From: Coriobacteriia bacterium
Lineage (GTDB): Bacteria; Actinomycetota; Coriobacteriia; Anaerosomatales; Anaerosomataceae
DNA: 64,000 nt
Direction of reading: 5' to 3'
NCBI GenBank assembly: GCA_030651765.1
Contig: JAUSBY010000011.1
Location: 62,001 to 126,000 of the forward strand
In this document: piece after piece, positions 1 through 64,000 of the stretch
Numbering within the stretch: the first letter of the stretch is position 1
How the letters are laid out: the number at the start of each line of letters is the position of its first letter
Made by a program: the position numbers and the translations under genes
Notes under the pieces: model-generated
The model's input: the letters and a program-made list of their open reading frames with translations, nothing else
The model's database searches: none
What the model was told of the DNA's origin: nothing

Positions 1-251
1 ACGTGATAGATGGTGATGCCGAACGCGCCTGCAAGCGCGATGCGGGGCAGATCCCGGGCATCAGGCAGCCGCATCCTCGTCAGGACCGCATAGCCACCCA
101 AGACGACGGAGGCGACGCCGAAACGCAGCAGGGCGAGCTCGCCGGGACCGTAGCCACTGAGTCCGGCCTTGATGCCCGCGAACGCGGAGGCCCACAAGAC
201 GAGCGTGACGGCGATGGCAAGCGCGGTCTTGAGGTCGAGGGTGCGCCTCAC
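1..251 (-). CDS. EamA/DMT-family transporter, C-terminus outside the window
   Basis: Reading leftward from a GTG at 251, the frame stays open to the window edge and gives about 83 residues. The protein starts MRRTLDLKTALAIAVTLVLW and continues with the motif WASAFAGIKAGL and a second hydrophobic segment after a short loop. This is the typical first repeat of drug/metabolite (EamA) exporters, which have ten membrane helices and move small metabolites across the inner membrane. The start lies 10 nt downstream of the ABC permease stop, so it is probably the last gene of that leftward operon. The Shine-Dalgarno is poor. Substrate cannot be inferred. Confidence 0.75.
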   Translation of the reverse strand, partial: MRRTLDLKTALAIAVTLVLWASAFAGIKAGLSGYGPGELALLRFGVASVVLGGYAVLTRMRLPDARDLPRIALAGAFGITIYH

Positions 252-261
252 GCCGACGCGC

Positions 262-1443
262 TCACTCGAACTTCAACAGCTTGATGCCCGCGCCGAGAGA
301 CACGGCCGCGAAGCCGAGGAGGATTGCCGACGGCAGAAGCGCCGCATCGAGACCCTGGTTGCGTGCGATGACATCGGTAAGACCCGTCACGGCCCAGCCG
401 GTCGGGGTGAGTCTCGCGATGGCCTGCATGAAGGGCGGGACGACCTCGATCGGCCACAGACAGCCACCGAGCATCGCGAGACCGGTCGAGATGAGCGGGC
501 TCAGGCCGCTCAACTGATCGCGCGTGCGCACGAGTGCGGTGACGAGCACTGCAAGTCCGGTCCCCGCAAGAATGTACGCGCCGAGGACGAGTCCGGTGGC
601 GACCGGGTCGCGGCCCCACGGAACGCCGAAGACGAGCGCCCCGACGGCGACGAGTATGAGTGCCTGCACGGATGCCGCCATGACGATGCCGAGTACCTTG
701 CCGCCCAGCAGCGTGCCCCTCGCAAGCGGCGCGACGAGCAGCCGACGAAGGGTGCCCTGCTCGCGCTCCTCGAGAATACCGCCCGCGCTACCGAAGGTCA
801 TGAACAGGATGAACCAGACCGTGAACCCGATCGAGCTGAGCGTGGCGCCCTCGGCCATGACCGAGTCTCCGCGGACATCGGATGCCACGACCGTCTGGCC
901 TTCGGCATAGACCGGCGGCTTCGGGTCCCACTTCGCGTTCGCGGTCTCGTAGACCTCGTCGAAGTCCACCGAACCCGGCGGCGCCATGCGCACGACCACT
1001 TCGGCGGTCTGCGCGTTTCCGGACATCCGCATCGCGATGCCCTGAACGACCGAGATGACGGCGTACGCGCTCTCCGAGGTGGGATCGCGCAGGACCTGGA
1101 TGACGCCGCCATCGCCCTTCAGCCCCTCCTCGAATCCGTCCGGCACGAGTACCGCGACCCCGTCGCTGCCGGAGGCTATCAGATCCTCGGCCTGCGAGCG
1201 GGACACCGCGCTCGTCTCGAACGACTCCTCCGCGTCGAGCAGTGTACCGACCTGCGCAGAGTAGACGGAGTCGTCATCGTCGACGAAGAGCACCCGCATC
1301 GCCTCGCCCTCGCCACCGGAGAAGGCAGAGCCGAAGAGCATCGTGAGCGCGAGCGGCAGGATGATGACCCCGACGAGTTCACCCGGGTTGCGCAGGAGCT
1401 GCAACCCGTTCAGCCACGCGAGAGCGAGCATCTTGCGCATCAT
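262..1443 (-). CDS. ABC-2 type transporter permease (second of pair)
   Basis: About 393 residues. One N-terminal membrane helix (about residues 15-40, containing LPLALTMLFGSAF) is followed by a roughly 150-residue extracytoplasmic domain and then about five C-terminal helices, including the GILEEREQGTLRRLL coupling-helix region typical of ABC2_membrane_3 permeases. The ATG at 1443 is preferred because it overlaps the upstream permease stop in an ATGA arrangement; an in-frame start 18 nt upstream is possible. It forms a three-gene unit with another permease and a DrrA-like ATPase, as in drug, lipid or haemolysin exporters. The cargo is unknown. Confidence 0.85.
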   Translation of the reverse strand: MMRKMLALAWLNGLQLLRNPGELVGVIILPLALTMLFGSAFSGGEGEAMRVLFVDDDDSVYSAQVGTLLDAEESFETSAVSRSQAEDLIASGSDGVAVLVPDGFEEGLKGDGGVIQVLRDPTSESAYAVISVVQGIAMRMSGNAQTAEVVVRMAPPGSVDFDEVYETANAKWDPKPPVYAEGQTVVASDVRGDSVMAEGATLSSIGFTVWFILFMTFGSAGGILEEREQGTLRRLLVAPLARGTLLGGKVLGIVMAASVQALILVAVGALVFGVPWGRDPVATGLVLGAYILAGTGLAVLVTALVRTRDQLSGLSPLISTGLAMLGGCLWPIEVVPPFMQAIARLTPTGWAVTGLTDVIARNQGLDAALLPSAILLGFAAVSLGAGIKLLKFE

Positions 1444-2636
1444 TCGTGCCTCAGCCGCCACACGCCGAACGCAAAGAGCGTCGCGGCGATAACGAGGAGC
1501 CAGGCAACGTTCATCAGTACGTCCGACGCGGTCCCGCCGCGCATCAGGTCGAGGAATCCGTCGACGGCCCAGTAGACCGGCGAGATCACCTGAACGGGAA
1601 GCAGGAACTTCGGCAGTTGCTCGGTGGGGACCATCGAGCCGCCGGTCGCTGCGAACAGCATGATCGCAGCCGGGGCGATGCCGCCGATGGTGCGCTCGGT
1701 CTTCCCGAGCGCCGCCAGCGTCATCGCCAGCCCCGCTCCCGCGAGGGCCTCGGCAAGGCCGAGCGACAGGACACCCACAAGGTCCGCGCCCCAGTCGACG
1801 CCAAAGAGCATCCGTGTGCCCACGAGCAGCACCAGGAACTGCCCGACGCCGATCATGAGTACCGCGATAGCTTTGCCCCCGACGATGGCGATCGTGGTGG
1901 CGGGAGTCGACATCATGCGCGCGAACGTCTGCTCACGGCGCTCCTTCACGAACGAGAATGCGCCGAACATACTGCCGAACAGGAGGAACATCGCCGTCAT
2001 CCCCGCGGCGTAGTACGAGATCATCGAGATGCGCTTCTCGACATCCGCCTCGACCTCGCGAACGGTGACCGCGCCGAACACCATCTCGGGCGCTGATGGT
2101 TGCGCCTCACCAGGCATCGCGGCGGGCGGTGCCCCGCCCGCCGGGGCGAAGTACTCTCCGAGCGTCTCGCCTGCGATGATCTGCGCCGACGCGTTCGAGA
2201 CACCTGCGCGAACGACACCCGCCCAGATACCTGCGGCGATCTTGGAGCCCGGATCCTGCAGTACCTCGAGTCCGACCGGCGTACCGGCTGCGATCTTCGC
2301 GGTGAGGTCGGGCGGGATGATCAGCGCGGCCGTGAGGTCACCGCGCTCGACATCGGTGCGGACGGTCTCGGCATCGTCCCGGACGTCGATGTTGAACAGC
2401 TCGTCGATCTCCGCCGAGGATGTGAGACCTTCGACGAAGTGGCCACCGGTCTCACCGGCGTCCTGGTTGACGATCGCGACGTCGACGTCGAGCGAGTCTC
2501 CCTCGCCGATGCTACCGAGCGCCGAGCCGAGGATGAAGATGAGCGCGAGCGGCATTGCGAGCATGACGAGCAGCGCCGCGCGGTCACGCACGAGGATCGT
2601 GGCATCCTTGCCGGCGATGGTGAGCAGCATGCGCAC
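1440..2636 (-). CDS. ABC-2 type transporter permease (first of pair)
   Basis: 398 residues from a GTG at 2636 (an ATG at 2630 is an alternative). Topology matches its downstream neighbour: one N-terminal helix (PLALIFILGSAL), a large external domain (about residues 45-215) with a Gly/Pro/Ala-rich stretch, then five helices after residue 225, preceded by the FVKERREQTFARMM coupling-helix motif. Its start lies 1 nt after the ATPase stop and its stop overlaps the next start, so the three genes are translationally coupled. The two non-identical permeases probably form a heterodimer around the ATPase dimer. Confidence 0.85.
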   Translation of the reverse strand: MRMLLTIAGKDATILVRDRAALLVMLAMPLALIFILGSALGSIGEGDSLDVDVAIVNQDAGETGGHFVEGLTSSAEIDELFNIDVRDDAETVRTDVERGDLTAALIIPPDLTAKIAAGTPVGLEVLQDPGSKIAAGIWAGVVRAGVSNASAQIIAGETLGEYFAPAGGAPPAAMPGEAQPSAPEMVFGAVTVREVEADVEKRISMISYYAAGMTAMFLLFGSMFGAFSFVKERREQTFARMMSTPATTIAIVGGKAIAVLMIGVGQFLVLLVGTRMLFGVDWGADLVGVLSLGLAEALAGAGLAMTLAALGKTERTIGGIAPAAIMLFAATGGSMVPTEQLPKFLLPVQVISPVYWAVDGFLDLMRGGTASDVLMNVAWLLVIAATLFAFGVWRLRHE

Positions 2637-2637
2637 G

Positions 2638-3576
2638 TCAGTCTCGCAGACTCTTGCCGGTGAGGTGCAGGAAGACGCTCTCGAGGTTCGGCTCGGTCAC
2701 CGAGACCGAGGTGACGTGGGCACCCTCGGACTCGAGTGTCGCGACAAGCTTGCCGAGGATGGAGCCGGAACTCGGCGTGAGCACCGCCAGTGCCCCCTCC
2801 GCTTGGTCCGCCTGTCGCACGCCGGGGATAGCACGCACCCGCTCGAGCACGGACTCGCTCACATCGGTGACGGCGACGCTCACGACGTCCACACCGCCCA
2901 CGACATCGCGCAGCTCGTTCAGCGTCCCTATCGCGATGATCTTGCCGTGGTCCATGATGGCGATGCGATCGCAGAGGTACTCGACCTCTTCCATATAGTG
3001 ACTCGTGTACAGCACCGTCATCCCCGAGGCGTTCAGCTTCTTGACCGTCTCCAGGATGTGGTTCCTGCTCTGCGGATCGATGCCGACGGTCGGCTCGTCC
3101 ATCAGCAGAACCTTCGGCGTATGCAGTATGCCTGCCGCGATGTTGATGCGTCGTTTCATGCCGCCCGAGTACGTCTCGATCCGCTGCTTTGCGCGATCCT
3201 CAAGGCCGGCTAATTCGAGTGCCGCATCGACCGCACGCTTGAGCTCGGCCCCGCCGAGGCCGTACATCCTGCCCCAGAAGGCGAGGTTCTCGGCGGCGGT
3301 GAGCGTGGGATAGAGCGCGACCTCCTGCGGTACGACCCCGAGCGAGGCCTTGACCGCGCGCGCTTCGGTTCCAGCGCTGTGGCCGTCGACGACGATACTC
3401 CCTGCATCCGGATCCAGCAGGCAGGAGATCATCGAGATGGTCGTGGTCTTCCCCGCGCCATTGGGACCGAGCAGGCCGAATATCTCGCCTTGCTCGAGAG
3501 CGAACGACACCCCTGCCACAGCGGCAACGTCGCCGAACCGCTTCTCGAGATCGGTGACTTCGACGATCACGCCCAT
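2638..3576 (-). CDS. ABC transporter ATP-binding protein, DrrA-like
   Basis: 312 residues. Walker A is GPNGAGKT (about residues 39-46), the Q-loop region follows, the ABC signature is YSGGMKRR, Walker B is LLMDEPTVGID, and there is a switch His (LYTSHYMEE). The C-terminal 80 residues form the DrrA-type extension. The ATG at 3576 is chosen because a strong GGAGGGG lies 4 nt upstream; a longer frame reaching to 3912 would run through tRNA-Ala and is rejected. It energises the two downstream permeases as an exporter in the cytoplasmic membrane. Substrate unknown. Confidence 0.93.
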   Translation of the reverse strand: MGVIVEVTDLEKRFGDVAAVAGVSFALEQGEIFGLLGPNGAGKTTTISMISCLLDPDAGSIVVDGHSAGTEARAVKASLGVVPQEVALYPTLTAAENLAFWGRMYGLGGAELKRAVDAALELAGLEDRAKQRIETYSGGMKRRINIAAGILHTPKVLLMDEPTVGIDPQSRNHILETVKKLNASGMTVLYTSHYMEEVEYLCDRIAIMDHGKIIAIGTLNELRDVVGGVDVVSVAVTDVSESVLERVRAIPGVRQADQAEGALAVLTPSSGSILGKLVATLESEGAHVTSVSVTEPNLESVFLHLTGKSLRD

Positions 3577-3636
3577 GATCCCCTCCGAGTTCGACCGGAC
3601 GCCCGCGCGCCCGAAGGCCATCTCGCTTAACGTAGC

Positions 3637-3651
3637 GTACCGTACCGTACC
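3637..3651. repeat. Short tandem repeat, GTACC x3
   Basis: Three perfect copies of the pentamer GTACC lie in the leader between tRNA-Ala and the ABC ATPase start. No protein or RNA fold is evident. It may be simple-sequence slippage or part of a regulatory site. Confidence 0.6.
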
Positions 3652-3655
3652 GAAG

Positions 3656-3690
3656 AATCGGCCGGCCACCCGAGTGGTGACCGACCGATT
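3656..3690 (-). terminator. Hairpin after tRNA-Ala
   Basis: In the leftward transcript a 15-bp stem (AATCGGTCGGTCACC against GGTGGCCGGCCGATT, two G-U pairs) closes a 5-nt loop, 10 nt past the tRNA CCA end. The G-U pairs make it perfect only on the minus strand, so it probably belongs to the tRNA transcript. The following T run is weak. Confidence 0.6.
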
Positions 3691-3699
3691 TCTGTGGCG

Positions 3700-3774
3700 T
3701 GGTGGACGAGATCGGATTCGAACCGACAACCCCCTGCGTGCAAAGCAGGTGCGCTCCCGTTGCGCCACTCGCCC
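3700..3774 (-). tRNA. tRNA-Ala(TGC)
   Basis: A full cloverleaf of 75 nt with an encoded CCA. The acceptor stem is GGGCGAG/CTCGTCC with discriminator A. The D arm is GCGC/GCGC, the anticodon arm CCTGC-TTTGCAC-GCAGG gives anticodon TGC, and the T arm GTCGG-TTCGAAT-CCGAT is canonical. The 5' end is at 3774. Confidence 0.96.
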
Positions 3775-3808
3775 GTTGGACCGCGCGATCAGGCGGCCTG
3801 CGACGGAC

Positions 3809-3837
3809 AGTATAGCATCCCGTACGGCCTGAAGAAC
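3809..3837 (-). promoter_or_regulatory. Putative tRNA-Ala promoter
   Basis: On the minus strand TATACT (3814-3809) forms a good -10 about 35 nt before the tRNA 5' end. A weak TTCTTC-like -35 lies 16-17 nt further upstream. Confidence 0.4.
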
Positions 3838-3869
3838 GGCGCCGACGAGCCCGTCCGCGCACATGAGGA

Positions 3870-3898
3870 GAGGGCGGGCACCCGGGGCGCCCGCCCTC
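3870..3898. terminator. GC-rich hairpin
   Basis: GAGGGCGGGC pairs perfectly with GCCCGCCCTC across a 9-nt loop. No clear T run follows on either strand. It lies between the leftward selenoprotein gene and the tRNA-Ala promoter, so it may insulate the two transcripts. Confidence 0.4.
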
Positions 3899-4223
3899 AT
3901 ATTCGCAATCACCGGGACGACCGTCGCACCGCCCGAGGCGCCCCTCCAAAGGGCTATCCTGAGAAGCTCTTGGCCGATCGAGTTGGTTCCCTGCCGGCCG
4001 CACCTCTACAGATTCCAGAGGCTTATGCCCGGTACCCCGCGGGTCGCGTGATCAGTGCACGTACGGAATGGACTGCACGGACAATACTCGTTCGACGAAC
4101 AACGGACATTGCACGAACGGTGTACCTCACGCACGTACCCCGCGGGACCCTTCATCGACCGTCCCGGTGGTGAACCCTGCATCGTCACTGTTCACTCGAT
4201 AGGGTCACCCACTCTCCCGTTGA

Positions 4224-4260
4224 GAACCTTCAGGGCGCTCGCGCGCCCTCTTAAGGGTTC
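4224..4260 (-). terminator. Hairpin downstream of the rhodanese-thioredoxin gene
   Basis: An inner stem AGGGCGC/GCGCCCT with loop TCGC is extended by an outer GAACC/GGTTC stem. It begins 36 nt after the leftward stop codon. The position suits transcription termination, although no long U tract follows. Confidence 0.5.
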
Positions 4261-4295
4261 GTACCCGGCACGCACGGTTTCCTACCTGCGGTGAC

Positions 4296-5003
4296 CTACT
4301 TGAGTGCGTCGAGCGCGTCTCGCAAGACGGTCTCCTCCTGCGCACCCACGATCATCTGACCCACCGAGCCATCGGCGTTCAGGAACACGAACGTGGGAAC
4401 GAACTGTGCGTTGTACTTCGTCATGAGGGCCTGGCCCTCGGAATCCGTATCCACATTGACCAGCCGGAACTCGACGGTTCCCTCGTACTCTGTCTTGAGC
4501 CTGTCGACCACAGGCGCCACTTCGCGGCAGCTGGGTCACCAGTCGGTGTAGAACTCGTACGCGACCGGGAGCGAACTCGTCTGGGCATCGGCATCCGCCG
4601 GCGACTCGCTTATGGGGGGCGCTCCCCCGGCAAGTTCGCCGTTCCACGCGATGATGCCCGCCGACAGGTCGTAGACCCGCGCGAAGCCGAGTGAGCGCAG
4701 GATCTGCGCGGCCTCGGCGCTACGCTCGCCCGTGGCGCAGTACACCACGATCGGCTCGGCCGGATCCCAGGATGCTGCCGCTGCAGAGAGTCCCATCAGC
4801 GGAACGTTCTCGGCACCGGCGATGTACCCGGCCCCATACTCTCCGGCGGTACGGACGTCGACGATACGCGCCCCGTCAGCCTGCAAGTCCGCCAATCGTC
4901 CGTTGTCGACGACGCCGGACTCGGTAGAACATGCGGAAAGCGCGAATCCTGCCGCTATGATCACCGCAGCCAGGAGTGACGCCGACCGTTTGAAACGACC
5001 CAT
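4296..5003 (-). CDS. Rhodanese-thioredoxin fusion lipoprotein with in-frame TGA (predicted selenocysteine)
   Basis: 235 residues if the TGA at 4538-4536 is read as selenocysteine. The ATG at 5003 has GGAGGT 4 nt upstream. A lipoprotein signal ends at the lipobox LSAC (Cys25). A rhodanese domain spans about residues 33-130, with active-site loop CATGER (Cys89). A thioredoxin domain follows, with FYTDW then the TGA (residue 156), then PSCREVAPVV, so the usual WCxxC becomes W-U-P-S-C. The rest of the thioredoxin fold is intact in the same frame (NVDTD, the cis-Pro region FVPTFVF, DGSVGQMIVG) and ends in TAG. The natural role would be sulfane-sulfur or thiol-disulfide exchange at the outer membrane face. 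It stands alone, divergent from the glucan synthase. Alternative: truncation by a nonsense mutation. Confidence 0.82.
4505..4538 (-). promoter_or_regulatory. SECIS-like stem-loop starting at the recoded TGA
   Basis: In the mRNA the TGA opens a long hairpin: UGACC pairs with GGUCG, CAG with CUG, and UGCCGC with GUGGCG, leaving a GAA apical loop that begins with G. There is one C-C mismatch and one bulged U, 14 bp in total. Bacterial SECIS elements lie directly 3' of the UGA inside the coding sequence. Here the loop starts about 12 nt after the UGA, slightly closer than in typical bacterial examples. Confidence 0.55.
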
Positions 5004-5033
5004 GTGACCTCCGATCCGATAGCCATCGGAACT

Positions 5034-5063
5034 ACGATACCCATTGGGGTATGCCTCTAGCAA
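5034..5063 (-). promoter_or_regulatory. Promoter with CsoR/CstR-like palindrome for the selenoprotein gene
   Basis: On the minus strand TTGCTA (5063-5058) and TATCGT (5039-5034) are spaced 18 nt. The spacer holds the palindrome ATACCCCAATGGGTAT (5052-5037), which overlaps the -10. CsoR-family operators have the form TACCC...GGGTA, and the persulfide sensor CstR of this family controls rhodanese genes. The regulator itself is not in the window. Confidence 0.5.
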
Positions 5064-5160
5064 GGTACATGCCGCACTCTCGCAGCACCGGATCAGGCGG
5101 ACGTGGCACAATACAGGCAGGCAACCTGGGGCGACGGCACGAAGGGTGTGAGGGGAGATC

Positions 5161-8100
5161 GTGAGATCCGTCACGGCGACAGACGAGGTCGTGCTACCTG
5201 CTGCTGCACTGCCGCTGCGCGGTGGACTCCTCGGCGCGGACCGTCTCGCCGCTTCGGCTCGCGCTCTCGCGCGCGATCAGAGGTGGACGTGTGCGACGCG
5301 CGGGTCTCGGACACCGCTGCTCGATCTCGTCGCGATCGCGGAGCGGGAACTGGCCACCGCGTACCGGAGGCTGGCCGCAGACGTCCACGAGAACATTCCG
5401 GTCTCTCCCGCCGCCGAATGGCTGCTGGACAACTACTACCTCATCGAGGAACAGATCCGGCTCGTACGCGACGACCTCCCCGCACACTACGGCGCGGAGC
5501 TCCCCCGGCTCTCGACCGGTGACTACCGGTCTCTGCCCCGCGTCTTCGAGATGATGGTCACCCTCGTCTCACACACCGACTCGCGTATAGACCAGACGAG
5601 CCTCGAGTTGTTCACGATGGCCTACCAAGACGCCTCACCGCTGACCATCGGCGAGGTCTGGGCCGTCCCGATCATGCTGCGGATCACCCTCGTTGAGAAC
5701 CTCCGGCGCCTCGCCCTCAGGATCCTTGACGCACATCAGTCGGTCGTGGCCGGCGACCGCTTCGCCGACCGGCTGCTCGCTGCGGGAGACGAAGGGGCCG
5801 GAGCGGTCGCTGTGCGCATCACCGAGCTCGATCTCGCCCATGCCGAGACGCCAGCGCCGTTCATCGTGCGACTGTCGCAGCGCCTCGCCGGTCAGGACGT
5901 CGCCCTCGCGCCGCTTGCCGACTGGCTGGAGGCGACACTCGCCGCCCGCGACGTGACGCTTGAGCAGGTGACGCTTGCTGCACATCAGGAACAGGCGGCC
6001 GATCAGGTCTCGGTGGCCAACGCGATAACGAGCGTCCGCTTCCTCGACGCGCTCGAATGGCGTGACTTCTTCGAGCACACGAGCCTCGTCGAACACGTCT
6101 TGCGGGAGGACCCCTCCGGCACGTACGCCAGGATGGACTTCCGGAGTCGCGATCGCTACCGGCACGCGATCGAGTCGATCGCCCGGCGCTGCCCCCTCGA
6201 TGAGATCGGCATCGCTGAAGCCGCGATGAGCCACGCACTCGACGCGCTCGCCAAGGACCCGGCCGATGCAGTGCGCGGTCATGTCGGTCACTACCTCATC
6301 AGCTCGGGGCGCTACACCTTCGAGCAGGCGATCGGCTATCGCCCGCATCTCAAGGAACGCCTGTATCGCGGTCCGCTCGCGGCGCGCGGCCTCGTCTTCT
6401 GGGGGCTGTTTGCGCTCATCACCGTCGCCCTTGCCGCAGGCGTCAGCCTGTTCGCGTGGAACGTCTCGGAAAGCGTCGGCGTCGCGGTCGTACTGGCGCT
6501 GCTGGCGCTGCTGCCGGTCTCCGACGTTGCGCTCACCATCGTCAACCGGGTCGCGGCGTGGCTCTGGCCAGCACGGGCGCTCCCCAAGATCGACTACCGC
6601 AAGCCCGTATCCCCCGCGCACCGCACGATGGTGGTCTACACGGCGCTGCTGACATCTCCACAGTCCGCACGACATGTGATCGACAACATGGAGATCGGGT
6701 ACCTGGCCAACATCGACCCCAGCATCCGGTTCGGCATCCTGGCCGACCTACGCGGCGCAGCCGAGGAGAGCCTGCCCGGAGATGCGGCCATCATAGAGGC
6801 GGCCCGAAACGGCATCGAGGTTCTCAACGATCGATACGGACGATTCGGCAGCCGCCCGTTCAGTCTCTTCGTCCGTGGTCGCACCTACAGCGAGGCCGAC
6901 CGGACCTGGATGGGCTGGGAGCGCAAGCGCGGTGCGCTGACCGAGTTCTGCCGACTGCTTCGGGGAGCGACAGATACCTCGTTCGAGGTCGTCGACGGGG
7001 ATGCGGCCGGGTTCCACGGCGTAACGTTCCTCGTGACGCTTGACACCGATACCGTGCTGCCGCGCGACGGCGCGCGCAAACTGATCTCGACGATCGCCCA
7101 CCCGTTGAACAGGGCCGAACTCGACCCTGTCACACGAACCGTCAAGCGCGGATACGGATTCGTGCAGCCGCGCGTGACGATGTCGCTCGAGGGCTCGACA
7201 GACAGCCTCTTCGCGTGGATCTACTCGGGCGTCACCGGCATCGATCCGTACGCGGGCGCCGTCTCGGACACCTACCAGGACGTCTTCGACGAGGGCTCGT
7301 TCACCGGCAAGGGAATCTTCGAGATCGACATCTTCAACGCCGCACTCGACGAGCGCTTCCCGGAGAACACGCTGCTCTCTCACGACCTGCTCGAGGGATC
7401 GTACCTTCGTACCGCGCTCGCGTCGGACGTGGAGGTCCTCGACGACCAGCCCGCGAGCTACATCTCGCACTGCGCACGACTGCACCGATGGGTCCGCGGC
7501 GACTGGCAGACGATCCCGTGGCTCATGCCTCGAGTCCCGGTGGTGGGTGGGACCGAGCGAACCCCGCTCACCGGTCTCCATCGCTGGAAGATCACCGACA
7601 ACCTCCGGCGGAGCCTCTCGGCACCCGCCATGATGCTCTTCGCGACGGCTGGCTTCACGCTCCTGCCTGACGCGGGCTGGACGTGGCTCGGCATCCTGTT
7701 CGCGCTGCTCTTCTTCCCGCTGTACTTCCAGTTCGCCGACTCCGTGGTCTTCCGCAGGCCCCCCGCAGACACACGCTCGGACACCACGACCTTCGTCTCG
7801 GACCTCAAGCGCGACGTCCTCCGCAACCTTCTCAACGTCGCGGTGCTGCCTCACCAGGCGTACCTCATGACCGACGCGATCGTCCGTGCATGCTGGCGCA
7901 TGGCCATGAGCCACCGAAACCTCCTCGAGTGGGAGACCGCTGCCGAGTCCGAGCGCCGGCTCGGCACGACCGACCTTGGCGCGTTCGCCAAGCGGATGTG
8001 GCCCGCGACTGCGATCACCGCACTCCTCGCGGTCCCCGTGGCACTCGGCGCCGCCGGACCCCGGGCGCTGCTTTCGGCAGCCCCCCTGTTCGCGGTGTGG

Positions 8101-11100
8101 CTGACCGCACCGCTGGCAGCGTGGCGTGCGAGCCGCCCGACCCCCGAGCCGGAGTCGGGCGTAGTACCGGCCGATGTAGCGGCGATGCGACGCATCGCCC
8201 GCAAGACCTGGCAGTTCTTCGAGACGTTCGTGACCGCCGAGTCGCATCACCTTGCGCCGGACAACTTCCAGGAGGAGCCGAAGGGTGAGGTCGCCCATCG
8301 CACCTCGCCCACGAACATGGGGCTTCAGCTCATCTCGTACTTGACCGCGCACGACCTGGGCTATGTGACGGTGGCCGGACTCGCCGGGCACGTGTCGCGA
8401 ACACTGCACACGATGGTAGGCATGGAGCGCTTCCGCGGACACTTCTACAATTGGTACGACACCCTCACGTTGCAGCCGCTCCGTCCCACATACGTTTCCA
8501 CAGTCGACTCGGGCAACCTCGCGGGACACCTGCTCACGCTCCGGGTCGGACTCCTTGAGGCCTCGGAGCGCGAGCTGCTCGGCCCACAGACGCTCGACGG
8601 CATCGCCGATACCGCGCGTCTTGCGCTCGAGGAACTCCAGCGCGCGCGTCGGGCGCCACACGACGGCCCTGCCCTTTCGCAGGCGCACACCGCGCTCGAG
8701 GAGATCGTCCGACGCATCGGCCTGGACAGCCCTCCCGAGAACCTCGGCGAGTGGCTGGCCACGCTCGAGGGCCTGTCGGCACTCGCCGATGCCCTCCCCG
8801 CCTCGCTCGAGGTGCCCGACGCAGAGCCTCACGGAGCACCTGCGGACGCAAGTACGAGCGCAGCGCTCGGTGACCTTCGGACGGCCATAGCTGCGCCGCT
8901 CGGTCTCATCGCGGACCTTGCGCCCTGGGCACGCGACGTACTCGCCGCGGCTGGCACCCACGCCGGTCGGCCCGACGGCGCCCTCGAGCCGCTCATCGGC
9001 CATGTGCCGAGTCTCGTCGGGCTCGCCGAGGGGCTTGCCGGGGCGCTCACACGCCTCGATGAGATGGCGGCGGGAGACGGGCCGGACGCCGGATGGGCGG
9101 AACGTGTGGCCGACGGCATCCGACGCAGCCGGACGCCCGCCGCGGCACTGCTCGCAGAGCTCCGCCTTGCGGCCGATATCGCGCGGGAGATGTGGGAGCA
9201 CACAGACTTCGCGATGCTCTACGACGAGCATCGCATGCTCTTCTCCATCGGCTTCAACGCAGCCGAGGGCCGCCTGGACGACTCGTACTACGACATGCTT
9301 GCAAGCGAGTGCCGTCTGGCGAGCTTCCTGGCCGTCGCCAAAGGAGACGTGGGGCAGGAGCACTGGTTCCGCCTCGGACGCGCGATAACGCGTACCGGCG
9401 ACGGTACTGCGCTCGTCAGCTGGAGTGCGAGCATGTTCGAGTACCTCATGCCGCTGCTCGTGATGAAGAGTTGGCCGGACACGCTGCTTCATCGCACGTA
9501 CGTAAGCGTCGTGCGGAGGCAGATCCAGTACGGTCGTCAACGAGGTGTGCCGTGGGGCGTCTCCGAGTCGGCGTTCAACGCCAAAGACGTGGAGCTCACC
9601 TACCAGTACCAGGCATTCGGGGTACCCGGACTCGGGCTCAAGCGCGGCCTCTCGGCCGACGTCGTCATCGCCCCGTACGCCACCGTGCTCGCGCTCATGG
9701 TCGCGCCGCGCAATGCTCTCGACAACCTGGCCGAGATCGCGAAACAGGGCGGCGAGGGCCGCTACGGCTATTACGAGGCTATCGACTACACGCCGGGGCG
9801 TGTGCCGGCCGGGCGCGAGCGCGCGATCGTCAAGGCGTACATGGCACACCACCAGGGAATGAGCCTCGTCGCACTCGGCAACATGCTCACGGACTTCCGC
9901 ATGCAGGAGCGCTTCCACGCCGACCCGCTCGTCGCCTCGGCCGAGTTGCTGCTCCAGGAGCGCGTGCCGCGGCGCATCCAGCTTGCAGCGCCGCGCGTGG
10001 AAGAGGTCGAGTTCGTGAGATCGGTGCGCGAGGTGCCGCCGCCGGTCACACGCGCGTACCCTCTCGCAAACACCGCGGTGCCGGCCACGCACTTCCTCTC
10101 GAACGGCACCTACTCGGTCATGGTCACCAACGGCGGCGGCGGCTACAGCCGGTGGAAGGACCGCACCGTCACCCGCTACCGCGAGGATCTCACCCGCGAC
10201 TGCTGGGGCACGTTCCTGTACCTCAAGGACGTCGAAAACGGCCGCTTGTGGTCGGCGGCGTTCCAGCCGACGCTCGCCGAGCCGGACGACTATCACGTCA
10301 CCTTCTCGGCGGACAAGGCCGACTTCCGCCGGTACGACGGTGAGGTGGAGACCCACACCGAGGTGATCGTCTCCCCGGAAGACGACGTCGAGGTACGCCG
10401 TCTGACGGTCACGAACCACGGCACCGAACCGCTCGCGCTTGAGGTGACGTCGTACCTCGAGGTGAACCTCGCGCCGTTGGGGGCCGATCACGCGCACAAG
10501 GCGTACAGCAACCTGTTCGTGCAGACCGAGGCGATCGACGAGTACCACGCGCTGCTGTTCACGCGGCGGCCCCGCTCGGATGACGAACCACGGTACTGGG
10601 GACTGCACATGCTGGCGTGCGAGAGCATCGGGTCATGCTCGTGGTCGTACGAGACCGACCGGGCCGCCTTCCTCGGCAGACTGCGCACGCCGGTCGACGC
10701 CCGTGCGATCCACGGCGACGGACGCCTGACGAAGACGACCGGAGCGGTCCTCGATCCGATGTGCTCGATCAGGCAACCGCTCGTGATCGAGGCCGGGCAG
10801 AGCGCCCACCTCGCCTACGTGACCGGTGCCGCGGAGTCGCGCGAAGAGGTGATGGCACTCGCGGAGAAGTACTCGGACATCGCCAACGCGCAGCGCGCGG
10901 CCGACCTTGCGTGGTCGACAAGCCAGATCGAACTGCGAGACCTCGGGATAACGCCCGAAGAGTCGGTCACGTTCCTCCGGCTTGCGTCGCGACTACTGCT
11001 CACCGATCCGCACTCGCGACTCAAAGAGATGACCGAGGTGGAGAACCGACTCCCGGCCTCGGGGCTGTGGCCGATCGGGATCTCGGGAGACGACCCGATC

Positions 11101-13923
11101 CTGCTCGTCAAGATCGAGCGGCTCGAGGAGGCGCCGCTCGTGCGGCAGGCGCTACTCGCGCACCAGTACTGGCGCAGCAAGGGCTTCGTGTGCGACCTCG
11201 TGATCCTGAACACCAAGCCGAGCGACTACGCTTCGGAGCTCAACGGTCGCCTGCGGATGCTCATGCGGACGGGTCACGCACTCCAGCTCGCCGACCGGCC
11301 GGGTGGCGTGCATCTGCGCAACGCCGACCACATGCAGCCCGACGTACTCAACCTGCTCACGAGCATGGCCCGCGTCGTCATCACCGGCGACAGCGGCCCG
11401 ATCACGCTCCAGCTCAACCAGCGCGCGCAGCACCCCGATCTGCCCGACCCGTTCGTGCCGACGCGCGATGCGGTGACGTATCCGAACGTCCCGCGCGTGC
11501 GGCCCGAGCTGCTCTTCGACAACGGACTCGGCGGCTTCGACCCCGTCACCGGCGAATACGTCATCGTGCTCGAAGGAGGGCGCACCACGCCGGCGCCGTG
11601 GGTCAATGTGATCGCCACACCGCACTTCGGCACGCTCGTATCCGAGGCGGGCATCGGCTGCACGTGGGCCGAGAACAGCCACGAGAACCGTATCACCACG
11701 TGGAACAACGATCCGGTCTCGGACGGCACGGGCGAATGCATCTACGTCCGGGATGAGGCGACCGGGCAGTTCTGGAGTCCGACGCCGCTGCCCGTTAACG
11801 ACGACGGAACGTACATCGTGCGTCACGGAAAGGGCTACTCCCGCTTCGAGCACGACAGGCACGGCATCGGCCACGAGCTCGACTGGTTCGTGGCCGCTGA
11901 AGATCCGGTCAGGATTGCACGACTTCGGCTCACCAACACCGGCACGCAAGCCCGGCGCCTCTCGGTCACCCACAACGTGGAGTGGAGCCTCGGCGACTCG
12001 CGCAGCAAGGCGCAGCAGCGCGTCGTGACGTGGTGGGACGAGACCGCCGGGATGCTCATGGCCCACAGCTGGTTCAACATGGACTTCCCCGGGCGCCCGG
12101 CGTTTCTGGCTTCCGATGGGGAGCTGCACTCGTTCACAGCGAGCCGTACCGAGTTCATCGGCCGAAACGGCACACCGACTGCTCCGGCGGCGATGCGTCG
12201 TCGCGGCCTCGGCGGGCAGACCGGCCGGTTCCACGACAACTGTGGCGCGCTGATGCGAATCGTCGAGCTCCAGCCCGGCGAGAGCAGAGAGCTCGTCTTC
12301 CTGCTCGGCCAGACCGAGACCGTGGAGGCGGCACACGCCATCGTCGACCGCCTGAGACAGCCGGGCGCTGCCGCCGCGGAACTCGAATCGGTCAAGGTGG
12401 CCTGGCGAGAGTTGCTCACGACGGTGGAGGTGCAGACCCCGGACCGGGCGCTCGACCTCATGGTCAACGGACAGGCGCTCTACCAGTCGCTCGCCTGCCG
12501 CGTCTGGGGTCGCACCGCCACGTATCAGTCGTCCGGCGCCTACGGCTTCCGCGACCAGCTGCAAGACTGCCTTGCGCTGATCGATATACGCCCGGACCTT
12601 GTGCGCGAGCACATCATCGAGGCGTCACGACACCAGTTCCCCGAGGGGGACGTGCTGCACTGGTGGCAGCCGATCAGCGGGCGGGGCGTCCGCACGCACA
12701 TCAGCGACGACCGGCACTGGCTGCCGTTCGTCACCGCGGAGTACGTGCGTGCCACCGGCGATACGAGCGTGCTCGATGTGGAGACCCCGTACCTCGAGGG
12801 CCCCCCGATCCCCGACGGGCGCGAGGACCTCTACCTCCAACCGAACCCCTCCCTGACCGTTGCCACCGTCTACGACCACTGTCTCGGCGCGCTCGACCAC
12901 GCCCCCCTGGGCGAACGTGAGTTGCCCCTTATGGGCGGCGGCGACTGGAACGACGGCATGAACCGCGTAGGCATCGGCGGTCGCGGGGAGAGCGTGTGGA
13001 TGGCCTGGTTCCTCGACGTCGTCATGCGGTCGTTCGCCGGGATCTGTGACCGAAGGGGCGATGCGGCGCGCGCGGTCTCACTGCGCGCGCGAGCCGCGGC
13101 GCTCGTGGCCGCCATCGAGCGGTCCGGCTGGGACGGGTCGTGGTACCGACGCGCGTACTTCGATGACGGCACGCCTCTCGGCTCTTCGCAGTCAGCCGAA
13201 TGCCGGATAGATGCGATCGCGCAGGCGTGGTCCGTACTGTCCGGCCAGGGCGATCCCGAGCGGGCGCGGCGCGCCATGGAGTCGGTGGAAGAGCAGCTCG
13301 TGCGCTGGGACGACGGTCTCATCAAACTGCTCGCGCCGCCGTTCGACCTGCTCGAGCACGATCCCGGATATATCAAGGGATACGTACCGGGCGTGCGCGA
13401 GAACGGCGGGCAGTACACGCATGCGGCGCTGTGGGTCGCCCTCGCCTACGCTCGACTCGGCGACGGCGACGAGGCCCACTCCCTGCTGAGCCTCATCAAT
13501 CCGATACGACACGCACTGGACGCTGCTGCCGTGGAGCGCTATCACGTGGAGCCCTACGTGGTCGCCGCCGACGTCTACGCTGTCGAACCGCACGTCGGTC
13601 GGGGCGGCTGGACCTGGTACACCGGTTCGGCGGCGTGGTTCTACCGGGTGGCCGTGCGCGAGCTACTGGGCCTGCGCACCGAATCAGACGATGACGGCCG
13701 TTGGCTCATCATCGATCCGTGCGTGCCAAAGACGTGGACCTCGTTCCGGCTGACGTATCGTTCGGGCGACACGCGCTACGACATCGCGGTCGAGAACCCC
13801 CGCGGCGCTAACCGGGGTGTCGCGCATGTCACGCTCGATGGCACACGGGTCGACGACTGCCGCATCCCGCTGCTCTCCGACGGTGCCGCCCATGAGGTCA
13901 CCGTTTCGATGATCGGCGGCTGA
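5161..13923 (+). CDS. Cyclic beta-1,2-glucan synthase-like protein (GT84 + glucoamylase-like + GH94)
   Basis: 2920 residues, close to Brucella Cgs and Rhizobium NdvB (about 2830-2870). The GTG at 5161 has GAGGGGA upstream. Membrane helices lie near residues 410-465, 831-863 and 945-987. Between them sits a glycosyltransferase with LDTDT (about 627) and HRWVRGDWQ (about 777). A glucoamylase-like domain follows from about 1020 (FYNWYDT). Two related carbohydrate-binding/hydrolase blocks end in a GH94 phosphorylase module with GGGDWNDGM (about 2592-2600), which holds the catalytic Asp, and a terminal GWTWYTGSAAW. The enzyme would build a UDP-glucose-derived beta-1,2-glucan, close it into a ring and trim it. 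No transporter or glucan-modifying gene is adjacent. It is unusual for an actinobacterium-like genome; product linkage is inferred from family only. Confidence 0.9.
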   Translation: MRSVTATDEVVLPAAALPLRGGLLGADRLAASARALARDQRWTCATRGSRTPLLDLVAIAERELATAYRRLAADVHENIPVSPAAEWLLDNYYLIEEQIRLVRDDLPAHYGAELPRLSTGDYRSLPRVFEMMVTLVSHTDSRIDQTSLELFTMAYQDASPLTIGEVWAVPIMLRITLVENLRRLALRILDAHQSVVAGDRFADRLLAAGDEGAGAVAVRITELDLAHAETPAPFIVRLSQRLAGQDVALAPLADWLEATLAARDVTLEQVTLAAHQEQAADQVSVANAITSVRFLDALEWRDFFEHTSLVEHVLREDPSGTYARMDFRSRDRYRHAIESIARRCPLDEIGIAEAAMSHALDALAKDPADAVRGHVGHYLISSGRYTFEQAIGYRPHLKERLYRGPLAARGLVFWGLFALITVALAAGVSLFAWNVSESVGVAVVLALLALLPVSDVALTIVNRVAAWLWPARALPKIDYRKPVSPAHRTMVVYTALLTSPQSARHVIDNMEIGYLANIDPSIRFGILADLRGAAEESLPGDAAIIEAARNGIEVLNDRYGRFGSRPFSLFVRGRTYSEADRTWMGWERKRGALTEFCRLLRGATDTSFEVVDGDAAGFHGVTFLVTLDTDTVLPRDGARKLISTIAHPLNRAELDPVTRTVKRGYGFVQPRVTMSLEGSTDSLFAWIYSGVTGIDPYAGAVSDTYQDVFDEGSFTGKGIFEIDIFNAALDERFPENTLLSHDLLEGSYLRTALASDVEVLDDQPASYISHCARLHRWVRGDWQTIPWLMPRVPVVGGTERTPLTGLHRWKITDNLRRSLSAPAMMLFATAGFTLLPDAGWTWLGILFALLFFPLYFQFADSVVFRRPPADTRSDTTTFVSDLKRDVLRNLLNVAVLPHQAYLMTDAIVRACWRMAMSHRNLLEWETAAESERRLGTTDLGAFAKRMWPATAITALLAVPVALGAAGPRALLSAAPLFAVWLTAPLAAWRASRPTPEPESGVVPADVAAMRRIARKTWQFFETFVTAESHHLAPDNFQEEPKGEVAHRTSPTNMGLQLISYLTAHDLGYVTVAGLAGHVSRTLHTMVGMERFRGHFYNWYDTLTLQPLRPTYVSTVDSGNLAGHLLTLRVGLLEASERELLGPQTLDGIADTARLALEELQRARRAPHDGPALSQAHTALEEIVRRIGLDSPPENLGEWLATLEGLSALADALPASLEVPDAEPHGAPADASTSAALGDLRTAIAAPLGLIADLAPWARDVLAAAGTHAGRPDGALEPLIGHVPSLVGLAEGLAGALTRLDEMAAGDGPDAGWAERVADGIRRSRTPAAALLAELRLAADIAREMWEHTDFAMLYDEHRMLFSIGFNAAEGRLDDSYYDMLASECRLASFLAVAKGDVGQEHWFRLGRAITRTGDGTALVSWSASMFEYLMPLLVMKSWPDTLLHRTYVSVVRRQIQYGRQRGVPWGVSESAFNAKDVELTYQYQAFGVPGLGLKRGLSADVVIAPYATVLALMVAPRNALDNLAEIAKQGGEGRYGYYEAIDYTPGRVPAGRERAIVKAYMAHHQGMSLVALGNMLTDFRMQERFHADPLVASAELLLQERVPRRIQLAAPRVEEVEFVRSVREVPPPVTRAYPLANTAVPATHFLSNGTYSVMVTNGGGGYSRWKDRTVTRYREDLTRDCWGTFLYLKDVENGRLWSAAFQPTLAEPDDYHVTFSADKADFRRYDGEVETHTEVIVSPEDDVEVRRLTVTNHGTEPLALEVTSYLEVNLAPLGADHAHKAYSNLFVQTEAIDEYHALLFTRRPRSDDEPRYWGLHMLACESIGSCSWSYETDRAAFLGRLRTPVDARAIHGDGRLTKTTGAVLDPMCSIRQPLVIEAGQSAHLAYVTGAAESREEVMALAEKYSDIANAQRAADLAWSTSQIELRDLGITPEESVTFLRLASRLLLTDPHSRLKEMTEVENRLPASGLWPIGISGDDPILLVKIERLEEAPLVRQALLAHQYWRSKGFVCDLVILNTKPSDYASELNGRLRMLMRTGHALQLADRPGGVHLRNADHMQPDVLNLLTSMARVVITGDSGPITLQLNQRAQHPDLPDPFVPTRDAVTYPNVPRVRPELLFDNGLGGFDPVTGEYVIVLEGGRTTPAPWVNVIATPHFGTLVSEAGIGCTWAENSHENRITTWNNDPVSDGTGECIYVRDEATGQFWSPTPLPVNDDGTYIVRHGKGYSRFEHDRHGIGHELDWFVAAEDPVRIARLRLTNTGTQARRLSVTHNVEWSLGDSRSKAQQRVVTWWDETAGMLMAHSWFNMDFPGRPAFLASDGELHSFTASRTEFIGRNGTPTAPAAMRRRGLGGQTGRFHDNCGALMRIVELQPGESRELVFLLGQTETVEAAHAIVDRLRQPGAAAAELESVKVAWRELLTTVEVQTPDRALDLMVNGQALYQSLACRVWGRTATYQSSGAYGFRDQLQDCLALIDIRPDLVREHIIEASRHQFPEGDVLHWWQPISGRGVRTHISDDRHWLPFVTAEYVRATGDTSVLDVETPYLEGPPIPDGREDLYLQPNPSLTVATVYDHCLGALDHAPLGERELPLMGGGDWNDGMNRVGIGGRGESVWMAWFLDVVMRSFAGICDRRGDAARAVSLRARAAALVAAIERSGWDGSWYRRAYFDDGTPLGSSQSAECRIDAIAQAWSVLSGQGDPERARRAMESVEEQLVRWDDGLIKLLAPPFDLLEHDPGYIKGYVPGVRENGGQYTHAALWVALAYARLGDGDEAHSLLSLINPIRHALDAAAVERYHVEPYVVAADVYAVEPHVGRGGWTWYTGSAAWFYRVAVRELLGLRTESDDDGRWLIIDPCVPKTWTSFRLTYRSGDTRYDIAVENPRGANRGVAHVTLDGTRVDDCRIPLLSDGAAHEVTVSMIGG

Positions 13924-13936
13924 ACGGCCGTCGCAG

Positions 13937-16654
13937 TCACAGGAGGGGAATGGCTCTGAGCTCCGTGACGATCCCGGGACTCACCGCTGCCGTCCCGCCA
14001 AAGACACGGACAGGGCTCCCGGCCCCGATGTGATCCCGGATGTACGCCCCCGCCTCGGCTGAGAGCGACGTCGGTGCGGTGAGGATCATGACCCCTCCCT
14101 GTGCCCCGGCAGCCGCGCCGCCAGAAAGCGCGTCGGGGTAGTCCACCCCCGTCGCGACACCGGCGTACACGCCGTCAGCCCAACCCTCCGAGTGCGCCCG
14201 GTCGGCCACGAGCGCGGCCGTCGAGTACCGCGTGTCGCCACCGATGCGCAACACGGCCACGCCCGAGACAGCCCCGACCTGCCCGGCAACGACGGTATCG
14301 ACCGCGGCGACCCCGCCGGCTATCACGATGGCACCGGACGAGAGTCTGTCGAGGGCGACCTCGGTAGCCCGCGGGAGCGAATCCGGGCGTGTGAGCAGGA
14401 CCGGGTACGCTCGCTGATACGCGAGCGGGGCGACTGCGAGAGCGTCGGCGAAGTCGTCGCCCCGGACGATGAACGCCACCGCCGGCGAGGAGCCCGTCAC
14501 GACCACCATCCGCGTCGCAACTGCGGCGGCCGTCTCGTAGCGGTCCGCGCCCGCAACGCGCTCGACCTCGATACCCGCCGCATTCAGCTCGGCCTTGACC
14601 GAGTCTCCGATCGCCCGAACGCCCCCGACGAGCACGACGTTCTTCGTCCCGAGTCGCTCGAGTTCGGTGGCGACTCCCGACGGGAGCGCGTCCGGCCGCG
14701 TCAGCAGGACGGGGGCGTCAAGCACTCCGGCCAGTCCGCACGCGGCGAGCGCGTCGGGAAAGTCCTGGCCACTTGCCATGACCACGACCGGGGCCGCTCC
14801 GTTGGCAAACGCGCTCCCGGACGCCGCGACCGCCGTCCCGTAGCGGTCGATGCCGCTGATGCGTTGCACGTCCGCCGTGCCGTAGACGCGAAACTCGACG
14901 GTATGCGTCGCCTCCACATGACCGAGCAGATCGACCGACTTGAACGAGAGTTCGTGGTCACCGATGACCGTCGTCTTGATGACCGTACCTGTTCGCGATG
15001 GGGCCCCGTCGAGCGACCACACCGTGGTCGCGACACCGATCCCACGATCGGTCGCCGCCAGCGTGATCGTCGCCGATCCACCATAGTAGACGGCTTGGGC
15101 ATCGCTCGCCGTGACCGGCGGCAGTGTGTCAGTGACGGACACCGTGACCGATCGCGTCGCCTCCCGGTTGCCCGCGAGGTCGACCGCCGCATACTGAAGT
15201 GTGTGGTCGCCGGGATACGTCAGTTCGATCCTACCGCCGACACCGGTGATCGTGCCGTCGAGCGTCCACACGATGCGATCCACCCCGAGACCCACATCGT
15301 CGGCATCGATAGCGACAGCGACACCCTCGGGAGGTGCGACGCGCGTCGTGCACGTGCTCTCCGGGGGAGTGCTGTCGGCAAGCATCAGGTCGATGGCCGA
15401 ACGCGCCTGCACGAGGCCATCGCCGGAGTAGTCGTCCCGGCCAAGAGAACCGAGATCGGTCGCCGTGGACCCGATAAGGAACCTGAGTGCCTCGGGCGAC
15501 AGGTGTGGCCGCTCGCCGAGGAGGAGCGCCGCGACGCCCGCCACGTGCGGCGTGGCCATCGAGGTACCGTACTTCGTGCCGTAGCCGTCGTACCGGACCG
15601 TGGAATAGACCGGGGCGTCGGACGTTCCACCGGGCGCAACGATGTCCATTGCAGGGCCGTAGTTCGAGTACGTCGCGCGCACGTCGGCCGCATCGGTCGC
15701 GCCGACACACATGGTGTCAGGGTAGGCGGCCGGAAAGAGCACGGCACCGCCCTCGTTGCCCGCCGCAGCAACCACCAACACTCCCGCCGAGCGCGCACGG
15801 GCCACGGCTGCCGCGACCGTCAGGCTCCCGGTCGACCCGCCGACGCTCACGCTGACGACGTCGGCGCCCGCATCAACGGCGTAGTCGATTCCCTCGGCGA
15901 GCACCGCCGAGCTCCCCGAGCCGCGGCTGTCGAGCACCTTGACCGGAAGGATCCGTGCGCCGGGGGCCATCCCTGCGATACCGCGACCGTTGTCGGTCAC
16001 AGCCGCGGCGATACCGGCGCAGTGCGTGCCGTGCCCGTTGTCGTCGTCAGGCCGGGCGTCCTGGTTCACGAAGTCCCAGCCGACGAGGTCATCGACAAAG
16101 CCGTTGCCGTCGTCATCGATGCCGTTTCCCGGAATCTCACGGGGGTTGATCCATATGTGGGCCGCAAGATCCTCGTGGTCGAGAGCGACGCCGGTGTCCA
16201 CCACGGCCACGATCACATCGTCTCCGCGTGTGAGCTCCCAGGCGCTCTCGGCCTGGATGCGCCGCGGAGCCCACTGCGTACCGTCAGCGAAGGCGGGGTC
16301 GTTGGGTGTGCCCGCCGTCCACAGTGCCCTGACGGGATGATCGGGCTCGGCATAGGCGATTCCCGGTATCGCCGAGAGCGTCCGCGCAAGAGCCTCGGCG
16401 CTCACCCCGGCCGGTGCGTCCAGCACGAGGCCGCGCTCACCGTACAGTCGTCGTGCTTCGCCGAGTCCCCATCCGGCCAGGCGAGCGCGGACACGGCCCT
16501 CGTCGCGGACATCGGTCCACGCGACGATCACGCGTCCGGGGTCCGTCTCGGTGGCCTGGGGCGCCGCGACTCCCGGGGTGGGAACCGCCACGGCGATCGC
16601 GGCCGCAAGAACGCACGCGACCGCAGCCCGAGACATCCTGAGCGACTGCGTCAT
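13937..16654 (-). CDS. Secreted S8 subtilisin-like protease with CWB2 cell-wall-binding repeats
   Basis: 905 residues. An N-terminal signal peptide ends around residue 31. A short propeptide-like region precedes the S8 domain. The catalytic triad is Asp153 (VVDTGVALDHED), His208 (NGHGTHCAG) and Ser365 (GTSMATPHVAG), with oxyanion Asn300. Two Ig-like bacterial-surface modules follow (about 430-610), then three CWB2 repeats (about 615-905, ISGIDRY / VAGADRY / IGGDTRY starts). CWB2 modules in Gram-positive surface proteins bind wall polymers. The start overlaps the SDR stop by 4 nt (ATGA). Substrate unknown. Confidence 0.93.
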   Translation of the reverse strand: MTQSLRMSRAAVACVLAAAIAVAVPTPGVAAPQATETDPGRVIVAWTDVRDEGRVRARLAGWGLGEARRLYGERGLVLDAPAGVSAEALARTLSAIPGIAYAEPDHPVRALWTAGTPNDPAFADGTQWAPRRIQAESAWELTRGDDVIVAVVDTGVALDHEDLAAHIWINPREIPGNGIDDDGNGFVDDLVGWDFVNQDARPDDDNGHGTHCAGIAAAVTDNGRGIAGMAPGARILPVKVLDSRGSGSSAVLAEGIDYAVDAGADVVSVSVGGSTGSLTVAAAVARARSAGVLVVAAAGNEGGAVLFPAAYPDTMCVGATDAADVRATYSNYGPAMDIVAPGGTSDAPVYSTVRYDGYGTKYGTSMATPHVAGVAALLLGERPHLSPEALRFLIGSTATDLGSLGRDDYSGDGLVQARSAIDLMLADSTPPESTCTTRVAPPEGVAVAIDADDVGLGVDRIVWTLDGTITGVGGRIELTYPGDHTLQYAAVDLAGNREATRSVTVSVTDTLPPVTASDAQAVYYGGSATITLAATDRGIGVATTVWSLDGAPSRTGTVIKTTVIGDHELSFKSVDLLGHVEATHTVEFRVYGTADVQRISGIDRYGTAVAASGSAFANGAAPVVVMASGQDFPDALAACGLAGVLDAPVLLTRPDALPSGVATELERLGTKNVVLVGGVRAIGDSVKAELNAAGIEVERVAGADRYETAAAVATRMVVVTGSSPAVAFIVRGDDFADALAVAPLAYQRAYPVLLTRPDSLPRATEVALDRLSSGAIVIAGGVAAVDTVVAGQVGAVSGVAVLRIGGDTRYSTAALVADRAHSEGWADGVYAGVATGVDYPDALSGGAAAGAQGGVMILTAPTSLSAEAGAYIRDHIGAGSPVRVFGGTAAVSPGIVTELRAIPLL

Positions 16655-17469
16655 CCCGAGTCCCGCCCCATCCAGCGGCGGTGCATGAATCGCATGACGC
16701 GCCGGTCTCCGAGCAGACGTCGGGCGGCGAGGAGCGGACGCGCATAGGCGGCAACCGGGTAGCGAAGCCTGTCCGAAGAGTCCGTGATCGCGACCCAGAC
16801 CTCTCCGGCCGCGTCGGCGGGGCTCGTCCGGTCGGTCACACCCCGGCTGAAGGCGTTCATCGCCGTCAGGAACGGCGCGTACGGCCCCGTCGGCTCGGCG
16901 CGCTCCTCCATCGCCCGGTAGATCGGCGTGTCGACGTACCCGGGCTCAACGGCCTTGACCCTGATGCCGAACGGCTTGAGTTCGTGCCACAGACCTTCGC
17001 TGAAGCCCTCGAGCGCGTGCTTGGAGGCGTTGTACGTGGTGAAGAAGGGAAAGACGATTCGGCCACCGAGCGAGGTGACGTTGACGATGGTACCGCTGCC
17101 GCGCGTGCGCATCGCCGGCAGGAACGCACGCGTGAGCTCGACGGGCGCGAACGTGTTCACCTGGAAGATGTCGCGAGTGGCCTGGGGATCGGATTCCTCG
17201 ACGGGTGAGTACATGGTGTACCCGGCGTTGTTGACCAACACGTCCGGCGGCAGACCGTTCTCGGCCATGAACCGCCCGGCGAGCGCCTCGAGCGCGCGTG
17301 AGAACCGCAGGTCGAGGCGGTAGAGCGTGACTTCGGCGGGAAGGTCGTACGTTTCGGGGTGCTGATTGTCACGCACCGTTCCGAAGACACGCCACCCCTC
17401 GGCGTGCGCCTTGACGGCAAGCGCATGTCCGAGCCCGGAACTGACACCGGTGATGAGAATCGATGGCAC
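16651..17469 (-). CDS. Short-chain dehydrogenase/reductase
   Basis: 272 residues of classical SDR type. The nucleotide-binding motif is TGVSSGLG (residues 7-14), followed by NNAG (80-83), catalytic Ser133, Tyr146 and Lys150 (YNASK). The C-terminal 30 residues are basic and may bind membranes. It is divergent from the FAD/DUF1365/CFA operon, 97 nt apart. An SDR of this kind often accompanies those three genes, so a role in membrane-lipid modification is likely. The protease gene downstream is translationally coupled but functionally unrelated as far as the sequence shows. Confidence 0.85.
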   Translation of the reverse strand: MPSILITGVSSGLGHALAVKAHAEGWRVFGTVRDNQHPETYDLPAEVTLYRLDLRFSRALEALAGRFMAENGLPPDVLVNNAGYTMYSPVEESDPQATRDIFQVNTFAPVELTRAFLPAMRTRGSGTIVNVTSLGGRIVFPFFTTYNASKHALEGFSEGLWHELKPFGIRVKAVEPGYVDTPIYRAMEERAEPTGPYAPFLTAMNAFSRGVTDRTSPADAAGEVWVAITDSSDRLRYPVAAYARPLLAARRLLGDRRVMRFMHRRWMGRDSG

Positions 17470-17493
17470 GCGCGGGACCTTTCGCGACGGAGT

Positions 17494-17562
17494 CTATGAC
17501 GTCCTCTACTGGATATACTATGCCCTGGGACCAGGTTCTGCCCGACCGATCGCTCAAGGAGG
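17494..17562. promoter_or_regulatory. Divergent promoter region, SDR / FAD-oxidase operon
   Basis: TATACT at 17514-17519 is a good rightward -10, and TAGTAT read from the other strand overlaps it. No clear -35 is visible for either direction, which would suit an alternative sigma factor or an activator. AAGGAGG at 17556-17562 is the ribosome site of the FAD protein. Confidence 0.35.
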
Positions 17563-17566
17563 CTTC

Positions 17567-18856
17567 GTGAAGCTCGCCGTTGTGGGTTCCGGCATCTCGG
17601 GCATGTCTGCCGCGTGGCTGCTCTCGCGCGAACACGAGGTGGATGTACTTGAGGCCGAGGATCGGCTCGGCGGGCACACGCACACCGTGGACGTCTCGCT
17701 CGACGGACAGGCGCTCGCTGCGGACACCGGCTTCATGGTCTTCAACCACCGCACCTACCCCAACCTCATCCGCCTGTTCGAGCATCTCGGCATCGAGGAG
17801 CAGGACGCCGACATGTCGTTCTCGGTTCAGCACCTCGCCGACGGCCTCGAGTGGCGTGGCGATCTCGCGGGGCTCTTCGCTCAGCCGCGCAACCTGACCC
17901 GACCGGCGTTCTGGGGCATGCTCGCCGACGTTCTGAAGCTCTCCCGCTCGTCAGAGAGCCTGCTCGCCGACCCGGCCATCGACTCGATGAGCCTCGGCGA
18001 GCTTCTCGCGCGCGAGGGATACGGCCGCGCGTTCACCGACTGGTATCTCGTGCCCATGGGCGCCGCGATCTGGTCCACCCCCGCCGGGGGCATGCTCGAA
18101 TTCCCTGCCGGGACCTTTCTGCGCTTCTGCAACAACCACGGACTGCTTCACGTCACCGGCAAGCCGTTGTGGAAGAGCGTCCCGGGCGGTGCTCGCCGCT
18201 ACACGCTCGCGCTGGCCGAGCGCGTGAGCGGGCGCGTTCGGACCTCGGCCGAGGTGGCGCGCGTGGAGCGCTTCGATGACCGGGTGGAGTTGCGCCTGAG
18301 AACTGGCGAAACCCTCTCCTACGACGGTGTGGTCCTGGCCAGCCACGCCGACCAGTCGCTCGCGATGCTGGCCGACCCGGACGAAGACGAGACCCGCGTG
18401 CTCTCGGCGTTCGGCTACGAACAGAACGACACCGTGCTCCACACCGACGCATCTCAGCTACCGCGAAGCCGACGCGCATGGGCGGCGTGGAACTACGTCT
18501 CGGACGGTCACGGCGATGCGCCGGTGGCGGTGCACTATCAGCTCAACGTGCTGCAGCAACACCGTGTCCCCACGCGTCTGCTCGTCTCGCTCAACAGCAT
18601 GCGCCCGATCGACGAGTCGAAGATCGTCAAGCGCTTCGGAAGCGCCCACCCGCAGTTCACAGCAGCGGCGATCGCGGCCCAGAAAGATATGTGCGTCATC
18701 CAGGGCGGCCGGCGCACCTGGTATGCGGGCGCATGGCAACGTTACGGCTTCCACGAGGACGGCTGCGTATCGGGACTGCGTGTGGCCGGGCTCCTCGGCA
18801 TCGCCCCGCCGTGGGGACGGGTGCTCGACCCGGCAATGGACGGGAGCCGCTCATGA
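17567..18856 (+). CDS. FAD-dependent amine-oxidase-like protein (COG2907)
   Basis: 429 residues. The GTG at 17567 follows AAGGAGG by 4 nt; a longer frame back to 17366 would enter the divergent SDR. It starts with the FAD-binding Rossmann motif VVGSGISGMSAAW, then EAEDRLGGHTHTV and the family segment DTGFMVFNHRTYPNL. This family is found next to DUF1365 and cyclopropane-fatty-acid-synthase-like genes across bacteria. In Rhodobacter sphaeroides, homologues of such clusters take part in the singlet-oxygen response and furan fatty acid synthesis. The stop overlaps the DUF1365 start (ATGA). A desaturase or oxidase of membrane acyl chains is the likely role. Confidence 0.88.
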   Translation: MKLAVVGSGISGMSAAWLLSREHEVDVLEAEDRLGGHTHTVDVSLDGQALAADTGFMVFNHRTYPNLIRLFEHLGIEEQDADMSFSVQHLADGLEWRGDLAGLFAQPRNLTRPAFWGMLADVLKLSRSSESLLADPAIDSMSLGELLAREGYGRAFTDWYLVPMGAAIWSTPAGGMLEFPAGTFLRFCNNHGLLHVTGKPLWKSVPGGARRYTLALAERVSGRVRTSAEVARVERFDDRVELRLRTGETLSYDGVVLASHADQSLAMLADPDEDETRVLSAFGYEQNDTVLHTDASQLPRSRRAWAAWNYVSDGHGDAPVAVHYQLNVLQQHRVPTRLLVSLNSMRPIDESKIVKRFGSAHPQFTAAAIAAQKDMCVIQGGRRTWYAGAWQRYGFHEDGCVSGLRVAGLLGIAPPWGRVLDPAMDGSRS

Positions 18857-19647
18857 ACAGCCGCCTGTACGAGGGCAGCGTCATGCATGCGCGGTCGCGC
18901 CCGGCGAAGAACTCGTTCCGCTACCGGATCTGGTTCGCATACCTGGATCTTGCGGAGCTCGAAGACCTGGGACGTACGGTCAGCGGCTTCGGACACGATG
19001 CGCGCGCATGGGCCGTCTTCCGGAACCACGACCATGGCCCGCGCGACGGTTCATCCCTCCGGCCCTGGATCGACCGAGTGCTTGCTCAGGCAGGTATCGA
19101 TCTGGCCGGCGGAGCCGTGCGCATACTCACGATGCTGCGCGGTGGGCCGTTCGGCTTCTATCCGGTCTCGTTCTGGTACTGCTTCGGAGCAGACGGCGCG
19201 CTGCGCGCGGTGCTGGCCGAGGTACAGAACACCTTCGGCGGGTATCACAACTACCTGCTGCACGAAGAGGGCGGCGCGATGGAGTTCGGCGAGGATCTGT
19301 TCGCGCCCAAGCTCTTCCACGTGTCGCCGTTCATGCCGATGGATGCGCGCTACCGCTTCCGATTCACCATGCCCGGCGAGAGACTCTCGGCGTCCATCCA
19401 TGAAGACATCGAAGGAGCCCCGACATTCGTGGCAGGCATCAACCTGACCGAACACCCCTTCGATGACGTCACGCTCTCACGCCTCAACCGCACGTACATC
19501 TCGATGCCGTTGCGCGCCTGGCTGCTCATCCACTTCCAGGCGATCAGACTCGCCGTGAAACGGGTGGGTTTCTTCAGCGACCCGGGTGCCCCCGACGAGG
19601 AGACGACAGTTGACCCGCAACGCGTACTCAGGGACAGCACGGACTGA
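18853..19647 (+). CDS. DUF1365 family protein
   Basis: 264 residues, ATG at 18853 overlapping the preceding stop. Family hallmarks are the opening SRLYEGSVMHARSRP, then FRYRIWFAYLDL, PFGFYPVSFWYCF, VQNTFGGYHNYLL and LFHVSPFMPMDARYRF. The biochemical function of the family is not established. It sits between an FAD oxidase and a CFA-synthase-like methyltransferase in a tight three-gene operon, as in many proteobacteria, so participation in fatty acyl chain modification is inferred from context. Confidence 0.9.
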   Translation: MNSRLYEGSVMHARSRPAKNSFRYRIWFAYLDLAELEDLGRTVSGFGHDARAWAVFRNHDHGPRDGSSLRPWIDRVLAQAGIDLAGGAVRILTMLRGGPFGFYPVSFWYCFGADGALRAVLAEVQNTFGGYHNYLLHEEGGAMEFGEDLFAPKLFHVSPFMPMDARYRFRFTMPGERLSASIHEDIEGAPTFVAGINLTEHPFDDVTLSRLNRTYISMPLRAWLLIHFQAIRLAVKRVGFFSDPGAPDEETTVDPQRVLRDSTD

Positions 19648-20833
19648 TCTCCGCGGCCTCGGGCTGTTCAGCCGGGGCGTCGCTCTCGCGCTCAGGCGTG
19701 CGCCATACGGATCGCTCGAGGTCGTGTGGTCCGACGGTCGGCGACTCAGGTTCGAGGGCGCTCACGACGGGCCGGGTGCCACTATCCTGATCCGCGACCC
19801 GGCGAGCGTGCGCCGGATGGCTCTCGGTGGGAGCATCGGCCTGGCCGAGGGATACATGAGCGGAGCGTGGGACACGCCCGACCTGACCGCGTTCCTCGAA
19901 TTCGCCGCGATCAACCTCGATGCCGCACGCGAGGTCGGTGGCCGCGTGACGGCACCGCTCAACCCGGTCAACCGCGCTATCCACGCACTGCGCGCGAACA
20001 CGCCGCGAGGCAGCAAACGCAACATCGGTCACCACTACGACCTCGGCAACGACTTCTATGCGCTGTGGCTCGACCCCGACATGACGTACTCGTGCGCGGC
20101 TTTCGACGGCACTGCGTGCGACCTGAAGACCGCCCAGCAACGCAAGTGGGACCGTCTGCTCGACCTTCTCGACACGCGGCCAGGACAACACCTGCTCGAG
20201 ATCGGCTGCGGTTGGGCCGGCTTCGCGATCCACGCCGCCAAGACGCGGGGACTGCGCGTTACCGGCATCACCATCTCCGATGAGCAGCTTACTTGGGCGC
20301 GTCGACGCGTGGCCGCTGAAGGGCTCGAGGGTGTCGTGGAGATCCGGCATCAGGACTATCGTGCCCTTGCCGAGCGCTTCGACCACGTCGCCTCCATCGA
20401 GATGTTCGAGGCCGTCGGCATGCGCTACTGGCCGACGTTCTTCGGCGCGGTTCGCGACGCACTCGTACGGGGTGGGCGCGCAGCGATGCAGGTCATCACC
20501 ATCGAGGATCACCGCCTCGAGGACTACGCCGCCAAGCCGGACTTCATCCAACGCTACGTCTTCCCGGGAGGCATGTTGCCGAGCCCCGAGCGATTCGCGT
20601 CCGTTGCCGCGACAGCCGGTCTCGCCTGCGGCGAGCCGACGTTCTTCGGCCAGGACTACGCACTCACCCTGCACGCCTGGGAGGAGCGCTTCATGGACGC
20701 GATCCAGCAGGTGCGCGCCCTCGGCTTCGACGAACGCTTCGAACGCATGTGGCGCTTCTACCTCTCGTACTGCCAGGCCGGGTTCCGCACCGGCAGCATC
20801 AACGTGATGCAGCTGTCGCTCACGCGCGCATAG
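19610..20833 (+). CDS. Cyclopropane-fatty-acyl-phospholipid synthase family methyltransferase
   Basis: 407 residues from TTG at 19610, chosen because GAGGAG sits 7 nt upstream; a GTG at 19586 is in frame but has no such site. Motifs are HHYDLGNDFYALWLD, MTYSCAAF, the SAM-binding LLEIGCGWAGF (about 195-205), IEMFEAVG and YVFPGGMLPS. The enzyme transfers a methyl or methylene group from S-adenosylmethionine to an unsaturated acyl chain of a phospholipid. It overlaps DUF1365 by 38 nt. Because of its neighbours, the product could be a methyl-branched or furan acyl chain rather than a plain cyclopropane. Confidence 0.9.
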   Translation: MTRNAYSGTARTDLRGLGLFSRGVALALRRAPYGSLEVVWSDGRRLRFEGAHDGPGATILIRDPASVRRMALGGSIGLAEGYMSGAWDTPDLTAFLEFAAINLDAAREVGGRVTAPLNPVNRAIHALRANTPRGSKRNIGHHYDLGNDFYALWLDPDMTYSCAAFDGTACDLKTAQQRKWDRLLDLLDTRPGQHLLEIGCGWAGFAIHAAKTRGLRVTGITISDEQLTWARRRVAAEGLEGVVEIRHQDYRALAERFDHVASIEMFEAVGMRYWPTFFGAVRDALVRGGRAAMQVITIEDHRLEDYAAKPDFIQRYVFPGGMLPSPERFASVAATAGLACGEPTFFGQDYALTLHAWEERFMDAIQQVRALGFDERFERMWRFYLSYCQAGFRTGSINVMQLSLTRA

Positions 20834-21093
20834 GAATGGCGGATACCGACAGCTGAACACGCCCGTGGGTATATCAGAGTATGCCGCCAAACCACGGGAG
20901 GGTCGGCGATGTGCGTTGTGCTCGGAGTCGTGCGTTCACTGACAGCCCGCCCGTGCTCCGAGCGTCGGCCACCCGAAGTCAGATCAGATCGAATCATGCG
21001 CTGACCGACCATGTGTCCGTACGGGCGAGGCTCGCCGACACCCTCGGCTCGTGGCGACGCCACGCCTGTCCGGCACCGATATGAGGAGGCACC

Positions 21094-22245
21094 GTGGAAC
21101 CACTCACCCTCGAGCGATTGATCGCCCTCGCGCAGGCGCACGGCGACACGCGGGTCTCGCTGTTCATGCCGACTCGGCGCTTCGGACCCGGCAGCCAGGA
21201 GGAGGACACCACCCGGCTCAAGAACCTCATCCGCACCGCTGAGGAGCAACTCACGGCCCGGGGTCTGAAGACCGCGCAGATCGATGCGTTGTTGGGACCA
21301 GTACGTAATCTCGGCGACGACAGGCCGTTTTGGCTTCGCTCTGCCGAGGGACTTGCTGTGCTCGCCGGCCCGGAGGGTATCGAGGCATTCCAGGTACCTG
21401 TGGCCTTCGAAGAGCTCGCCTTGGTCGGCGACCGCTACTACCTGCGTCCACTCCTCCGGGCCCTGGACGCACGCAGAACGTTCTGGCTACTCGCACTGAG
21501 CCAGAAGCGCGTCCGGCTGCTGACAGGTGACGGGTATGCTATGGCCGAAGTGCCGACCGAAGGCATACCGGCAAGCTTGGCCGACGCGCTTCGCTGGGAT
21601 GACTACGAGAAGAGCTCGCTCCAGTTCCATACCGGAACCTCGACCTCCGGCGGCAAGCGTCCGGCTGTCTTCCACGGCACAGGCGAGGCGGACGTCAAGG
21701 ACGAGATCGTGCGGTACTTCCGCGGCATCGACCGCGGTATCCACGAACTGCTCAAAGGCAGCGACGCCCCGCTCGTGCTCGCTGGCGTCGACTATCTCCT
21801 GCCTCTGTACCGGGACGTCAACTCGTACCCGCATCTGACATCAGAGACGATTCCCGGCAACCCCGACGGACTTGGCGACACGGAGCTCCACGAGCGCGCG
21901 TGGACGATCGCGGGCGCGCTGTTTGACACCGAGCGTGCGGATGCGGCCGAGCGAGCCCTCGAGCTGTGGGCATCGACGCGGGTCACCCCCGACCCCGAGG
22001 CGATCGCCGTGGCCGCCCATCACGGACGCGTCGACACGTTGCTCGTGGCCGACGGCGTCCACTGGTGGGGTATGCTCGATCCGGTCGCCGGCAAACTCAC
22101 GCTGCACGCCGACGCGGTCAACGGCGACGAGGACGTGCTCGATCGCACCGCTTTCGAGACGCTGTCGAGCGGAGGCTCGGTCATCTCCCTGGCAGCCTCC
22201 GAAATGCCGCATGAGAAGGGCGCCGTAGCAATCCTGCGGTACTAG
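21094..22245 (+). CDS. baeRF family 3 protein (archaeo-eukaryotic release factor-like)
   Basis: 383 residues, GTG at 21094 behind GAGGAG. The N-terminal region (TRVSLFMPTRRFG) and the central FWLLALSQKRVRLL segment match the bacterial eRF1-like family 3. The C-terminal part carries GVDYLLPLYRDVN and AHHGRVDTLLVADGVHWWG, the eRF1 domain-3/L7Ae-like portion. These proteins are proposed to act on stalled or inactive ribosomes, but no biochemical role is established for family 3. It is a single gene; the 260 nt upstream hold no other gene. Confidence 0.8.
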   Translation: MEPLTLERLIALAQAHGDTRVSLFMPTRRFGPGSQEEDTTRLKNLIRTAEEQLTARGLKTAQIDALLGPVRNLGDDRPFWLRSAEGLAVLAGPEGIEAFQVPVAFEELALVGDRYYLRPLLRALDARRTFWLLALSQKRVRLLTGDGYAMAEVPTEGIPASLADALRWDDYEKSSLQFHTGTSTSGGKRPAVFHGTGEADVKDEIVRYFRGIDRGIHELLKGSDAPLVLAGVDYLLPLYRDVNSYPHLTSETIPGNPDGLGDTELHERAWTIAGALFDTERADAAERALELWASTRVTPDPEAIAVAAHHGRVDTLLVADGVHWWGMLDPVAGKLTLHADAVNGDEDVLDRTAFETLSSGGSVISLAASEMPHEKGAVAILRY

Positions 22246-22273
22246 TACGCGCCCGCTGCAGGCCAAGAGACGC

Positions 22274-22303
22274 GAAGACCCCGGAGGCGTGTCCGGGGTC
22301 TTC
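22274..22303. terminator. Terminator hairpin between baeRF3 and tRNA-Ile
   Basis: A 12-bp perfect stem, GAAGACCCCGGA against TCCGGGGTCTTC, closes a 6-nt loop. It lies 29 nt past the rightward stop and 13 nt past the leftward tRNA CCA, so it can serve both transcripts. Confidence 0.7.
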
Positions 22304-22315
22304 GGTGTCGTATGA

Positions 22316-22392
22316 TGGTGGGCCCAGGTGGACTCGAACCACCGACCTCACGGTTATCAGCCGTGCGCTCTAGCCAGCTGAGCTATGGGCCC
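22316..22392 (-). tRNA. tRNA-Ile(GAT)
   Basis: 77 nt with encoded CCA. The acceptor stem is GGGCCCA/TGGGCCC with discriminator A. The D-arm region AGCTCAGCTGGCTAGAGC is canonical. The anticodon arm CACGGCTGATAACCGTG gives anticodon GAT, and the T arm is GTGG-TTCGAGT-CCAC. Confidence 0.97.
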
Positions 22393-22412
22393 TCGCTGCG
22401 AACAGCCTCGAT

Positions 22413-22442
22413 ACCATAGCCTACGCTCGGAACCAGCGTCAA
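22413..22442 (-). promoter_or_regulatory. tRNA-Ile promoter
   Basis: On the minus strand TTGACG (22442-22437) and TATGGT (22418-22413) are separated by 18 nt. Transcription would begin about 13 nt before the tRNA 5' end. Confidence 0.55.
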
Positions 22443-22447
22443 GAACG

Positions 22448-22840
22448 CTAGCCCGCGCAGACCGACACGGTCAGGGAGCGTCTGCGCGGACCGTCGAACT
22501 CGCACAGGAACACACCCTGCCAGGTGCCGAGCCCGAGCTGGCCGTCGGTGATCGGGATGTCCACCGAGGCGCCCACGATCGTCGCCTTAACGTGTGCGTC
22601 GGAGTTCCCCTCGGCGTGTCGCCAGGGACCGGCGGCCGGAACGATCGCCGCAAGTCCGGCAAGGATATCAGTCCGGACTTCCGGGTCCGCCGCCTCGTTC
22701 ACGGTGACCGCGGCTGTCGTATGGGGGCAGAACAGGAGCACCCGACCCTGCACCACGCCGCTGCGCTCGACCACTTCCCGAATCTCGCGCGTGACGTCGA
22801 CCATCTGCTCGCGCCGCTGCGTGTGCACCTCGAAGCGCAT
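22448..22840 (-). CDS. YjbQ family protein (UPF0047)
   Basis: 130 residues from ATG 22840, with GGGAGGG 7 nt upstream; an ATG at 22873 in the same frame is less well placed. Conserved family motifs are all present: CPHTTAAVTVNE, HAEGNSDAHVKA and WQGVFLCEFDGPR. Members are compact cytoplasmic proteins. Weak thiamin-phosphate-synthase activity is reported for some, but the true role is unknown. The stop lies just upstream of the tRNA-Ile promoter. Confidence 0.9.
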   Translation of the reverse strand: MRFEVHTQRREQMVDVTREIREVVERSGVVQGRVLLFCPHTTAAVTVNEAADPEVRTDILAGLAAIVPAAGPWRHAEGNSDAHVKATIVGASVDIPITDGQLGLGTWQGVFLCEFDGPRRRSLTVSVCAG

Positions 22841-22910
22841 CGTGCCGCCCTCCCGATGGCCCACTCCCCTCATCGATGGTAGCGCATGCGCCGCAGCACG
22901 GCATCATGCG

Positions 22911-22919
22911 TGCTAGTCT
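22911..22919 (+). promoter_or_regulatory. Extended -10 promoter for the DUF151 gene
   Basis: TGCTAGTCT combines a TGN extension with TAGTCT, 30 nt before the start codon. No good -35 is visible, as is usual for extended -10 promoters. Confidence 0.4.
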
Positions 22920-22948
22920 TGAACGGTCCCTAAGTCGGGAGGAGGCAC

Positions 22949-23446
22949 GTGATGATGCAGGTACGCGTGGCCGGCCTCAGCCTGGACGCCACGACCCAGC
23001 AGCCCGTGCTCCTGCTCGTTCCGAGCGCTGACATCGAGGGCGAGGGGCCGCGACGCGCGTTGCCCATCTGGATCGGCCACCCGGAAGCGACCGCGATCCT
23101 TCTCGCCGTGCAGGGTGTTGAGCCGCCCCGGCCGATGACGCACGACCTGCTCACGTCGGCCATCGAGAGCACCGGCAACGTCATCTCGCGTGTAGAGGTC
23201 ACCCGTCTGGAGGAAGGCACGTTCTTCGCGGCACTCGTTCTGCGCGGCGAAGAACGTGAGATCGCCGTCGACGCGCGTCCTTCGGACTCGATCGCCGTCG
23301 CGGTACGCTGCGGATGCCCGATCTACGTCGAGGAGAGCATCTTTGCCGAGGCCGCCGTCGAGATCACCGAAGTCGACGAGGAGGCCGAGGTCGAGCGCTT
23401 CCGCGACTTCCTCGACCACGTCGACCCAAGCGACTTCATGTCGTAG
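22949..23446 (+). CDS. Bifunctional nuclease family protein (DUF151)
   Basis: 165 residues; GTG at 22949 (ATG at 22952 is an alternative) behind GGGAGGAGG. The DUF151 core is clear: LPIWIGHPEATAILLA, RPMTHDLL and VDARPSDSIAVAVR. A C-terminal acidic tail (about residues 135-165, EITEVDEEAEVERF) matches the UvrC/UVR-adjacent part of the family. Some plant and bacterial members degrade RNA and DNA in vitro. It stands alone, divergent from yjbQ and convergent with the MacB-like permease. Confidence 0.88.
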   Translation: MMMQVRVAGLSLDATTQQPVLLLVPSADIEGEGPRRALPIWIGHPEATAILLAVQGVEPPRPMTHDLLTSAIESTGNVISRVEVTRLEEGTFFAALVLRGEEREIAVDARPSDSIAVAVRCGCPIYVEESIFAEAAVEITEVDEEAEVERFRDFLDHVDPSDFMS

Positions 23447-23455
23447 GCCGCAGCC

Positions 23456-24649
23456 TTACTCGTACCGCAGCGCCACGATCGGATCGAGCTGGCTCGCCTT
23501 CCACGCGGGGTACACCCCGAAGAACACTCCGACCGCGAACGCGAAGAGGAAGGACATCGCCACTGCCCACGGCGTGACGTTCGTGGGCACGGGGGTCGTC
23601 TGCGCGATCAGCTCTGCGCCGCCCCAGCCCAGCACGATGCCGAACACTCCACCGAGCACCGAGAGCGCTACCGCCTCGATGACGAACTGCGACAGGATGT
23701 CGTACGTACGCGCGCCCACGGCCTTACGGATACCGATCTCCCGCGTGCGCTCGCTCACGCTCACGAGCATGATGTTCATGATGCCGATGCCGCCTACGAG
23801 GAGCGATATCCCGGCGATGCCGGCGAGCATGTACGTGAGCGTACCGAGCAGGTCCGACAGGATTCCGAGCGTCTGCTCTTGCGAGAACACCGTGAACTCG
23901 TCGCCGAACGACGGCAGGAGCGCCCGGCGTATGTCGCGCCGCACGACCTCGATCTCATCGGCATCGGTGGCCTTCACCACGATCGTACTCACGTAGTTGA
24001 GGTTGAACAGGCGCTGCGCGGTCGTGATCGGGATGTACACCTGGCTGTCCTGGTCGCCGCCCAGGCCGCCGCCGAGCGACTGGTAGTAGCCGATGACCGT
24101 GAACCGCTGGCCATTCAGGGTGACCTGCTTGCCGAGGGGGTCTTGATTGGGGAACAGTTCGCGGGCGACGCGATCACCGAGCGCCACCACGCGCGACGCG
24201 GCCTGCACCTCGCCGCGGCGGTAGTGCCGCCCACCGGCGAGGTCGGACGTGAACACCTCGGTGCCTTGTTCGTTACCGGCCGCAACGACGACACGCATCG
24301 AGCGATTGCCGGCCTTGATCGCCGCACCGGCCTGGAGCACCGGCACGACGGCGCTCGCGCCCTCCACACGGCGGGCGATCGTCTCCGCGTCATCAAGGGT
24401 GAACCGCCGTCCGGGAGGCGCTCCCCCGCCGCCCATGCCTCCCTCGTACTGGCCCGGCACGACGAAAAGCAGATTCGAACCGAGGCCCTCGAGTGAGCCC
24501 GTCACCTCATCCTGCACCCCCGTGCCGATCCCGACGAGCAGGATGACGGCCGCCACGCCGATGATGACACCAAGCATAGTGAGCAGGCTGCGGGCCTTGT
24601 TGGCCGCGAGTGCGCGGAGCGCGATCCGGAAGCTCTCGGGGAGGTTCAT
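23456..24649 (-). CDS. MacB/FtsX-like ABC transporter permease
   Basis: 397 residues. One N-terminal helix (SLLTMLGVIIGVAAVILLVG) is followed by a MacB-type periplasmic core domain (about residues 45-270) and three C-terminal helices near 275-300, 325-350 and 365-390. The motif SVSERTREIGIRKAVGAR is diagnostic of the MacB/LolC superfamily. A Gly/Pro-rich insert lies at about residues 70-80. The start overlaps the ATPase stop (ATGA). Together with the upstream ATPase and HlyD-like adaptor it makes a tripartite mechanotransmission-type transporter; in a monoderm it would act without an outer-membrane channel. Confidence 0.92.
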   Translation of the reverse strand: MNLPESFRIALRALAANKARSLLTMLGVIIGVAAVILLVGIGTGVQDEVTGSLEGLGSNLLFVVPGQYEGGMGGGGAPPGRRFTLDDAETIARRVEGASAVVPVLQAGAAIKAGNRSMRVVVAAGNEQGTEVFTSDLAGGRHYRRGEVQAASRVVALGDRVARELFPNQDPLGKQVTLNGQRFTVIGYYQSLGGGLGGDQDSQVYIPITTAQRLFNLNYVSTIVVKATDADEIEVVRRDIRRALLPSFGDEFTVFSQEQTLGILSDLLGTLTYMLAGIAGISLLVGGIGIMNIMLVSVSERTREIGIRKAVGARTYDILSQFVIEAVALSVLGGVFGIVLGWGGAELIAQTTPVPTNVTPWAVAMSFLFAFAVGVFFGVYPAWKASQLDPIVALRYE

Positions 24650-25407
24650 CCGGTCGCTCCCTCGGGAGGCAGTGAGGCCATCTCGTCGGCGGCCATGATG
24701 CGGTCAGCGACCGGACCATCCTCGCGCACCCGGCCGTCGAACATGTGAACGGCACGCTCGGCGTGCCGGGCGACCCGGTCGTCATGCGTGACGAGGATGA
24801 CGGTGATGCCCTGCTCGTTGAGCTCCTGGAGCACGGCCATGACCTCGATACCCGAGCGTGAGTCGAGGTTGCCTGTGGGCTCGTCGGCGAGCACGATGCT
24901 CGGGTCGTTGACGAGTGCCCGGGCGATGGCCACCCGTTGCTGCTGCCCGCCGGAGAGTTGGCTCGAGAAGTGCCCGAGCCGGTTGGCGAGCCCCACGCGC
25001 TCGAGGGCTTCGCGCGCGCGGCGCGCCCGCTCGGACCCGCCGACGCCACCGTAGACGAGCGGCAGCTCGACGTTGGCGAGCGCACTCGTGCGCGAGAGCA
25101 GGTTGAACGCCTGGAAGACGAAGCCGATGTGGCGGTTGCGTAGGCTCGCAAGCTCGTTGGGCGCGAGGCTGCTCACGTCCTGGCCCTCTAAGATGACCTC
25201 GCCCGAAGACGGCCGATCGAGTAGGCCGACGATGTGCATGAGCGTCGACTTGCCCGAGCCGGAGGGCCCCATGATCGCGACCATCTCGCCCTGTCGGATC
25301 TCCAGGTCGACGCTTCTCAGCGCGTTGACCTCGACACCATCGAGGTAGTAGCACTTCGACACGTCGCGCGTCTCGAGCACGACACGTGCAAGGCCGGTGT
25401 CACCCAT
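24646..25407 (-). CDS. MacB/LolD-like ABC transporter ATP-binding protein
   Basis: 253 residues. Walker A is GPSGSGKST (about residues 46-54), the signature LSGGQQQR, Walker [12 protein letters not shown] and the switch His VTHD. This is the LolD/MacB subfamily that powers FtsX-like permeases. The gene begins 3 nt after the adaptor stop and overlaps the permease start. It probably drives export of a peptide, drug or lipid-like cargo. Confidence 0.93.
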
Positions 25408-25410
25408 CGG

Positions 25411-26907
25411 CTAGTCCGTCCTGACGCGCGCGCCGTCGACCAACTCGGACACGTCGCTCACAACCACTTGATCGCCCTCGGCCAGGCCGGAGCGGACCTC
25501 GACGAGCGTGTCGGTCAGTCGGCCGATCTCGATCTCGACCCGGGTGACCACGCCGTCTCTCACGACGTACACGTAGTTCGAACTACGGTCCTCGAGCAGC
25601 GCCTCGACCGGCATCGTGATGACGTCTTCGATGGTCTCGACCCGAATCTCGACAGATCCGTTCATGCCGATAAGGATGGACCTGTCGGGATTGGCGATCC
25701 GCAGGATGACGGGGAATGCCGTGCCGGCCGTCGGCGTAAGCACCGACTGGAGCTCTACGCGCTCAACGACTGTCTCGTACTCTTCGTCGGACAGCCCGTC
25801 GAGCGCGATGGCGGCCTCCATGCCCTCAGATACGCGCGTGATATCGGCCTCGTCCACCTGCGCGGTGAACGTGAGTTCCGAGAAGTCCACGATCGAGAAC
25901 GGTGCGGACGCCGGGCTGACCGAGGAGCCCACGGATGGCTGGCCGGCAGCGACACCGGTAAGCGGGTTGGTTATGGTACTGAAGATCACGACTCCATCCA
26001 CCGGGGCCACGATCCTCGCCGAGTCGAGCGTCTCCGCAACGAGGTCACGGGCCTTCGCGGCGGCGGCGATGGCCGCATCGGCGGCTTCGAGAGCCGATGC
26101 GACGCTCGAGGCCTTCGCGAGAGCGTCGCGTTGGGCGACCGCGCCGAGATAGGCCGCATACGCCTGGTCGCGCCCGACCTTAGCCGCAGCCACCGCAGCC
26201 GTGTTGTCCGACGCCGCTGTCAGGGCAGCGAGTCCCTGCCGCGCGCCGAGAAGGTTCGCGGCTGCCTGGTCACGCGCCAGCGCGAGAGCCGCGAGTGCCG
26301 TCTCGAGCGCCGGATCGCGCGGCTCGGGAGCCGGCAGGTAGACGGTTTCGTGGAAGGTTTCGTAGGCCGAGCCAGCAGCCTCAGCGGCGGCCTCGGCAAG
26401 GGCGACAGCCGCTTGCGCCTGCGCGATCTCGGTCGCAGTTGGCGCGCCGAGTCCCGCCTGGGCCGCCTTGTAACGCAGGTCGGCCACCTCGTACGCGGAC
26501 CGGGCCGCCTCGACAGCGGCGTCCGCCGCGCTCCGGTCTCCGGCCCCGGGCACCGCCTTGGCCGCGGCATCACGCTGTGCAAGCGCTCCGGCGTAGGCGG
26601 CCTGGGCCTGCGCCAGCTGTGCCTCGATCGGTCCGCTATCCATCGTCGCGATCACCTGACCGGCGCGAACGCGCTGTCCGTCGGTGACTTCGAGACTGGC
26701 GATCGTCCCCGCTGTTGGCGGGTAGAGGTCGATCTGGTCCTCGGCCGCGATCTTACCCGACGCACTCACGGTGACCGACAGGTCGCCTCTCGTCACGTCG
26801 GCCACGGCCACCTCGGCAGCCCGCGATCCCGCGTAGACGAATGCTGCCGCCGCTCCACCGACCGCAAGCACGGCGATGGCGCCTGCGATTACTTTGCCTT
26901 TCGACAC
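25411..26907 (-). CDS. HlyD/MacA-like periplasmic adaptor subunit
   Basis: 498 residues; GTG at 26907 with GGAGGT 4 nt upstream. An N-terminal membrane anchor (residues 6-26) precedes a lipoyl-like half (LSVTVSASGKIAAEDQ), a long Ala-rich alpha-hairpin (about residues 85-285, predicted coiled coil) and the second lipoyl half (RIVAPVDGVVIF). A beta-barrel and membrane-proximal domain (VEIRVETIEDVITMP) complete the fold. The coiled-coil hairpin is long for a monoderm adaptor. It is the first gene of the three-gene exporter set and follows the HAD phosphatase by 32 nt. Confidence 0.9.
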   Translation of the reverse strand: MSKGKVIAGAIAVLAVGGAAAAFVYAGSRAAEVAVADVTRGDLSVTVSASGKIAAEDQIDLYPPTAGTIASLEVTDGQRVRAGQVIATMDSGPIEAQLAQAQAAYAGALAQRDAAAKAVPGAGDRSAADAAVEAARSAYEVADLRYKAAQAGLGAPTATEIAQAQAAVALAEAAAEAAGSAYETFHETVYLPAPEPRDPALETALAALALARDQAAANLLGARQGLAALTAASDNTAAVAAAKVGRDQAYAAYLGAVAQRDALAKASSVASALEAADAAIAAAAKARDLVAETLDSARIVAPVDGVVIFSTITNPLTGVAAGQPSVGSSVSPASAPFSIVDFSELTFTAQVDEADITRVSEGMEAAIALDGLSDEEYETVVERVELQSVLTPTAGTAFPVILRIANPDRSILIGMNGSVEIRVETIEDVITMPVEALLEDRSSNYVYVVRDGVVTRVEIEIGRLTDTLVEVRSGLAEGDQVVVSDVSELVDGARVRTD

Positions 26908-26939
26908 CCTGACCTCCCTGGGTCCGACAGGTACTCTCT

Positions 26940-27665
26940 CTAGATACGTACGGCCCTCGTCGGAGCCTCCGGGAGCCCGAGAAGGGCCGGCAGACTGCCG
27001 ATGTCGTCGATCACAGCGTCAGGTCCGGCCTGCTCAATCCGCCCTTTGTCGGCGACGCCCCACGTGGCTCCCACTGCTATCGCACCGGCGCCCCTGGCCG
27101 CGGCGATGTCGGCCGGACTGTCGCCTACGTAGACGCATCTCCCGGGGTCCACCCCGATCTCGGCTGCCGCGAGCAACACCGGGGTCGGGTCGGGCTTGTG
27201 CACCGTGGTGTCGTCGGCTGTGACGACCACCGCGAAGAACCTGCCGAGATCGAACAACTCAAGCGCGCGCCATGCCATATGGCTGCTCTTGGAGGTGACG
27301 ATCCCCATCGGCAGCCCACTGGCCGCCACTGACTCGAGCGCCTGCAGCGTGTTGGGGTATAGTCGCGCCATCTCGTCATGCGTCGCATGGTTGAACGCCC
27401 GGTACGACGCGAGTAGGCGCTCGGCCGTGTCCTCGTCGTCCGTGAAGAAGCGCATCTGCCGGGCGAGCGGCACCCCTACGTGGTGCATCAGTACGTCGTC
27501 GGGCAAAGCTTCGCCGAGCACGTCGGCGGTCGCGTGCCGGAAGGACGCGAGAATGTGCGGAATGGTGTCGACGACGGTGCCGTCCAGGTCGAACAGCACC
27601 GCCTGGAGTGTGCCGAGGCGCTCCACTACGCGCGCGGAAACGTTCACCGGGTCACTCTTCGTCAT
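26940..27665 (-). CDS. HAD-family hydrolase, phosphoglycolate phosphatase/PpaX-like
   Basis: 241 residues. HAD motif I is DLDGTVVDT (nucleophile Asp in the first position), motif II is IVTSKS, motif III Lys sits in HKPDPTP and motif IV is [10 protein letters not shown] helical cap lies between motifs I and II. Substrates of close families include phosphoglycolate and pyrophosphate; the sequence does not decide. It overlaps the gyrA stop by 14 nt, so it is translationally coupled to the replication operon. A start about 10 residues further in is possible. Confidence 0.87.
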
Positions 27666-30213
27666 CGAAGTCCTCGCTGACGAGGTCCTCGGCCTCCACT
27701 TCGCGCTCGCTCATGCCCGGCACCCGATCGGCCGTCTCCTCGATGAGCGCCTGCTGCCCCTCGACGGTCACGGCCCGCTTCTTCTTCTTGGCGACCACGC
27801 GCGCGATCGCCGAGACGCGATCGGCCTCGCAGACGTTCATGACCTTCACGCCCTGTGTCGACCTGCCGAGCATACTGATGTCCTCTGCCTTCACGCGGAT
27901 GACGACACCGTCTTCCGAGATGAGCATGAGCTCGTGGCCGGGCATGACGATCTTCATGCCTGCGAGACGACCCTTCTTGGCGGTCACCTGGATCGTCTTG
28001 ACGCCCATGCCGCCGCGCCTCTGGATCGGATACTGGTCGACGGGCGTGCGCTTCCCGTATCCGCGCTCGGTCACCACGAACAGCTCGGAACCCGGAGGTG
28101 CGATCTCCATGCCGAGCACCCGATCGTCTCCCTTGACGTTCATCCCTCGCACGCCCATCGTGTCGCGGCCCATCGGGCGAGCATCGCTCTCATCCCACAG
28201 GATGGCCTTGCCCTCGGCCGAGACCATCATCGCGCGCTCGCCGTCACGCACGCGACGCACCGAGATCAGTTCGTCGTCGTCGCGGAGGTTGATGGCGATG
28301 ATGCCGTCGCGACGGCTGCGGTCGTACGCCTGGATCGCGGTCTTCTTCACCATGCCGTGCGCGGTGGCGAACAGCAGGTACTCGAGTTCCGGGAAGTCGC
28401 GGGTGGTGATGACGGCAGCGATCCGCTCGTCCTGCCCGAACGGCAGGAGGTTCACCACAGCTGTGCCGCGCGCATGGCGCGAGCCGACGGGTAGCTCGTG
28501 CACCTTGAGCCGGTACACCTTGCCACGAGAGGAGAAGAAGAGCACATAGTCGTGCGTGGAGCTGATGAACAGATGCTCCACGAAGTCGCTCTCCTTGAGA
28601 CTCACCCCTGAGATGCCCTTGCCGCCGCGCTTCTGCTGACGGTAGGTGGCCACGGGCAGCCGCTTGACGTAGCCGGCCTTCGTGATGGTGACGACCATGT
28701 CCTCCTCGGCGATGAGGTCTTCGACATCGAGGTCGTGGGCCACGCCCGAGATCTCGGTCCTCCGCGGGTTGCCGTACTTCTCGCGGATCTCGGCCATCTC
28801 GTCTTTGATGATCTGCAGCACCAGCGCCATGTCGCCGAGGACCTTCGTGTACCAGGCGATCTTCTCGCGCAAATCCGTGAGCTCTTCCTCGATCTTGGAA
28901 CGCTCGAGACCGGTCAGGCGGCGCAGGCGCATCTCGAGGATGGCGTCGGTCTGCGCCTCTGACAGGCCGAAGCGGGCGATGAGACCGGCCTTGGCCTCGG
29001 CGTCGTCGGCGCTTCCGCGAATGATCTTGATGACCTCGTCGATGTTGTCGAGGGCGATGACATACCCCTCGAGGATGTGCGCCCGCTCCTCGGCCTTGCG
29101 CAGGTCGTACTTCGTACGCCGGACGATGACGTCCTTCTGATGCTCCACATAGTGGTGGAGCATCTGCTTCAGTGGGAGCTCGCGGGGCACTCCGTCGACG
29201 AGCGCCAGCTGGATGATGCCGATCCCGGTCTCAAGTGGGGTGTGCTTGTACAGCTTGTTGAGAACGACTTGCGGGATCGCGACCTGCTTGAGCTCCACGA
29301 CCACACGCATGCCCTTGCGGTCCGACTCGTCACGCAAGTCGGATATTTCGGGGAGTTTCTTCTCGCGCACCAGTTCGGCGATCTTCAGCACGAGTTTGGA
29401 CTTGTTCACCGCGTAGGGGATCTCCGTGATGATGATGCGCATACGGCCGGTTGTTGTCTGCTCGGCGTACGCCTTGCCGCGCACCTTGATCGAGCCACGC
29501 CCGGTCTCGTAGGCCGAGAGGATGCCCTCGCGGCCCATGATCGAGCCGCCTGTGGGAAAGTCGGGCCCGGGCATGTGGACCATGAGGCCCTCGGTCGTGA
29601 TCTCCGGGTCGTCGATGAGCGCGGTTGTGGCGTCGATCACCTCAGCCAAGTTGTGTGGCGGGATGTTCGTTGCCATACCCACCGCGATGCCCGCCGAGCC
29701 GTTGACGAGCAGGTTCGGGTAACGCGCAGGAAGCACGAGTGGCTCGGTGAGCGACTCGTCGTAGTTGGGGCCGAAGTCGACCGTCTCCTTCTCTAGGTCG
29801 CGGAGGAGTTCCATCGCCGGGCGGGCGAGGCGGGACTCCGTGTAGCGCATGGCCGCTGCCGAGTCACCGTCGACGGAACCGAAGTTGCCGTGGCCGTCTA
29901 CCAGTGGTGCGCGCATCGCGAAGTCCTGCGCCATGCGCACCATCGTGTCGTATACGGCCGAGTCGCCGTGGGGGTGATACTTGCCGATGACCTCACCGAC
30001 GGTCCACGCGGACTTCTTATACGCGCGGGTGGGCGTGAGCCCTGACTCGTGCATCGCATAGAGGATGCGTCGGTGAACAGGCTTGAGCCCGTCACGCACA
30101 TCGGGAAGCGCGCGGGCGACGATGACGCTCATCGCGTACTCAAGGAACGACGAGCGAAGCTCGTCCTCGATATCGATGGGCATCACGCTTGATGCGTTCA
30201 GGGGCTCAGTCAC
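27652..30213 (-). CDS. gyrA: DNA gyrase subunit A
   Basis: 853 residues. The winged-helix/tower domain carries the catalytic Tyr124 in [10 protein letters not shown]. The quinolone-determining stretch [12 protein letters not shown] has Ser85 and Asp89, the wild-type susceptible pair by analogy with E. coli Ser83/Asp87. The C-terminal beta-pinwheel contains the GyrA box QKRGGKG. The tail is acidic ([14 protein letters not shown]). Together with GyrB it introduces negative supercoils ahead of replication. It begins 17 nt after the stop of the small membrane protein that separates it from gyrB. Confidence 0.98.
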
Positions 30214-30230
30214 TTAGCCGTCTCTCCTCG

Positions 30231-30755
30231 TCAGCGGTGGTACTTGCGGAACAGCAGGAATGCACCAGCCAGGAAGCCGAGCCCCGCGAGGAGCACGACG
30301 AAGGACATCGTTGCCGCCAGCATCGTGCTGGCAGCGTCGCTGGCGCCGACGCGCGCGAACAGCACGGCCGCCTGCACGATCACGAACAACCCGGTGACCG
30401 CAAAGAAGCCGATCACTACGTCGATCAGCACCTTGTTCGCTTCGGCGGGCCGGGGTTCTTCCATTCGCAACTCGACCAGCATCGCGTCGATCCGCGATTC
30501 CGGCAGCACTGGCTCGGTCTCCGCGGCTGGCTCTGGCTGCGTCACCTCTGCCAAAGGCGCGGGCAAAACAGGTGTGGGTAGCTCCTCCGCGGCCGGCTCC
30601 GCCACGACTTCCGGCGGCTGCTCCCGGGCCGCTTTCAGTGCGGCGTCGAGTTGTTGCTCGGCCCGCCGAGCCTCGCGCTCGCGCTCGAAGCGCTCGAACG
30701 CTTCCCTCTCCCAGGGAGGCGGCTCGAATCGTCGCTGCTGGTCTTCGGCGGCCAT
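30231..30755 (-). CDS. Conserved-looking two-helix membrane protein between gyrB and gyrA
   Basis: 174 residues, no family recognised. The N-terminal 50 residues are highly charged and probably coiled (WEREAFERFEREREARRAEQ), followed by a Pro/Glu-rich linker (about 55-95) and two hydrophobic helices near 110-132 and 140-165, ending in FRKYHR. A cytoplasmic coiled domain tethered by a membrane hairpin is the likely shape. It lies inside the gyrase operon with 27 nt to gyrB and 17 nt to gyrA. Mycobacteria have a membrane protein near gyrA (DUF3566), but no clear similarity is seen. Confidence 0.8.
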   Translation of the reverse strand: MAAEDQQRRFEPPPWEREAFERFEREREARRAEQQLDAALKAAREQPPEVVAEPAAEELPTPVLPAPLAEVTQPEPAAETEPVLPESRIDAMLVELRMEEPRPAEANKVLIDVVIGFFAVTGLFVIVQAAVLFARVGASDAASTMLAATMSFVVLLAGLGFLAGAFLLFRKYHR

Positions 30756-30782
30756 CGTCGTTCTCCATGCGCTGTCGTGTCG

Positions 30783-32775
<1,993 letters not shown>

Positions 32776-32829
32776 GTGTACCACAACTAGTGGTTTCACA
32801 CTCTCCGGGGGAGAGCCTTCGGCGGTCTC

Positions 32830-33363
32830 TCACGGACCATCGGCAGAGCGTGTACGAGCCCCTTTCTTTCTCTCGAGATCCTTGACCATCACCCGGCGAG
32901 CGACCTCACGCAAACGGGGGTCATGGATCACCGCGGCTACATGCGCCACCTGGTCGAGTTCGGTTGCGTCGAGAGGCTCCGGGGCGATGTCGTCGGCAAC
33001 GTAGAACGCATCGGTCTCCGTCGCTATGGTCTCCCAGTTCGCCTGATCGGAGACCTTGCGGGAGACAGTGAACCGTATCGCTGTGACCGCAGTGTGACCC
33101 AGGTGTGTGTTCAGCCTATCTGTCAGCTGATCCGACATGAGGGATAGCTGGTTAGCCCACGCGGCGCTGTCCACGTAGACGACGAACTCCCCGTTGTCCC
33201 GAAGCGCGAAGCCGTACGTGTGACGGTCGATCTCGGACCCGGCCACGTCCCTCCACGCCGCGATGGCCTCTGCGCCAAAGCGCCTGCCTTTTGGATCGGC
33301 CCGCTTGAGAACCCTCGCGGCGACATCCCCCAGCCCTTTGAGTTCACGTCTGCGCGCCATCAC
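32830..33363 (-). CDS. DciA-like protein (DUF721)
   Basis: 177 residues; GTG at 33363 or ATG at 33360, overlapping the recF stop. The DUF721 core is present: FGAEAIAAWRDVAGSEIDRHT and FVVYVDSAAWANQLSLM. DciA is the widespread replicative-helicase loader/operator of bacteria lacking DnaC or DnaI, and in actinobacteria its gene lies between recF and gyrB as here. The N-terminal residues are basic, and the C-terminal third, after an acidic patch, is family-variable. Function in helicase loading is by homology. Confidence 0.85.
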   Translation of the reverse strand: MMARRRELKGLGDVAARVLKRADPKGRRFGAEAIAAWRDVAGSEIDRHTYGFALRDNGEFVVYVDSAAWANQLSLMSDQLTDRLNTHLGHTAVTAIRFTVSRKVSDQANWETIATETDAFYVADDIAPEPLDATELDQVAHVAAVIHDPRLREVARRVMVKDLERKKGARTRSADGP

Positions 33364-34463
33364 TCCCCGCTCCCAACCGGGATGATGAGCGCCGACCTCA
33401 ACAGCGCGGGATCGAAGTACCCGGTGTTCGTCGTTGTGATGAACGTCTGTATGTCCTGTTGCATGAGCTCGGTGAGGGCAGCGCGCCGAGTGGAGTCGAG
33501 CTCCGACATCACGTCATCAAGCAGGAGTATGGGGGCCTTCCCGACCACCTCGCGGACCACCGCGACCTCCGCCCACTTCCACGCGAGCGCGATCGTGCGC
33601 TGCTGCCCCTGGCTCGCAAACGTGCGGGCATCATGCCCTTCGATGGTGAACACGATGTCGTCGCGGTGTGGTCCGACAAGTGATATGCCGCGCGCGATCT
33701 CTTCTGAATGCCTGCGCTCGAGTTCTGCCCGCATACTCTCGACGATCTCTCCGGCGGGTATGTCTGTCCCGAGCGAGCGCTCCCCGATCCCGCACCTGCC
33801 CCACATGTTCATCTCCAGCTTTTCGCCACCCGAGAGACTCCCATACACACCGACCGCCGCTTGCATGATCCGTCTGGCAAGCCTGCGGCGATGTGCGTAG
33901 AGCTTGCTGCCAAGGACCACGAGCTGCTCAGTCCATGGATCAAGTAGTTGTCTGTCAGCCCCGTCCTTCAGCGCAGCGTTCCTCTGTCGGACCACGCGCG
34001 CATACTCGCGGCGCAGCGCTCCATACGTGACTGACAGCTGATCGCCGAGAAGGTCGAGTGTCGACCTGCGCCGTTCGGCCGGACCTTTGACGATCGTCAG
34101 GTCGTCTGGTGTGAATATGACGGCGGGTACGAACCGTGTCGCATCGAGTGTCCGCCTCTTCACTGAACCGGACGATCGCCACATTCTCGACCCCGAACCG
34201 TGTATGAGGAGTTCGACACCGGCTGCCGAGTTGGCACCCTCGGCCTTCATCGATATCTTGGCTTCACTCGCCCCCCAGCGTACTACCTCGGACCATCGAG
34301 GGTTCCGGAATGAACGTCCTGTCGTGATCATTTCGAGACTTTCGATGATGTTCGTTTTGCCGGCGGCGTTCGGTCCGACGAAGACCGTGAGTGCACCCTC
34401 GGGTTCAACGCTCAGTGATGCGTAGCTCCGGAAGTCGGTGAGTTCTAAGTGTGTGATCCGCAC
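33360..34463 (-). CDS. recF: DNA replication/repair protein RecF
   Basis: 367 residues. Walker A is GPNAAGKT (residues 30-37), the ABC-type signature is LSGGEKLE, Walker B is PILLLDDVMSELD and a D-loop follows. RecF binds gapped DNA with RecR to help load RecA. The gene starts 16 nt after the dnaN stop, in the classical dnaA-dnaN-recF order. Confidence 0.96.
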   Translation of the reverse strand: MRITHLELTDFRSYASLSVEPEGALTVFVGPNAAGKTNIIESLEMITTGRSFRNPRWSEVVRWGASEAKISMKAEGANSAAGVELLIHGSGSRMWRSSGSVKRRTLDATRFVPAVIFTPDDLTIVKGPAERRRSTLDLLGDQLSVTYGALRREYARVVRQRNAALKDGADRQLLDPWTEQLVVLGSKLYAHRRRLARRIMQAAVGVYGSLSGGEKLEMNMWGRCGIGERSLGTDIPAGEIVESMRAELERRHSEEIARGISLVGPHRDDIVFTIEGHDARTFASQGQQRTIALAWKWAEVAVVREVVGKAPILLLDDVMSELDSTRRAALTELMQQDIQTFITTTNTGYFDPALLRSALIIPVGSGE

Positions 34464-34479
34464 GCTTGAGCGCGCTCGT

Positions 34480-35580
34480 TCAGCCGAGACGGACAGGCAT
34501 CAGCAGGTAGACGAAACCATCACCCTCTGCCGGTTTCAGTACACCCGGCTTGAGTGGGCTCGTCACCTCGATGGCTACCGTATCGCTCTCGGAGATGGCA
34601 ACACCGTCCAGGAGATAGCCGTGGTTGAACGCGATCTCGACATCTTCTCCTTCCGGTGTGACTTGGATGTCTTCGGTCGCGTCACCAACATCCTGTGTGT
34701 TGGCCGACAGCGTCAGCGTGTGATCACTCGATGAGATCCTCACCCTGAGGGGTGTGTTGTGTTGGGCCATAAGGGACACACGTTTGACAGCCTCGAGGAG
34801 CTCCGCTCGATCGACCACCGCTCTTGTGGTGTACTCCTTCGGGAGTAGTTGGCGGTAGTTGGGAAACGATCCCTCGATGCGCCGGGAAATGAATGTCGTA
34901 TCGCCGAACGAGAAGACGACCTGGTTTTCGGAGACGCCGAGAGAGATGGTCTGCGACGATCCGACGAGCTTAGCTATGTCCTCCATAGCTTTACCCGGAA
35001 CGACGAGTTCGATGTCGCCGACAACCCCCTCAACCGCTACCTCTCGCACACACAGGCGATACGAATCAGTCGCAACCATCTTCAACATGCCTGAGTCGAC
35101 GATCACGAGGATTCCTGTAAGAACAGGGCGTGTCTCATCACGACTGACCGACCGTGAAACCTGATGCACGACGTGGGAGAAGACCTCTGTGGGGAGAGTG
35201 ATCGTGTCGGTGGGTTCCACTTCAGGGAACCGCGGGTAGTCTTCGGCTGATAGCGTCTTGATCGTGAAGTTCGACTGCCCACAGGAGATGGTTGCGGTTC
35301 CGGGTTGCGATGTGTCTATAGTGACCGCCGCCTCAGGAAGGCTGCGGATGATATCAGTGAGCAATTTGCCGGGAACGACGCTCTGTCCTGCCTCTTCAAC
35401 CCGGGCGGTCGCAGATGTCTTGATCGATATTTCGAGATCTGTTGCCTGGAAGACGACTTTGTCACCCTGGGATGATAGATAGATTCCGGAAAGGATGGGG
35501 AGCGTGGTCCGTGAGGACAGTGCTCGTGAGACAGTCGACAGGGCCTCAAGGAGGGTTCCTCTGGCGATCGAGACCTTCAT
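34480..35580 (-). CDS. dnaN: DNA polymerase III sliding clamp, beta subunit
   Basis: 366 residues, ATG at 35580 with GAGGA 6 nt upstream. All three clamp domains are present, beginning MKVSIARGTLLEALSTVSRAL, with the second-domain start ITLPTEVFSHVVHQVSRSVS and the C-terminal YLLMPVRLG. The protein forms a ring that tethers the replicative polymerase. It is separated from dnaA by 232 nt that hold the probable unwinding region of oriC. Confidence 0.97.
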   Translation of the reverse strand: MKVSIARGTLLEALSTVSRALSSRTTLPILSGIYLSSQGDKVVFQATDLEISIKTSATARVEEAGQSVVPGKLLTDIIRSLPEAAVTIDTSQPGTATISCGQSNFTIKTLSAEDYPRFPEVEPTDTITLPTEVFSHVVHQVSRSVSRDETRPVLTGILVIVDSGMLKMVATDSYRLCVREVAVEGVVGDIELVVPGKAMEDIAKLVGSSQTISLGVSENQVVFSFGDTTFISRRIEGSFPNYRQLLPKEYTTRAVVDRAELLEAVKRVSLMAQHNTPLRVRISSSDHTLTLSANTQDVGDATEDIQVTPEGEDVEIAFNHGYLLDGVAISESDTVAIEVTSPLKPGVLKPAEGDGFVYLLMPVRLG

Positions 35581-35616
35581 ACCGCGTCCTCTCTCTTATC
35601 TCTCTTTAGATATCTG

Positions 35617-35637
35617 ACAACAGTAGCAGTAGTAATA
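35617..35637 (-). other. DnaA-trio-like element (probable origin unwinding region)
   Basis: On the minus strand the tract reads TAT TAC TAC TGC TAC TGT TGT. It follows a GCCCC patch and two abutting DnaA-like boxes, CGTACACA-type (35643-35651) and TAATCCACA (35652-35660). Box, GC patch and triplet tract in that order match the B. subtilis DnaA-trio arrangement, where DnaA is loaded onto single-stranded DNA. A TATCT/TTTAGA-rich stretch lies just beyond. Confidence 0.6.
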
Positions 35638-35642
35638 GGGGC

Positions 35643-35763
35643 TGTGTACGGTGTGGATTACGCCTGTTCTCGCTGCTCACCTATCCTGTGGGTACTGTTG
35701 ATGGCTTGTGGGGCGTTTGTACCAATCCATCAACACAATCCACAGATCGCAGAACTATCCACA
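35643..35763. other. DnaA box cluster between dnaA and dnaN (oriC)
   Basis: Boxes: a weak TGTGTACGG (35643-35651), TGTGGATTA (35652-35660), CAATCCACA (35736-35744) and CTATCCACA (35755-35763), compared with consensus TTATCCACA. The 232-nt interval lacks any gene. Together with the triplet tract this is the best candidate for the melting site of the origin. Confidence 0.7.
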
Positions 35764-35812
35764 CCTCCACATAGTTGTCCATGTACCGCCGCACATACTA
35801 TGCACACGTTGT

Positions 35813-37204
35813 TCACGTGCGTTGTCTGACGAGATTAGTGAGCGTCTGAATCTGGTTGTAGACGTCCCTCTGTTCTTTCATCAAGCGCTGGATCTTCGTG
35901 TTCGCGTGGATGACGGTAGTATGGTCTCGTCCCCCGAAGCCAGCTCCGATAGCGGGGAGAGAGAGGTCCGTGAGTTCGCGTGTGAGATACATCGCTATCT
36001 GGCGGGGGAAGACGATCGACTGCGTTCTCTTGTCACCGATTAACTCGTTCTTACTGACGCCATAGAACCTGCAGACCTCCTGCTGGATTGTTGTCATAGA
36101 GATGGGTTTGATGGAGCGCTCGGGGAAGATGTCCTTCAGGACACTATGTGCCAGATCGAGGCTCATCGGGTGGCGGGTGACTGAGCTGAATGCGACAACC
36201 CGCAAGAGCGCACCCTCCAACTCACGGATGTTGTTGGAGAAGCGATCGGCGATCAAGGAGAAGACATCGTCGGGAACGACCAGGTTGTCGGCCTCGGCTT
36301 TGCGGCGAAGGATGGCGATGCGTGTCTCCAGGTCGGGTGGCTGGATGTCTGCAATGAGACCCCAACCAAAACGCGTCCGGAGGCGTTCTTCGATATCGCC
36401 GATCTCGGCGGGTGGCCTGTCCGAGGAGAGCACGATCTGTTTACCAGCTTCGCGCAGAGTGTTGAACGTATGGAAGAACTCGGTCTGAGTCCCCTCTTTG
36501 CCAGCAATGAATTGGATGTCGTCGATGAGAAGCACGTCGTTCTCACGATATGACCGGCGGAAGCCCTCCATCCGGCTCTTGTCACGGTCTCCGATGGAGT
36601 TGATGAAGTCGTTGACGAACTGTTCACTGGAAACGTACTTGACTTTCATATGCGGGTAACTCGCCTGAACATAGGAGCCAATGGCCTGAAGAAGGTGTGT
36701 CTTGCCGAGTCCCGCTCCTCCGTAGATGAACAGAGGGTTATAGGCCGAGCCGGGTGTCTCCGCCGCTGCGAGAGCGACGTGATACGAGAACTGGTTGGAT
36801 GCACCAACGACGAACGAGTCGAATGTGCACTTCGGGTTCAGTTCGATCTCTGTTTGGCGGGCCCCTCGGCGCGTGGTGGTCGGGGGCGCTGAATCAGTCA
36901 ATGCGGGCGGTGCAGCCTCGACAACCTCCAACACCGGCTCGATGACGATGGGAGCGCCAGCCACACTGAACTTCACAGCCATCGGGGATCCGGTGACCTG
37001 CGTGAGGGCAGACGTCAGTAAGCTGGCGTAGCGCGTCTCGAGCCAATCCCTGGCGAAATCATTCTGGACCGCGACGACCATCTCGTGATCGACGATACCC
37101 ATAGGAGACGTCTGCTCGAACCAGGTCTTGAATGTCGGGGTGTTGAGTTCTCCCCGCACAACATCGAGCGTATCCTGCCACACCTGATCCACGTCGAGAA
37201 TCAC
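35813..37204 (-). CDS. dnaA: Chromosomal replication initiator protein DnaA
   Basis: 463 residues, GTG at 37204 with AAGGCGG upstream. Domain I covers residues 1-80 and a short Pro/Thr-rich domain II about 95-115. The AAA+ domain III has Walker [10 protein letters not shown] (162-170), Walker B LLIDDIQF and sensor residues. Domain IV has the DnaA signature [11 protein letters not shown], which reads the DnaA boxes. It starts only 12 nt after the stop of the GHKL-ATPase gene, so both are expected on one transcript. DnaA boxes lie on both sides of the pair. Confidence 0.98.
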
Positions 37205-37216
37205 GAGATCGCCGCC

Positions 37217-38032
37217 TTATCGTCCGAAGAGTGAGTCGAGATAACGGATTCCACGATCCGTGAGCGCGCGCTTACCGGCTTGATCCGATGCAAGGAGGTC
37301 GAGATTCGCCAGGTGTTCGAGATCCCGGTACGCGGTCGACAGGCCCACGCCAAGCTCCCGGCGCACAACGGTGGGACCGAGAGCGCCCAACTCCATTGCG
37401 AGAGAGAGGACTTGCTTCTGACGGAGCGTGAGGGCCACCGAGTCGATGTCGTCGGGCGCGTGGGGCGCTTCTTCCGTGGTCTGCGCCGGAAGTGGTGACG
37501 TCCGTCGGTCCACCTGGATCGTTACCACGGTCCCCGAGCCGAGGTTGTCTTCAACCTCGATAGTCCCACCCGAGAAGCCAAGACACTCTCGCGCCACAGG
37601 TAGCCCCGAGCCCACACCCTTGATGATGCGCTTCATATGTTCCGTGGCTGTCGAGAATCCCGGGAGGAACACCCTGTCCTTGTCAGCGATGCCCGGACCC
37701 TGGTCGGCGAACCTGATCGTCGAGCCGTCATCAAGAATGCTCACAACCACTTCGTCGAAACCGGCGTGAATGAAGTTCTCCACCACTTCACGGATGACCG
37801 CATAAGGAATCGTGCCGCCGGCTGCATGGGAAAGCTCGTACACACGAGTGGCGAGGCTCTCGATCAGGTCCCGAGCACCCGATTCCGTAACCTGCTCGAC
37901 TCGGGGTGGTGCGGTCAACGCGTCGTAGACAGCCACAAGCGCCGGATCCGGGCCGCCGGCCTGCGTCTCTGCCGAGGTTGCCAACGAGCCAGGGACGTGG
38001 GTGTCACTCCCCTCCCGGTAGAAAGTCTTCAT
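37217..38032 (-). CDS. GHKL-type ATPase with C-terminal winged-helix domain, directly upstream of dnaA
   Basis: 271 residues from ATG 38032 (a GTG 9 nt upstream is possible). Residues about 60-195 form a HATPase_c fold: N-box VREVVENFIHAGF, G1 DQGPGI and G2 GVGSGLPVA, then TVVTIQVD. No dimerisation/phospho-acceptor His domain is present, so it is not a standard histidine kinase. After a Pro/Ala/Thr linker, residues about 210-270 look like a winged helix (VVRRELGVGLSTAYRDLEHL). The mix suggests an ATP-sensing DNA-binding regulator or an anti-sigma-like switch. Its place between oriC boxes and dnaA points to control of initiation, which is inference. No established family name is recognised. 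Confidence 0.8.
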   Translation of the reverse strand: MKTFYREGSDTHVPGSLATSAETQAGGPDPALVAVYDALTAPPRVEQVTESGARDLIESLATRVYELSHAAGGTIPYAVIREVVENFIHAGFDEVVVSILDDGSTIRFADQGPGIADKDRVFLPGFSTATEHMKRIIKGVGSGLPVARECLGFSGGTIEVEDNLGSGTVVTIQVDRRTSPLPAQTTEEAPHAPDDIDSVALTLRQKQVLSLAMELGALGPTVVRRELGVGLSTAYRDLEHLANLDLLASDQAGKRALTDRGIRYLDSLFGR

Positions 38033-38065
38033 TTGCGACACCCCCTCGTCCGTCCGTCCACACAT

Positions 38066-38592
38066 TCATCCACATTCCGGTTCTGGCGAGCCGCCAGAGA
38101 AACTGCTGCTAGGCGCCGTATCTTGAAGGCTCGCCCGCCACTTGAGACCTTATGGCGAGACGGCTATGAACAGGCGGTTTCCCAACTATCCACAAGTCTT
38201 TCCACACATGTGGATAGACTTTCCGCCAGTCACATCGAACACCCATCGAACGCGCAGGTCGCAGGTACTTCAGGCAAGGAAACCGGTTTCCAGAACCCGG
38301 CGGCCTGTGGGAATGTGCCAATCGCTGTGGATAGTGATTGGGACACGGCGAAAGACCGGCGAAACAAACACCCGCGAGCTGTGGACAAGATGATCGCCCA
38401 ACACACACGGAGCAGCCAGGCGTTACACAGACACATATCATGAGCAGCAAGTTTTCAAGGAAAGGCCCGCAACGCGAGTGGTCCTGAAGCGGAGCCGATT
38501 CTAGCAGACCGACGGGTGCTCTCACAACGAGGCGTAGGAGGTTATCCACAGCTGAGACCCGCACGAGTCCTGCGTTTTCCACACTGTCCACA
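38066..38592. other. Second DnaA box cluster, upstream of the ATPase-dnaA pair (oriC)
   Basis: The 728 nt between the ATPase gene and rpmH hold no credible gene. Near-consensus boxes are at 38066, 38186, 38198, 38209 (reverse), 38326 (reverse), 38380 (reverse), a perfect TTATCCACA at 38542-38550, then TTTTCCACA at 38575 and CTGTCCACA at 38584. An AT-rich tract (CAGATTTCTGACTATTTTTA) follows at 38591-38610. This is the densest box cluster of the window. Confidence 0.75.
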
Positions 38593-38679
38593 GATTTCTG
38601 ACTATTTTTACGTTGACCCACGCGTCGTCGCGCACACCCACTTTGCAGCAGATACCTGCTCGACACACGCCGCAGCTCG

Positions 38680-38709
38680 TTGACACGCCATGTTTGCCGC
38701 CGCTATAAT
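38680..38709 (+). promoter_or_regulatory. Consensus sigma-A promoter of the rpmH operon
   Basis: TTGACA (38680-38685) and TATAAT (38704-38709) are both perfect matches, spaced 18 nt. The leader to the rpmH GTG is about 45 nt and contains AGGAGGGA. Confidence 0.85.
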
Positions 38710-38760
38710 CGCCAGGCTTGTGCTCGGCTCACCGCCGGAGCACCGATAGGAGGGACCATC

Positions 38761-38907
38761 GTGAAGCGTACGTACCAACCGAACAACCGAAAGCGCGCCA
38801 AGGCGCATGGGTTCCGGAAGCGCATGTCGACGAAGGCGGGTCGCGCTATCCTGGCCGCGCGTCGTCGCAAGGGTCGCACGGTCTTGTGCCCGAGCGCCGC
38901 ATCGTAG
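38761..38907 (+). CDS. rpmH: 50S ribosomal protein L34
   Basis: 48 residues, GTG at 38761 with AGGAGGGA 6 nt upstream. The L34 sequence [20 protein letters not shown] is unmistakable and is followed by [18 protein letters not shown]. Most L34 proteins end in KGRKRLSA; here the end is [12 protein letters not shown], four residues longer and with a cysteine. It heads the rpmH-rnpA-yidD-yidC-jag operon. Confidence 0.96.
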
Positions 38908-38937
38908 TGGATCTCGGCGCCGAACAGGGAGTGCGCC

Positions 38938-39270
38938 ATGCGGACGATCACTGCGCACGCCGACATCGATCGGCTGTTCGCTAGAGGAAGCCGTACGACG
39001 CACCCGGCACTCATAGTCCTGGCCGTCGAAACCCCTGAAGCACGTGACCCGAACGGGCGCGTGCTTTTCGTTGCGGGCAAGAAGTTGGGTTCCGCGGTGA
39101 TGCGGAACCGCAGCAAGCGCGTGATGAGGGCGGCGACGAGGCGTGCTGGAGGATCTTGGCCCGGGTGGGACGTCGCACTCGTCGCGCGGCGGGGGACTCA
39201 CTCGGCCGCGCCCGACGTGATAGACGCGGCGCTCGCAGCGGCTGTCCAGAGGCTCCGGCGCGACCGATGA
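38938..39270 (+). CDS. rnpA: Ribonuclease P protein component
   Basis: 110 residues, ATG at 38938 behind GGGAG. The RNR signature is intact in [15 protein letters not shown], preceded by [11 protein letters not shown]. The protein assists the RNase P RNA in 5' maturation of tRNA. It overlaps the yidD start by 4 nt. Confidence 0.94.
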
Positions 39271-39488
39271 AGAACCCGATGGCGCTCGTGGTTGTGGGCT
39301 TCATACGCACCTACCAGCGCGCGATCTCTCCGTTGCTGCCGGCATCGTGCCGCTTCTATCCGACGTGCTCCAGCTATGCGGTCACAGCGATCACTCGGCA
39401 TGGCCTCGCTCGAGGGGGGTGGATGGCCCTCAAGCGCATCGGCCGATGTCATCCATGGAACCCCGGAGGATATGACCCCGTGCCGTAG
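39267..39488 (+). CDS. yidD: Membrane protein insertion efficiency factor YidD
   Basis: 73 residues, ATG at 39267 inside the rnpA stop (ATGA). Typical YidD motifs are [36 protein letters not shown] and [15 protein letters not shown]. The paired cysteines are conserved in the family. It acts near YidC in membrane protein insertion. Confidence 0.95.
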
Positions 39489-39602
39489 GCGGGCGCGGTA
39501 GTATAGTGTATTGACTGCAACGACCCCCCCCCGACACGCATCGGGAGTGGAGACGATCCCGCATCCTGAAGTCGCGCCACACTGCAAGGAGGTTGGCTTT
39601 CC

Positions 39603-40322
39603 GTGCTCGAGCCCATTGAGAAGCTGCTCTTCGATGTCCTACAGATTCTGCACTCGGTGGTAGGCGACTATGGCCTTGCGATCATCTCGCTGACCGTGGT
39701 GGTTAGAATCATGTTGCTCCCCCTCACGGTCAAGCAGACCAAGTCCATGTACGAGCTCCAGCGGATCCAGCCAAAGATCAAGGAACTGCAGGAGAAGTAC
39801 AAGAAGGACAAGGAGAAGCTCCAGGAGGAGACGCTCAAGTTCTACCAGGAGAACAAGGTGAACCCGTTCGGGGGGTGTCTGCCCCTCCTGCTGCAGATGC
39901 CGATCTTCTTCGCATTGTTCCGGATGCTTGGGACGACAGGCACCGAACCGGGGCTCTTCCCCAAGTACATCGCATCTCTGCCAGACGCGGCCGCCCAGGC
40001 GGCATCCAGATTCTGGATTGTCCTCCCAGATATTACCAGGTCGGCCGGACAAGTGTACACAGGGGACGGCCTGGTGGCCGCGCTCCCCTACCTCATCTTC
40101 GTCGTCCTGTTCGGTCTTAGCACTGTCGTGCCGCAGCTGATGCAGCCCGGCGCCCAGAACCAGCAGAAGCAGATGGCGATCCTTATGGGCGGCATGATGC
40201 TGTTCTTCGGTTGGAGCGTATCGGCCGGTGTCGTACTCTACTGGGTCACTCAGGGGCTTCTGGGCTTGCTCCAGCAGGTGATTCAGACACGAATCTACAA
40301 GGCGCAGGAGGAGCAAGCATGA
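39603..40322 (+). CDS. yidC: Membrane protein insertase YidC/Oxa1
   Basis: 239 residues, GTG at 39603 with AAGGAGG upstream. It has the Gram-positive SpoIIIJ-like form without the large periplasmic domain. Helix 1 is within residues 20-42 (DYGLAIISLTVVVRIMLLPL), with the conserved intramembrane Arg in VVVRIMLL. A charged cytoplasmic coiled hairpin (PKIKELQEKYKKDKEKLQEE) follows, then further helices near 85-110, 160-180 and 190-220. No N-terminal lipobox is seen. It inserts proteins into the cytoplasmic membrane. Confidence 0.95.
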   Translation: MLEPIEKLLFDVLQILHSVVGDYGLAIISLTVVVRIMLLPLTVKQTKSMYELQRIQPKIKELQEKYKKDKEKLQEETLKFYQENKVNPFGGCLPLLLQMPIFFALFRMLGTTGTEPGLFPKYIASLPDAAAQAASRFWIVLPDITRSAGQVYTGDGLVAALPYLIFVVLFGLSTVVPQLMQPGAQNQQKQMAILMGGMMLFFGWSVSAGVVLYWVTQGLLGLLQQVIQTRIYKAQEEQA

Positions 40323-41068
40323 TCCGTGAGGTAACGACGGAGGGCCCATCGGTTGCGGAGGCCATCGACGCGGCGCTCGAAGAGATGGGTGTCCAACAGG
40401 ATGCTGTGGAGTACGAGGTGCTTGAGGAGCCGGGGCGTGGCATCTTCGGCGGATCAGGGAAGCGAGCCCGCGTGAAAGTCTGGGTCAAACCGGAGATTGC
40501 GCTGGGCCGGCCTGGGGACGCAGCCGTGGACGCCGAGACCGACGACGAGCATGCTGAAGTCGCGGTGTCGCAACCACTCCATACCGACGATGAGGGTGAG
40601 TTGACGGACGCGGAGCTCGACGCGATCGCTGATGTGGGTGTTCAGACGATCGGAGAGATCCTCGGGTTCGTTGGCATGGAGGCGGAGATCGATGAGTTCG
40701 AAGGCGACGAGGGCGAGATCATCCTCGATATCGTTGGAGATGACTTTGGTCTCCTGATCGGGCGGCATGGGCGTACACTCGATGCGCTTCAGATTCTGGT
40801 AGCGGCGATCACCAACCGGAAGACGGGACAGAGGTACCCCCTTGTGGTGGATGTCTCCGGCTATCGTCACCGACGGCGGGTGAAGATCGAGGAGATTGCG
40901 CGCAGGGCCGCTGATCGTGCCGTGCGGCAGCACCGGCCGGTGTCTCTCCGACCGATGACCAGCTTCGAGAGACGTGTGGTGCACGTCGCACTTCGGGATG
41001 ACCGCCGAGTCACCACGGAGAGTGAGGGCGACGAGCCGCGGCGCATGGTGATCATCCACCCACGGTAG
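40319..41068 (+). CDS. jag: RNA-binding protein Jag/KhpB
   Basis: 249 residues, ATG at 40319 overlapping the yidC stop. An N-terminal Jag domain (VTTEGPSVAEAIDAALEEMG ... GRGIFGGSGKRARV) is followed by an acidic linker (about 65-105), a KH domain with GLLIGRHGRTLDALQ and a C-terminal R3H domain (MTSFERRVVHVALRDD). KhpB proteins bind RNA and influence cell elongation. A strong terminator lies 16 nt downstream. Confidence 0.93.
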   Translation: MIREVTTEGPSVAEAIDAALEEMGVQQDAVEYEVLEEPGRGIFGGSGKRARVKVWVKPEIALGRPGDAAVDAETDDEHAEVAVSQPLHTDDEGELTDAELDAIADVGVQTIGEILGFVGMEAEIDEFEGDEGEIILDIVGDDFGLLIGRHGRTLDALQILVAAITNRKTGQRYPLVVDVSGYRHRRRVKIEEIARRAADRAVRQHRPVSLRPMTSFERRVVHVALRDDRRVTTESEGDEPRRMVIIHPR

Positions 41069-41083
41069 TCGGTGTAGGTGGAG

Positions 41084-41120
41084 AAACGTAAGGGGCGCCC
41101 ATCGGGCGCCCCTTACGTTT
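41084..41120 (+). terminator. Rho-independent terminator after jag
   Basis: ACGTAAGGGGCGCCC pairs perfectly with GGGCGCCCCTTACGT across a 3-nt loop, extended by AA/TT on either side and followed by TTTTCCTC. It ends the rpmH-jag operon. Confidence 0.92.
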
Positions 41121-41556
41121 TCCTCGCGCACCAAAGGCCAACGGCACTGCCGCCATTGTGCGGTGCGTGCTGTCGCAACGCATGGAGGCCGTGCCGGCGC
41201 CTACTGCAAGCGCACCAGGGGTGTCCGTGCTCACTCTCGAGTCTGGGGAAGTTTGCACCGGTCAGGTGGACATGGATCGCAGAAGGATCCACGCGCGCGC
41301 TCAGCCTAGCGGGGCCGTCGCGACAGATCTTCAGTGCCAGGCTTGTGCCCCGTCGCGTACCGGAGGTGGGAGACAATGCCGGTGCCCGGGGAGTCACACT
41401 CTGCGGAAGAGCGACTGAAGTCCACGGTGCGTGGGACCACGACAGTAAACCGCAAGTTCATGCTTGTGAGCCGTCGCCAAGTGCTCGTTGGAGCCTCCGC
41501 CGATCGCCTCCGCCGGGACATATCGCAGGTGTGGCCCTGATGTTGGGCGAAGTGAG
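41121..41556. other. Non-coding interval between jag and the parS sites
   Basis: About 435 nt without a recognisable gene. Open frames on both strands lack Shine-Dalgarno sites and give Cys/Arg-rich low-quality translations. No tRNA-like or strong hairpin structure was seen. It may carry the rsmG-parAB promoter, but no convincing -10/-35 pair was found. Confidence 0.45.
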
Positions 41557-41570
41557 GTTTCACGTGAAAC
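41557..41570. other. parS site 1
   Basis: GTTTCACGTGAAAC is a perfect 14-bp palindrome identical to the core of the conserved bacterial parS (TGTTNCACGTGAAACA). ParB loads onto DNA here. parA and parB lie just downstream. Confidence 0.92.
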
Positions 41571-41629
41571 GCAACACAGGGCTGCCGACAGCAAAGGGGT
41601 CCTTGCATGTAGTAGTGTCAAGGGGCAGA

Positions 41630-42400
41630 ATGTTTCACGTGAAACCAACCACGAACGATATCATTGCTCCGGATAGCGTCATCGCGGTCGCCGAACTCGT
41701 CGGATGCACGCTGAGCGAAGCCGACGCGGCTTCCATCGCCCGGCATGCGCTGATGATGCTCGACGCGAACAGACTCATGAACCTAACCCGCATCACGGAG
41801 CCGAACGCAGTCCTCCGGTTACACATCATGGATTCCCTGGCCTGGCTACAGCACGTCGCGGCGGTTCGGGGGCCACTGGTCGATATCGGATCTGGGGCGG
41901 GCTACCCTGGTGTGCCCCTGGCGGTGGCGCTCGGACTACGCACCGTGTTATGTGAGTCAGTGCAGAAGAAAGCCAAGTACCTGCGTGATGTTCTGCTAGA
42001 GATTGAGTGCTCAGCGGAGGCGTACGCGGGTCGTGCCGAGGAGCTGGCCGGCGAGCGTGGTTCTTTCGCCGAAACCGTGGTTGCGCGCGCTGTCGCACCA
42101 GTCGCATCCCTTGTGGAGCTCGCTGCCCCGGTCCTTAAGGTGGGCGGTCGACTGATTGCCCTTAAGGGCACTCCGACTTCCGATGAGATCGAACTGGGCA
42201 GGCGCGCTGCGGAGGTATGCGGTCTTGAACTAGTCAGAGAGAGTCCATACGTGCTGCCGGGTGGTGATGAGGCACGTGTCGCCGTGGAGTTCGTGAAGGC
42301 TCGTGCGGCACGGGTCAAGCTGCCACGTCAGCCGGGGAAAGCCCAGCGTGAGCCTCTTGGCGACCACGCTGGGCCGACTACGGTTGATCTAGGGAAGTAG
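41630..42400 (+). CDS. rsmG: 16S rRNA (guanine(527)-N7)-methyltransferase RsmG
   Basis: 256 residues from ATG 41630, AAGGGG 6 nt upstream. The SAM-binding core is LVDIGSGAGYPGVPLAV, with the family segments RLMNLTRI and HIMDSLAWL. Its first codons (MFHVKP) are encoded by the second parS site, a combination known in other bacteria. A longer frame upstream to 41078 lacks support. The C-terminal tail is slightly long and polar (RQPGKAQREPLGD). Confidence 0.94.
   Translation: MFHVKPTTNDIIAPDSVIAVAELVGCTLSEADAASIARHALMMLDANRLMNLTRITEPNAVLRLHIMDSLAWLQHVAAVRGPLVDIGSGAGYPGVPLAVALGLRTVLCESVQKKAKYLRDVLLEIECSAEAYAGRAEELAGERGSFAETVVARAVAPVASLVELAAPVLKVGGRLIALKGTPTSDEIELGRRAAEVCGLELVRESPYVLPGGDEARVAVEFVKARAARVKLPRQPGKAQREPLGDHAGPTTVDLGK
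41632..41645. other. parS site 2, overlapping the rsmG start
   Basis: GTTTCACGTGAAAC again, 75 nt from site 1; in context TGTTTCACGTGAAACC matches 15 of 16 consensus positions. It covers rsmG codons 2-6. Confidence 0.92.
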
Positions 42401-42434
42401 TGGTCGCTGACTGTGCGCACGTACGTCCATGGCG

Positions 42435-42469
42435 TATACTGTCCGGTGTGAGCGTTACTCGGGAGGAGG
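42435..42469 (+). promoter_or_regulatory. Putative parA -10 and ribosome site
   Basis: TATACT at 42435-42440 forms a good -10 about 36 nt before the parA GTG; the -35 is weak. GGGAGGAGG at 42461-42469 is a strong Shine-Dalgarno 6 nt before the start. Confidence 0.4.
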
Positions 42470-42475
42470 CACCAG

Positions 42476-43279
42476 GTGTCTGAGGGTACCGTCGGGGAGA
42501 AGGGGCAGCGCGCCGGCGAGGCGTTCGTCATCGCGGTGGTAAACCAGAAGGGTGGCGTCGGCAAGAGCACGACTGCCGTCAACCTTGCGGCGACTCTCGG
42601 AGATGAGGGGAAGCGAGTCCTGCTCATCGACCTCGATCCTCAGGGCAATGCGACTTCGGGATACGGGCTCGACAAGAACAGGCGCCAGGAGTGCATCTAC
42701 AACGTGCTGCTCGGCGATGTGCCGATAGAGAAGCTGATTGAGCCTGTTGCCGTCGAACACGTGTTCGTCATTCCCTCAACGATTCAGCTCGCGGGGGCTG
42801 AGATCGAACTTGTCTCGGCTTTCAGCCGGGAGTCCAAGCTCAAACAAGTCCTCGAGCCCGTCCTTGGCGACTTCGATTTCGTGATAATCGACTGTCCGCC
42901 GTCTCTCGGCCTGCTGACTATCAACGCGCTGACGGCCGCCAACGGGGTGCTCATCCCTGTTCAGTGCGAATACTACGCGCTGGAGGGCTTGAGTAAGCTC
43001 ATGGAGAGCGTGCGCCTCGTGAGAACACATCTCAACCCGTCGCTGGGAGTGTTAGGCGTGCTCATGACCATGTTCGATCGACGCACAAGGCTGTCGCAGC
43101 AGGTGGTCGACGAAGTACGTGACTTCTTTGAGGACACCGTCTTCGAGACGCTCATCCCCCGTGGAGTCCGGCTGTCCGAGGCGCCAAGTTTCGGCATGCC
43201 GATAACGCTCTACGACCCGCACGGACGTGGTGCGGAGGCATATCGGAATCTCGCGAAGGAAGTGATCAGCCGTGTCTAA
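42476..43279 (+). CDS. parA: Chromosome partitioning ATPase ParA/Soj
   Basis: 267 residues, GTG at 42476. The deviant Walker A is KGGVGKST (residues 25-32), with LLIDLDPQGN, the Walker B-like VIIDCPPSLG and FDRRTRLSQQVVDEVR. ParA binds DNA as an ATP dimer and responds to ParB to segregate origins. The first 14 residues are a polar extension compared with B. subtilis Soj. parB overlaps by 8 nt. Confidence 0.95.
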   Translation: MSEGTVGEKGQRAGEAFVIAVVNQKGGVGKSTTAVNLAATLGDEGKRVLLIDLDPQGNATSGYGLDKNRRQECIYNVLLGDVPIEKLIEPVAVEHVFVIPSTIQLAGAEIELVSAFSRESKLKQVLEPVLGDFDFVIIDCPPSLGLLTINALTAANGVLIPVQCEYYALEGLSKLMESVRLVRTHLNPSLGVLGVLMTMFDRRTRLSQQVVDEVRDFFEDTVFETLIPRGVRLSEAPSFGMPITLYDPHGRGAEAYRNLAKEVISRV

Positions 43280-44150
43280 GCGAGGTCTTGGCAAGGGGCT
43301 TTCGGCCCTGATACCCGGTGCAGGGCAGGAGGCCGGCACCGAGGTTCTTGAACTGCCGATCGCATCAGTGGAGCCGAACCCGCATCAGCCGCGTACAACT
43401 ATGGACGAAACGCACATATCTGAACTTGCGGACTCGATCAAGAAAGTCGGCGTGTTGCAGCCGATTGTGGTGAGACCGATCGGAAATGAGTATCAGATCA
43501 TTGCCGGCGAGCGTAGATGGCGCGCGGCACGTGAGGCCGGCCTCGAGAAGGTTCCGGTTAGGGTGATGATGTGCAGCGAGACCGAGGCGCTCGCACTCGC
43601 CCTTATCGAGAACTTGCAGCGAGAGGATCTGAATCCGGTTGAAGAAGCTCGGGGATACCGACGGCTGATCGACGAGTACCACATGACGCAGTCCGAGCTG
43701 GCAGACCGGGTTTCGAAGTCGCGCTCAGCGGTCACCAACACCCTCAGGTTACTTGACCTGCCCGAAGACATCCTGGAGCTCCTCTACAACAGCCAGATTT
43801 CGGCGGGTCACGCGCGCGCGATCCTGTCCATTCCCGACGACGATCGGCGCCACACGCTCGCAAGGAAGTGCGTCGATGAGGGGCTGTCAGTCCGTGAGGC
43901 CGAGAGCATCGCGAAACTGCTTGCTGCGGGGGCGAACATTCAGGCTCAGCGCCCCCTGACACCGAAGTCGTACAAGATCGTCGCCCGGAAGTTGCGGCGC
44001 CTGCTATCGACGAACGTGCGTGTTCGGCAGACGGCGAAGAAGGGCAAGATAGAGATCGACTTCCATGACGAGACCGATCTGGAAAGAATTATGAGGCTGC
44101 TCACCGAGGGCGAGGATCGAGTGGTCTCCGAGGGGGCAGTTCATGAATAA
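43272..44150 (+). CDS. parB: Chromosome partitioning protein ParB/Spo0J
   Basis: 292 residues, GTG at 43272 overlapping parA. The N-terminal ParA-interacting peptide is KRGLGKGLSALIPG. The CTP-binding ParB/Srx domain has GERRWRAA (79-86) and LIENLQREDLNPVEEA. The helix-turn-helix is TQSELADRVSKSRSAVTNTL and reads parS. A C-terminal dimerisation domain follows. It would load at the two parS sites about 1.6 kb upstream, spread as a clamp and recruit SMC. Confidence 0.96.
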   Translation: MSKRGLGKGLSALIPGAGQEAGTEVLELPIASVEPNPHQPRTTMDETHISELADSIKKVGVLQPIVVRPIGNEYQIIAGERRWRAAREAGLEKVPVRVMMCSETEALALALIENLQREDLNPVEEARGYRRLIDEYHMTQSELADRVSKSRSAVTNTLRLLDLPEDILELLYNSQISAGHARAILSIPDDDRRHTLARKCVDEGLSVREAESIAKLLAAGANIQAQRPLTPKSYKIVARKLRRLLSTNVRVRQTAKKGKIEIDFHDETDLERIMRLLTEGEDRVVSEGAVHE

Positions 44151-44442
44151 GCGACTGGAATATTTTGTCATCGGCATCCTAGTCGGCGGCGTTGCAGGCG
44201 TCATCATCGGCTTGCTATTCGCACCGGACGCAGGATCGAGGACGAGGCGCCGGCTTGTCGAAGAGGCAACTCGGGTCGCAGAGGCCGCGCGCGGTGTCGC
44301 CGAACGCGCGGAGCACGCGGTTGAGGTCCTAGGCTCGAAGATGGACCACTATCTCGGCAGAGACGAAGAGGTCGCGTGGCGCAAAGTTCACGAGATCAGG
44401 CAAGGCGTGCATCGCTACTCGGGTACGGTGGTCTCCTCCTGA
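44143..44442 (+). CDS. YtxH-domain membrane protein
   Basis: 99 residues, ATG at 44143 overlapping the parB stop by 8 nt. An N-terminal membrane segment (YFVIGILVGGVAGVIIGLLFAP) runs straight into the YtxH hallmark APDAGSRTRRRL. The remainder is a helical charged tail (ARGVAERAEHAVEVL). YtxH proteins are small, abundant, often stress-related membrane proteins of unknown mechanism. Coupling to parB is probably positional. Confidence 0.85.
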   Translation: MNKRLEYFVIGILVGGVAGVIIGLLFAPDAGSRTRRRLVEEATRVAEAARGVAERAEHAVEVLGSKMDHYLGRDEEVAWRKVHEIRQGVHRYSGTVVSS

Positions 44443-44527
44443 CGGCGTGCTCGCGGCTTGGTTCGTCGTGCGTCCGACCGAACATGTCAGACCCCGGCGT
44501 CACACTTGCCTCTGAGGTGAGTGGCTG

Positions 44528-47428
44528 ATGTCCGTACGGGTGATCACAGGATCCGCGAACTCGGGGAAGACCGGCGTGGCCTACGGGCGCGTTCGGGAGG
44601 TCGTGCGCGCCGGCGGGCGGGCGCTGATCCTCGTGCCGTCGGCACCCGACGCGCTGCGTGTGGCCGAGGAGTTCGCTCACGAGTGCCCGATAGGTCTGGC
44701 CACGGGTACGCTCGGCTCATTCCTCGACGACCACTGGTATGCACGTGGAGACGGGCGATCCCTTGTCACGTCGGCAGAGCGGCTCATCCTCATAGAAGAG
44801 GCTGTCAGAATCTGCCAGGCTTCGTCATACGACCCACGCCTTGCCACGTGCGGCGTGACGGGTGTACTGGACCGGCTGTGTCAGCGGGAGGCGGAGTCTC
44901 ACGGCGCACCGATGCCCCCGAGGGAAACCGGCAGCGTAGCGGCGATGCTGGTCCGCGTGGTGTGTGCCTACGAGGGCCTATTGTCAGCTGTGGGGATGGT
45001 GGAGCGAGCAGAGGCGAATCGGATCGTCATCGATAGCCTCAAACCGTCGCATGTGCCTGATGTGCTCGTGGTGAACCGGGTGATGGGGCTCACCGCGGCT
45101 CAAGAGCGGTTCGTCGTGTGTGCATCGCGCATGACCGAGGTGATGGTCTGCGTGACATACGACTCCGCGGTACCTTCAACGGTTGCTGCAGCCGGGCTCG
45201 TCGCACGGCTCGCCCGCGAGGGGACCGTAGACCACCAGCCCTCTCCGGGCACCTTCACTGCGCCGGGAGAACTTGCTGCCATCGAGCGCTACCTCGGAGG
45301 CCCGGCGAGGTTGGCCGCGGTCTCGGATGGCGCCGTGTTCATTTCGCAGGCGTGGGGAGACGGCGCCGAGTCGGCTCGGATCGTACGCGAGGTTCAGGAC
45401 GCGATCGGTGACGGTATTGCGCCGGGGCGGATCGCGATCGTGTTCCGTGATCCGTCCGACTATGTGGCTCCGCTCGGGGCGGCCCTTCTCGAGGCGGGCA
45501 TCGAGGCTGAGTGGGACGGGCGTGTGCCCTTCGCTCGCTCGGGGCTTGGGCGGGCGCTACTCGTTGCCCTGCGGTTCTCGGCGGGGGAGCACGTTGAACG
45601 CATGGATCTACTGCGCACGCCATACAGTCCGGCCTCCCACCAGGCACTTGATGCTCTTGACGCCCGCATACGGTCTTCGGGGGCCGTAGCAGCCCATCGG
45701 TTCGAGGATCTTGCGGGCCACATCGAACCGGCAACGGGGCTGTTCATTCGCGAGGTGCGTCGGGCATGCGATTCGGTGGGAAGTGCCGACAGCCGTCAGC
45801 GGTGGCATCGTCTCGTCGCCGGCATGCTCGGGAGGGCTTGGAAGGGGGAAGCGTGCGGGGATGGCCAGGCGCTACTCGATATCGGCGCCTCTCGCGTGTT
45901 CGCTGAGGCCATCGACGCCGCGGCGCTCCTTGGAGAGTCGGGCATCAAGGCATCCGGGATCGGCGCCGCTCTTGCCGAGGCGACGATCACCGTCACCGCT
46001 CACGAGGACCCCCACCGGGTGCAGATCATGGCCGCTGAACGCGCCCGCGGGCGTCGTTACGACTGCGTCATCGTAGGGGGGCTCAACGCCGGGGTGTTTC
46101 CGCGAACATCACGCGATGACGTTCTCACGGCGCCGGCGGTCGCAGCGGAACTCGGCTCAGCGGGCATCGACGTCGCGCCTCGCGGGGGCGTGGAGCAAGA
46201 GAGGCTGCTCTTCTACCTGGTGGCGACGCGTGCGTCACGGCGTCTCGTACTCAGCACGCAGTCCCACGATGCCGAGGGCCGCGTGCGGCAACCGTCCACG
46301 TTCCTCGAGGAGGTCCTCGATCTCTATCGGCATGAAGCACCTGACGAGGAACCAGACTCGATGCCGCCGTATCGCGTGCTCGAGGCTGAAGGGATCGCGG
46401 GCCACCGCGAGGCCCCGTTCACCCGTCGGCGAGCACTCCGTGCCGTTGCCGGTGGCGCCGTTGACGGGTGTGAGCCGGGGGACCTGCAACGCATCGCGCG
46501 CGCCCGTGACCGCGCATGCCGCGCAGCGGGTGAGCTCGGGGTGCCGACACGTGAAGCGCTTGCCGCGCGGGAGGTCTTCTCGGCCACCGAGATCGAGTCG
46601 TACCTGAACTGCCCGTACCGGTGGTACGTGGAGCGGGTCGTGCGGCCCCGAGAGCTTGATGTACGCATCGATGCGGCAGCGGCCGGCGCGCTCGCGCACG
46701 CGATCATGCGCGACTTCTACAACGAGTTCATTGTGCATACAGGTGAGCCGCGCCTGACCCCCGCGCTCCTCGCCGGGGCCCGTGAGATCCATACCCGCGT
46801 CGCCGGCGCGGCCGCGGAAGGCATCCGAGCAGTCTCAGCAGCAGAAGAGATACAGGTCCGGGCCACTATCCGTCAGACATGGCAAATGCTGGCAGCCGAC
46901 GCCGTGCTGTTGCCAGGCCTGGCACCGGCGTACCGCGAGTGGGCGTTTGGCATGGAGGATGAGCCCGAGCCATTCGACGGCTTCCTTCTCAAGGGTCGGA
47001 TCGACCGCATAGACACCGATGACCGGAGTCTGGTGGTGACCGACTATAAGCTCGGCGGTATCGACCACACCCGAGCTCACGCACGCTTCGCGGATGAGGG
47101 ATTGGTGCAGTTGCCGCTCTATGCGGCTGTCGCCGCACGCAGGCTAGGGCTGACGGTCGCCGGGGGAGTGTACCGCTCGATGAATGGCGGGAAGCCGCGT
47201 GGGTTCATCGACACCGCGCTGGTGGACGGGTCGTTCGTGCGAAACGATGCGGTCGATGAGGCAGCGGCCCGACAGGTAGTTGCCGATGCGGTCGAGAGAG
47301 CTGCCGAAGCCGTCGCCGACATGAGAGCCGGTCGCATCACGCCCGCGCCTCCGGAGCGCGGCTGTCCGGCGTACTGCTCGGCCCGCGCATTCTGCGCGGA
47401 TTGGAGGCCGGCACATGCCCGAACTTGA
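44528..47428 (+). CDS. addB: AddB-like ATP-dependent nuclease subunit
   Basis: 966 residues, ATG at 44528. A helicase-like region begins with Walker A-like GSANSGKT (residues 8-15). Inactivated motor motifs continue to HEDPHRVQIMAAERARG. The C-terminal PD-(D/E)XK nuclease has VVTDYKLGG (about 836) and LVQLPLYA. The 4Fe-4S staple typical of AddB is visible: one Cys in NCPYRWYVE (about 694) and three in GCPAYCSARAFC (C-x3-C-x5-C). It pairs with the overlapping addA gene to resect double-strand breaks for RecA loading. Shorter than B. subtilis AddB (about 1160). Confidence 0.88.
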   Translation: MSVRVITGSANSGKTGVAYGRVREVVRAGGRALILVPSAPDALRVAEEFAHECPIGLATGTLGSFLDDHWYARGDGRSLVTSAERLILIEEAVRICQASSYDPRLATCGVTGVLDRLCQREAESHGAPMPPRETGSVAAMLVRVVCAYEGLLSAVGMVERAEANRIVIDSLKPSHVPDVLVVNRVMGLTAAQERFVVCASRMTEVMVCVTYDSAVPSTVAAAGLVARLAREGTVDHQPSPGTFTAPGELAAIERYLGGPARLAAVSDGAVFISQAWGDGAESARIVREVQDAIGDGIAPGRIAIVFRDPSDYVAPLGAALLEAGIEAEWDGRVPFARSGLGRALLVALRFSAGEHVERMDLLRTPYSPASHQALDALDARIRSSGAVAAHRFEDLAGHIEPATGLFIREVRRACDSVGSADSRQRWHRLVAGMLGRAWKGEACGDGQALLDIGASRVFAEAIDAAALLGESGIKASGIGAALAEATITVTAHEDPHRVQIMAAERARGRRYDCVIVGGLNAGVFPRTSRDDVLTAPAVAAELGSAGIDVAPRGGVEQERLLFYLVATRASRRLVLSTQSHDAEGRVRQPSTFLEEVLDLYRHEAPDEEPDSMPPYRVLEAEGIAGHREAPFTRRRALRAVAGGAVDGCEPGDLQRIARARDRACRAAGELGVPTREALAAREVFSATEIESYLNCPYRWYVERVVRPRELDVRIDAAAAGALAHAIMRDFYNEFIVHTGEPRLTPALLAGAREIHTRVAGAAAEGIRAVSAAEEIQVRATIRQTWQMLAADAVLLPGLAPAYREWAFGMEDEPEPFDGFLLKGRIDRIDTDDRSLVVTDYKLGGIDHTRAHARFADEGLVQLPLYAAVAARRLGLTVAGGVYRSMNGGKPRGFIDTALVDGSFVRNDAVDEAAARQVVADAVERAAEAVADMRAGRITPAPPERGCPAYCSARAFCADWRPAHART

Positions 47429-50400
47429 TGCCGCGCAGCGGGCGGCTGTAGATGCGGGGCCGGTCGACCTGTTCATCAGCGCCGGCGCGGGCGCCGGCAA
47501 GACGAGCGTGCTCGCGGCGCGCTTCGTGAGCGCGGTGCTCGGCGAGTCGCCCTATGTGCCGTGCGATCCATGTCAGTTGCTCACGGTCACCTACACAGAC
47601 AAGGCAGCGGCCGAGATTGCCGAGCGGATCAGGAGGGAGCTCGCTGCAGCAGGCCGCCACGATGCGGCGCGTCGCGTGGGCGAGGCTTGGATCTCGACCA
47701 TCCACGGCATGTGCGCGCGACTGTTGCGCCAGTACGCGCTCGACGCCGACATCGACCCGCGGTTCCGCGTACTCGACCAGCCGACCGCCTCGGCGCTCGA
47801 GTCCGAGGCCCTGGATGTCGCTACCCGCGAGCTGATCGATGACAGCCCGGCGGGTGTCGCCCTCTTCGATGAACTCGGGTTCGCGACGGTAGCCCGTGCC
47901 GTTCGGAACATCAGCGGGAGCATTCGAGCGCTCGGTCTGGCCTCCGACGCCATCGCGATGGTCTCGTCTGAAGAGGCCACGCGAAGGCTTCTGGACGCGT
48001 CCCGGGCACTTCGCGAGATCGTCTCGGCGATGGACGGGCTGCGGGAGTGTGCGACGGTGCGCAACAATGCCGCAGCGGTGCGCCGGATCGCGGAAGAGAT
48101 AGCGTGTACTTCCGGCGAACTGTCCTCGCGCAGCGGGCTGCGCCGGGACGCCCGCATTGAGGGGCTCAATGAACTCGTGGACGAGGCTCACGACCGCGTG
48201 GACGAGGCGGAGCGGTGCATGGCACAGCTGCGTGTGAGGCCCCTTGAGGAGGCATTCCTGGATCTGGCGTCCCGGTTCGAGCGGACGTACGCCGGGATGA
48301 AGAACGATCGGAGCGCACTCGATTTCGAGGATCTACAGGTCATGACGGCGCGCCTGCTGGAATCCCGGCCGGACATCGCGAATGAGTTCCGCGGTAGATT
48401 CGCCATGGTGATGATCGATGAGTTTCAGGACGCCAACGCGCTCCAGCTGCGGATCGCCGAGACGCTTGCTGCTGGCAATCTGTGCACGGTGGGCGATGAG
48501 AACCAATCGATCTACGCGTTCCGCCATGCAGATGTCGAGGTGTTCCGGGACCGTGCGCGCAGCATCGAGTGTCATCACCCGCTTCACACCAACTACCGTA
48601 TCGATCCGCGGCTCCTGGACGGTCTAGGGGCGGTCTTCGCACACCCGGCGATGCTCGGTCCGGCGTTTGTCGCCCGCTCGTGGCCCGACTGGAGCTCTGC
48701 AGCAGTCGACGAGGGCCGTGAGTGTCCGGGGGATCCGTTCGAGGTGCGCTTCCTCGACCTGTCGGGCATCACCGGGGAGGCGCGCAAGCTGACCGAGGCC
48801 GAGTGTATCGCGAACCGTGTGGCCGAGATCGTCGACGCGGGTGTGGTGCCGTCCGATGTCGCGGTGCTGATGCAACGGCTGTCGGCCGGGCGAGCGCTTG
48901 CCGTGGAGCGCGCGCTCACGGCACGAGGGATCCCTGCCGCCCTCAACTCAGGAGGCGCGTTCTTTGAGGCCGCTGAGGTGGTCGAGTCACGCGCCCTCTT
49001 GAGGACCATCGACAATGTCCTTGACGACGCTGCGCTCGTGTCGGTGCTCGCGGGCAGGCTCGGCGGGTTGAGTCCGGACGCGCTGTTCAGCATCAGGCGA
49101 CAGGCCGACCTCCATGCCGAGGCGCACGGTCTCGGCAAGCGTGACGCCCATCTGTGGCCCGTGCTGGAGACGATAGGACCCGAGTTGGACCCGGACGACG
49201 CTGCGGCGCTGGCCCGCATCGTTGCGGTGGTCCACGAGGCCCGCACGCACCGGGGAGCTCGCTCCCTGGAGGATACGCTCCTGGGCGCGGTCGATGCGCT
49301 CGACCTCGACCTGGTGTGCTTCGCTTCGGGTACTGAGGGTGCGCGGACCTGGAACAACGTACTGAAGCTGGCGCGGTGGGGTCGGGAGTACGAGTCTTCG
49401 GTGGGCGGTGGCATTGCCGGCTTCCTCACGTATCTCGAGTCGCGCGAGGCGTACGGCTCGGATGAGCCGGAGGCGGTGATCGGCGCACAGACGTCGGCCG
49501 TCCGCATCATGAGCATCCACGCGGCCAAGGGCCTCGAGTTCCGTGCCGTGGTCGTAGGAGGGCTGTCCAAGGCGCTGCCGCCTGAGGGAATCTCGATCGC
49601 CCGCGTCGAGGGGCGGCCGACCCTTGGCGTCAGGCTCGCGTGTGGCGACAAGACGGTTCACACGTGTGGTTCGGCTGCGGTGGCCGAAGTGTCGGGGCGC
49701 GCGGCAGCGGCGGAGATCATCCGACTCCTCTACGTGGCGTGCACGCGTGCCAAGGAGAGCCTGACGGTCGTCGCGGTCACGAGCCCGGAGAAGGAGGCCG
49801 ACGACTCAGCGGCGGGGCTCTTCCGCACGGCGGTAGGCATGGGCGGCACCGGTGCCATCGAACAGGGTACGCGCGATCTCGGACAGGGGCGCGTGAAGAT
49901 ACGCCTGCTGGCACCGACAGCCGGAGACGACGCGCCGCTCGCTGCGGGTGCGGTCCGGCTTGGTACATGCCGGGAGCCCGACGGGACCGCCAACCGTCCG
50001 GAGGCGGTCTTGCCCGAAGTGTCATGCCCGCCGAGTGCCGCCAGCCGGCCTAAGGGTAGAACCCCCCGACGTGTCTCGTACTCGGCGCTCAACACGTACC
50101 GGGAGTGTCCGTACCGCTACTACTTGTCGGTAGTCGCGCGCTCGGCGTCGCCACCAACGGCGCGGGGAGCCGAGGCGCTGGCGTTCGGCAGCGCGGTCCA
50201 CGCGGTGCTCGAGCGGTGTGAGTCGGAGGACGCCGACATCGGCCCGCTGCTGGTGCCGGCCGCGACAGCCGCGGGTCTCGACAGCTCGGAGCTCCCGAGG
50301 CTCGAGCGTGCGGTCCGGTCCTTCCTCGGCTCGGATCTTGCCGCCGGAGCGTTTCGCATGTCGAGCGTCTCGCACGAGGTGCCGATCGCGGTCCCTGTGG

Positions 50401-50780
50401 CCGGCACGATGCTTGGTGGAGCTATCGACCTGCTCGCCCGGGACGCCGATCACGCTCTTGTGATCGACTTCAAGACCGGGGCGAGCACGCTGACCGACGC
50501 AGACGCACGCGAGCGCTTTCGGCTCCAGGGTGAGTGCTACGCGCTGGCCGCGCTTACGGCCGGAGCGCGCTCGGTCAAGGTGGTCTTCGCCGAGTTGGAG
50601 AGGAGCCGGGAGACGGTCTTCGAGTACGCGGCGTCTGACCGCGCGGGCGTCGAACTGGCGGTCGCGGAGATCGTGGGGAGGATCTCCGCACAGGAGTATG
50701 CGCCGCTCGAGCGGTACGACGAGACGCTCTGTGAGTCGTGCCCCGGTTTCGGCGGCATGTGCCACATCACGCGTACCTAG
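47415..50780 (+). CDS. addA: AddA-like helicase/nuclease (UvrD superfamily + PD-(D/E)XK), with its own Fe-S motif
   Basis: 1121 residues, ATG at 47415 overlapping addB by 14 nt. Walker A is SAGAGAGKTS (22-31), motif Ia TYTDKAAAEIAERI, motif II DEFQDAN (about 335), motif III GDENQSIYAFRHA, motif V SIHAAKGLEF (about 698) and motif VI LLYVACTRAKE. The C-terminal nuclease has VIDFKTG (about 1016) and LQGECYALAA. Unusually for AddA, it also carries the iron-sulphur staple pattern: Cys in RECPYRYYL (about 897) and three in CESCPGFGGMC. It is the processive motor of the break-resection complex. Confidence 0.9.
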   Translation: MPELDAAQRAAVDAGPVDLFISAGAGAGKTSVLAARFVSAVLGESPYVPCDPCQLLTVTYTDKAAAEIAERIRRELAAAGRHDAARRVGEAWISTIHGMCARLLRQYALDADIDPRFRVLDQPTASALESEALDVATRELIDDSPAGVALFDELGFATVARAVRNISGSIRALGLASDAIAMVSSEEATRRLLDASRALREIVSAMDGLRECATVRNNAAAVRRIAEEIACTSGELSSRSGLRRDARIEGLNELVDEAHDRVDEAERCMAQLRVRPLEEAFLDLASRFERTYAGMKNDRSALDFEDLQVMTARLLESRPDIANEFRGRFAMVMIDEFQDANALQLRIAETLAAGNLCTVGDENQSIYAFRHADVEVFRDRARSIECHHPLHTNYRIDPRLLDGLGAVFAHPAMLGPAFVARSWPDWSSAAVDEGRECPGDPFEVRFLDLSGITGEARKLTEAECIANRVAEIVDAGVVPSDVAVLMQRLSAGRALAVERALTARGIPAALNSGGAFFEAAEVVESRALLRTIDNVLDDAALVSVLAGRLGGLSPDALFSIRRQADLHAEAHGLGKRDAHLWPVLETIGPELDPDDAAALARIVAVVHEARTHRGARSLEDTLLGAVDALDLDLVCFASGTEGARTWNNVLKLARWGREYESSVGGGIAGFLTYLESREAYGSDEPEAVIGAQTSAVRIMSIHAAKGLEFRAVVVGGLSKALPPEGISIARVEGRPTLGVRLACGDKTVHTCGSAAVAEVSGRAAAAEIIRLLYVACTRAKESLTVVAVTSPEKEADDSAAGLFRTAVGMGGTGAIEQGTRDLGQGRVKIRLLAPTAGDDAPLAAGAVRLGTCREPDGTANRPEAVLPEVSCPPSAASRPKGRTPRRVSYSALNTYRECPYRYYLSVVARSASPPTARGAEALAFGSAVHAVLERCESEDADIGPLLVPAATAAGLDSSELPRLERAVRSFLGSDLAAGAFRMSSVSHEVPIAVPVAGTMLGGAIDLLARDADHALVIDFKTGASTLTDADARERFRLQGECYALAALTAGARSVKVVFAELERSRETVFEYAASDRAGVELAVAEIVGRISAQEYAPLERYDETLCESCPGFGGMCHITRT

Positions 50781-51814
50781 CGCAGGTGCCGCTGCGCTAG
50801 CTGACCGCAGGCAGCGTCGATGTCGACGCCGCGTTCCACGCGGACTGATGTCTCGACCCCGGCTGCCCGCAGGACCGCGGCCACCTCCATCGTCCGGTTC
50901 TCGGCCGGCCGTGCGGCTGCGCTTCCCTTGACCGGGTTGACCGGTATCAGATTGACGTGGCACATCCACCCTCGTGCGAACTCGACGAGTGCCTGAATCT
51001 CGGACGGGGTGTCGTTCTCGTCGGCGATCAGTGCGAACTCGAGTGTAGGTCGCCGTCCCGTGCGCTGCGTGTAGTCGATGAGGGTCTCCTTCAGAAGACC
51101 GAGGGGCCAGCGCCGGGTTGCCGGCATGAGGCGGTCGCGTGTCTTCTGTACTGCCGAGTGGAGTGAGACCGCGAGCGTGAACTGCTCGGGTTCTCTGGCC
51201 AGGCGGTCGATGCTGGGTACGACCCCGCAGGTGGAGATCGTGAGGTGACGGGCGCCGATCCCCAGGCTGTCCTTATGGTTCAGCAGGCGCAGGCCTGCGA
51301 GGGTGGCGTCGTAGTTGTTGAGCGGTTCGCCCTGACCCATGGCGACCGCTCCCGAGGCTCGCATCCCAAAGTCTCTCGCGACGAGTCCTACCTGCCAGGC
51401 CATCTCGCCGGGCGTGAGGTCCCGTGCGAAGCCCCCGCGACCTGTGGCGCAGAACGTGCACCCCATGGCACAGCCAGCCTGGGTGCTGAAGCAGACCGTG
51501 AGCCGCTCGGCCGCCGGAATGCCGACGCTTTCGACCTGCACACCGTCGGCAAGTCGCCACAGGTACTTTCGCGAACCGTCGCTGGAGTGCTGACTCTCTA
51601 CCAGCGTCGGTTGGACGAGTACGAACCGCTCGGACAGTTCGCCCCGGAGTCGTGCAGGCAGATCGGTCATCTCGTCGAACGATGGCGCAAGACGGCCGTA
51701 GAGCCATGCGAGCACCTGGCGCCCCCGGTAGGCAGGCTGTCCGAGGGACGAGAGCGCGTCGACGAGGCCGTCGGAGCCGAGCGAGCTGATATCCGTGCCC
51801 GGTGCGTCAGGCAC
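50777..51814 (-). CDS. rlmN: Dual-specificity 23S rRNA/tRNA adenine-C2 methyltransferase RlmN
   Basis: 345 residues. The GTG at 51814, with AAGGA upstream, overlaps the rubrerythrin stop by 8 nt; an open frame continuing upstream is a shadow of rubrerythrin. The radical-SAM motif is CAMGCTFC (Cys115, 119, 122). Family motifs follow: VAMGQGEPLNNYD, STCGVVP and NLIPVNPVKG, with the resolving Cys near the C-terminus (IDAACGQL). It methylates A2503 of 23S rRNA and A37 of some tRNAs. The stop overlaps that of addA on the other strand. Confidence 0.95.
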   Translation of the reverse strand: MPDAPGTDISSLGSDGLVDALSSLGQPAYRGRQVLAWLYGRLAPSFDEMTDLPARLRGELSERFVLVQPTLVESQHSSDGSRKYLWRLADGVQVESVGIPAAERLTVCFSTQAGCAMGCTFCATGRGGFARDLTPGEMAWQVGLVARDFGMRASGAVAMGQGEPLNNYDATLAGLRLLNHKDSLGIGARHLTISTCGVVPSIDRLAREPEQFTLAVSLHSAVQKTRDRLMPATRRWPLGLLKETLIDYTQRTGRRPTLEFALIADENDTPSEIQALVEFARGWMCHVNLIPVNPVKGSAAARPAENRTMEVAAVLRAAGVETSVRVERGVDIDAACGQLAQRHLR

Positions 51815-52307
51815 GGTCCTTCCTCGCCTCTCCAAAGCCGTCCCGGTGCTGTCGCTCGTAGCCACCCACCGCGCGGAAGTACTGCGCGATCTGCGGGTAG
51901 CCTTCCTCCTCGGCGACTCGCGCGAACTCGGGATACATCTCGGCTGCCTCGTACTCCTCGCCGTCGACCGCCGCCGCCAGGTTCTCATCGGTGGAGCCGA
52001 AGGCACCCATGTACGCAAGGTGGCCGAGTGCGTGTGCTGTCTCCTCTGCCGCCGCGCGGTCGAACGCCTCGCGTGCCGACTCGTGTCCCTCGAGCTTCGC
52101 GATACGGGCGAAGAGGGTGTAGCGCCTGTTGGCCTGTGACTCACCCGCGAACGCTGCCTGCAGGTTGGCGAGTGTCTGCGTACCGGCGAGATCGCCCGGT
52201 CCGTCGTACGGGAGGAAGGACGACTGCGGTGCGCCGCACACGGGGCAGCGTTCCGGTGCCGGGCCGATGTGGTAGTAGCCGCACCCCTTGCACCTGTAGG
52301 TCTCCAT
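51807..52307 (-). CDS. Rubrerythrin-like protein with N-terminal rubredoxin domain
   Basis: 166 residues, ATG at 52307 with AAAGGGG upstream. A rubredoxin-like zinc/iron knuckle (YRCKGCGYY ... ERCPVCGAP) occupies residues 1-35, before the ferritin-like four-helix di-iron domain (GESQANRRYTLFA, AAAEETAHALGH, GGYERQHRDGF). This domain order is reversed relative to classical rubrerythrin. Such proteins reduce peroxide in anaerobes. It is translationally coupled to rlmN, a combination with no obvious shared task, though the RlmN Fe-S cluster is oxygen-sensitive. Confidence 0.92.
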   Translation of the reverse strand: METYRCKGCGYYHIGPAPERCPVCGAPQSSFLPYDGPGDLAGTQTLANLQAAFAGESQANRRYTLFARIAKLEGHESAREAFDRAAAEETAHALGHLAYMGAFGSTDENLAAAVDGEEYEAAEMYPEFARVAEEEGYPQIAQYFRAVGGYERQHRDGFGEARKDRA

Positions 52308-52469
52308 GAGTAGCCCCTTTCATCGGTGAACGTGCCGCCTGGCGGCAACCTCCTCATCTTACCCGTCCACTCGGGACACAGATCTGCTGAAGGCGGGACA
52401 GGTCGGGTACGGTTGAGATGTGCGAAGTCGCAAACGCAGCTGAGCGTGGTTGTGGAGAGAGGGGTAAAG

Positions 52470-53822
52470 ATGGGGAAGAAGCCGCTCGCAGCTCTGGTGC
52501 TCGCCACCGCGATCCTGGCTACGCCTGCAACCGCCTTCGCGCTGCCATCGATGTCGAGTTCGTTGTTCGGACCCTCGACCGGTTGCGGCTGTCACGCGAC
52601 GCTTGTCGAGCAGTGGCGCCCGTCGATGCACGCGCAGGCACTCACCGATCCCATCTACCTGGTCAAGCTGAAGGCGGCGAACGAGGCAACCGATGGCGCA
52701 CTCGACGAGTTCTGCAACGCGTGCCACAGCCCGATCGCCGTCATGGCGGGCGAGCTTGATGGTCTCGATCAGTCAGGTGTCTCTGCCGTCGGCTTCGAAG
52801 GGATCACCTGTGACTTCTGCCATCAGGTGAGCGGCACCACCGAGCCTCTCGGCAACACGTCTGCCGAGGTGACCGGCGACGGGATCAAGTTGGCACAGCT
52901 CAAGGATCCGCAGGCCCCGCACCCGGCTGCGTACTCGGCGTTCCACGAGACGGCCGAGTTCTGCGGCACGTGTCACAACGTCGATCACCCCGGGAACGGC
53001 ATGCACCTCGAGGCCACGTACACCGAGTGGAAGAACAGCCCGTACGCTGCCGAGGGCATCGTCTGCCAGGACTGTCATATGACGCCCGGACCCGGCGTCA
53101 CGAAGCCCAACCCCGGGAAGGCGGCCGGCCCCGGGCCCGAGCGCGAGCATATCTACATGATGACCTTCGCCGGTGGCAACGTCGGCCTCGGCTACGCCGA
53201 TCTGGCCGAAGAGCGGCTCCAGGCCGCCGCGACCCTCGACCTGGAGGTTCCGGAGTTCGTTGCCGGCGGCGAGGTTCCCGTGACCATCACCATCACCAAC
53301 GTCGGCGCAGGCCACTACCTGCCGACGGGGCTGACCGAGGTACGGCAGATGTGGCTCGAGGTCGTCGCGACCGATGAAGGGGGCAGAGAACTCCTGCGCA
53401 CACGACGGGACTTCGTGAGCGTGCTGAAGGACGCCGAAGGCGAGTTCCCGGTCGAGCTGTGGGATGCGGTCGACTTCGAGAGCGACGATCGCATCCCGCC
53501 GAAGCAGTCCACCTCGAACGAGTATGCGTTCCCGATGGCAGATGGTCCCGTCACCGTTACAGCGACGCTCTTCTACCGCTCGTGCTCGGAGGAGATGGCG
53601 GCCGAGGCCGGCGTGGATATTCCGACCACGACCATGGTGAGTGCGCGCTCGGTCGTGTATACGTCGGCCGAGGCCGCAGCCGATGCCGAGTCGGCCGAGC
53701 TGGCTGCAGCTGCAGAGGAGCCGCCCGGTGGCATGAATCCCCTGATCTGGGTCGCGATCGTGATCGCCGGCGCCGTTGTCATCGGCGCCGGGTGGGGGTT
53801 CTTGCGACGGCCGGAAGCCTAG
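52470..53822 (+). CDS. Membrane-anchored multihaem c-type cytochrome
   Basis: 450 residues, ATG at 52470 after a GAGAGAGGGG. A signal peptide covers residues 1-25. Four canonical haem sites are seen: CNACH, CDFCH, CGTCH and CQDCH. The first site, where relatives usually have CXXCH, reads CGCH, one residue short. Motifs such as VEQWRPSMHAQAL and HETAEFCGTCHNVDHP match the cytochrome c554-like family. A beta-sandwich-like domain (about 240-400) is followed by an acidic Ala-rich linker and a C-terminal membrane anchor (GMNPLIWVAIVIAGAVV). It would move electrons at the outer face of the membrane. No partner oxidoreductase is adjacent. Confidence 0.88.
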   Translation: MGKKPLAALVLATAILATPATAFALPSMSSSLFGPSTGCGCHATLVEQWRPSMHAQALTDPIYLVKLKAANEATDGALDEFCNACHSPIAVMAGELDGLDQSGVSAVGFEGITCDFCHQVSGTTEPLGNTSAEVTGDGIKLAQLKDPQAPHPAAYSAFHETAEFCGTCHNVDHPGNGMHLEATYTEWKNSPYAAEGIVCQDCHMTPGPGVTKPNPGKAAGPGPEREHIYMMTFAGGNVGLGYADLAEERLQAAATLDLEVPEFVAGGEVPVTITITNVGAGHYLPTGLTEVRQMWLEVVATDEGGRELLRTRRDFVSVLKDAEGEFPVELWDAVDFESDDRIPPKQSTSNEYAFPMADGPVTVTATLFYRSCSEEMAAEAGVDIPTTTMVSARSVVYTSAEAAADAESAELAAAAEEPPGGMNPLIWVAIVIAGAVVIGAGWGFLRRPEA

Positions 53823-53838
53823 CAGCCACGGCATCGAC

Positions 53839-53866
53839 AGTGGGGGCGCCCGGAGGCGCCCCCACT
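53839..53866. terminator. Bidirectional terminator hairpin
   Basis: AGTGGGGGCGCC pairs perfectly with GGCGCCCCCACT across a CGGA tetraloop. It lies 17 nt after the cytochrome stop and 26 nt beyond the convergent htrA stop. No T run is seen. Confidence 0.7.
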
Positions 53867-53891
53867 CGTGTGTCGGTCCCGGAGGATCTCG

Positions 53892-55148
53892 TCACTCGGT
53901 CGTGAGATCCTGCGGCTTGATGCCGATCATCATCTCGATGGTCATCTCGTCCCCGTCACGCCAGATCGTGAGTGACACCTCGTCGCCAACCGACTGACGG
54001 CGCACGGTCAGGATGAGGTCGTCCATCGAGCGGATCCGCGCATCATCCAGCGCGACGATGACATCGCCGGTCTGCAGCCCGGCCTTCTCGGCCTCGGCGC
54101 CGGCGGTGACCTCCGCGACCCAGGCGCCCTCGGTGACAGACAGACCCTCCTGTTCGGCGAACGCCGGTGTGACGGTCTGGCCGAGTATGCCGAGGAAGGG
54201 CGTGTCCACGCGTCCCTTCTCGATGAGTTCGCCGGCGGCGCGGACCGCGGTCTGCACGGGGATCGCGAGCCCCACGCCATCGTAGGAACCGGTGTCGCTG
54301 TAGATGGCCGAGGGAATGCCAATCAGCAGTCCCCGGCGATCGACGAGTGCGCCGCCCGAGTTGCCAGGATTGATGGCCGCATCGGTCTGGATCGAATCGA
54401 CGTAGGGGTACCGTCCGTCGCTGTCACCGATATTGGTGAGCGGGCGATGGACGGCCGATACCACGCCCGAGGTAACCGAGTGCTCGAGACCGAACGGTGA
54501 GCCGATCGCTATGGCGAGCTGGCCGACGACAAGGTTCTCCGAGTCGCCGATCCCAATGGTCGGGATCGGCGCCGCGACCTTGATCACGGCGATATCGCTC
54601 TCCGAGTCACCGCCGACGAGCTCCGCATCGTGGCGCTCGCCGGCCGAATCGGTCACGACGATGGCAGTGGCGCCATCGATGACGTGGTTGTTCGTGATGA
54701 TGTACGTTCCGCCGTCGGGGGCCTCCTGGTAGGCGACGCCCGATCCCTCGCCCTGTATCGGGACGCTTGGATGCTCCCTCGGAAGGGAGCCGCTGTCCGC
54801 TTGTTCGCCAGTGACGTCGACATTGACGACACTCGGCAGGGCGACGGAAGCAGCTGCGGCGACGACCTCCTCGGTCTGGTCGCCCACGAGCTCGATCTGC
54901 CTGCTGCTCTCCTGAGCGGGCGCGAATCGATAGGCCGCGTAGCCTCCCGCCAGGCCGGCGATCGCGCCTGCGAGCAAGGCAACGAACACCACCGCCACGA
55001 TCAGCAAGAGAGAGTGGGTACGACGTGGGCTTGCGGCAGGTGCCGCAAGCGGCGCTGGCGTCGGGTCGACCGGGGCGTGGAAGGTTGCCTCGGCCGGGGT
55101 GGTGGACTGATGAACGGGGTCGGACCCCGGTATTCCCGTGTTCTCCAT
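53892..55148 (-). CDS. HtrA/DegP-like membrane-anchored serine protease with PDZ domain
   Basis: 418 residues from ATG 55148 (GGAAAGG 9 nt upstream); ATG 55157 is possible but would touch the ribosome site. A Pro/Ala-rich cytoplasmic N-terminus precedes one membrane helix (about 46-70). The trypsin-like domain has His155 (TNNHVIDG), Asp185 (ESDIAVIKV) and Ser264 (NPGNSGGALV). A single C-terminal PDZ domain (GLQTGDVIVALDDARI) follows. This is the actinobacterial PepD/HtrA layout for envelope protein quality control. Confidence 0.95.
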   Translation of the reverse strand: MENTGIPGSDPVHQSTTPAEATFHAPVDPTPAPLAAPAASPRRTHSLLLIVAVVFVALLAGAIAGLAGGYAAYRFAPAQESSRQIELVGDQTEEVVAAAASVALPSVVNVDVTGEQADSGSLPREHPSVPIQGEGSGVAYQEAPDGGTYIITNNHVIDGATAIVVTDSAGERHDAELVGGDSESDIAVIKVAAPIPTIGIGDSENLVVGQLAIAIGSPFGLEHSVTSGVVSAVHRPLTNIGDSDGRYPYVDSIQTDAAINPGNSGGALVDRRGLLIGIPSAIYSDTGSYDGVGLAIPVQTAVRAAGELIEKGRVDTPFLGILGQTVTPAFAEQEGLSVTEGAWVAEVTAGAEAEKAGLQTGDVIVALDDARIRSMDDLILTVRRQSVGDEVSLTIWRDGDEMTIEMMIGIKPQDLTTE

Positions 55149-55265
55149 CGCAGACATCCTTTCCGTGCGGGCTCTTCCGCAGCGCTCACATAGTACGACG
55201 CCGGAACGGGCAACGGTCGCCTGCCGAGGCGAATCCACGAAAGCTCCACAGCTCGGCGGTGGGCG

Positions 55266-55294
55266 TTGTCGCGCTCCCGAGGCTCGACTAGACT
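55266..55294 (+). promoter_or_regulatory. Promoter of the acidic membrane protein-ddl operon
   Basis: TTGTCG (55266-55271) and TAGACT (55289-55294) are separated by 17 nt, about 34 nt before the GTG start. Confidence 0.5.
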
Positions 55295-55327
55295 GACGCG
55301 GAGGACATTCCCGGGAAGAGGGCGCGC

Positions 55328-55936
55328 GTGTCAGATCACCACGATATCGCCGAAGAGAAGAACTCGTCGGCGATCGATGAGCCCGCAAGCGAGGTCGCCG
55401 GGGGGCTTACCGACGAGGCCGTGGTCGAGCCTGTGCTCGATGAGGCGGAGGCACCCGAGGTCGAGCCCGAGCCGGAGAGCGAGACCGCGGGCGACCCGGG
55501 GTCAGAGAGCGCACCGGAGCCCGAGCCCGCTGCATCCGATGACGAGCCTTCGGAAAGGACCGCGGTCGACGCGGTTCTCGTGGAAGCCGTGGACGGCGGT
55601 CTCACCTGGGTACCGTACGCGGTCTACCTGGGCGCGTGGATCGTCCTTTCGGGCCTGTCGGCGTACTTTCTCAACCCTGCGACGTCCGAGCAGCCGGCAC
55701 GGTGGCTGCCGGTCTACGCGCCGCTTGTGTACTCCGGCCTCCTGCTCGCCGCACTCGGTCCGCTGCTCTCACTTGCTGTCTGGCTCGTGGCGCGCTCGCA
55801 GCGCCCGGCGGACCGGCGTCGGGGTCTGCTGGCTTCCGCGCTCACACGTGGCGCACTCGCTGCGTTTTTCGGAGCGACGGTGTGGATAGTGACGCTGTAC
55901 GTACTCGAGGTGCTCACGGGGAGCGGGGCATGGTAG
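55328..55936 (+). CDS. Acidic three-helix membrane protein, function unknown
   Basis: 202 residues, GTG at 55328. The first 80 residues are extremely rich in Glu, Pro, Asp and Ala (PEVEPEPESETAG) and presumably disordered in the cytoplasm. Three hydrophobic helices follow near residues 97-113, 130-155 and 177-197. No family is recognised. It overlaps the ddl start by 7 nt, so it is co-translated with a cell-wall precursor enzyme; a structural or regulatory link is only suggested by position. Confidence 0.75.
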   Translation: MSDHHDIAEEKNSSAIDEPASEVAGGLTDEAVVEPVLDEAEAPEVEPEPESETAGDPGSESAPEPEPAASDDEPSERTAVDAVLVEAVDGGLTWVPYAVYLGAWIVLSGLSAYFLNPATSEQPARWLPVYAPLVYSGLLLAALGPLLSLAVWLVARSQRPADRRRGLLASALTRGALAAFFGATVWIVTLYVLEVLTGSGAW

Positions 55937-56880
55937 CGCCCGCTGCAGATCGCGCCAGCAGTCTCTCGCTGGCTGTTCTCTCAGGCGGTACCTCGGCCGA
56001 GCGCGAGGTCTCGCTGAACACAGGCGCGCAAGTGATCTCCGCGCTTGAAGATCGCGGGCACACGGTCACGCAGATCGATAGCGCCGAGGACGGCTTCATC
56101 GAGCAGCTGCGCACCGGTGGGTTCGACGCCGTGTTCGTCTGTCTGCACGGCAGGTTCGGGGAGGACGGCACGATCCAGGGACTTCTCGAGCTGCTTGGCC
56201 TGCCATACGTCGGGTCGGGTGTGCTTTCGAGCGCGCTTGCCATGGACAAGGTGATGTCCAAACACATCTTCCTTGCCGAGGGCCTGCAGACTCCGGCGTT
56301 CGCAGTCCTGAGAGCTGACTCGCCGGTCGACTACGCTGCGATCACCGGTTCGCTCGGCGAGAAGCTCGTGGTCAAGCCAGTGAACGAGGGCTCGTCGGTG
56401 GGAATGTCTATCGTCCACGAGCCCGGCGAACTGCCGGCGGCCGTGGCGCGTGCTTTCGAGCACGACGACACGGTTCTCGTGGAGTCGTTCGTTGCGGGGG
56501 CCGAGGTGACTGTCGGGGTGATCGGGAATCGCGAGTTGATGGCGCTGCCCACGCTCGAGGTGGTTCCGGAGCACGAGTTCTACGACTACGAGTCCAAGTA
56601 CGTTCCCGGAATGAGCAGCCATATCATCCCGGCGCGCATCAGCGAGAACGCGCGTGCCGAGTGCCAGGCTGTCGCGCTCGCCGCCCACCGCGCCCTTGAC
56701 TGCAGGGGCATGTCGCGCACCGACATGATCGTCACGGCTGCGGGTGAGGTCCTCGTTCTCGAGCTGAATACGATTCCGGGCATGACGCGCACCAGTCTGC
56801 TGCCTGATGCAGCGCGCGCGGCAGGAATCGAATTCCCGGAGCTGTGCGACCGGCTCGTGGAGCTTGCGCTCGACCCCTAG
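55930..56880 (+). CDS. ddl: D-alanine--D-alanine ligase
   Basis: 316 residues from ATG 55930, GGGGAG upstream; the frame is open further back but inside the preceding gene. N-terminal VLSGGTSAEREVSL is the Ddl signature. The ATP-grasp core has KLVVKPVNEGSSVGMS, a Tyr-containing omega-loop YDYESKYVPGMS, and metal ligands in VLELNTIPGMT. The omega-loop Tyr rather than Phe predicts D-Ala-D-Ala rather than D-Ala-D-lactate formation. The TAG stop shares the palindrome CTAG with the convergent kinase stop. Confidence 0.95.
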   Translation: MVAPAADRASSLSLAVLSGGTSAEREVSLNTGAQVISALEDRGHTVTQIDSAEDGFIEQLRTGGFDAVFVCLHGRFGEDGTIQGLLELLGLPYVGSGVLSSALAMDKVMSKHIFLAEGLQTPAFAVLRADSPVDYAAITGSLGEKLVVKPVNEGSSVGMSIVHEPGELPAAVARAFEHDDTVLVESFVAGAEVTVGVIGNRELMALPTLEVVPEHEFYDYESKYVPGMSSHIIPARISENARAECQAVALAAHRALDCRGMSRTDMIVTAAGEVLVLELNTIPGMTRTSLLPDAARAAGIEFPELCDRLVELALDP

Positions 56881-58997
56881 CCGGACGCCGACTGGTGTTC
56901 GAGCGGCAGGTCCATCACGAACAGCGCGCCGGGTTGGCCGTGCTCCTCGACCGTCACCGAGCCCCCGTGTGCCTCGGCCACGATACGCACGATATACAGG
57001 CCGAGGCCCAGACCGGGTAGACCATCCGCCGCCGGTCCACGGATGCCCCGGGCGAACACGTGCTCCACAAGCGTGGGCTCCACGCCCGGTCCCTCGTCTC
57101 TCACTGAGACGCACGCACGCTCGCCCCGCCGGAACACGTGCACGTCGATGGCGCCGTCCGATCCCCCGTGCTTGATGGCATTGCCGACGAGGTTCGTGAC
57201 CGCCTGTTCCAGCCGGGCAGCGTCGCCGAGTACGGTCACCTCGTCGTCAACGTGCACCCGCAGCTCCTGCTCGGCACTGAGCCGCATCGAGGTGACGAGC
57301 GTATCCACCAGCTCGCCGAGATCGATCGTGCGCATCACTGTCGGTGCGAAGGCGCGCTCGGCGCGCGTCGCGTTCAGCAGGTCCTCAAGGAGGCCCTCCA
57401 TGCGCCGTGCCGCGCGCTGCGCACCGGCGATCGCCTCGTGCTCGCCGGCAGCGGGCAACTGTCGGTCGAGAATGTCCAGGTACCCGCGTACGACCGTCAG
57501 CGGACTGCGGAGATCGTGGGAGACGAGCGACAGGATCTCTTGGCGGAGGGCCTCGAGCCGACGCTCTTCAGTGATGTTGCGTGCCGAGATGACGTAGTCG
57601 CGACCGAGCCCGTCGATCGTGGCGACGCTGATCTCCACCCACCGGTCGGGTTGGTCGGGCATCTCGCAGCGAGCGACCACCGGCGCCGCTGACGCCATCG
57701 TGCCGACCACGCTCAGGTCAAGGGTCTGTCCCTGCTCGTCGGTGAGGGTGACTCCGGCAAAGATGCCTCTCGGGTCTGCTCTGACAAGATCGCCCAGGTG
57801 CAGGCCGAAGAAGTGGGCTGCCGCAGGGTTGGCGATCTCCACGACGCCTTCACGGACGAGGATCTTCACCTCGGGAGACTCCTCGACGACCAACCTGAAG
57901 GCGCGCTCGGCAGCCAACGCTTGGTCCCCGGCTTCGATCAGCTCCGCCTGGTTGACCCGCAGTTGGGTCATGAGATCGACGATGACCTGCCCGAGTTCCT
58001 TGAAGTCGTCGGGCAGTCCGGGATCCAAAACGAGCTCATCGTCGACCCGGAGACCCTGGAGCGCGTAGTAGCCCTGGTCTCGCATGTACGCGACGAACCG
58101 TGCGAGGGGTACCCCGATGCTCCGGGAGAGCACCGCGCCGAGAACCATTCCGACGGCGGCCGTGCTGAGGCCAAGAGCGATGGGCACCACGACCACGATC
58201 CACGCGCGGCCCTCACCGAGCCACGGATCCGGCTGAGAGATCTCGACGACGAGCGCCTTCTTGCCGTCTATGCCACTCAGGGTGCCGCGGGTCACCATGC
58301 GGCCATCCCTGAGGTCAGCGACTGCTACCGAGTAACCTCGCGGCGCGCTCAGCTCGGTCCACCCGCCGGCCGAGAGGAGCGGTGCCGGCTCAGCAGAGTT
58401 GGTCTCGGCCTCGAGGACTGTCGCAGGAATGCCGGCGGGGTCGACCGGCCTGGCGATGGCGAGGACCCCCATTGGGTCTCCTTCGGGGTTGCCGATGATC
58501 CGCCTGACGGCCACGATCGCGGGACCGGACGGCATGAGCATCAGGCCCGCCGCATCGCCGTGCTCTGCTACGGAGAGAAGCTGCGCGATGTCTGCGGCGT
58601 TGCCGCGCTCGTGGATGATGACACCGTCGGAACGTTGCCAGACGATGCTGGTCACGCCCGCGCGCTCCGGGAGCCAGGGATCGAGCTCGTCTGCGATGAA
58701 AGCCGGATCCGGTGTGACGGTGCGATCGTAGAACTCCTGCCACTCGGTGAAGCCCATGAGGTGGGAGTCCAGCTCTCGGGCCTGGAGCTCAAGCACGAAC
58801 TCCACCTCGGAGAGCCGGTTCAACTGGGCGCTTCCGGTCATCGCCCGGACGTGGTAGGCGAAGGCGATGCTGACCGCAGTCCCGAACAGTGAGAAGACGA
58901 CGATCGCAGTCACGACCGTGGTGAGTGTCAGTCTGGTTGCGAGGCGCGGGGGCAGGACTCGCCATCTGCGGGTCGTGCGATCGCGGCGGTCAGGCAT
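56877..58997 (-). CDS. CHASE4-type sensor histidine kinase
   Basis: 706 residues from ATG 58997. Helix 1 is at about residues 22-48. An extracytoplasmic CHASE4 domain (about 60-260; ELDSHLMGFTEWQEFYDRT) is followed by helix 2 (about 272-300) and a HAMP-like linker. A PAS domain (about 375-480; LVVEESPEVKILVREG) comes next, then HisKA with phospho-acceptor His in SLVSHDLRSPLTVVRG (about 490), and HATPase_c with VTNLVGNAIKHGG, DEGPGV and GLGLGLYIV. It overlaps the sdaAA stop by 8 nt. No response regulator is adjacent. The ligand is unknown. Confidence 0.93.
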   Translation of the reverse strand: MPDRRDRTTRRWRVLPPRLATRLTLTTVVTAIVVFSLFGTAVSIAFAYHVRAMTGSAQLNRLSEVEFVLELQARELDSHLMGFTEWQEFYDRTVTPDPAFIADELDPWLPERAGVTSIVWQRSDGVIIHERGNAADIAQLLSVAEHGDAAGLMLMPSGPAIVAVRRIIGNPEGDPMGVLAIARPVDPAGIPATVLEAETNSAEPAPLLSAGGWTELSAPRGYSVAVADLRDGRMVTRGTLSGIDGKKALVVEISQPDPWLGEGRAWIVVVVPIALGLSTAAVGMVLGAVLSRSIGVPLARFVAYMRDQGYYALQGLRVDDELVLDPGLPDDFKELGQVIVDLMTQLRVNQAELIEAGDQALAAERAFRLVVEESPEVKILVREGVVEIANPAAAHFFGLHLGDLVRADPRGIFAGVTLTDEQGQTLDLSVVGTMASAAPVVARCEMPDQPDRWVEISVATIDGLGRDYVISARNITEERRLEALRQEILSLVSHDLRSPLTVVRGYLDILDRQLPAAGEHEAIAGAQRAARRMEGLLEDLLNATRAERAFAPTVMRTIDLGELVDTLVTSMRLSAEQELRVHVDDEVTVLGDAARLEQAVTNLVGNAIKHGGSDGAIDVHVFRRGERACVSVRDEGPGVEPTLVEHVFARGIRGPAADGLPGLGLGLYIVRIVAEAHGGSVTVEEHGQPGALFVMDLPLEHQSASG

Positions 58998-59892
58998 TGG
59001 GGTCGCCGTCCCGCTCGGGCGCAGGTGACCCGTACGGCGTGCACGCCGTACGGCCGAGAGAGCGTCCTGTGGGAGTAGCCGCCAGGCCTCCCAGAGCGGT
59101 CTCGCGCAAGCTTGGCGGCAGGCTGCGGCCGACCTGGCCCATGGCGACGATGACCTCATCAAGCGGTATCGGGAAGCGGACGCCGGCAAGAGCCATTTCG
59201 ATCGCTGCGAACGCGACAGCCGTTCCGGTGGCGTTGCGCATGACGCAGGGCAGCTCGACGAGACCGCCGACCGGGTCACACACCAGGCCCATCTGCCCCT
59301 GAAGCGCGAGCGCGGCAGCGTGCCCGCAGGTCTCGGGGTCCGCTCCCATCATCTCGGCTGCTGCTGCGGCCGACATCGCTGACGCGGCGCCGACTTCGGC
59401 CTGGCAGCCGCCAGCTGCTCCGGAGAGCGTGGCCCGGGCGGCGATGACCGCGCCGACAGCGCCTGCTGCAAACAGCGCGCTGATGGTCTGTGCCCTGGAC
59501 GACCCACGGAGTCGTCCGATCGCCATGAGCACCGCGGGAACGACCCCGGAGGCTCCGGCGGTAGGGGCGGCGACGATACGGCCCATACGGGCGTTGGTTT
59601 CACCGACCGCGATCGCGGAGGCCAGCGCGTCCCTGAACCCGGGGCCGAGCACCGAGGGGCCGGCCATCACGCGCGCGGCGTCGCCACCCGTGAGGCCCGA
59701 TCGTGACCGATCGGTGCCCGCAAGACCGGCTGAGATCGCGGACTCCATGACGTCGAGTTCCGCGCCCATTCGGGCGTTGAGCGCATCGGGCGACAGGCCG
59801 CTGTCCTCAGCCTCGCGCGCAAGGGCTGCCGCGCCGAGGGATCCGTGAATGCGTGCCGCCTCGGCCAGCCCCGCATAGGTCGCGTACGCCAT
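58990..59892 (-). CDS. sdaAA: L-serine dehydratase, iron-sulphur-dependent, alpha subunit
   Basis: 300 residues, ATG at 59892. SDH alpha motifs are AAPTAGASGVVPAVL, GGCQAEVGAASAMSAA and GLVCDPVGGLVELPCV; these three Cys are 4Fe-4S ligands. The enzyme deaminates L-serine to pyruvate and ammonia. The beta subunit gene is not adjacent but lies 2.5 kb away (62387-63058) beyond the feo genes, also on the minus strand. The C-terminal tail after residue 280 is variable. It is transcribed with the kinase downstream. Confidence 0.94.
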   Translation of the reverse strand: MAYATYAGLAEAARIHGSLGAAALAREAEDSGLSPDALNARMGAELDVMESAISAGLAGTDRSRSGLTGGDAARVMAGPSVLGPGFRDALASAIAVGETNARMGRIVAAPTAGASGVVPAVLMAIGRLRGSSRAQTISALFAAGAVGAVIAARATLSGAAGGCQAEVGAASAMSAAAAAEMMGADPETCGHAAALALQGQMGLVCDPVGGLVELPCVMRNATGTAVAFAAIEMALAGVRFPIPLDEVIVAMGQVGRSLPPSLRETALGGLAATPTGRSLGRTACTPYGSPAPERDGDPNA

Positions 59893-59991
59893 GATGCCTC
59901 CGATTGCTGATGTGACTGATTGTAGCCGAGGGGAGTGACACGCGTATCGACCGTGCGCTGACGCTCGGGAGCAACGAATAGACGCAGGCTG

Positions 59992-60051
59992 TTGACGTTG
60001 GTCCCAAACGTGCTTAGTATGCGTAGTGCGTGAGAGTTAGCACCTACTAAC
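59992..60051 (+). promoter_or_regulatory. feoA promoter with downstream palindrome
   Basis: TTGACG (59992-59997) and TAGTAT (60015-60020) are spaced 17 nt. Starting about 16 nt after the -10 is the inverted repeat GTTAG-N6-CTAAC (60036-60051), near the predicted transcription start. The half-site GTTAG/CTAAC is shared with DtxR/IdeR iron boxes, but the spacing differs. A metalloregulator operator is the natural reading. Confidence 0.5.
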
Positions 60052-60073
60052 GCATCACTGGTGAGGAGTGGCA

Positions 60074-60361
60074 ATGCGCGGACGCAACGGACACGGACGA
60101 GGCTTTGGCGGACGGCGGGGCGAAGACCCCGGTACGTTGGCCGTGCTACGTGCGGGAGATGAGGCGGTCATCGCTGGCATCCACGACGACTGCGCCCGGG
60201 CGCAGGCTGTCCGCTTTGGGATGGGTGTCGGTGCCTCTGTTCACTGCGTCACCACGCTACCCGGTGGGCCCGTCGTCTTGCGGTCGGGCCGACAGGAGAT
60301 CGCCGTCGGCCGGGGTCTGGCGCGCCGCATAAGGATCGAGACGGCCGATGAGCGCCGCTAG
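60074..60361 (+). CDS. feoA: Ferrous iron transport protein A
   Basis: 95 residues from ATG 60074 with GAGGAG 5 nt upstream (a GTG at 60068 lies inside that site). The SH3-like FeoA fold is recognised from AVLRAGDEAVIAGI, ARAQAVRFGMGVGASV and GRQEIAVGRGLARRI. The first 20 residues are an Arg/Gly-rich extension (RGRNGHGRGFGGRRGE). FeoA is a small cytoplasmic partner of FeoB. It overlaps feoB by 14 nt. Confidence 0.92.
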   Translation: MRGRNGHGRGFGGRRGEDPGTLAVLRAGDEAVIAGIHDDCARAQAVRFGMGVGASVHCVTTLPGGPVVLRSGRQEIAVGRGLARRIRIETADERR

Positions 60362-62213
60362 ATGCCACGGCGCACCGAGTCGCTCGCTTCCACGCGAGGG
60401 AGGCCACCGTCCGACCCTCGTCCTGGCGGGCAATCCCAACGTTGGGAAGTCCGTGTTCTTCGGCGCGCTGACAGGCACGTATGTCGACGTGAGCAACTTC
60501 CCCGGGACGACCGTGGAGATCACGCGCGGGCGCCATGCCGACTACGACATCGTTGACACACCGGGCGTCTACGGCGTCGGCTCGTTCAACGACGAGGAGG
60601 CCGTGGCGCGCGACGTCATCCTGGGCGCCGACGTGGTCGTCAACATCGTGGACGCGGTACATCCCGAGCGGGATCTGTTCCTGACGCTTCAGCTCATCGA
60701 CCTCGGCCTACCGATGGTCGTCGCGCTCAACATGGTCGACGAGGCGCGGCGTCAGGGTGTGGTCATCGACCGCGACCTGCTCGAGGACCTGCTCGGCGTG
60801 CCCGTGATCGAGACCGTCGCCGTTGAGGGGCGAGGGCTCGACGAGCTCATCGCGCGAGTGACCGAAGCCCGTCCGGGGCATGCGGACCATACGCTCGAAG
60901 CGGATATCGTGGAGATGGCTGTCCGTACCGGCTCGCGCGCCGAGGCGCTGCTGGTCCTTGAGGGTGACGAGCAGGTCGCGGCCCGCCATGACCTCGAGCC
61001 GGCTGAAGCACGCGACGCCATCTACACCCGGCGCCGCACACGGGTCGACGATGTCGTCGGTCACGTACTCACCACCACCGACGAGGGCGTCACGTTCGCG
61101 ACGCGCCTCTCGCGGTTCATGCTTCGTCCGGTAACAGGTCTTCCTCTCCTGGCGGTGCTGCTCGCCGCCGTCTATCAGGTTCTCGGCGTCTGGGTCGCCG
61201 GCGACATCGTGGGTCTGACCGAGGAGACGCTCATGCAGGGCGTCTGGGAACCGTTCGTTCGAGGGCTGGTCGAGCGCGTCTTCGCCGACGGAACCGTCGT
61301 GCACACGCTGCTCGCAGGCGAGTTCGGTGTGCTCACGATGACCGCTACGTATCTTGTCGGCGTGATCTTCCCGCTCGTCGCGGGCTTCTACCTGCTGATG
61401 GCGCTACTCGAGGACTCAGGCTACCTTCCGCGCATCGCGGCGCTGGCCGACCGCGCGCTCACGGGCATGGGACTCAACGGGCGGGCGGTCATACCGCTCA
61501 TCCTCGGCCTCGGGTGCGTCACGATGGGTACCCTCACGACGCGGATACTCGGCTCGAAGCGGGAGCGGTTCATCGCCACGGCGCTGATGGCGATCGCCGT
61601 TCCGTGCTCGGCGCAGATCGCTGTGATCGCGGCGCTCATGGCGCGCGTCGGCGGGTGGTACGCCGCGGCGTACTTCGGCATCCTGCTCGCGATCTTCGTC
61701 GCCATCGGCACGATGCTCAACCGCCTTACGCCGGGTGTTTCCACCGACTTGCTCATCGACCTGCCGCCGTTGCGTCTGCCGCGCATCGGCAACGTGGTGC
61801 GCAAGAGCTCGGCCAAAGTCTGGCACTTCATGCGTGAGGTCGCCCTGTTCTTCCTCGCCGGCGCGGCGTTCATCTCCGTCCTGCAGCTCACGGGCGTGCT
61901 CGACGCGATCCAGCGCACGGCGGTGCCGCTGACCGTCGGCTGGCTCGGCCTGCCTGCCGAGGCCGCGACCGCGTTCGTCATGGGCTTCGTCCGTCGTGAC
62001 TTCGGTGCCGCAGGATTCTTCACGATGGGCCTGAACGCCTCGCAGCTGCTCGTGGCGATGGTGACCATCACGCTGTTCGTGCCCTGCATAGCGAGCATCA
62101 TGGTCATCGTCAAGGAGCGCGGATGGGGCTACCTCGTCGGGCTGCTGGCCGGCTCGGTGGGCGGCGCGTTTCTCATAGGCGGACTTCTCTCCCGGCTTCT
62201 GGCGGTGATCTAG
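60348..62213 (+). CDS. feoB: Ferrous iron transporter FeoB
   Basis: 621 residues, ATG at 60348. The N-terminal G domain has G1 GNPNVGKS (28-35), G2 FPGTTVE, G3 DTPGVYG and G4 NMVD. A GDI-like helical region follows, then the membrane part with two Gate motifs (GLGCVTMG and AVPCSAQ; GFVRRDFG). The length is at the short end for FeoB, mainly from a compact C-terminus. It takes up Fe(II) under anoxic conditions. A Cys-rich small gene begins directly after its stop. Confidence 0.95.
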   Translation: MSAARCHGAPSRSLPREGGHRPTLVLAGNPNVGKSVFFGALTGTYVDVSNFPGTTVEITRGRHADYDIVDTPGVYGVGSFNDEEAVARDVILGADVVVNIVDAVHPERDLFLTLQLIDLGLPMVVALNMVDEARRQGVVIDRDLLEDLLGVPVIETVAVEGRGLDELIARVTEARPGHADHTLEADIVEMAVRTGSRAEALLVLEGDEQVAARHDLEPAEARDAIYTRRRTRVDDVVGHVLTTTDEGVTFATRLSRFMLRPVTGLPLLAVLLAAVYQVLGVWVAGDIVGLTEETLMQGVWEPFVRGLVERVFADGTVVHTLLAGEFGVLTMTATYLVGVIFPLVAGFYLLMALLEDSGYLPRIAALADRALTGMGLNGRAVIPLILGLGCVTMGTLTTRILGSKRERFIATALMAIAVPCSAQIAVIAALMARVGGWYAAAYFGILLAIFVAIGTMLNRLTPGVSTDLLIDLPPLRLPRIGNVVRKSSAKVWHFMREVALFFLAGAAFISVLQLTGVLDAIQRTAVPLTVGWLGLPAEAATAFVMGFVRRDFGAAGFFTMGLNASQLLVAMVTITLFVPCIASIMVIVKERGWGYLVGLLAGSVGGAFLIGGLLSRLLAVI

Positions 62214-62390
62214 ATGGCGCGCCGTACCGCCGATCCGCGTCCTCACGTGGCTCCGCCGCTGCTGCGCTGCCCGGAGTGCGGCTACACGGCCGAGGGCGTG
62301 CGCTGCCCGCGATGCAACGCGCTCAAGGTCTCGGGCTGCACGGGCGGGTGCCTGACCTGCCGGTCCACGTGCCCGGTGCCGAAGGGCTAG
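62214..62390 (+). CDS. Small Cys-rich zinc-ribbon-like protein following feoB
   Basis: 58 residues, ATG at 62214 immediately after the feoB TAG with no gap. It has eight cysteines: a two-knuckle ribbon (RCPECGYTAEGVRCPRCNA, CxxC-x8-CxxC) and a second cluster SGCTGGCLTCRSTC (C-x3-C-x2-C-x3-C) just before the end. The first part suits zinc, the second an Fe-S cluster or metal handling. Small Cys-rich proteins and FeoC follow feoB in other bacteria, but this one matches neither clearly. It was found by eye in the gap and its TAG shares CTAG with the sdaAB stop. Confidence 0.72.
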   Translation: MARRTADPRPHVAPPLLRCPECGYTAEGVRCPRCNALKVSGCTGGCLTCRSTCPVPKG

Positions 62391-63058
62391 ACTGCGGGGA
62401 CTGCGCGGACGGTGATGATGCCGGTAAGCGCGCCGATACCGGTCGCGACCTCGTCGCCGACCGGCTCGTCGGTCTCGATGACCATGAGCGCGCGTGCGCC
62501 CCGGCGCTCGCGGAACACCTGCATCGATGCGATGTTGATATCGCTTGCCGCCAGGCGGGCCGACACGGCTGCCACGACGCCCGGTTGGTCGTGGTGCACC
62601 ACGCCGATAGCCGGGAGCTCACCGGTCAGGCGTACGGGGAAGTCATCGATGAGCGTTATCTCGACATCTCCCGCACCCACCGACGAGCCCTGCACGAGCA
62701 CGGACGTTCCCGTGGTGGTCTCGACCTCGATCCGGGCGGTGTTCGGATGTACGTCGCCGAGATCGGCCTCAGCGAACGTGACCTGCATGCCCGCGTGCTG
62801 GGCGTGCGCGAAGGACTGCGGGATACGGGGATCGTCGGGAGCGTAGCCGAGGAGCCCGGCCACGAGCGCGACGTCGGTGCCGTGGCCCCGTCCCGTCGCA
62901 GCGAACGAGCCATGCAGCGTGACGGTAGCCGAGCGGACAACGCCTCCGGCGATGCCGCGTGCGAGAGCGCCGAGACGCACGGCTCCAGCGGTGTGGCTTG
63001 AACTCGGCCCCACCATGACCGGTCCTACGATATCGAAGACGCTTCGTTGGCGCACCAT
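62387..63058 (-). CDS. sdaAB: L-serine dehydratase, iron-sulphur-dependent, beta subunit
   Basis: 223 residues from ATG 63058. The SDH beta domain has FDIVGPVMVGPSSSHTAGAVR and VTLHGSFAATGRGHGTD. A C-terminal ACT domain (about 145-223; HHDQPGVVAAVSARLAASD) probably binds serine allosterically, as in the Bacillus/Legionella type 2 enzymes. It forms the enzyme with the distant alpha subunit. No Shine-Dalgarno precedes the ATG, while a -10-like TACAAT lies 7 nt upstream, so the mRNA may be leaderless. Confidence 0.93.
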   Translation of the reverse strand: MVRQRSVFDIVGPVMVGPSSSHTAGAVRLGALARGIAGGVVRSATVTLHGSFAATGRGHGTDVALVAGLLGYAPDDPRIPQSFAHAQHAGMQVTFAEADLGDVHPNTARIEVETTTGTSVLVQGSSVGAGDVEITLIDDFPVRLTGELPAIGVVHHDQPGVVAAVSARLAASDINIASMQVFRERRGARALMVIETDEPVGDEVATGIGALTGIITVRAVPAV

Positions 63059-63064
63059 TCGCTG

Positions 63065-63070
63065 ATTGTA
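63065..63070 (-). promoter_or_regulatory. Putative sdaAB -10 (leaderless start)
   Basis: TACAAT on the minus strand ends 6 nt before the ATG, placing the expected transcription start at or next to the initiator A. The -35 is weak. Confidence 0.4.
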
Positions 63071-63158
63071 CCGTGCTCGTTGTGCGCCCGCACCACGAGA
63101 GCGTATGCTGTGCGGGCGCTTTGCAGCGTCGTTCAGGCAAGCATCAGGAAGGACGAAC

Positions 63159-63710
63159 ATGTCAGATAGCACCGGCACTCCCGCAACAGCCAACCGCACA
63201 ATGCTCATCCTGCTCGGAGCGATCGTGGTCCTGCTTCTCGCGATCGTGGTCATCTTCCTCGCCAGGGGCAACGCAGATTCCGGCCCAACGGTCACAGCAT
63301 CCACCGACACCGCCGCGACTGCCGGGGCACCGTCCGGGATGCCCGGAGCGACCGCGCCCGCGGTCGAGTTCGACCCGGCGACCGCGACCACCGTTCCCGC
63401 CGGAGAGACTCCCGAGGCCTACGTGGTCGCCTACTTCGACGCGATCGTCGCCGGTGACTACGCGACGGCGTATGGGCGGCTGCCGACCGACAAGAAGGCG
63501 TCCTCCACCGAGCAGCAGTTTGCCGACCAGCTCACCGGCTATGGCGTCACCGAGTACACGATCGACGACGTGACCGAGGCCGACGGCGAGGCCCAGGTGC
63601 TCGCTACGGCCAGCATGGCCGGTGGCCAGTTCCAGTATCTGTGGACGTTCGTGGCCGAGGGCGACGGATGGCTCGTCAAGTCGCGCACCCTGCCGGGCAT
63701 GGGCCAGTAG
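63159..63710 (+). CDS. Membrane-anchored protein with NTF2-like-looking extracytoplasmic domain
   Basis: 183 residues, ATG at 63159 with AGGAAGGA 5 nt upstream. A short cytoplasmic N-terminus precedes one membrane helix (about 15-36; MLILLGAIVVLLLAIVVIFL). A Thr/Ala/Pro-rich linker (about 40-80) follows. The C-terminal 100 residues (PEAYVVAYFDAIVAGDYATAY ... WTFVAEGDGWLVKSR when aligned) have the length and pattern of small NTF2-like or DUF4878-type domains. No function can be assigned. It is a single gene bounded by a terminator. Confidence 0.75.
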   Translation: MSDSTGTPATANRTMLILLGAIVVLLLAIVVIFLARGNADSGPTVTASTDTAATAGAPSGMPGATAPAVEFDPATATTVPAGETPEAYVVAYFDAIVAGDYATAYGRLPTDKKASSTEQQFADQLTGYGVTEYTIDDVTEADGEAQVLATASMAGGQFQYLWTFVAEGDGWLVKSRTLPGMGQ

Positions 63711-63728
63711 CTCCTATCAGCTCAACGT

Positions 63729-63762
63729 GAGGCGGCGCTCCGATACGGGGCGCCGCCTCTTT
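63729..63762 (+). terminator. Rho-independent terminator
   Basis: GAGGCGGCGC pairs perfectly with GCGCCGCCTC across an 11-nt loop, followed by TTTCGTT, 19 nt after the stop of the preceding gene. Confidence 0.85.
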
Positions 63763-63821
63763 CGTTCCCGGTTCGGGTGCGGGTCATCTGCGAGTCACAA
63801 CCGCATGCTAATCTTCTCGGC

Positions 63822-64000
63822 ATGGTCACCGAGCCGCTTGCGGCGTTCCTCCAGCCGGGTACCGATCCGGACATAATCGAGGCGTACGCGTCTCTGGCCG
63901 AGCGCGCCCGGGACACGGTGTTCGGGTTCGAAGACGAGGTTGTCTTCCTCGATCTGGAGACCACCGGCTTCGACCCCTCCCGCGACGACATCATCGAGGC
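63822..64000 (+). CDS. DEDDh exonuclease-type protein, 5' end only
   Basis: ATG at 63822, open to the window edge, 59 residues. After a helical N-terminus (LAAFLQPGTDPDIIEAYASL) it shows VVFLDLETTGFDPSRDDIIE, the Exo I motif (DxE) of the DnaQ/DEDDh 3'-5' exonuclease family. It may be a polymerase III epsilon-like exonuclease or the exonuclease domain of a DinG-type helicase; the remainder is needed to decide. The N-terminal extension before the exonuclease motif is about 40 residues. Confidence 0.75.
   Translation, partial: MVTEPLAAFLQPGTDPDIIEAYASLAERARDTVFGFEDEVVFLDLETTGFDPSRDDIIE

Follow-up and report, generated by a model that had tools for sequence, protein, structure and literature searches.

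On its minus strand, at positions 5003-4296, the window (the whole stretch of 64,000 nucleotides that was analysed) carries a single frame of 236 codons with exactly one in-frame TGA inside. The frame opens with ATG (5003-5001), has 155 codons before the TGA (4538-4536, Sec156) and 79 codons after it, and ends with TAG (4298-4296). The original prediction held that this TGA stands where a thioredoxin motif has its first active-site Cys (W-TGA-P-S-C-R-E) and that coding is intact for 155 codons before and 79 codons after it; both statements were confirmed at these positions. The features of the locus are the following.

5058..5063, minus strand: probable -35 box TTGCTA (sequence; TTGCT at the same position in most homologues)
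5037..5052, no strand: operator ATACCCCAATGGGTAT, a perfect palindrome of the CsoR/CstR type that overlaps the -10 region
5034..5039, minus strand: probable -10 box TATCGT, TATAAT-like in many homologues, overlapping the operator end
5008..5012, minus strand: ribosome binding site GGAGG (sequence)
4296..5003, minus strand: rhodanese-Sec-thioredoxin gene; product of 235 amino acids with Sec156, stop codon TAG
4929..5003, minus strand: N-terminal export/anchor segment, residues 1-25, lipobox LSAC (sequence; AlphaFold2 helix 6-23)
4638..4895, minus strand: rhodanese domain, residues 37-122 (Pfam PF00581, E 5.4e-17)
4737..4739, minus strand: rhodanese catalytic Cys89 in the loop C-A-T-G-E-R-S; Cys in 29/30 homologues
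4308..4577, minus strand: thioredoxin domain, residues 143-232, motif W-U-P-S-C (Pfam PF00085; thioredoxin fold match, E 1e-8)
4536..4538, minus strand: in-frame TGA, selenocysteine 156; TGA in 30/30 and 53/53 homologues
4499..4515, minus strand: SECIS apical hairpin GCCUGU-GGUCG-ACAGGC, 6-pair stem; all cells paired in 27 distinct sequences

Both domains expected from the original prediction, a downstream thioredoxin with its usual features and an upstream rhodanese with its active Cys, were recovered. Sec156 lies in the context D-W-U-P-S-C-R-E, in place of the first active-site Cys of the thioredoxin domain. As in other UxxC thioredoxins, this half matches the Thioredoxin model of Pfam (PF00085, residues 143-232, E 1e-14) and has invariant U156, C159 and cis-Pro P203; in a fold search with the whole chain, thioredoxins rank first. 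The upstream half combines the PF00581 fold with a catalytic Cys in a 6-residue loop, as in single-domain rhodaneses, and one homologue (L042) has Tyr instead of this Cys. A low-complexity linker joins the two domains, and an AlphaFold2 model based on 30 homologues contains two confident domains (mean pLDDT 86) and a disordered linker at 128-139. The proposed lipoprotein anchor holds for the species of the window, where LSAC occupies residues 22-25, but not in general, since in many relatives the hydrophobic segment at the N-terminus lacks the lipobox Cys. The feature common to the homologues is a predicted outward-facing membrane anchor.

A search of 398 Coriobacteriia genomes gave 53 full-length homologues from 51 related genomes, all of which hold exactly one TGA; none has Cys at the position of Sec156, which is the comparison that the original prediction had proposed for this residue. 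At the 30 loci that were read codon by codon, the TGA is always at the identical position and is always followed by exactly 79 codons, so that homologues ending at the TGA, which had been named as evidence against a selenoprotein, did not occur. The part after the TGA has a dN/dS of about 0.06-0.27 in pairs with measurable divergence, indicating purifying selection. Since the TGA is kept in every homologue, it is not the sequencing error that the original prediction had also considered. In one genome (G043) the gene seemed to be split, but the interruption is a run of N where the assembly has a gap.

Standard gene-calling software would break the gene in two at the TGA, as if the TGA were a true stop arising from a nonsense mutation, a sequencing error or the presence of two genes. 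We regard this explanation, together with its variant in which a changed code makes TGA specify Trp or Gly, as extremely improbable. A true stop does not agree with the presence of the TGA in 53 of 53 homologues, with a continuation that is intact and under selection, or with the SECIS covariation and complete Sec apparatus described below. As for the code, TGA also serves as the end codon of 10 of the 30 homologues and of 14 of the 28 long ORFs in the window; therefore, the code is standard and TGA is not reassigned. On the basis of the conserved TGA, the selected continuation and the TGA stops elsewhere, we rejected a pseudogene, a sequencing error and code reassignment.

The original prediction did not include a SECIS element, an operator and regulon, or the order-wide distribution, which are described in the present analysis. 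The hairpin is located 21-37 nt downstream of the TGA and has the consensus G-C-C-[U/C/G]-G-U-GGUCG-A-C-[A/G/C]-G-G-C, with an invariant G-U in the loop. Among the 27 distinct sequences, the stem is paired in 100% of cells, and its one variable pair changes in a compensatory manner (U-A in 17, C-G in 9 and G-C in 1). The covariation score was reached by none of 500 shuffles, and when the pairing partners were slid, only 18-50% were paired. Through the stem changes, the third position of a Pro codon varies together with the first position of an Arg/Gly codon, a coupling that protein constraint does not demand. When the 54 nt of the window are folded in isolation, the structure of minimum free energy is a different one and not the SECIS hairpin, but the comparative test did support the hairpin. 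Thus, by comparison, the downstream SECIS hairpin typical of a bacterial selenoprotein accompanies a conserved UGA at a redox position with coding beyond it.

The genome was also searched for the Sec apparatus, as had been suggested, and all four genes were present.

C8:44581-45498: selD, which is a selenoprotein gene too (one in-frame TGA)
C8:53218: selA
C8:55054: selB
C8:63627: tRNA-Sec (selC)

Across 61 genomes, the co-occurrence of the fusion and selA is weak (38/46 versus 10/15) because some drafts are without selA. In G010, G013 and G036, three genomes that carry the fusion and are nearly complete, selA gave no match, probably owing to assembly gaps. In view of the conserved TGA, the selection, the SECIS covariation and selA/B/C/D, the rhodanese-thioredoxin gene is almost certainly a real selenoprotein gene, and the prediction of a new selenoprotein is borne out.

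A second, diverged tRNA-Sec lies at 12174-12270 of another contig (C13; L051, G000), next to a C-terminal fragment of SelB at the contig end. We rejected a second Sec system, since the contig is diverged from and syntenic with C8 (75-91% DNA identity). Because it is also short (12.6 kb), a contaminant from a relative is the more likely source, and the contig is probably derived from a related species.

The fusion family is confined to one order of Coriobacteriia, most likely OPB41/Anaerosomatales: none of the 329 genomes outside the order in the 398-genome search gave a match at E 1e-20. The named relatives in the collection are Coriobacteriia, including EMTCatB1, which makes OPB41/Anaerosomatales the probable order. 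The viral collection contained no close relative of the fusion, and the plasmid collection no full-length homologue. Anaerosoma tenue, which is in culture and belongs to the order presumed here, produces sulfide from thiosulfate and sulfur (PMC9686372), in favour of the sulfur-related role proposed below.

The operator pattern ATACCYNNNNRGGTAT has 5 copies in the 2.26-Mb genome and is present in 59 of 61 relatives; the reversed pattern, used as a control, was found 0 times in all 61. Of the 29 homologues whose upstream sequence is long enough, 25 are preceded by the pattern (24 detected by script and L047 by eye). The 4 homologues without it all belong to one genus, and they count against the explanation favoured below. 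The genome has one gene for a CsoR-family repressor, as have 58 of 61 genomes, and in G037 and G051 both repressor and operator are missing, as is the fusion. All 30 repressors examined have two Cys 29 residues apart and Ser or Ala at the position of the CsoR copper-ligand His. This combination (CsoR family, Cys/Cys 29 apart, no His ligand) is that of a CstR-type repressor, so that the protein carries a putative persulfide-sensor signature. The assignment of operator and repressor is strongly supported, and the inducer would be persulfide or other sulfane sulfur.

In this genome, the operator also heads the genes for a thioredoxin, a transporter and a membrane protein of the DsbD/CcdA type, as well as a ferredoxin gene together with a second conserved TGA gene. 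The regulon was read from about 50 sites of the operator, spread over nine genomes, and a recurrent set emerged with an operator spacing of 27-46 nt in most cases. It consists of a repressor-adjacent CGPC thioredoxin, CcdA/DsbD_TM and the rhodanese-Sec-thioredoxin, and further of a ferredoxin followed by the second TGA gene, an SBF/ACR3-like transporter and a large FAD oxidase. CcdA/DsbD_TM and the CGPC thioredoxin share the operator of the fusion at a similar spacing (30-46 nt). The product of the second TGA gene is ArsD/DUF1462-like and carries CWGGGUG or a similar motif; the TGA is present in 12 of 12 distinct copies, and the product has no NCBIfam match. Matches to CacheSensor among the operator-linked genes were noise caused by a misplaced reference start.

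An operon of a 4Fe-4S ferredoxin and the second putative selenoprotein lies outside the window behind the same operator (L061:5640-6230, plus strand; contig C7, about 188640-189230), with the motif CWGGGUGPSW.

The same operator sequence occurs on an Arthrobacter plasmid beside a Cys/Cys, no-His CsoR-family protein, in a cluster that also holds four rhodaneses, a thioredoxin, TauE/SafE and an MBL-rhodanese hydrolase. Through this independent cluster, sulfane sulfur is connected with the operator, the type of repressor, rhodanese and thioredoxin. Alternatively, the repressor of the same regulon might sense a metal or metalloid, such as arsenite or Cu(I), and the selenoprotein might serve metalloid reduction or tolerance. 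The SBF/ACR3-like transporter, the ArsD/DUF1462-like selenoprotein, a weak ArsG score of the DsbD_TM protein and a general resemblance of the operator to CsoR operators would fit such a role. We consider it unlikely, since the ACR3 and ArsG scores are far under the curated cut-offs, the copper-ligand His is replaced in all the repressors examined, and both the rhodanese domain and the Arthrobacter sulfur cluster indicate sulfane sulfur.

Comparison of the sequences establishes Sec coding, the export/anchor segment, both catalytic residues and the operator shared with CcdA and thioredoxin; from these we infer that the protein is likely to be a membrane-anchored persulfide reductase outside the cytoplasm, which CcdA and thioredoxin re-reduce and which belongs to a CstR-like regulon. 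On the comparative evidence, UGA156 is decoded as selenocysteine by SelB and tRNA-Sec with the hairpin 21-37 nt downstream. Cys89 of the rhodanese would take sulfane sulfur, the presumed substrate, from thiosulfate, polysulfide or an organic persulfide, and Sec156 of the tethered thioredoxin would reduce the Cys89 persulfide, giving sulfide and a Sec156-Cys159 selenosulfide. The latter may be re-reduced across the membrane by the co-regulated CcdA/DsbD_TM with electrons from cytoplasmic thioredoxin. TsoB, which joins a rhodanese, a DsbD membrane domain and a thioredoxin in one selenoprotein, provides a Rosetta-stone argument for this electron path. The CstR-like repressor, bound over the -10 box, would block transcription and would be released once sulfane sulfur modifies its two cysteines.

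The Sec-thioredoxin might instead be a general extracytoplasmic disulfide or sulfenate reductase (similar to TlpA, ResA or DsbD gamma), for example in cytochrome c maturation, with the rhodanese as a sulfur-binding accessory. In favour of such a role, a CcdA partner and thioredoxin are co-regulated, the genome has multihaem-cytochrome-like genes, and Sec-thioredoxins without rhodanese are found in three relatives. Retention of the rhodanese catalytic Cys in 29 of 30 homologues and a regulon devoid of cytochrome c biogenesis genes except CcdA make this a decidedly unlikely role. The rhodanese-less proteins (G004:C87, G005:C23 and G006:C32; L128, L249 and L248) are membrane-anchored and close kin of the thioredoxin half of the fusion; further, more distant UxxC paralogues occur in several genomes.

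The persulfide-reductase reading can be extended, tentatively, to the regulon as a whole: one CstR-like persulfide sensor may control two order-specific selenoproteins (the rhodanese-UxxC-thioredoxin and the ArsD-like protein with C-x4-U) and a CcdA/thioredoxin relay that feeds one of them, forming a Sec-based transmembrane persulfide/thiosulfate reductase. Known CstR (CsoR-like sulfurtransferase repressor) regulons are similar in having a repressor with two Cys and no His, a palindromic C/G-rich operator, and rhodanese and other sulfur-related targets. In contrast, the targets here lie at scattered positions of the genome; among them are two TGA-encoded selenoproteins, CcdA, a ferredoxin and an SBF transporter. 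Such a selenium-based sulfur-stress regulon could well be previously undescribed, although we hold this view with reserve.

Known UxxC thioredoxin selenoproteins (Trx, PF00085; thiol:disulfide interchange protein, PF13098) have the same fold, with Sec for the first active-site Cys. In the examined passages of PMC9312934 and PMC13188914 they are given as thioredoxins without a rhodanese partner; unlike them, the window protein has a membrane anchor and a fused rhodanese. TsoB (NF045694, rhodanese/DsbD fusion-like selenoprotein) unites the same three functions in a model of 572 positions with the motif UxxxxU, whereas the window protein has one Sec and CcdA is a separate gene. The window protein scores 53.5 bits against the NF045694 cut-off of 805 and has no DsbD membrane domain in its chain. 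Rhodanese-like selenoproteins forms 1-4 (UxxS, UxxG, CxU) likewise contain a rhodanese domain, but, judged by the listed motifs and the models, their Sec is in the rhodanese part, whereas here Cys89 is kept and Sec is in the thioredoxin.

Fusions of selenoproteins in general are already known (PMC2398784). This one, which the original prediction did not recognise as described, is absent from the selenoprotein tables of PMC9312934 (2022) and PMC13188914 (2026), as far as their examined passages go, and is not a named NCBIfam family; no NCBIfam model covers it over the cut-off, in a search whose scope was these models, and an unpublished annotation among RefSeq proteins may exist. In the rhodanese-Sec-thioredoxin fusion, known domains are combined in a new architecture. 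The fusion connects selenocysteine with the handling of sulfane sulfur twice, by the joined domains and by the shared operator, and it supplies an inducer and a partner that can be tested directly. The union of a sulfur acceptor and a Sec reductase in one chain suggests why selenium may have been kept, namely for a persulfide reductase. Annotation pipelines would end the protein at the TGA, with the loss of its catalytic half; therefore, a conserved part of the sulfur and redox biology of this lineage, which is widespread in the subsurface, is probably mis-annotated.

Divergently from the fusion gene, the window contains a gene for 2920 amino acids (5161-13923, plus strand) that resembles cyclic beta-1,2-glucan synthase, and a similar large divergent gene adjoins the fusion in several relatives (L095, L101, L116 and L120).

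Follow-up and report, generated by a model that had tools for sequence, protein, structure and literature searches.

A GHKL ATPase gene with a winged helix beside dnaA as a candidate regulator of replication initiation

Why should a gene that combines a GHKL ATPase fold with a winged helix stand directly in front of dnaA, and could its product help to control when the chromosome is copied? Apart from E. coli, B. subtilis, Caulobacter and a handful of other bacteria, the control of initiation is an open question. The locus studied here lies in a window of 64,000 nucleotides (the whole stretch of DNA that was analysed) from a Coriobacteriia bacterium, and its central features are the following.

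37217..38032, minus strand: GHKL ATPase-winged helix gene, 271 amino acids, start at 38032, alternative ATG at 38065
35813..37204, minus strand: dnaA, GTG start at 37204, 12 nt downstream of the stop codon of the GHKL gene
38761..38907, plus strand: rpmH, divergent from the GHKL gene

The reading frame, the strand and the 12 nt gap to the dnaA start codon are as described in the initial annotation. Starting at the upstream ATG would give an alternative product of 282 amino acids, but the start at 38032 is favoured because a conserved G-rich stretch resembling a ribosome binding site and the start region are found in relatives. Downstream of dnaA follow dnaN, recF, dciA and gyrB; on the other side of the GHKL gene, and divergent from it, are rpmH, rnpA, yidD, yidC, jag, rsmG, parA and parB. 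DnaA, RecF and DciA were identified by Pfam, and the other neighbours (dnaN, gyrB, rpmH, parA etc.) are presumably what their position and protein features suggest. The GHKL gene is probably the first gene of the dnaA transcript, with the only promoter-like sites on the minus strand at 38527-38498.

Two domains in one protein

37505..37804, minus strand: HATPase_c match, residues 77-176
37889..37942, minus strand: conserved N-terminal strand pair, part of the GHKL domain, residues 31-48 (A34, Y36, D37, P43, R44)
37226..37426, minus strand: winged helix, residues 203-269, with the recognition helix at 231-243 (R236) and K254 and R255 in the wing

HATPase_c is the only Pfam family above its cut-off in the 271-residue protein (E-value 1e-11, 45.7 bits against a cut-off of 26.4) and is present in all 80 family members searched with Pfam, while none of the best 25 NCBIfam families listed for the protein reached its cut-off. 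The boxes of the Bergerat fold are complete, with the N box E82xxEN86, the G1 box D110QGPG114, the ATP lid and the G2 box G139VGSG143. Across up to 177 distinct rows, E82 is conserved in 174 of 176, N86, H89, D110, G112 and G114 in 176 of 176, and G139, G141 and G143 in 177 of 177. The GHKL domain modelled alone from a 57-row alignment reached a pLDDT of 89 and a pTM of 0.86, and matches among solved structures (VIA) were DIP2311 (Z 14.6 over 147 residues), CpxA (11.1 over 114), SpoIIAB (10.9 over 128) and HK853 (10.6 over 118). The N, G1 and G2 boxes and the fold place the protein in the GHKL ATPase superfamily; the nucleotide-binding fold proposed earlier is thus borne out by the Pfam match, the box residues and the predicted structure.

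The position of E82 is that of the catalytic glutamate or base in the GHL ATPases MutL and GyrB and in SpoIIAB. Since E82 lies four residues before N86, as this glutamate does, an active ATPase or kinase is to be expected rather than a dead fold. The suggestion that the protein has no kinase phospho-acceptor domain also held: HisKA is not among the Pfam matches listed for the 80 members, and residues 1-76 were modelled as two strands and one helix. An ordinary two-component kinase is ruled out by the missing DHp domain. The strand pair at residues 31-48 is possibly a dimer or partner surface.

The AlphaFold2 model of the whole protein, made from an 80-row alignment, has a mean pLDDT of 85.6 and a pTM of 0.60, and at this pTM it is uncertain how the two domains are arranged towards each other. 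Only about 30 residues, of low confidence, stand before the GHKL domain. Residues 201-270 form a block with pLDDT 92-98, predicted as helices 203-215, 220-227 and 231-243, strands 247-249 and 255-257 and a final helix 259-269. By sequence this domain of the 271-residue protein stays below the Pfam threshold (HVO_A0261_N 0.008, TrmB 0.13). In structure it aligns with the solved MarR, ArsR, RosR, Csa3 and other proteins (VIA, Z 11-13 over 68-81 residues). The wing residues K254 (165 of 176) and R255 (173 of 176) are conserved and R236 of the recognition helix (158 of 177) is variable, again among up to 177 distinct rows. The model and the two basic residues together give a winged-helix fold with a basic wing. 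The initial annotation had proposed a DNA-binding wing here and had asked for a structure prediction, and in the prediction the C-terminus did fold confidently as a winged helix.

Ten members (L278-L287) are longer, with 364-524 amino acids, and carry the winged helix 73-218 residues after the GHKL domain. The E-values of their second domain range from 1e-7 to 0.12, being weak in L284 and L285 (0.06 and 0.12), and a profile of the winged helix only matched seven of the ten. Such long-linker forms occur in some families of the Coriobacteriia. Their spacing disfavours a rigid allosteric coupling of the domains, and a tether would fit these members better.

Linkage to dnaA, distribution and the origin region

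In 171 of 177 distinct members the gene is directly followed by dnaA on the same strand, and in the other six the locus ends before that point. The corresponding numbers are 17 and three for 20 lower-scoring members and nine and one for the ten long-linker members. Eight of the ten loci that end at a contig end have dnaA in the first bases of the same contig, so that, assuming circular contigs, linkage is found in 205 of 207 members; the remaining two (G095 and G060) end first and there are no contrary cases. This sample comprises the best matches returned, 40 regions chosen for diversity and the 20 lower-scoring and ten long-linker members; duplicates were removed by a 200-nt fingerprint only, the last 30 regions were outside this check, and the same genome may be present in two collections. 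Seven loci with other HATPase genes of the source genome (L002-L008) were left out of the count. The synteny rules out a chance neighbour of dnaA, and a gene unlinked to dnaA in relatives, which would have spoken against the earlier proposal, was not found among the 207.

The gap between the GHKL gene and dnaA has a median of 30 nt and does not exceed 100 nt in 145 of 153 cases. In L050, L071 and L072, dnaN points away and rpmH is found on the far side of dnaA, with the gene, dnaA and the upstream DnaA boxes inverted as a unit; the same gene-dnaA inversion is found in G276 (L049 and L273), giving four genomes altogether. Where the inverted oriC-GHKL-dnaA block sits between dnaN and rpmH, dnaA is followed by rpmH, not dnaN. 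The median identity over up to 80 loci is 50% for the GHKL protein, compared to 54% for DnaA, 42% for DnaN and 43% for RecF. Distances between GHKL proteins track those between DnaA proteins (Mantel r 0.76, 128 members, 0 of 999 permutations), a correlation calculated within family members only and expected of any vertically inherited neighbour. The tight linkage, the common inversion and a conservation at the level of DnaN and RecF argue that the function is linked to DnaA or oriC.

A genome scan gave 454 relatives, of which 80 were kept, with record titles including Coriobacteriia, Anaerosomatales, Candidatus Aquicultor, Thermoleophilia, Armatimonadetes, Terrabacteria group ANGP1, Bacillota, Clostridia and others. 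Within the Coriobacteriia 264 of 296 genomes have a match at an E-value of 1e-8, mostly one per genome. The phyla sampled beyond this class are those reached through matches: 157 of 396 genomes in the phylum of the source genome (1e-15), 31 of 299 (1e-20) in that of L151, a MAG titled Clostridia bacterium, 38 of 43 in that of L150, titled Armatimonadetes and including the genome of L148 (Armatimonadetes CSP1-3), and three of three in that of L146. No relatives were found on plasmids, phages or viral contigs, which rules out a mobile gene. A defence gene was also rejected, PADLOC giving only weak matches to CARF-type winged helices.

We examined 20 of the 32 Coriobacteriia genomes (out of 296) without a match: twelve have no dnaA match in the assembly, two are cut at dnaA and six truly lack the gene. 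In these six (L240-L245), rpmH and dnaA are on one stretch with no GHKL gene in the spacer of roughly 620-980 nt. The gene can therefore be lost and is dispensable in places, and these lineages are natural controls.

The region upstream of the gene has these features.

38033..38760, no strand: putative oriC and regulatory intergenic region between the GHKL gene and rpmH, with seven DnaA-box-like sites at 38066-38583
38186..38217, no strand: the DnaA-box cluster that is conserved best in the intergenic region of 19 family loci, within the part of the alignment listed
38233..38259, no strand: direct repeat GTTCGATG-N3-GTTCGATG with a period of 11, plus ACCTGC (in minus-strand sense), kept in part of the window's family
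38498..38527, minus strand: promoter-like site TTGTGA-18-TAGAAT, with a predicted leader of about 465 nt that runs across the box cluster

Allowing at most one mismatch to TTATCCACA, we found 11 DnaA boxes in the 64 kb, compared to 3.3 expected, and seven of the 11 lie at 38066-38583, so the gene does border the DnaA-box cluster noted earlier and stands between the putative oriC and dnaA. Averaged over 149 distinct upstream intergenic regions, the number of boxes is 5.1, while shuffled sequences give 0.13. Two further DnaA-box-like sites at 35652 and 35755, between dnaA and dnaN (35581-35812), suggest a bipartite origin. The window's family is enriched in words that contain TAGAAT. A structured leader RNA was rejected, with no Rfam match in 35500-39600.

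Beside the DnaA-box cluster, the GTTCGATG repeat with ACCTGC could be a candidate operator or unwinding element. Its core CCTGnnnGTTC is present in 20 of 148 regions, several of which are outside the window's family and clearly due to chance. Scans with k-mers and gapped k-mers in six clades, with the DnaA boxes masked, found no operator common to all lineages and gave promoter-like hexamers and clade-specific words.

Proposed role and alternatives

We propose, with a probability of roughly 0.55, that the protein depends on ATP, is tethered to DNA and regulates the dnaA operon and/or oriC, as a dedicated companion of dnaA. It would be a soluble, probably dimeric GHKL ATPase switch, which the winged helix would tether to DNA in the dnaA promoter or oriC region. 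How the protein is seated on the DNA would change with the nucleotide state of this dimer, or with a bound partner, and this would set the transcription of its own gene and of dnaA and/or the access of DnaA to the origin. We infer that the protein binds and turns over ATP, that it dimerises, which DNA it targets and that it affects dnaA or oriC. Against this explanation in the form of a simple repressor stand the lack of a common operator in the scans, the six losses and the long linkers; the variable R236 also counts against the proposal.

The main rival, which we regard as unlikely, is that the protein acts on DnaA or another initiation protein by contact or phosphorylation, as SpoIIAB does on its partner, and that the winged helix is merely an anchor at the origin. 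The GHKL domain without DHp and its SpoIIAB match are in line with this, as is E82, kept at the N-4 position of the N box; the BCKDK/PDK family of serine kinases aligns with the domain as well, and long linkers would suit a tether for action on DnaA itself. However, the flanking genes identified belong to the oriC cluster and no sign of a partner-switch operon was seen among the genes probed, and for contact with DnaA there is no direct evidence.

Less probable still is that we are dealing with a transcription factor whose regulon is broad or unrelated, and whose place beside dnaA is an inherited accident of a slow-moving oriC cluster. The genes rpmH, rnpA, yidD, yidC, jag, dnaN, recF and gyrB also keep their order, and the absence of an identified operator agrees with such a regulon. 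Yet the gene order at the origin does break in some genomes, those with the inverted units, and there the GHKL gene is still with dnaA; moreover, linkage without exception is stronger than that of DciA or RecF, which were often not found, although weak matches may be missed. The weakest candidate, which we consider improbable, is an origin architecture factor that would aid or restrict the unwinding of oriC or the loading of the helicase there and would hardly affect transcription: the gene is directly at the DnaA-box cluster and ATP-dependent dimer formation is common in GHKL proteins, but nothing separates this reading from the best explanation and six genomes manage without the gene.

With somewhat less than an even chance, the protein might represent a new class of replication-initiation regulators, in which an ATP-driven GHKL switch beside dnaA is tethered to the origin by a winged helix and does what YabA, Soj or Hda do elsewhere. 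The proposed class would span the Coriobacteriia (including gut genera, judging from the class), other classes of Actinomycetota, the CSP1-3 phylum and part of a Bacillota-like phylum. The initial annotation did not recognise a described system, and we agree: no curated family claims the gene, and no description of it was found in the full-text literature as covered by titles and abstracts and by passages of PMC4255298, subscription papers being outside this scope. In the chromosome records L269-L276, which are linearised at dnaA, the GHKL gene is at the very end of the record; this linearisation may be the reason why the gene was overlooked.

We see in the gene a good candidate for a controller of the time of DNA copying that has so far escaped study. 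As it is kept beside dnaA over several phyla at about the conservation level of DnaN and RecF, the question of initiation control is directly testable here. If the proposal is true, origin control would be connected with an ATP-binding fold, and there would be a new way to act on the growth of gut Coriobacteriia.

Comparison with known systems

The best match to the GHKL fold, DIP2311 of Corynebacterium diphtheriae (PDB 3lmm), has an rmsd of 2.8 and a Z 3.5 above the next. Foldseek aligns it with 257-263 columns of the whole model, which suggests a GHKL domain followed by a winged helix, as here. However, DIP2311 is larger (477-556 residues), with an extra part absent from the 271-residue protein, and the identity is 12%. 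We take DIP2311 to be a member of the AlbA_2 / COG2865 'transcriptional regulators' and know of no link to dnaA. The N-terminal AlbA_2 domain is defining for such AlbA_2-GHKL-winged helix proteins; it has no match in the 271-residue protein, and of the 31 families seen in the 80 members, the 25 most frequent do not include it.

The anti-sigma kinases SpoIIAB and RsbW likewise have a free-standing GHKL domain without DHp, and TIGR01925 (SpoIIAB) matches weakly in 38 of the 80 members, although it is not among the matches listed for the window protein. Unlike them, the window protein has a winged helix, which would bind DNA. Anti-sigma factors of this kind are characterised by Ser/Thr kinase or sigma-binding activity and by genes for a sigma factor and a STAS anti-anti-sigma beside their own; the neighbours identified here are replication genes. 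Sensor histidine kinases share the HATPase_c fold and its boxes, whereas the window protein has no DHp/HisKA and no sensor or receiver partner was seen. Its C-terminal fold is that of the MarR, ArsR, TrmB and RosR regulators, but here the winged helix is fused to a GHKL domain and its sequence matches are below the Pfam cut-off.

YabA (PF06156) is below its cut-off in the source genome. To our knowledge, the GHKL-winged helix architecture is found in none of YabA, Soj, SirA, Hda, SeqA and CtrA; what these regulators have in common with the window protein is a role near DnaA or oriC, as we propose for it.
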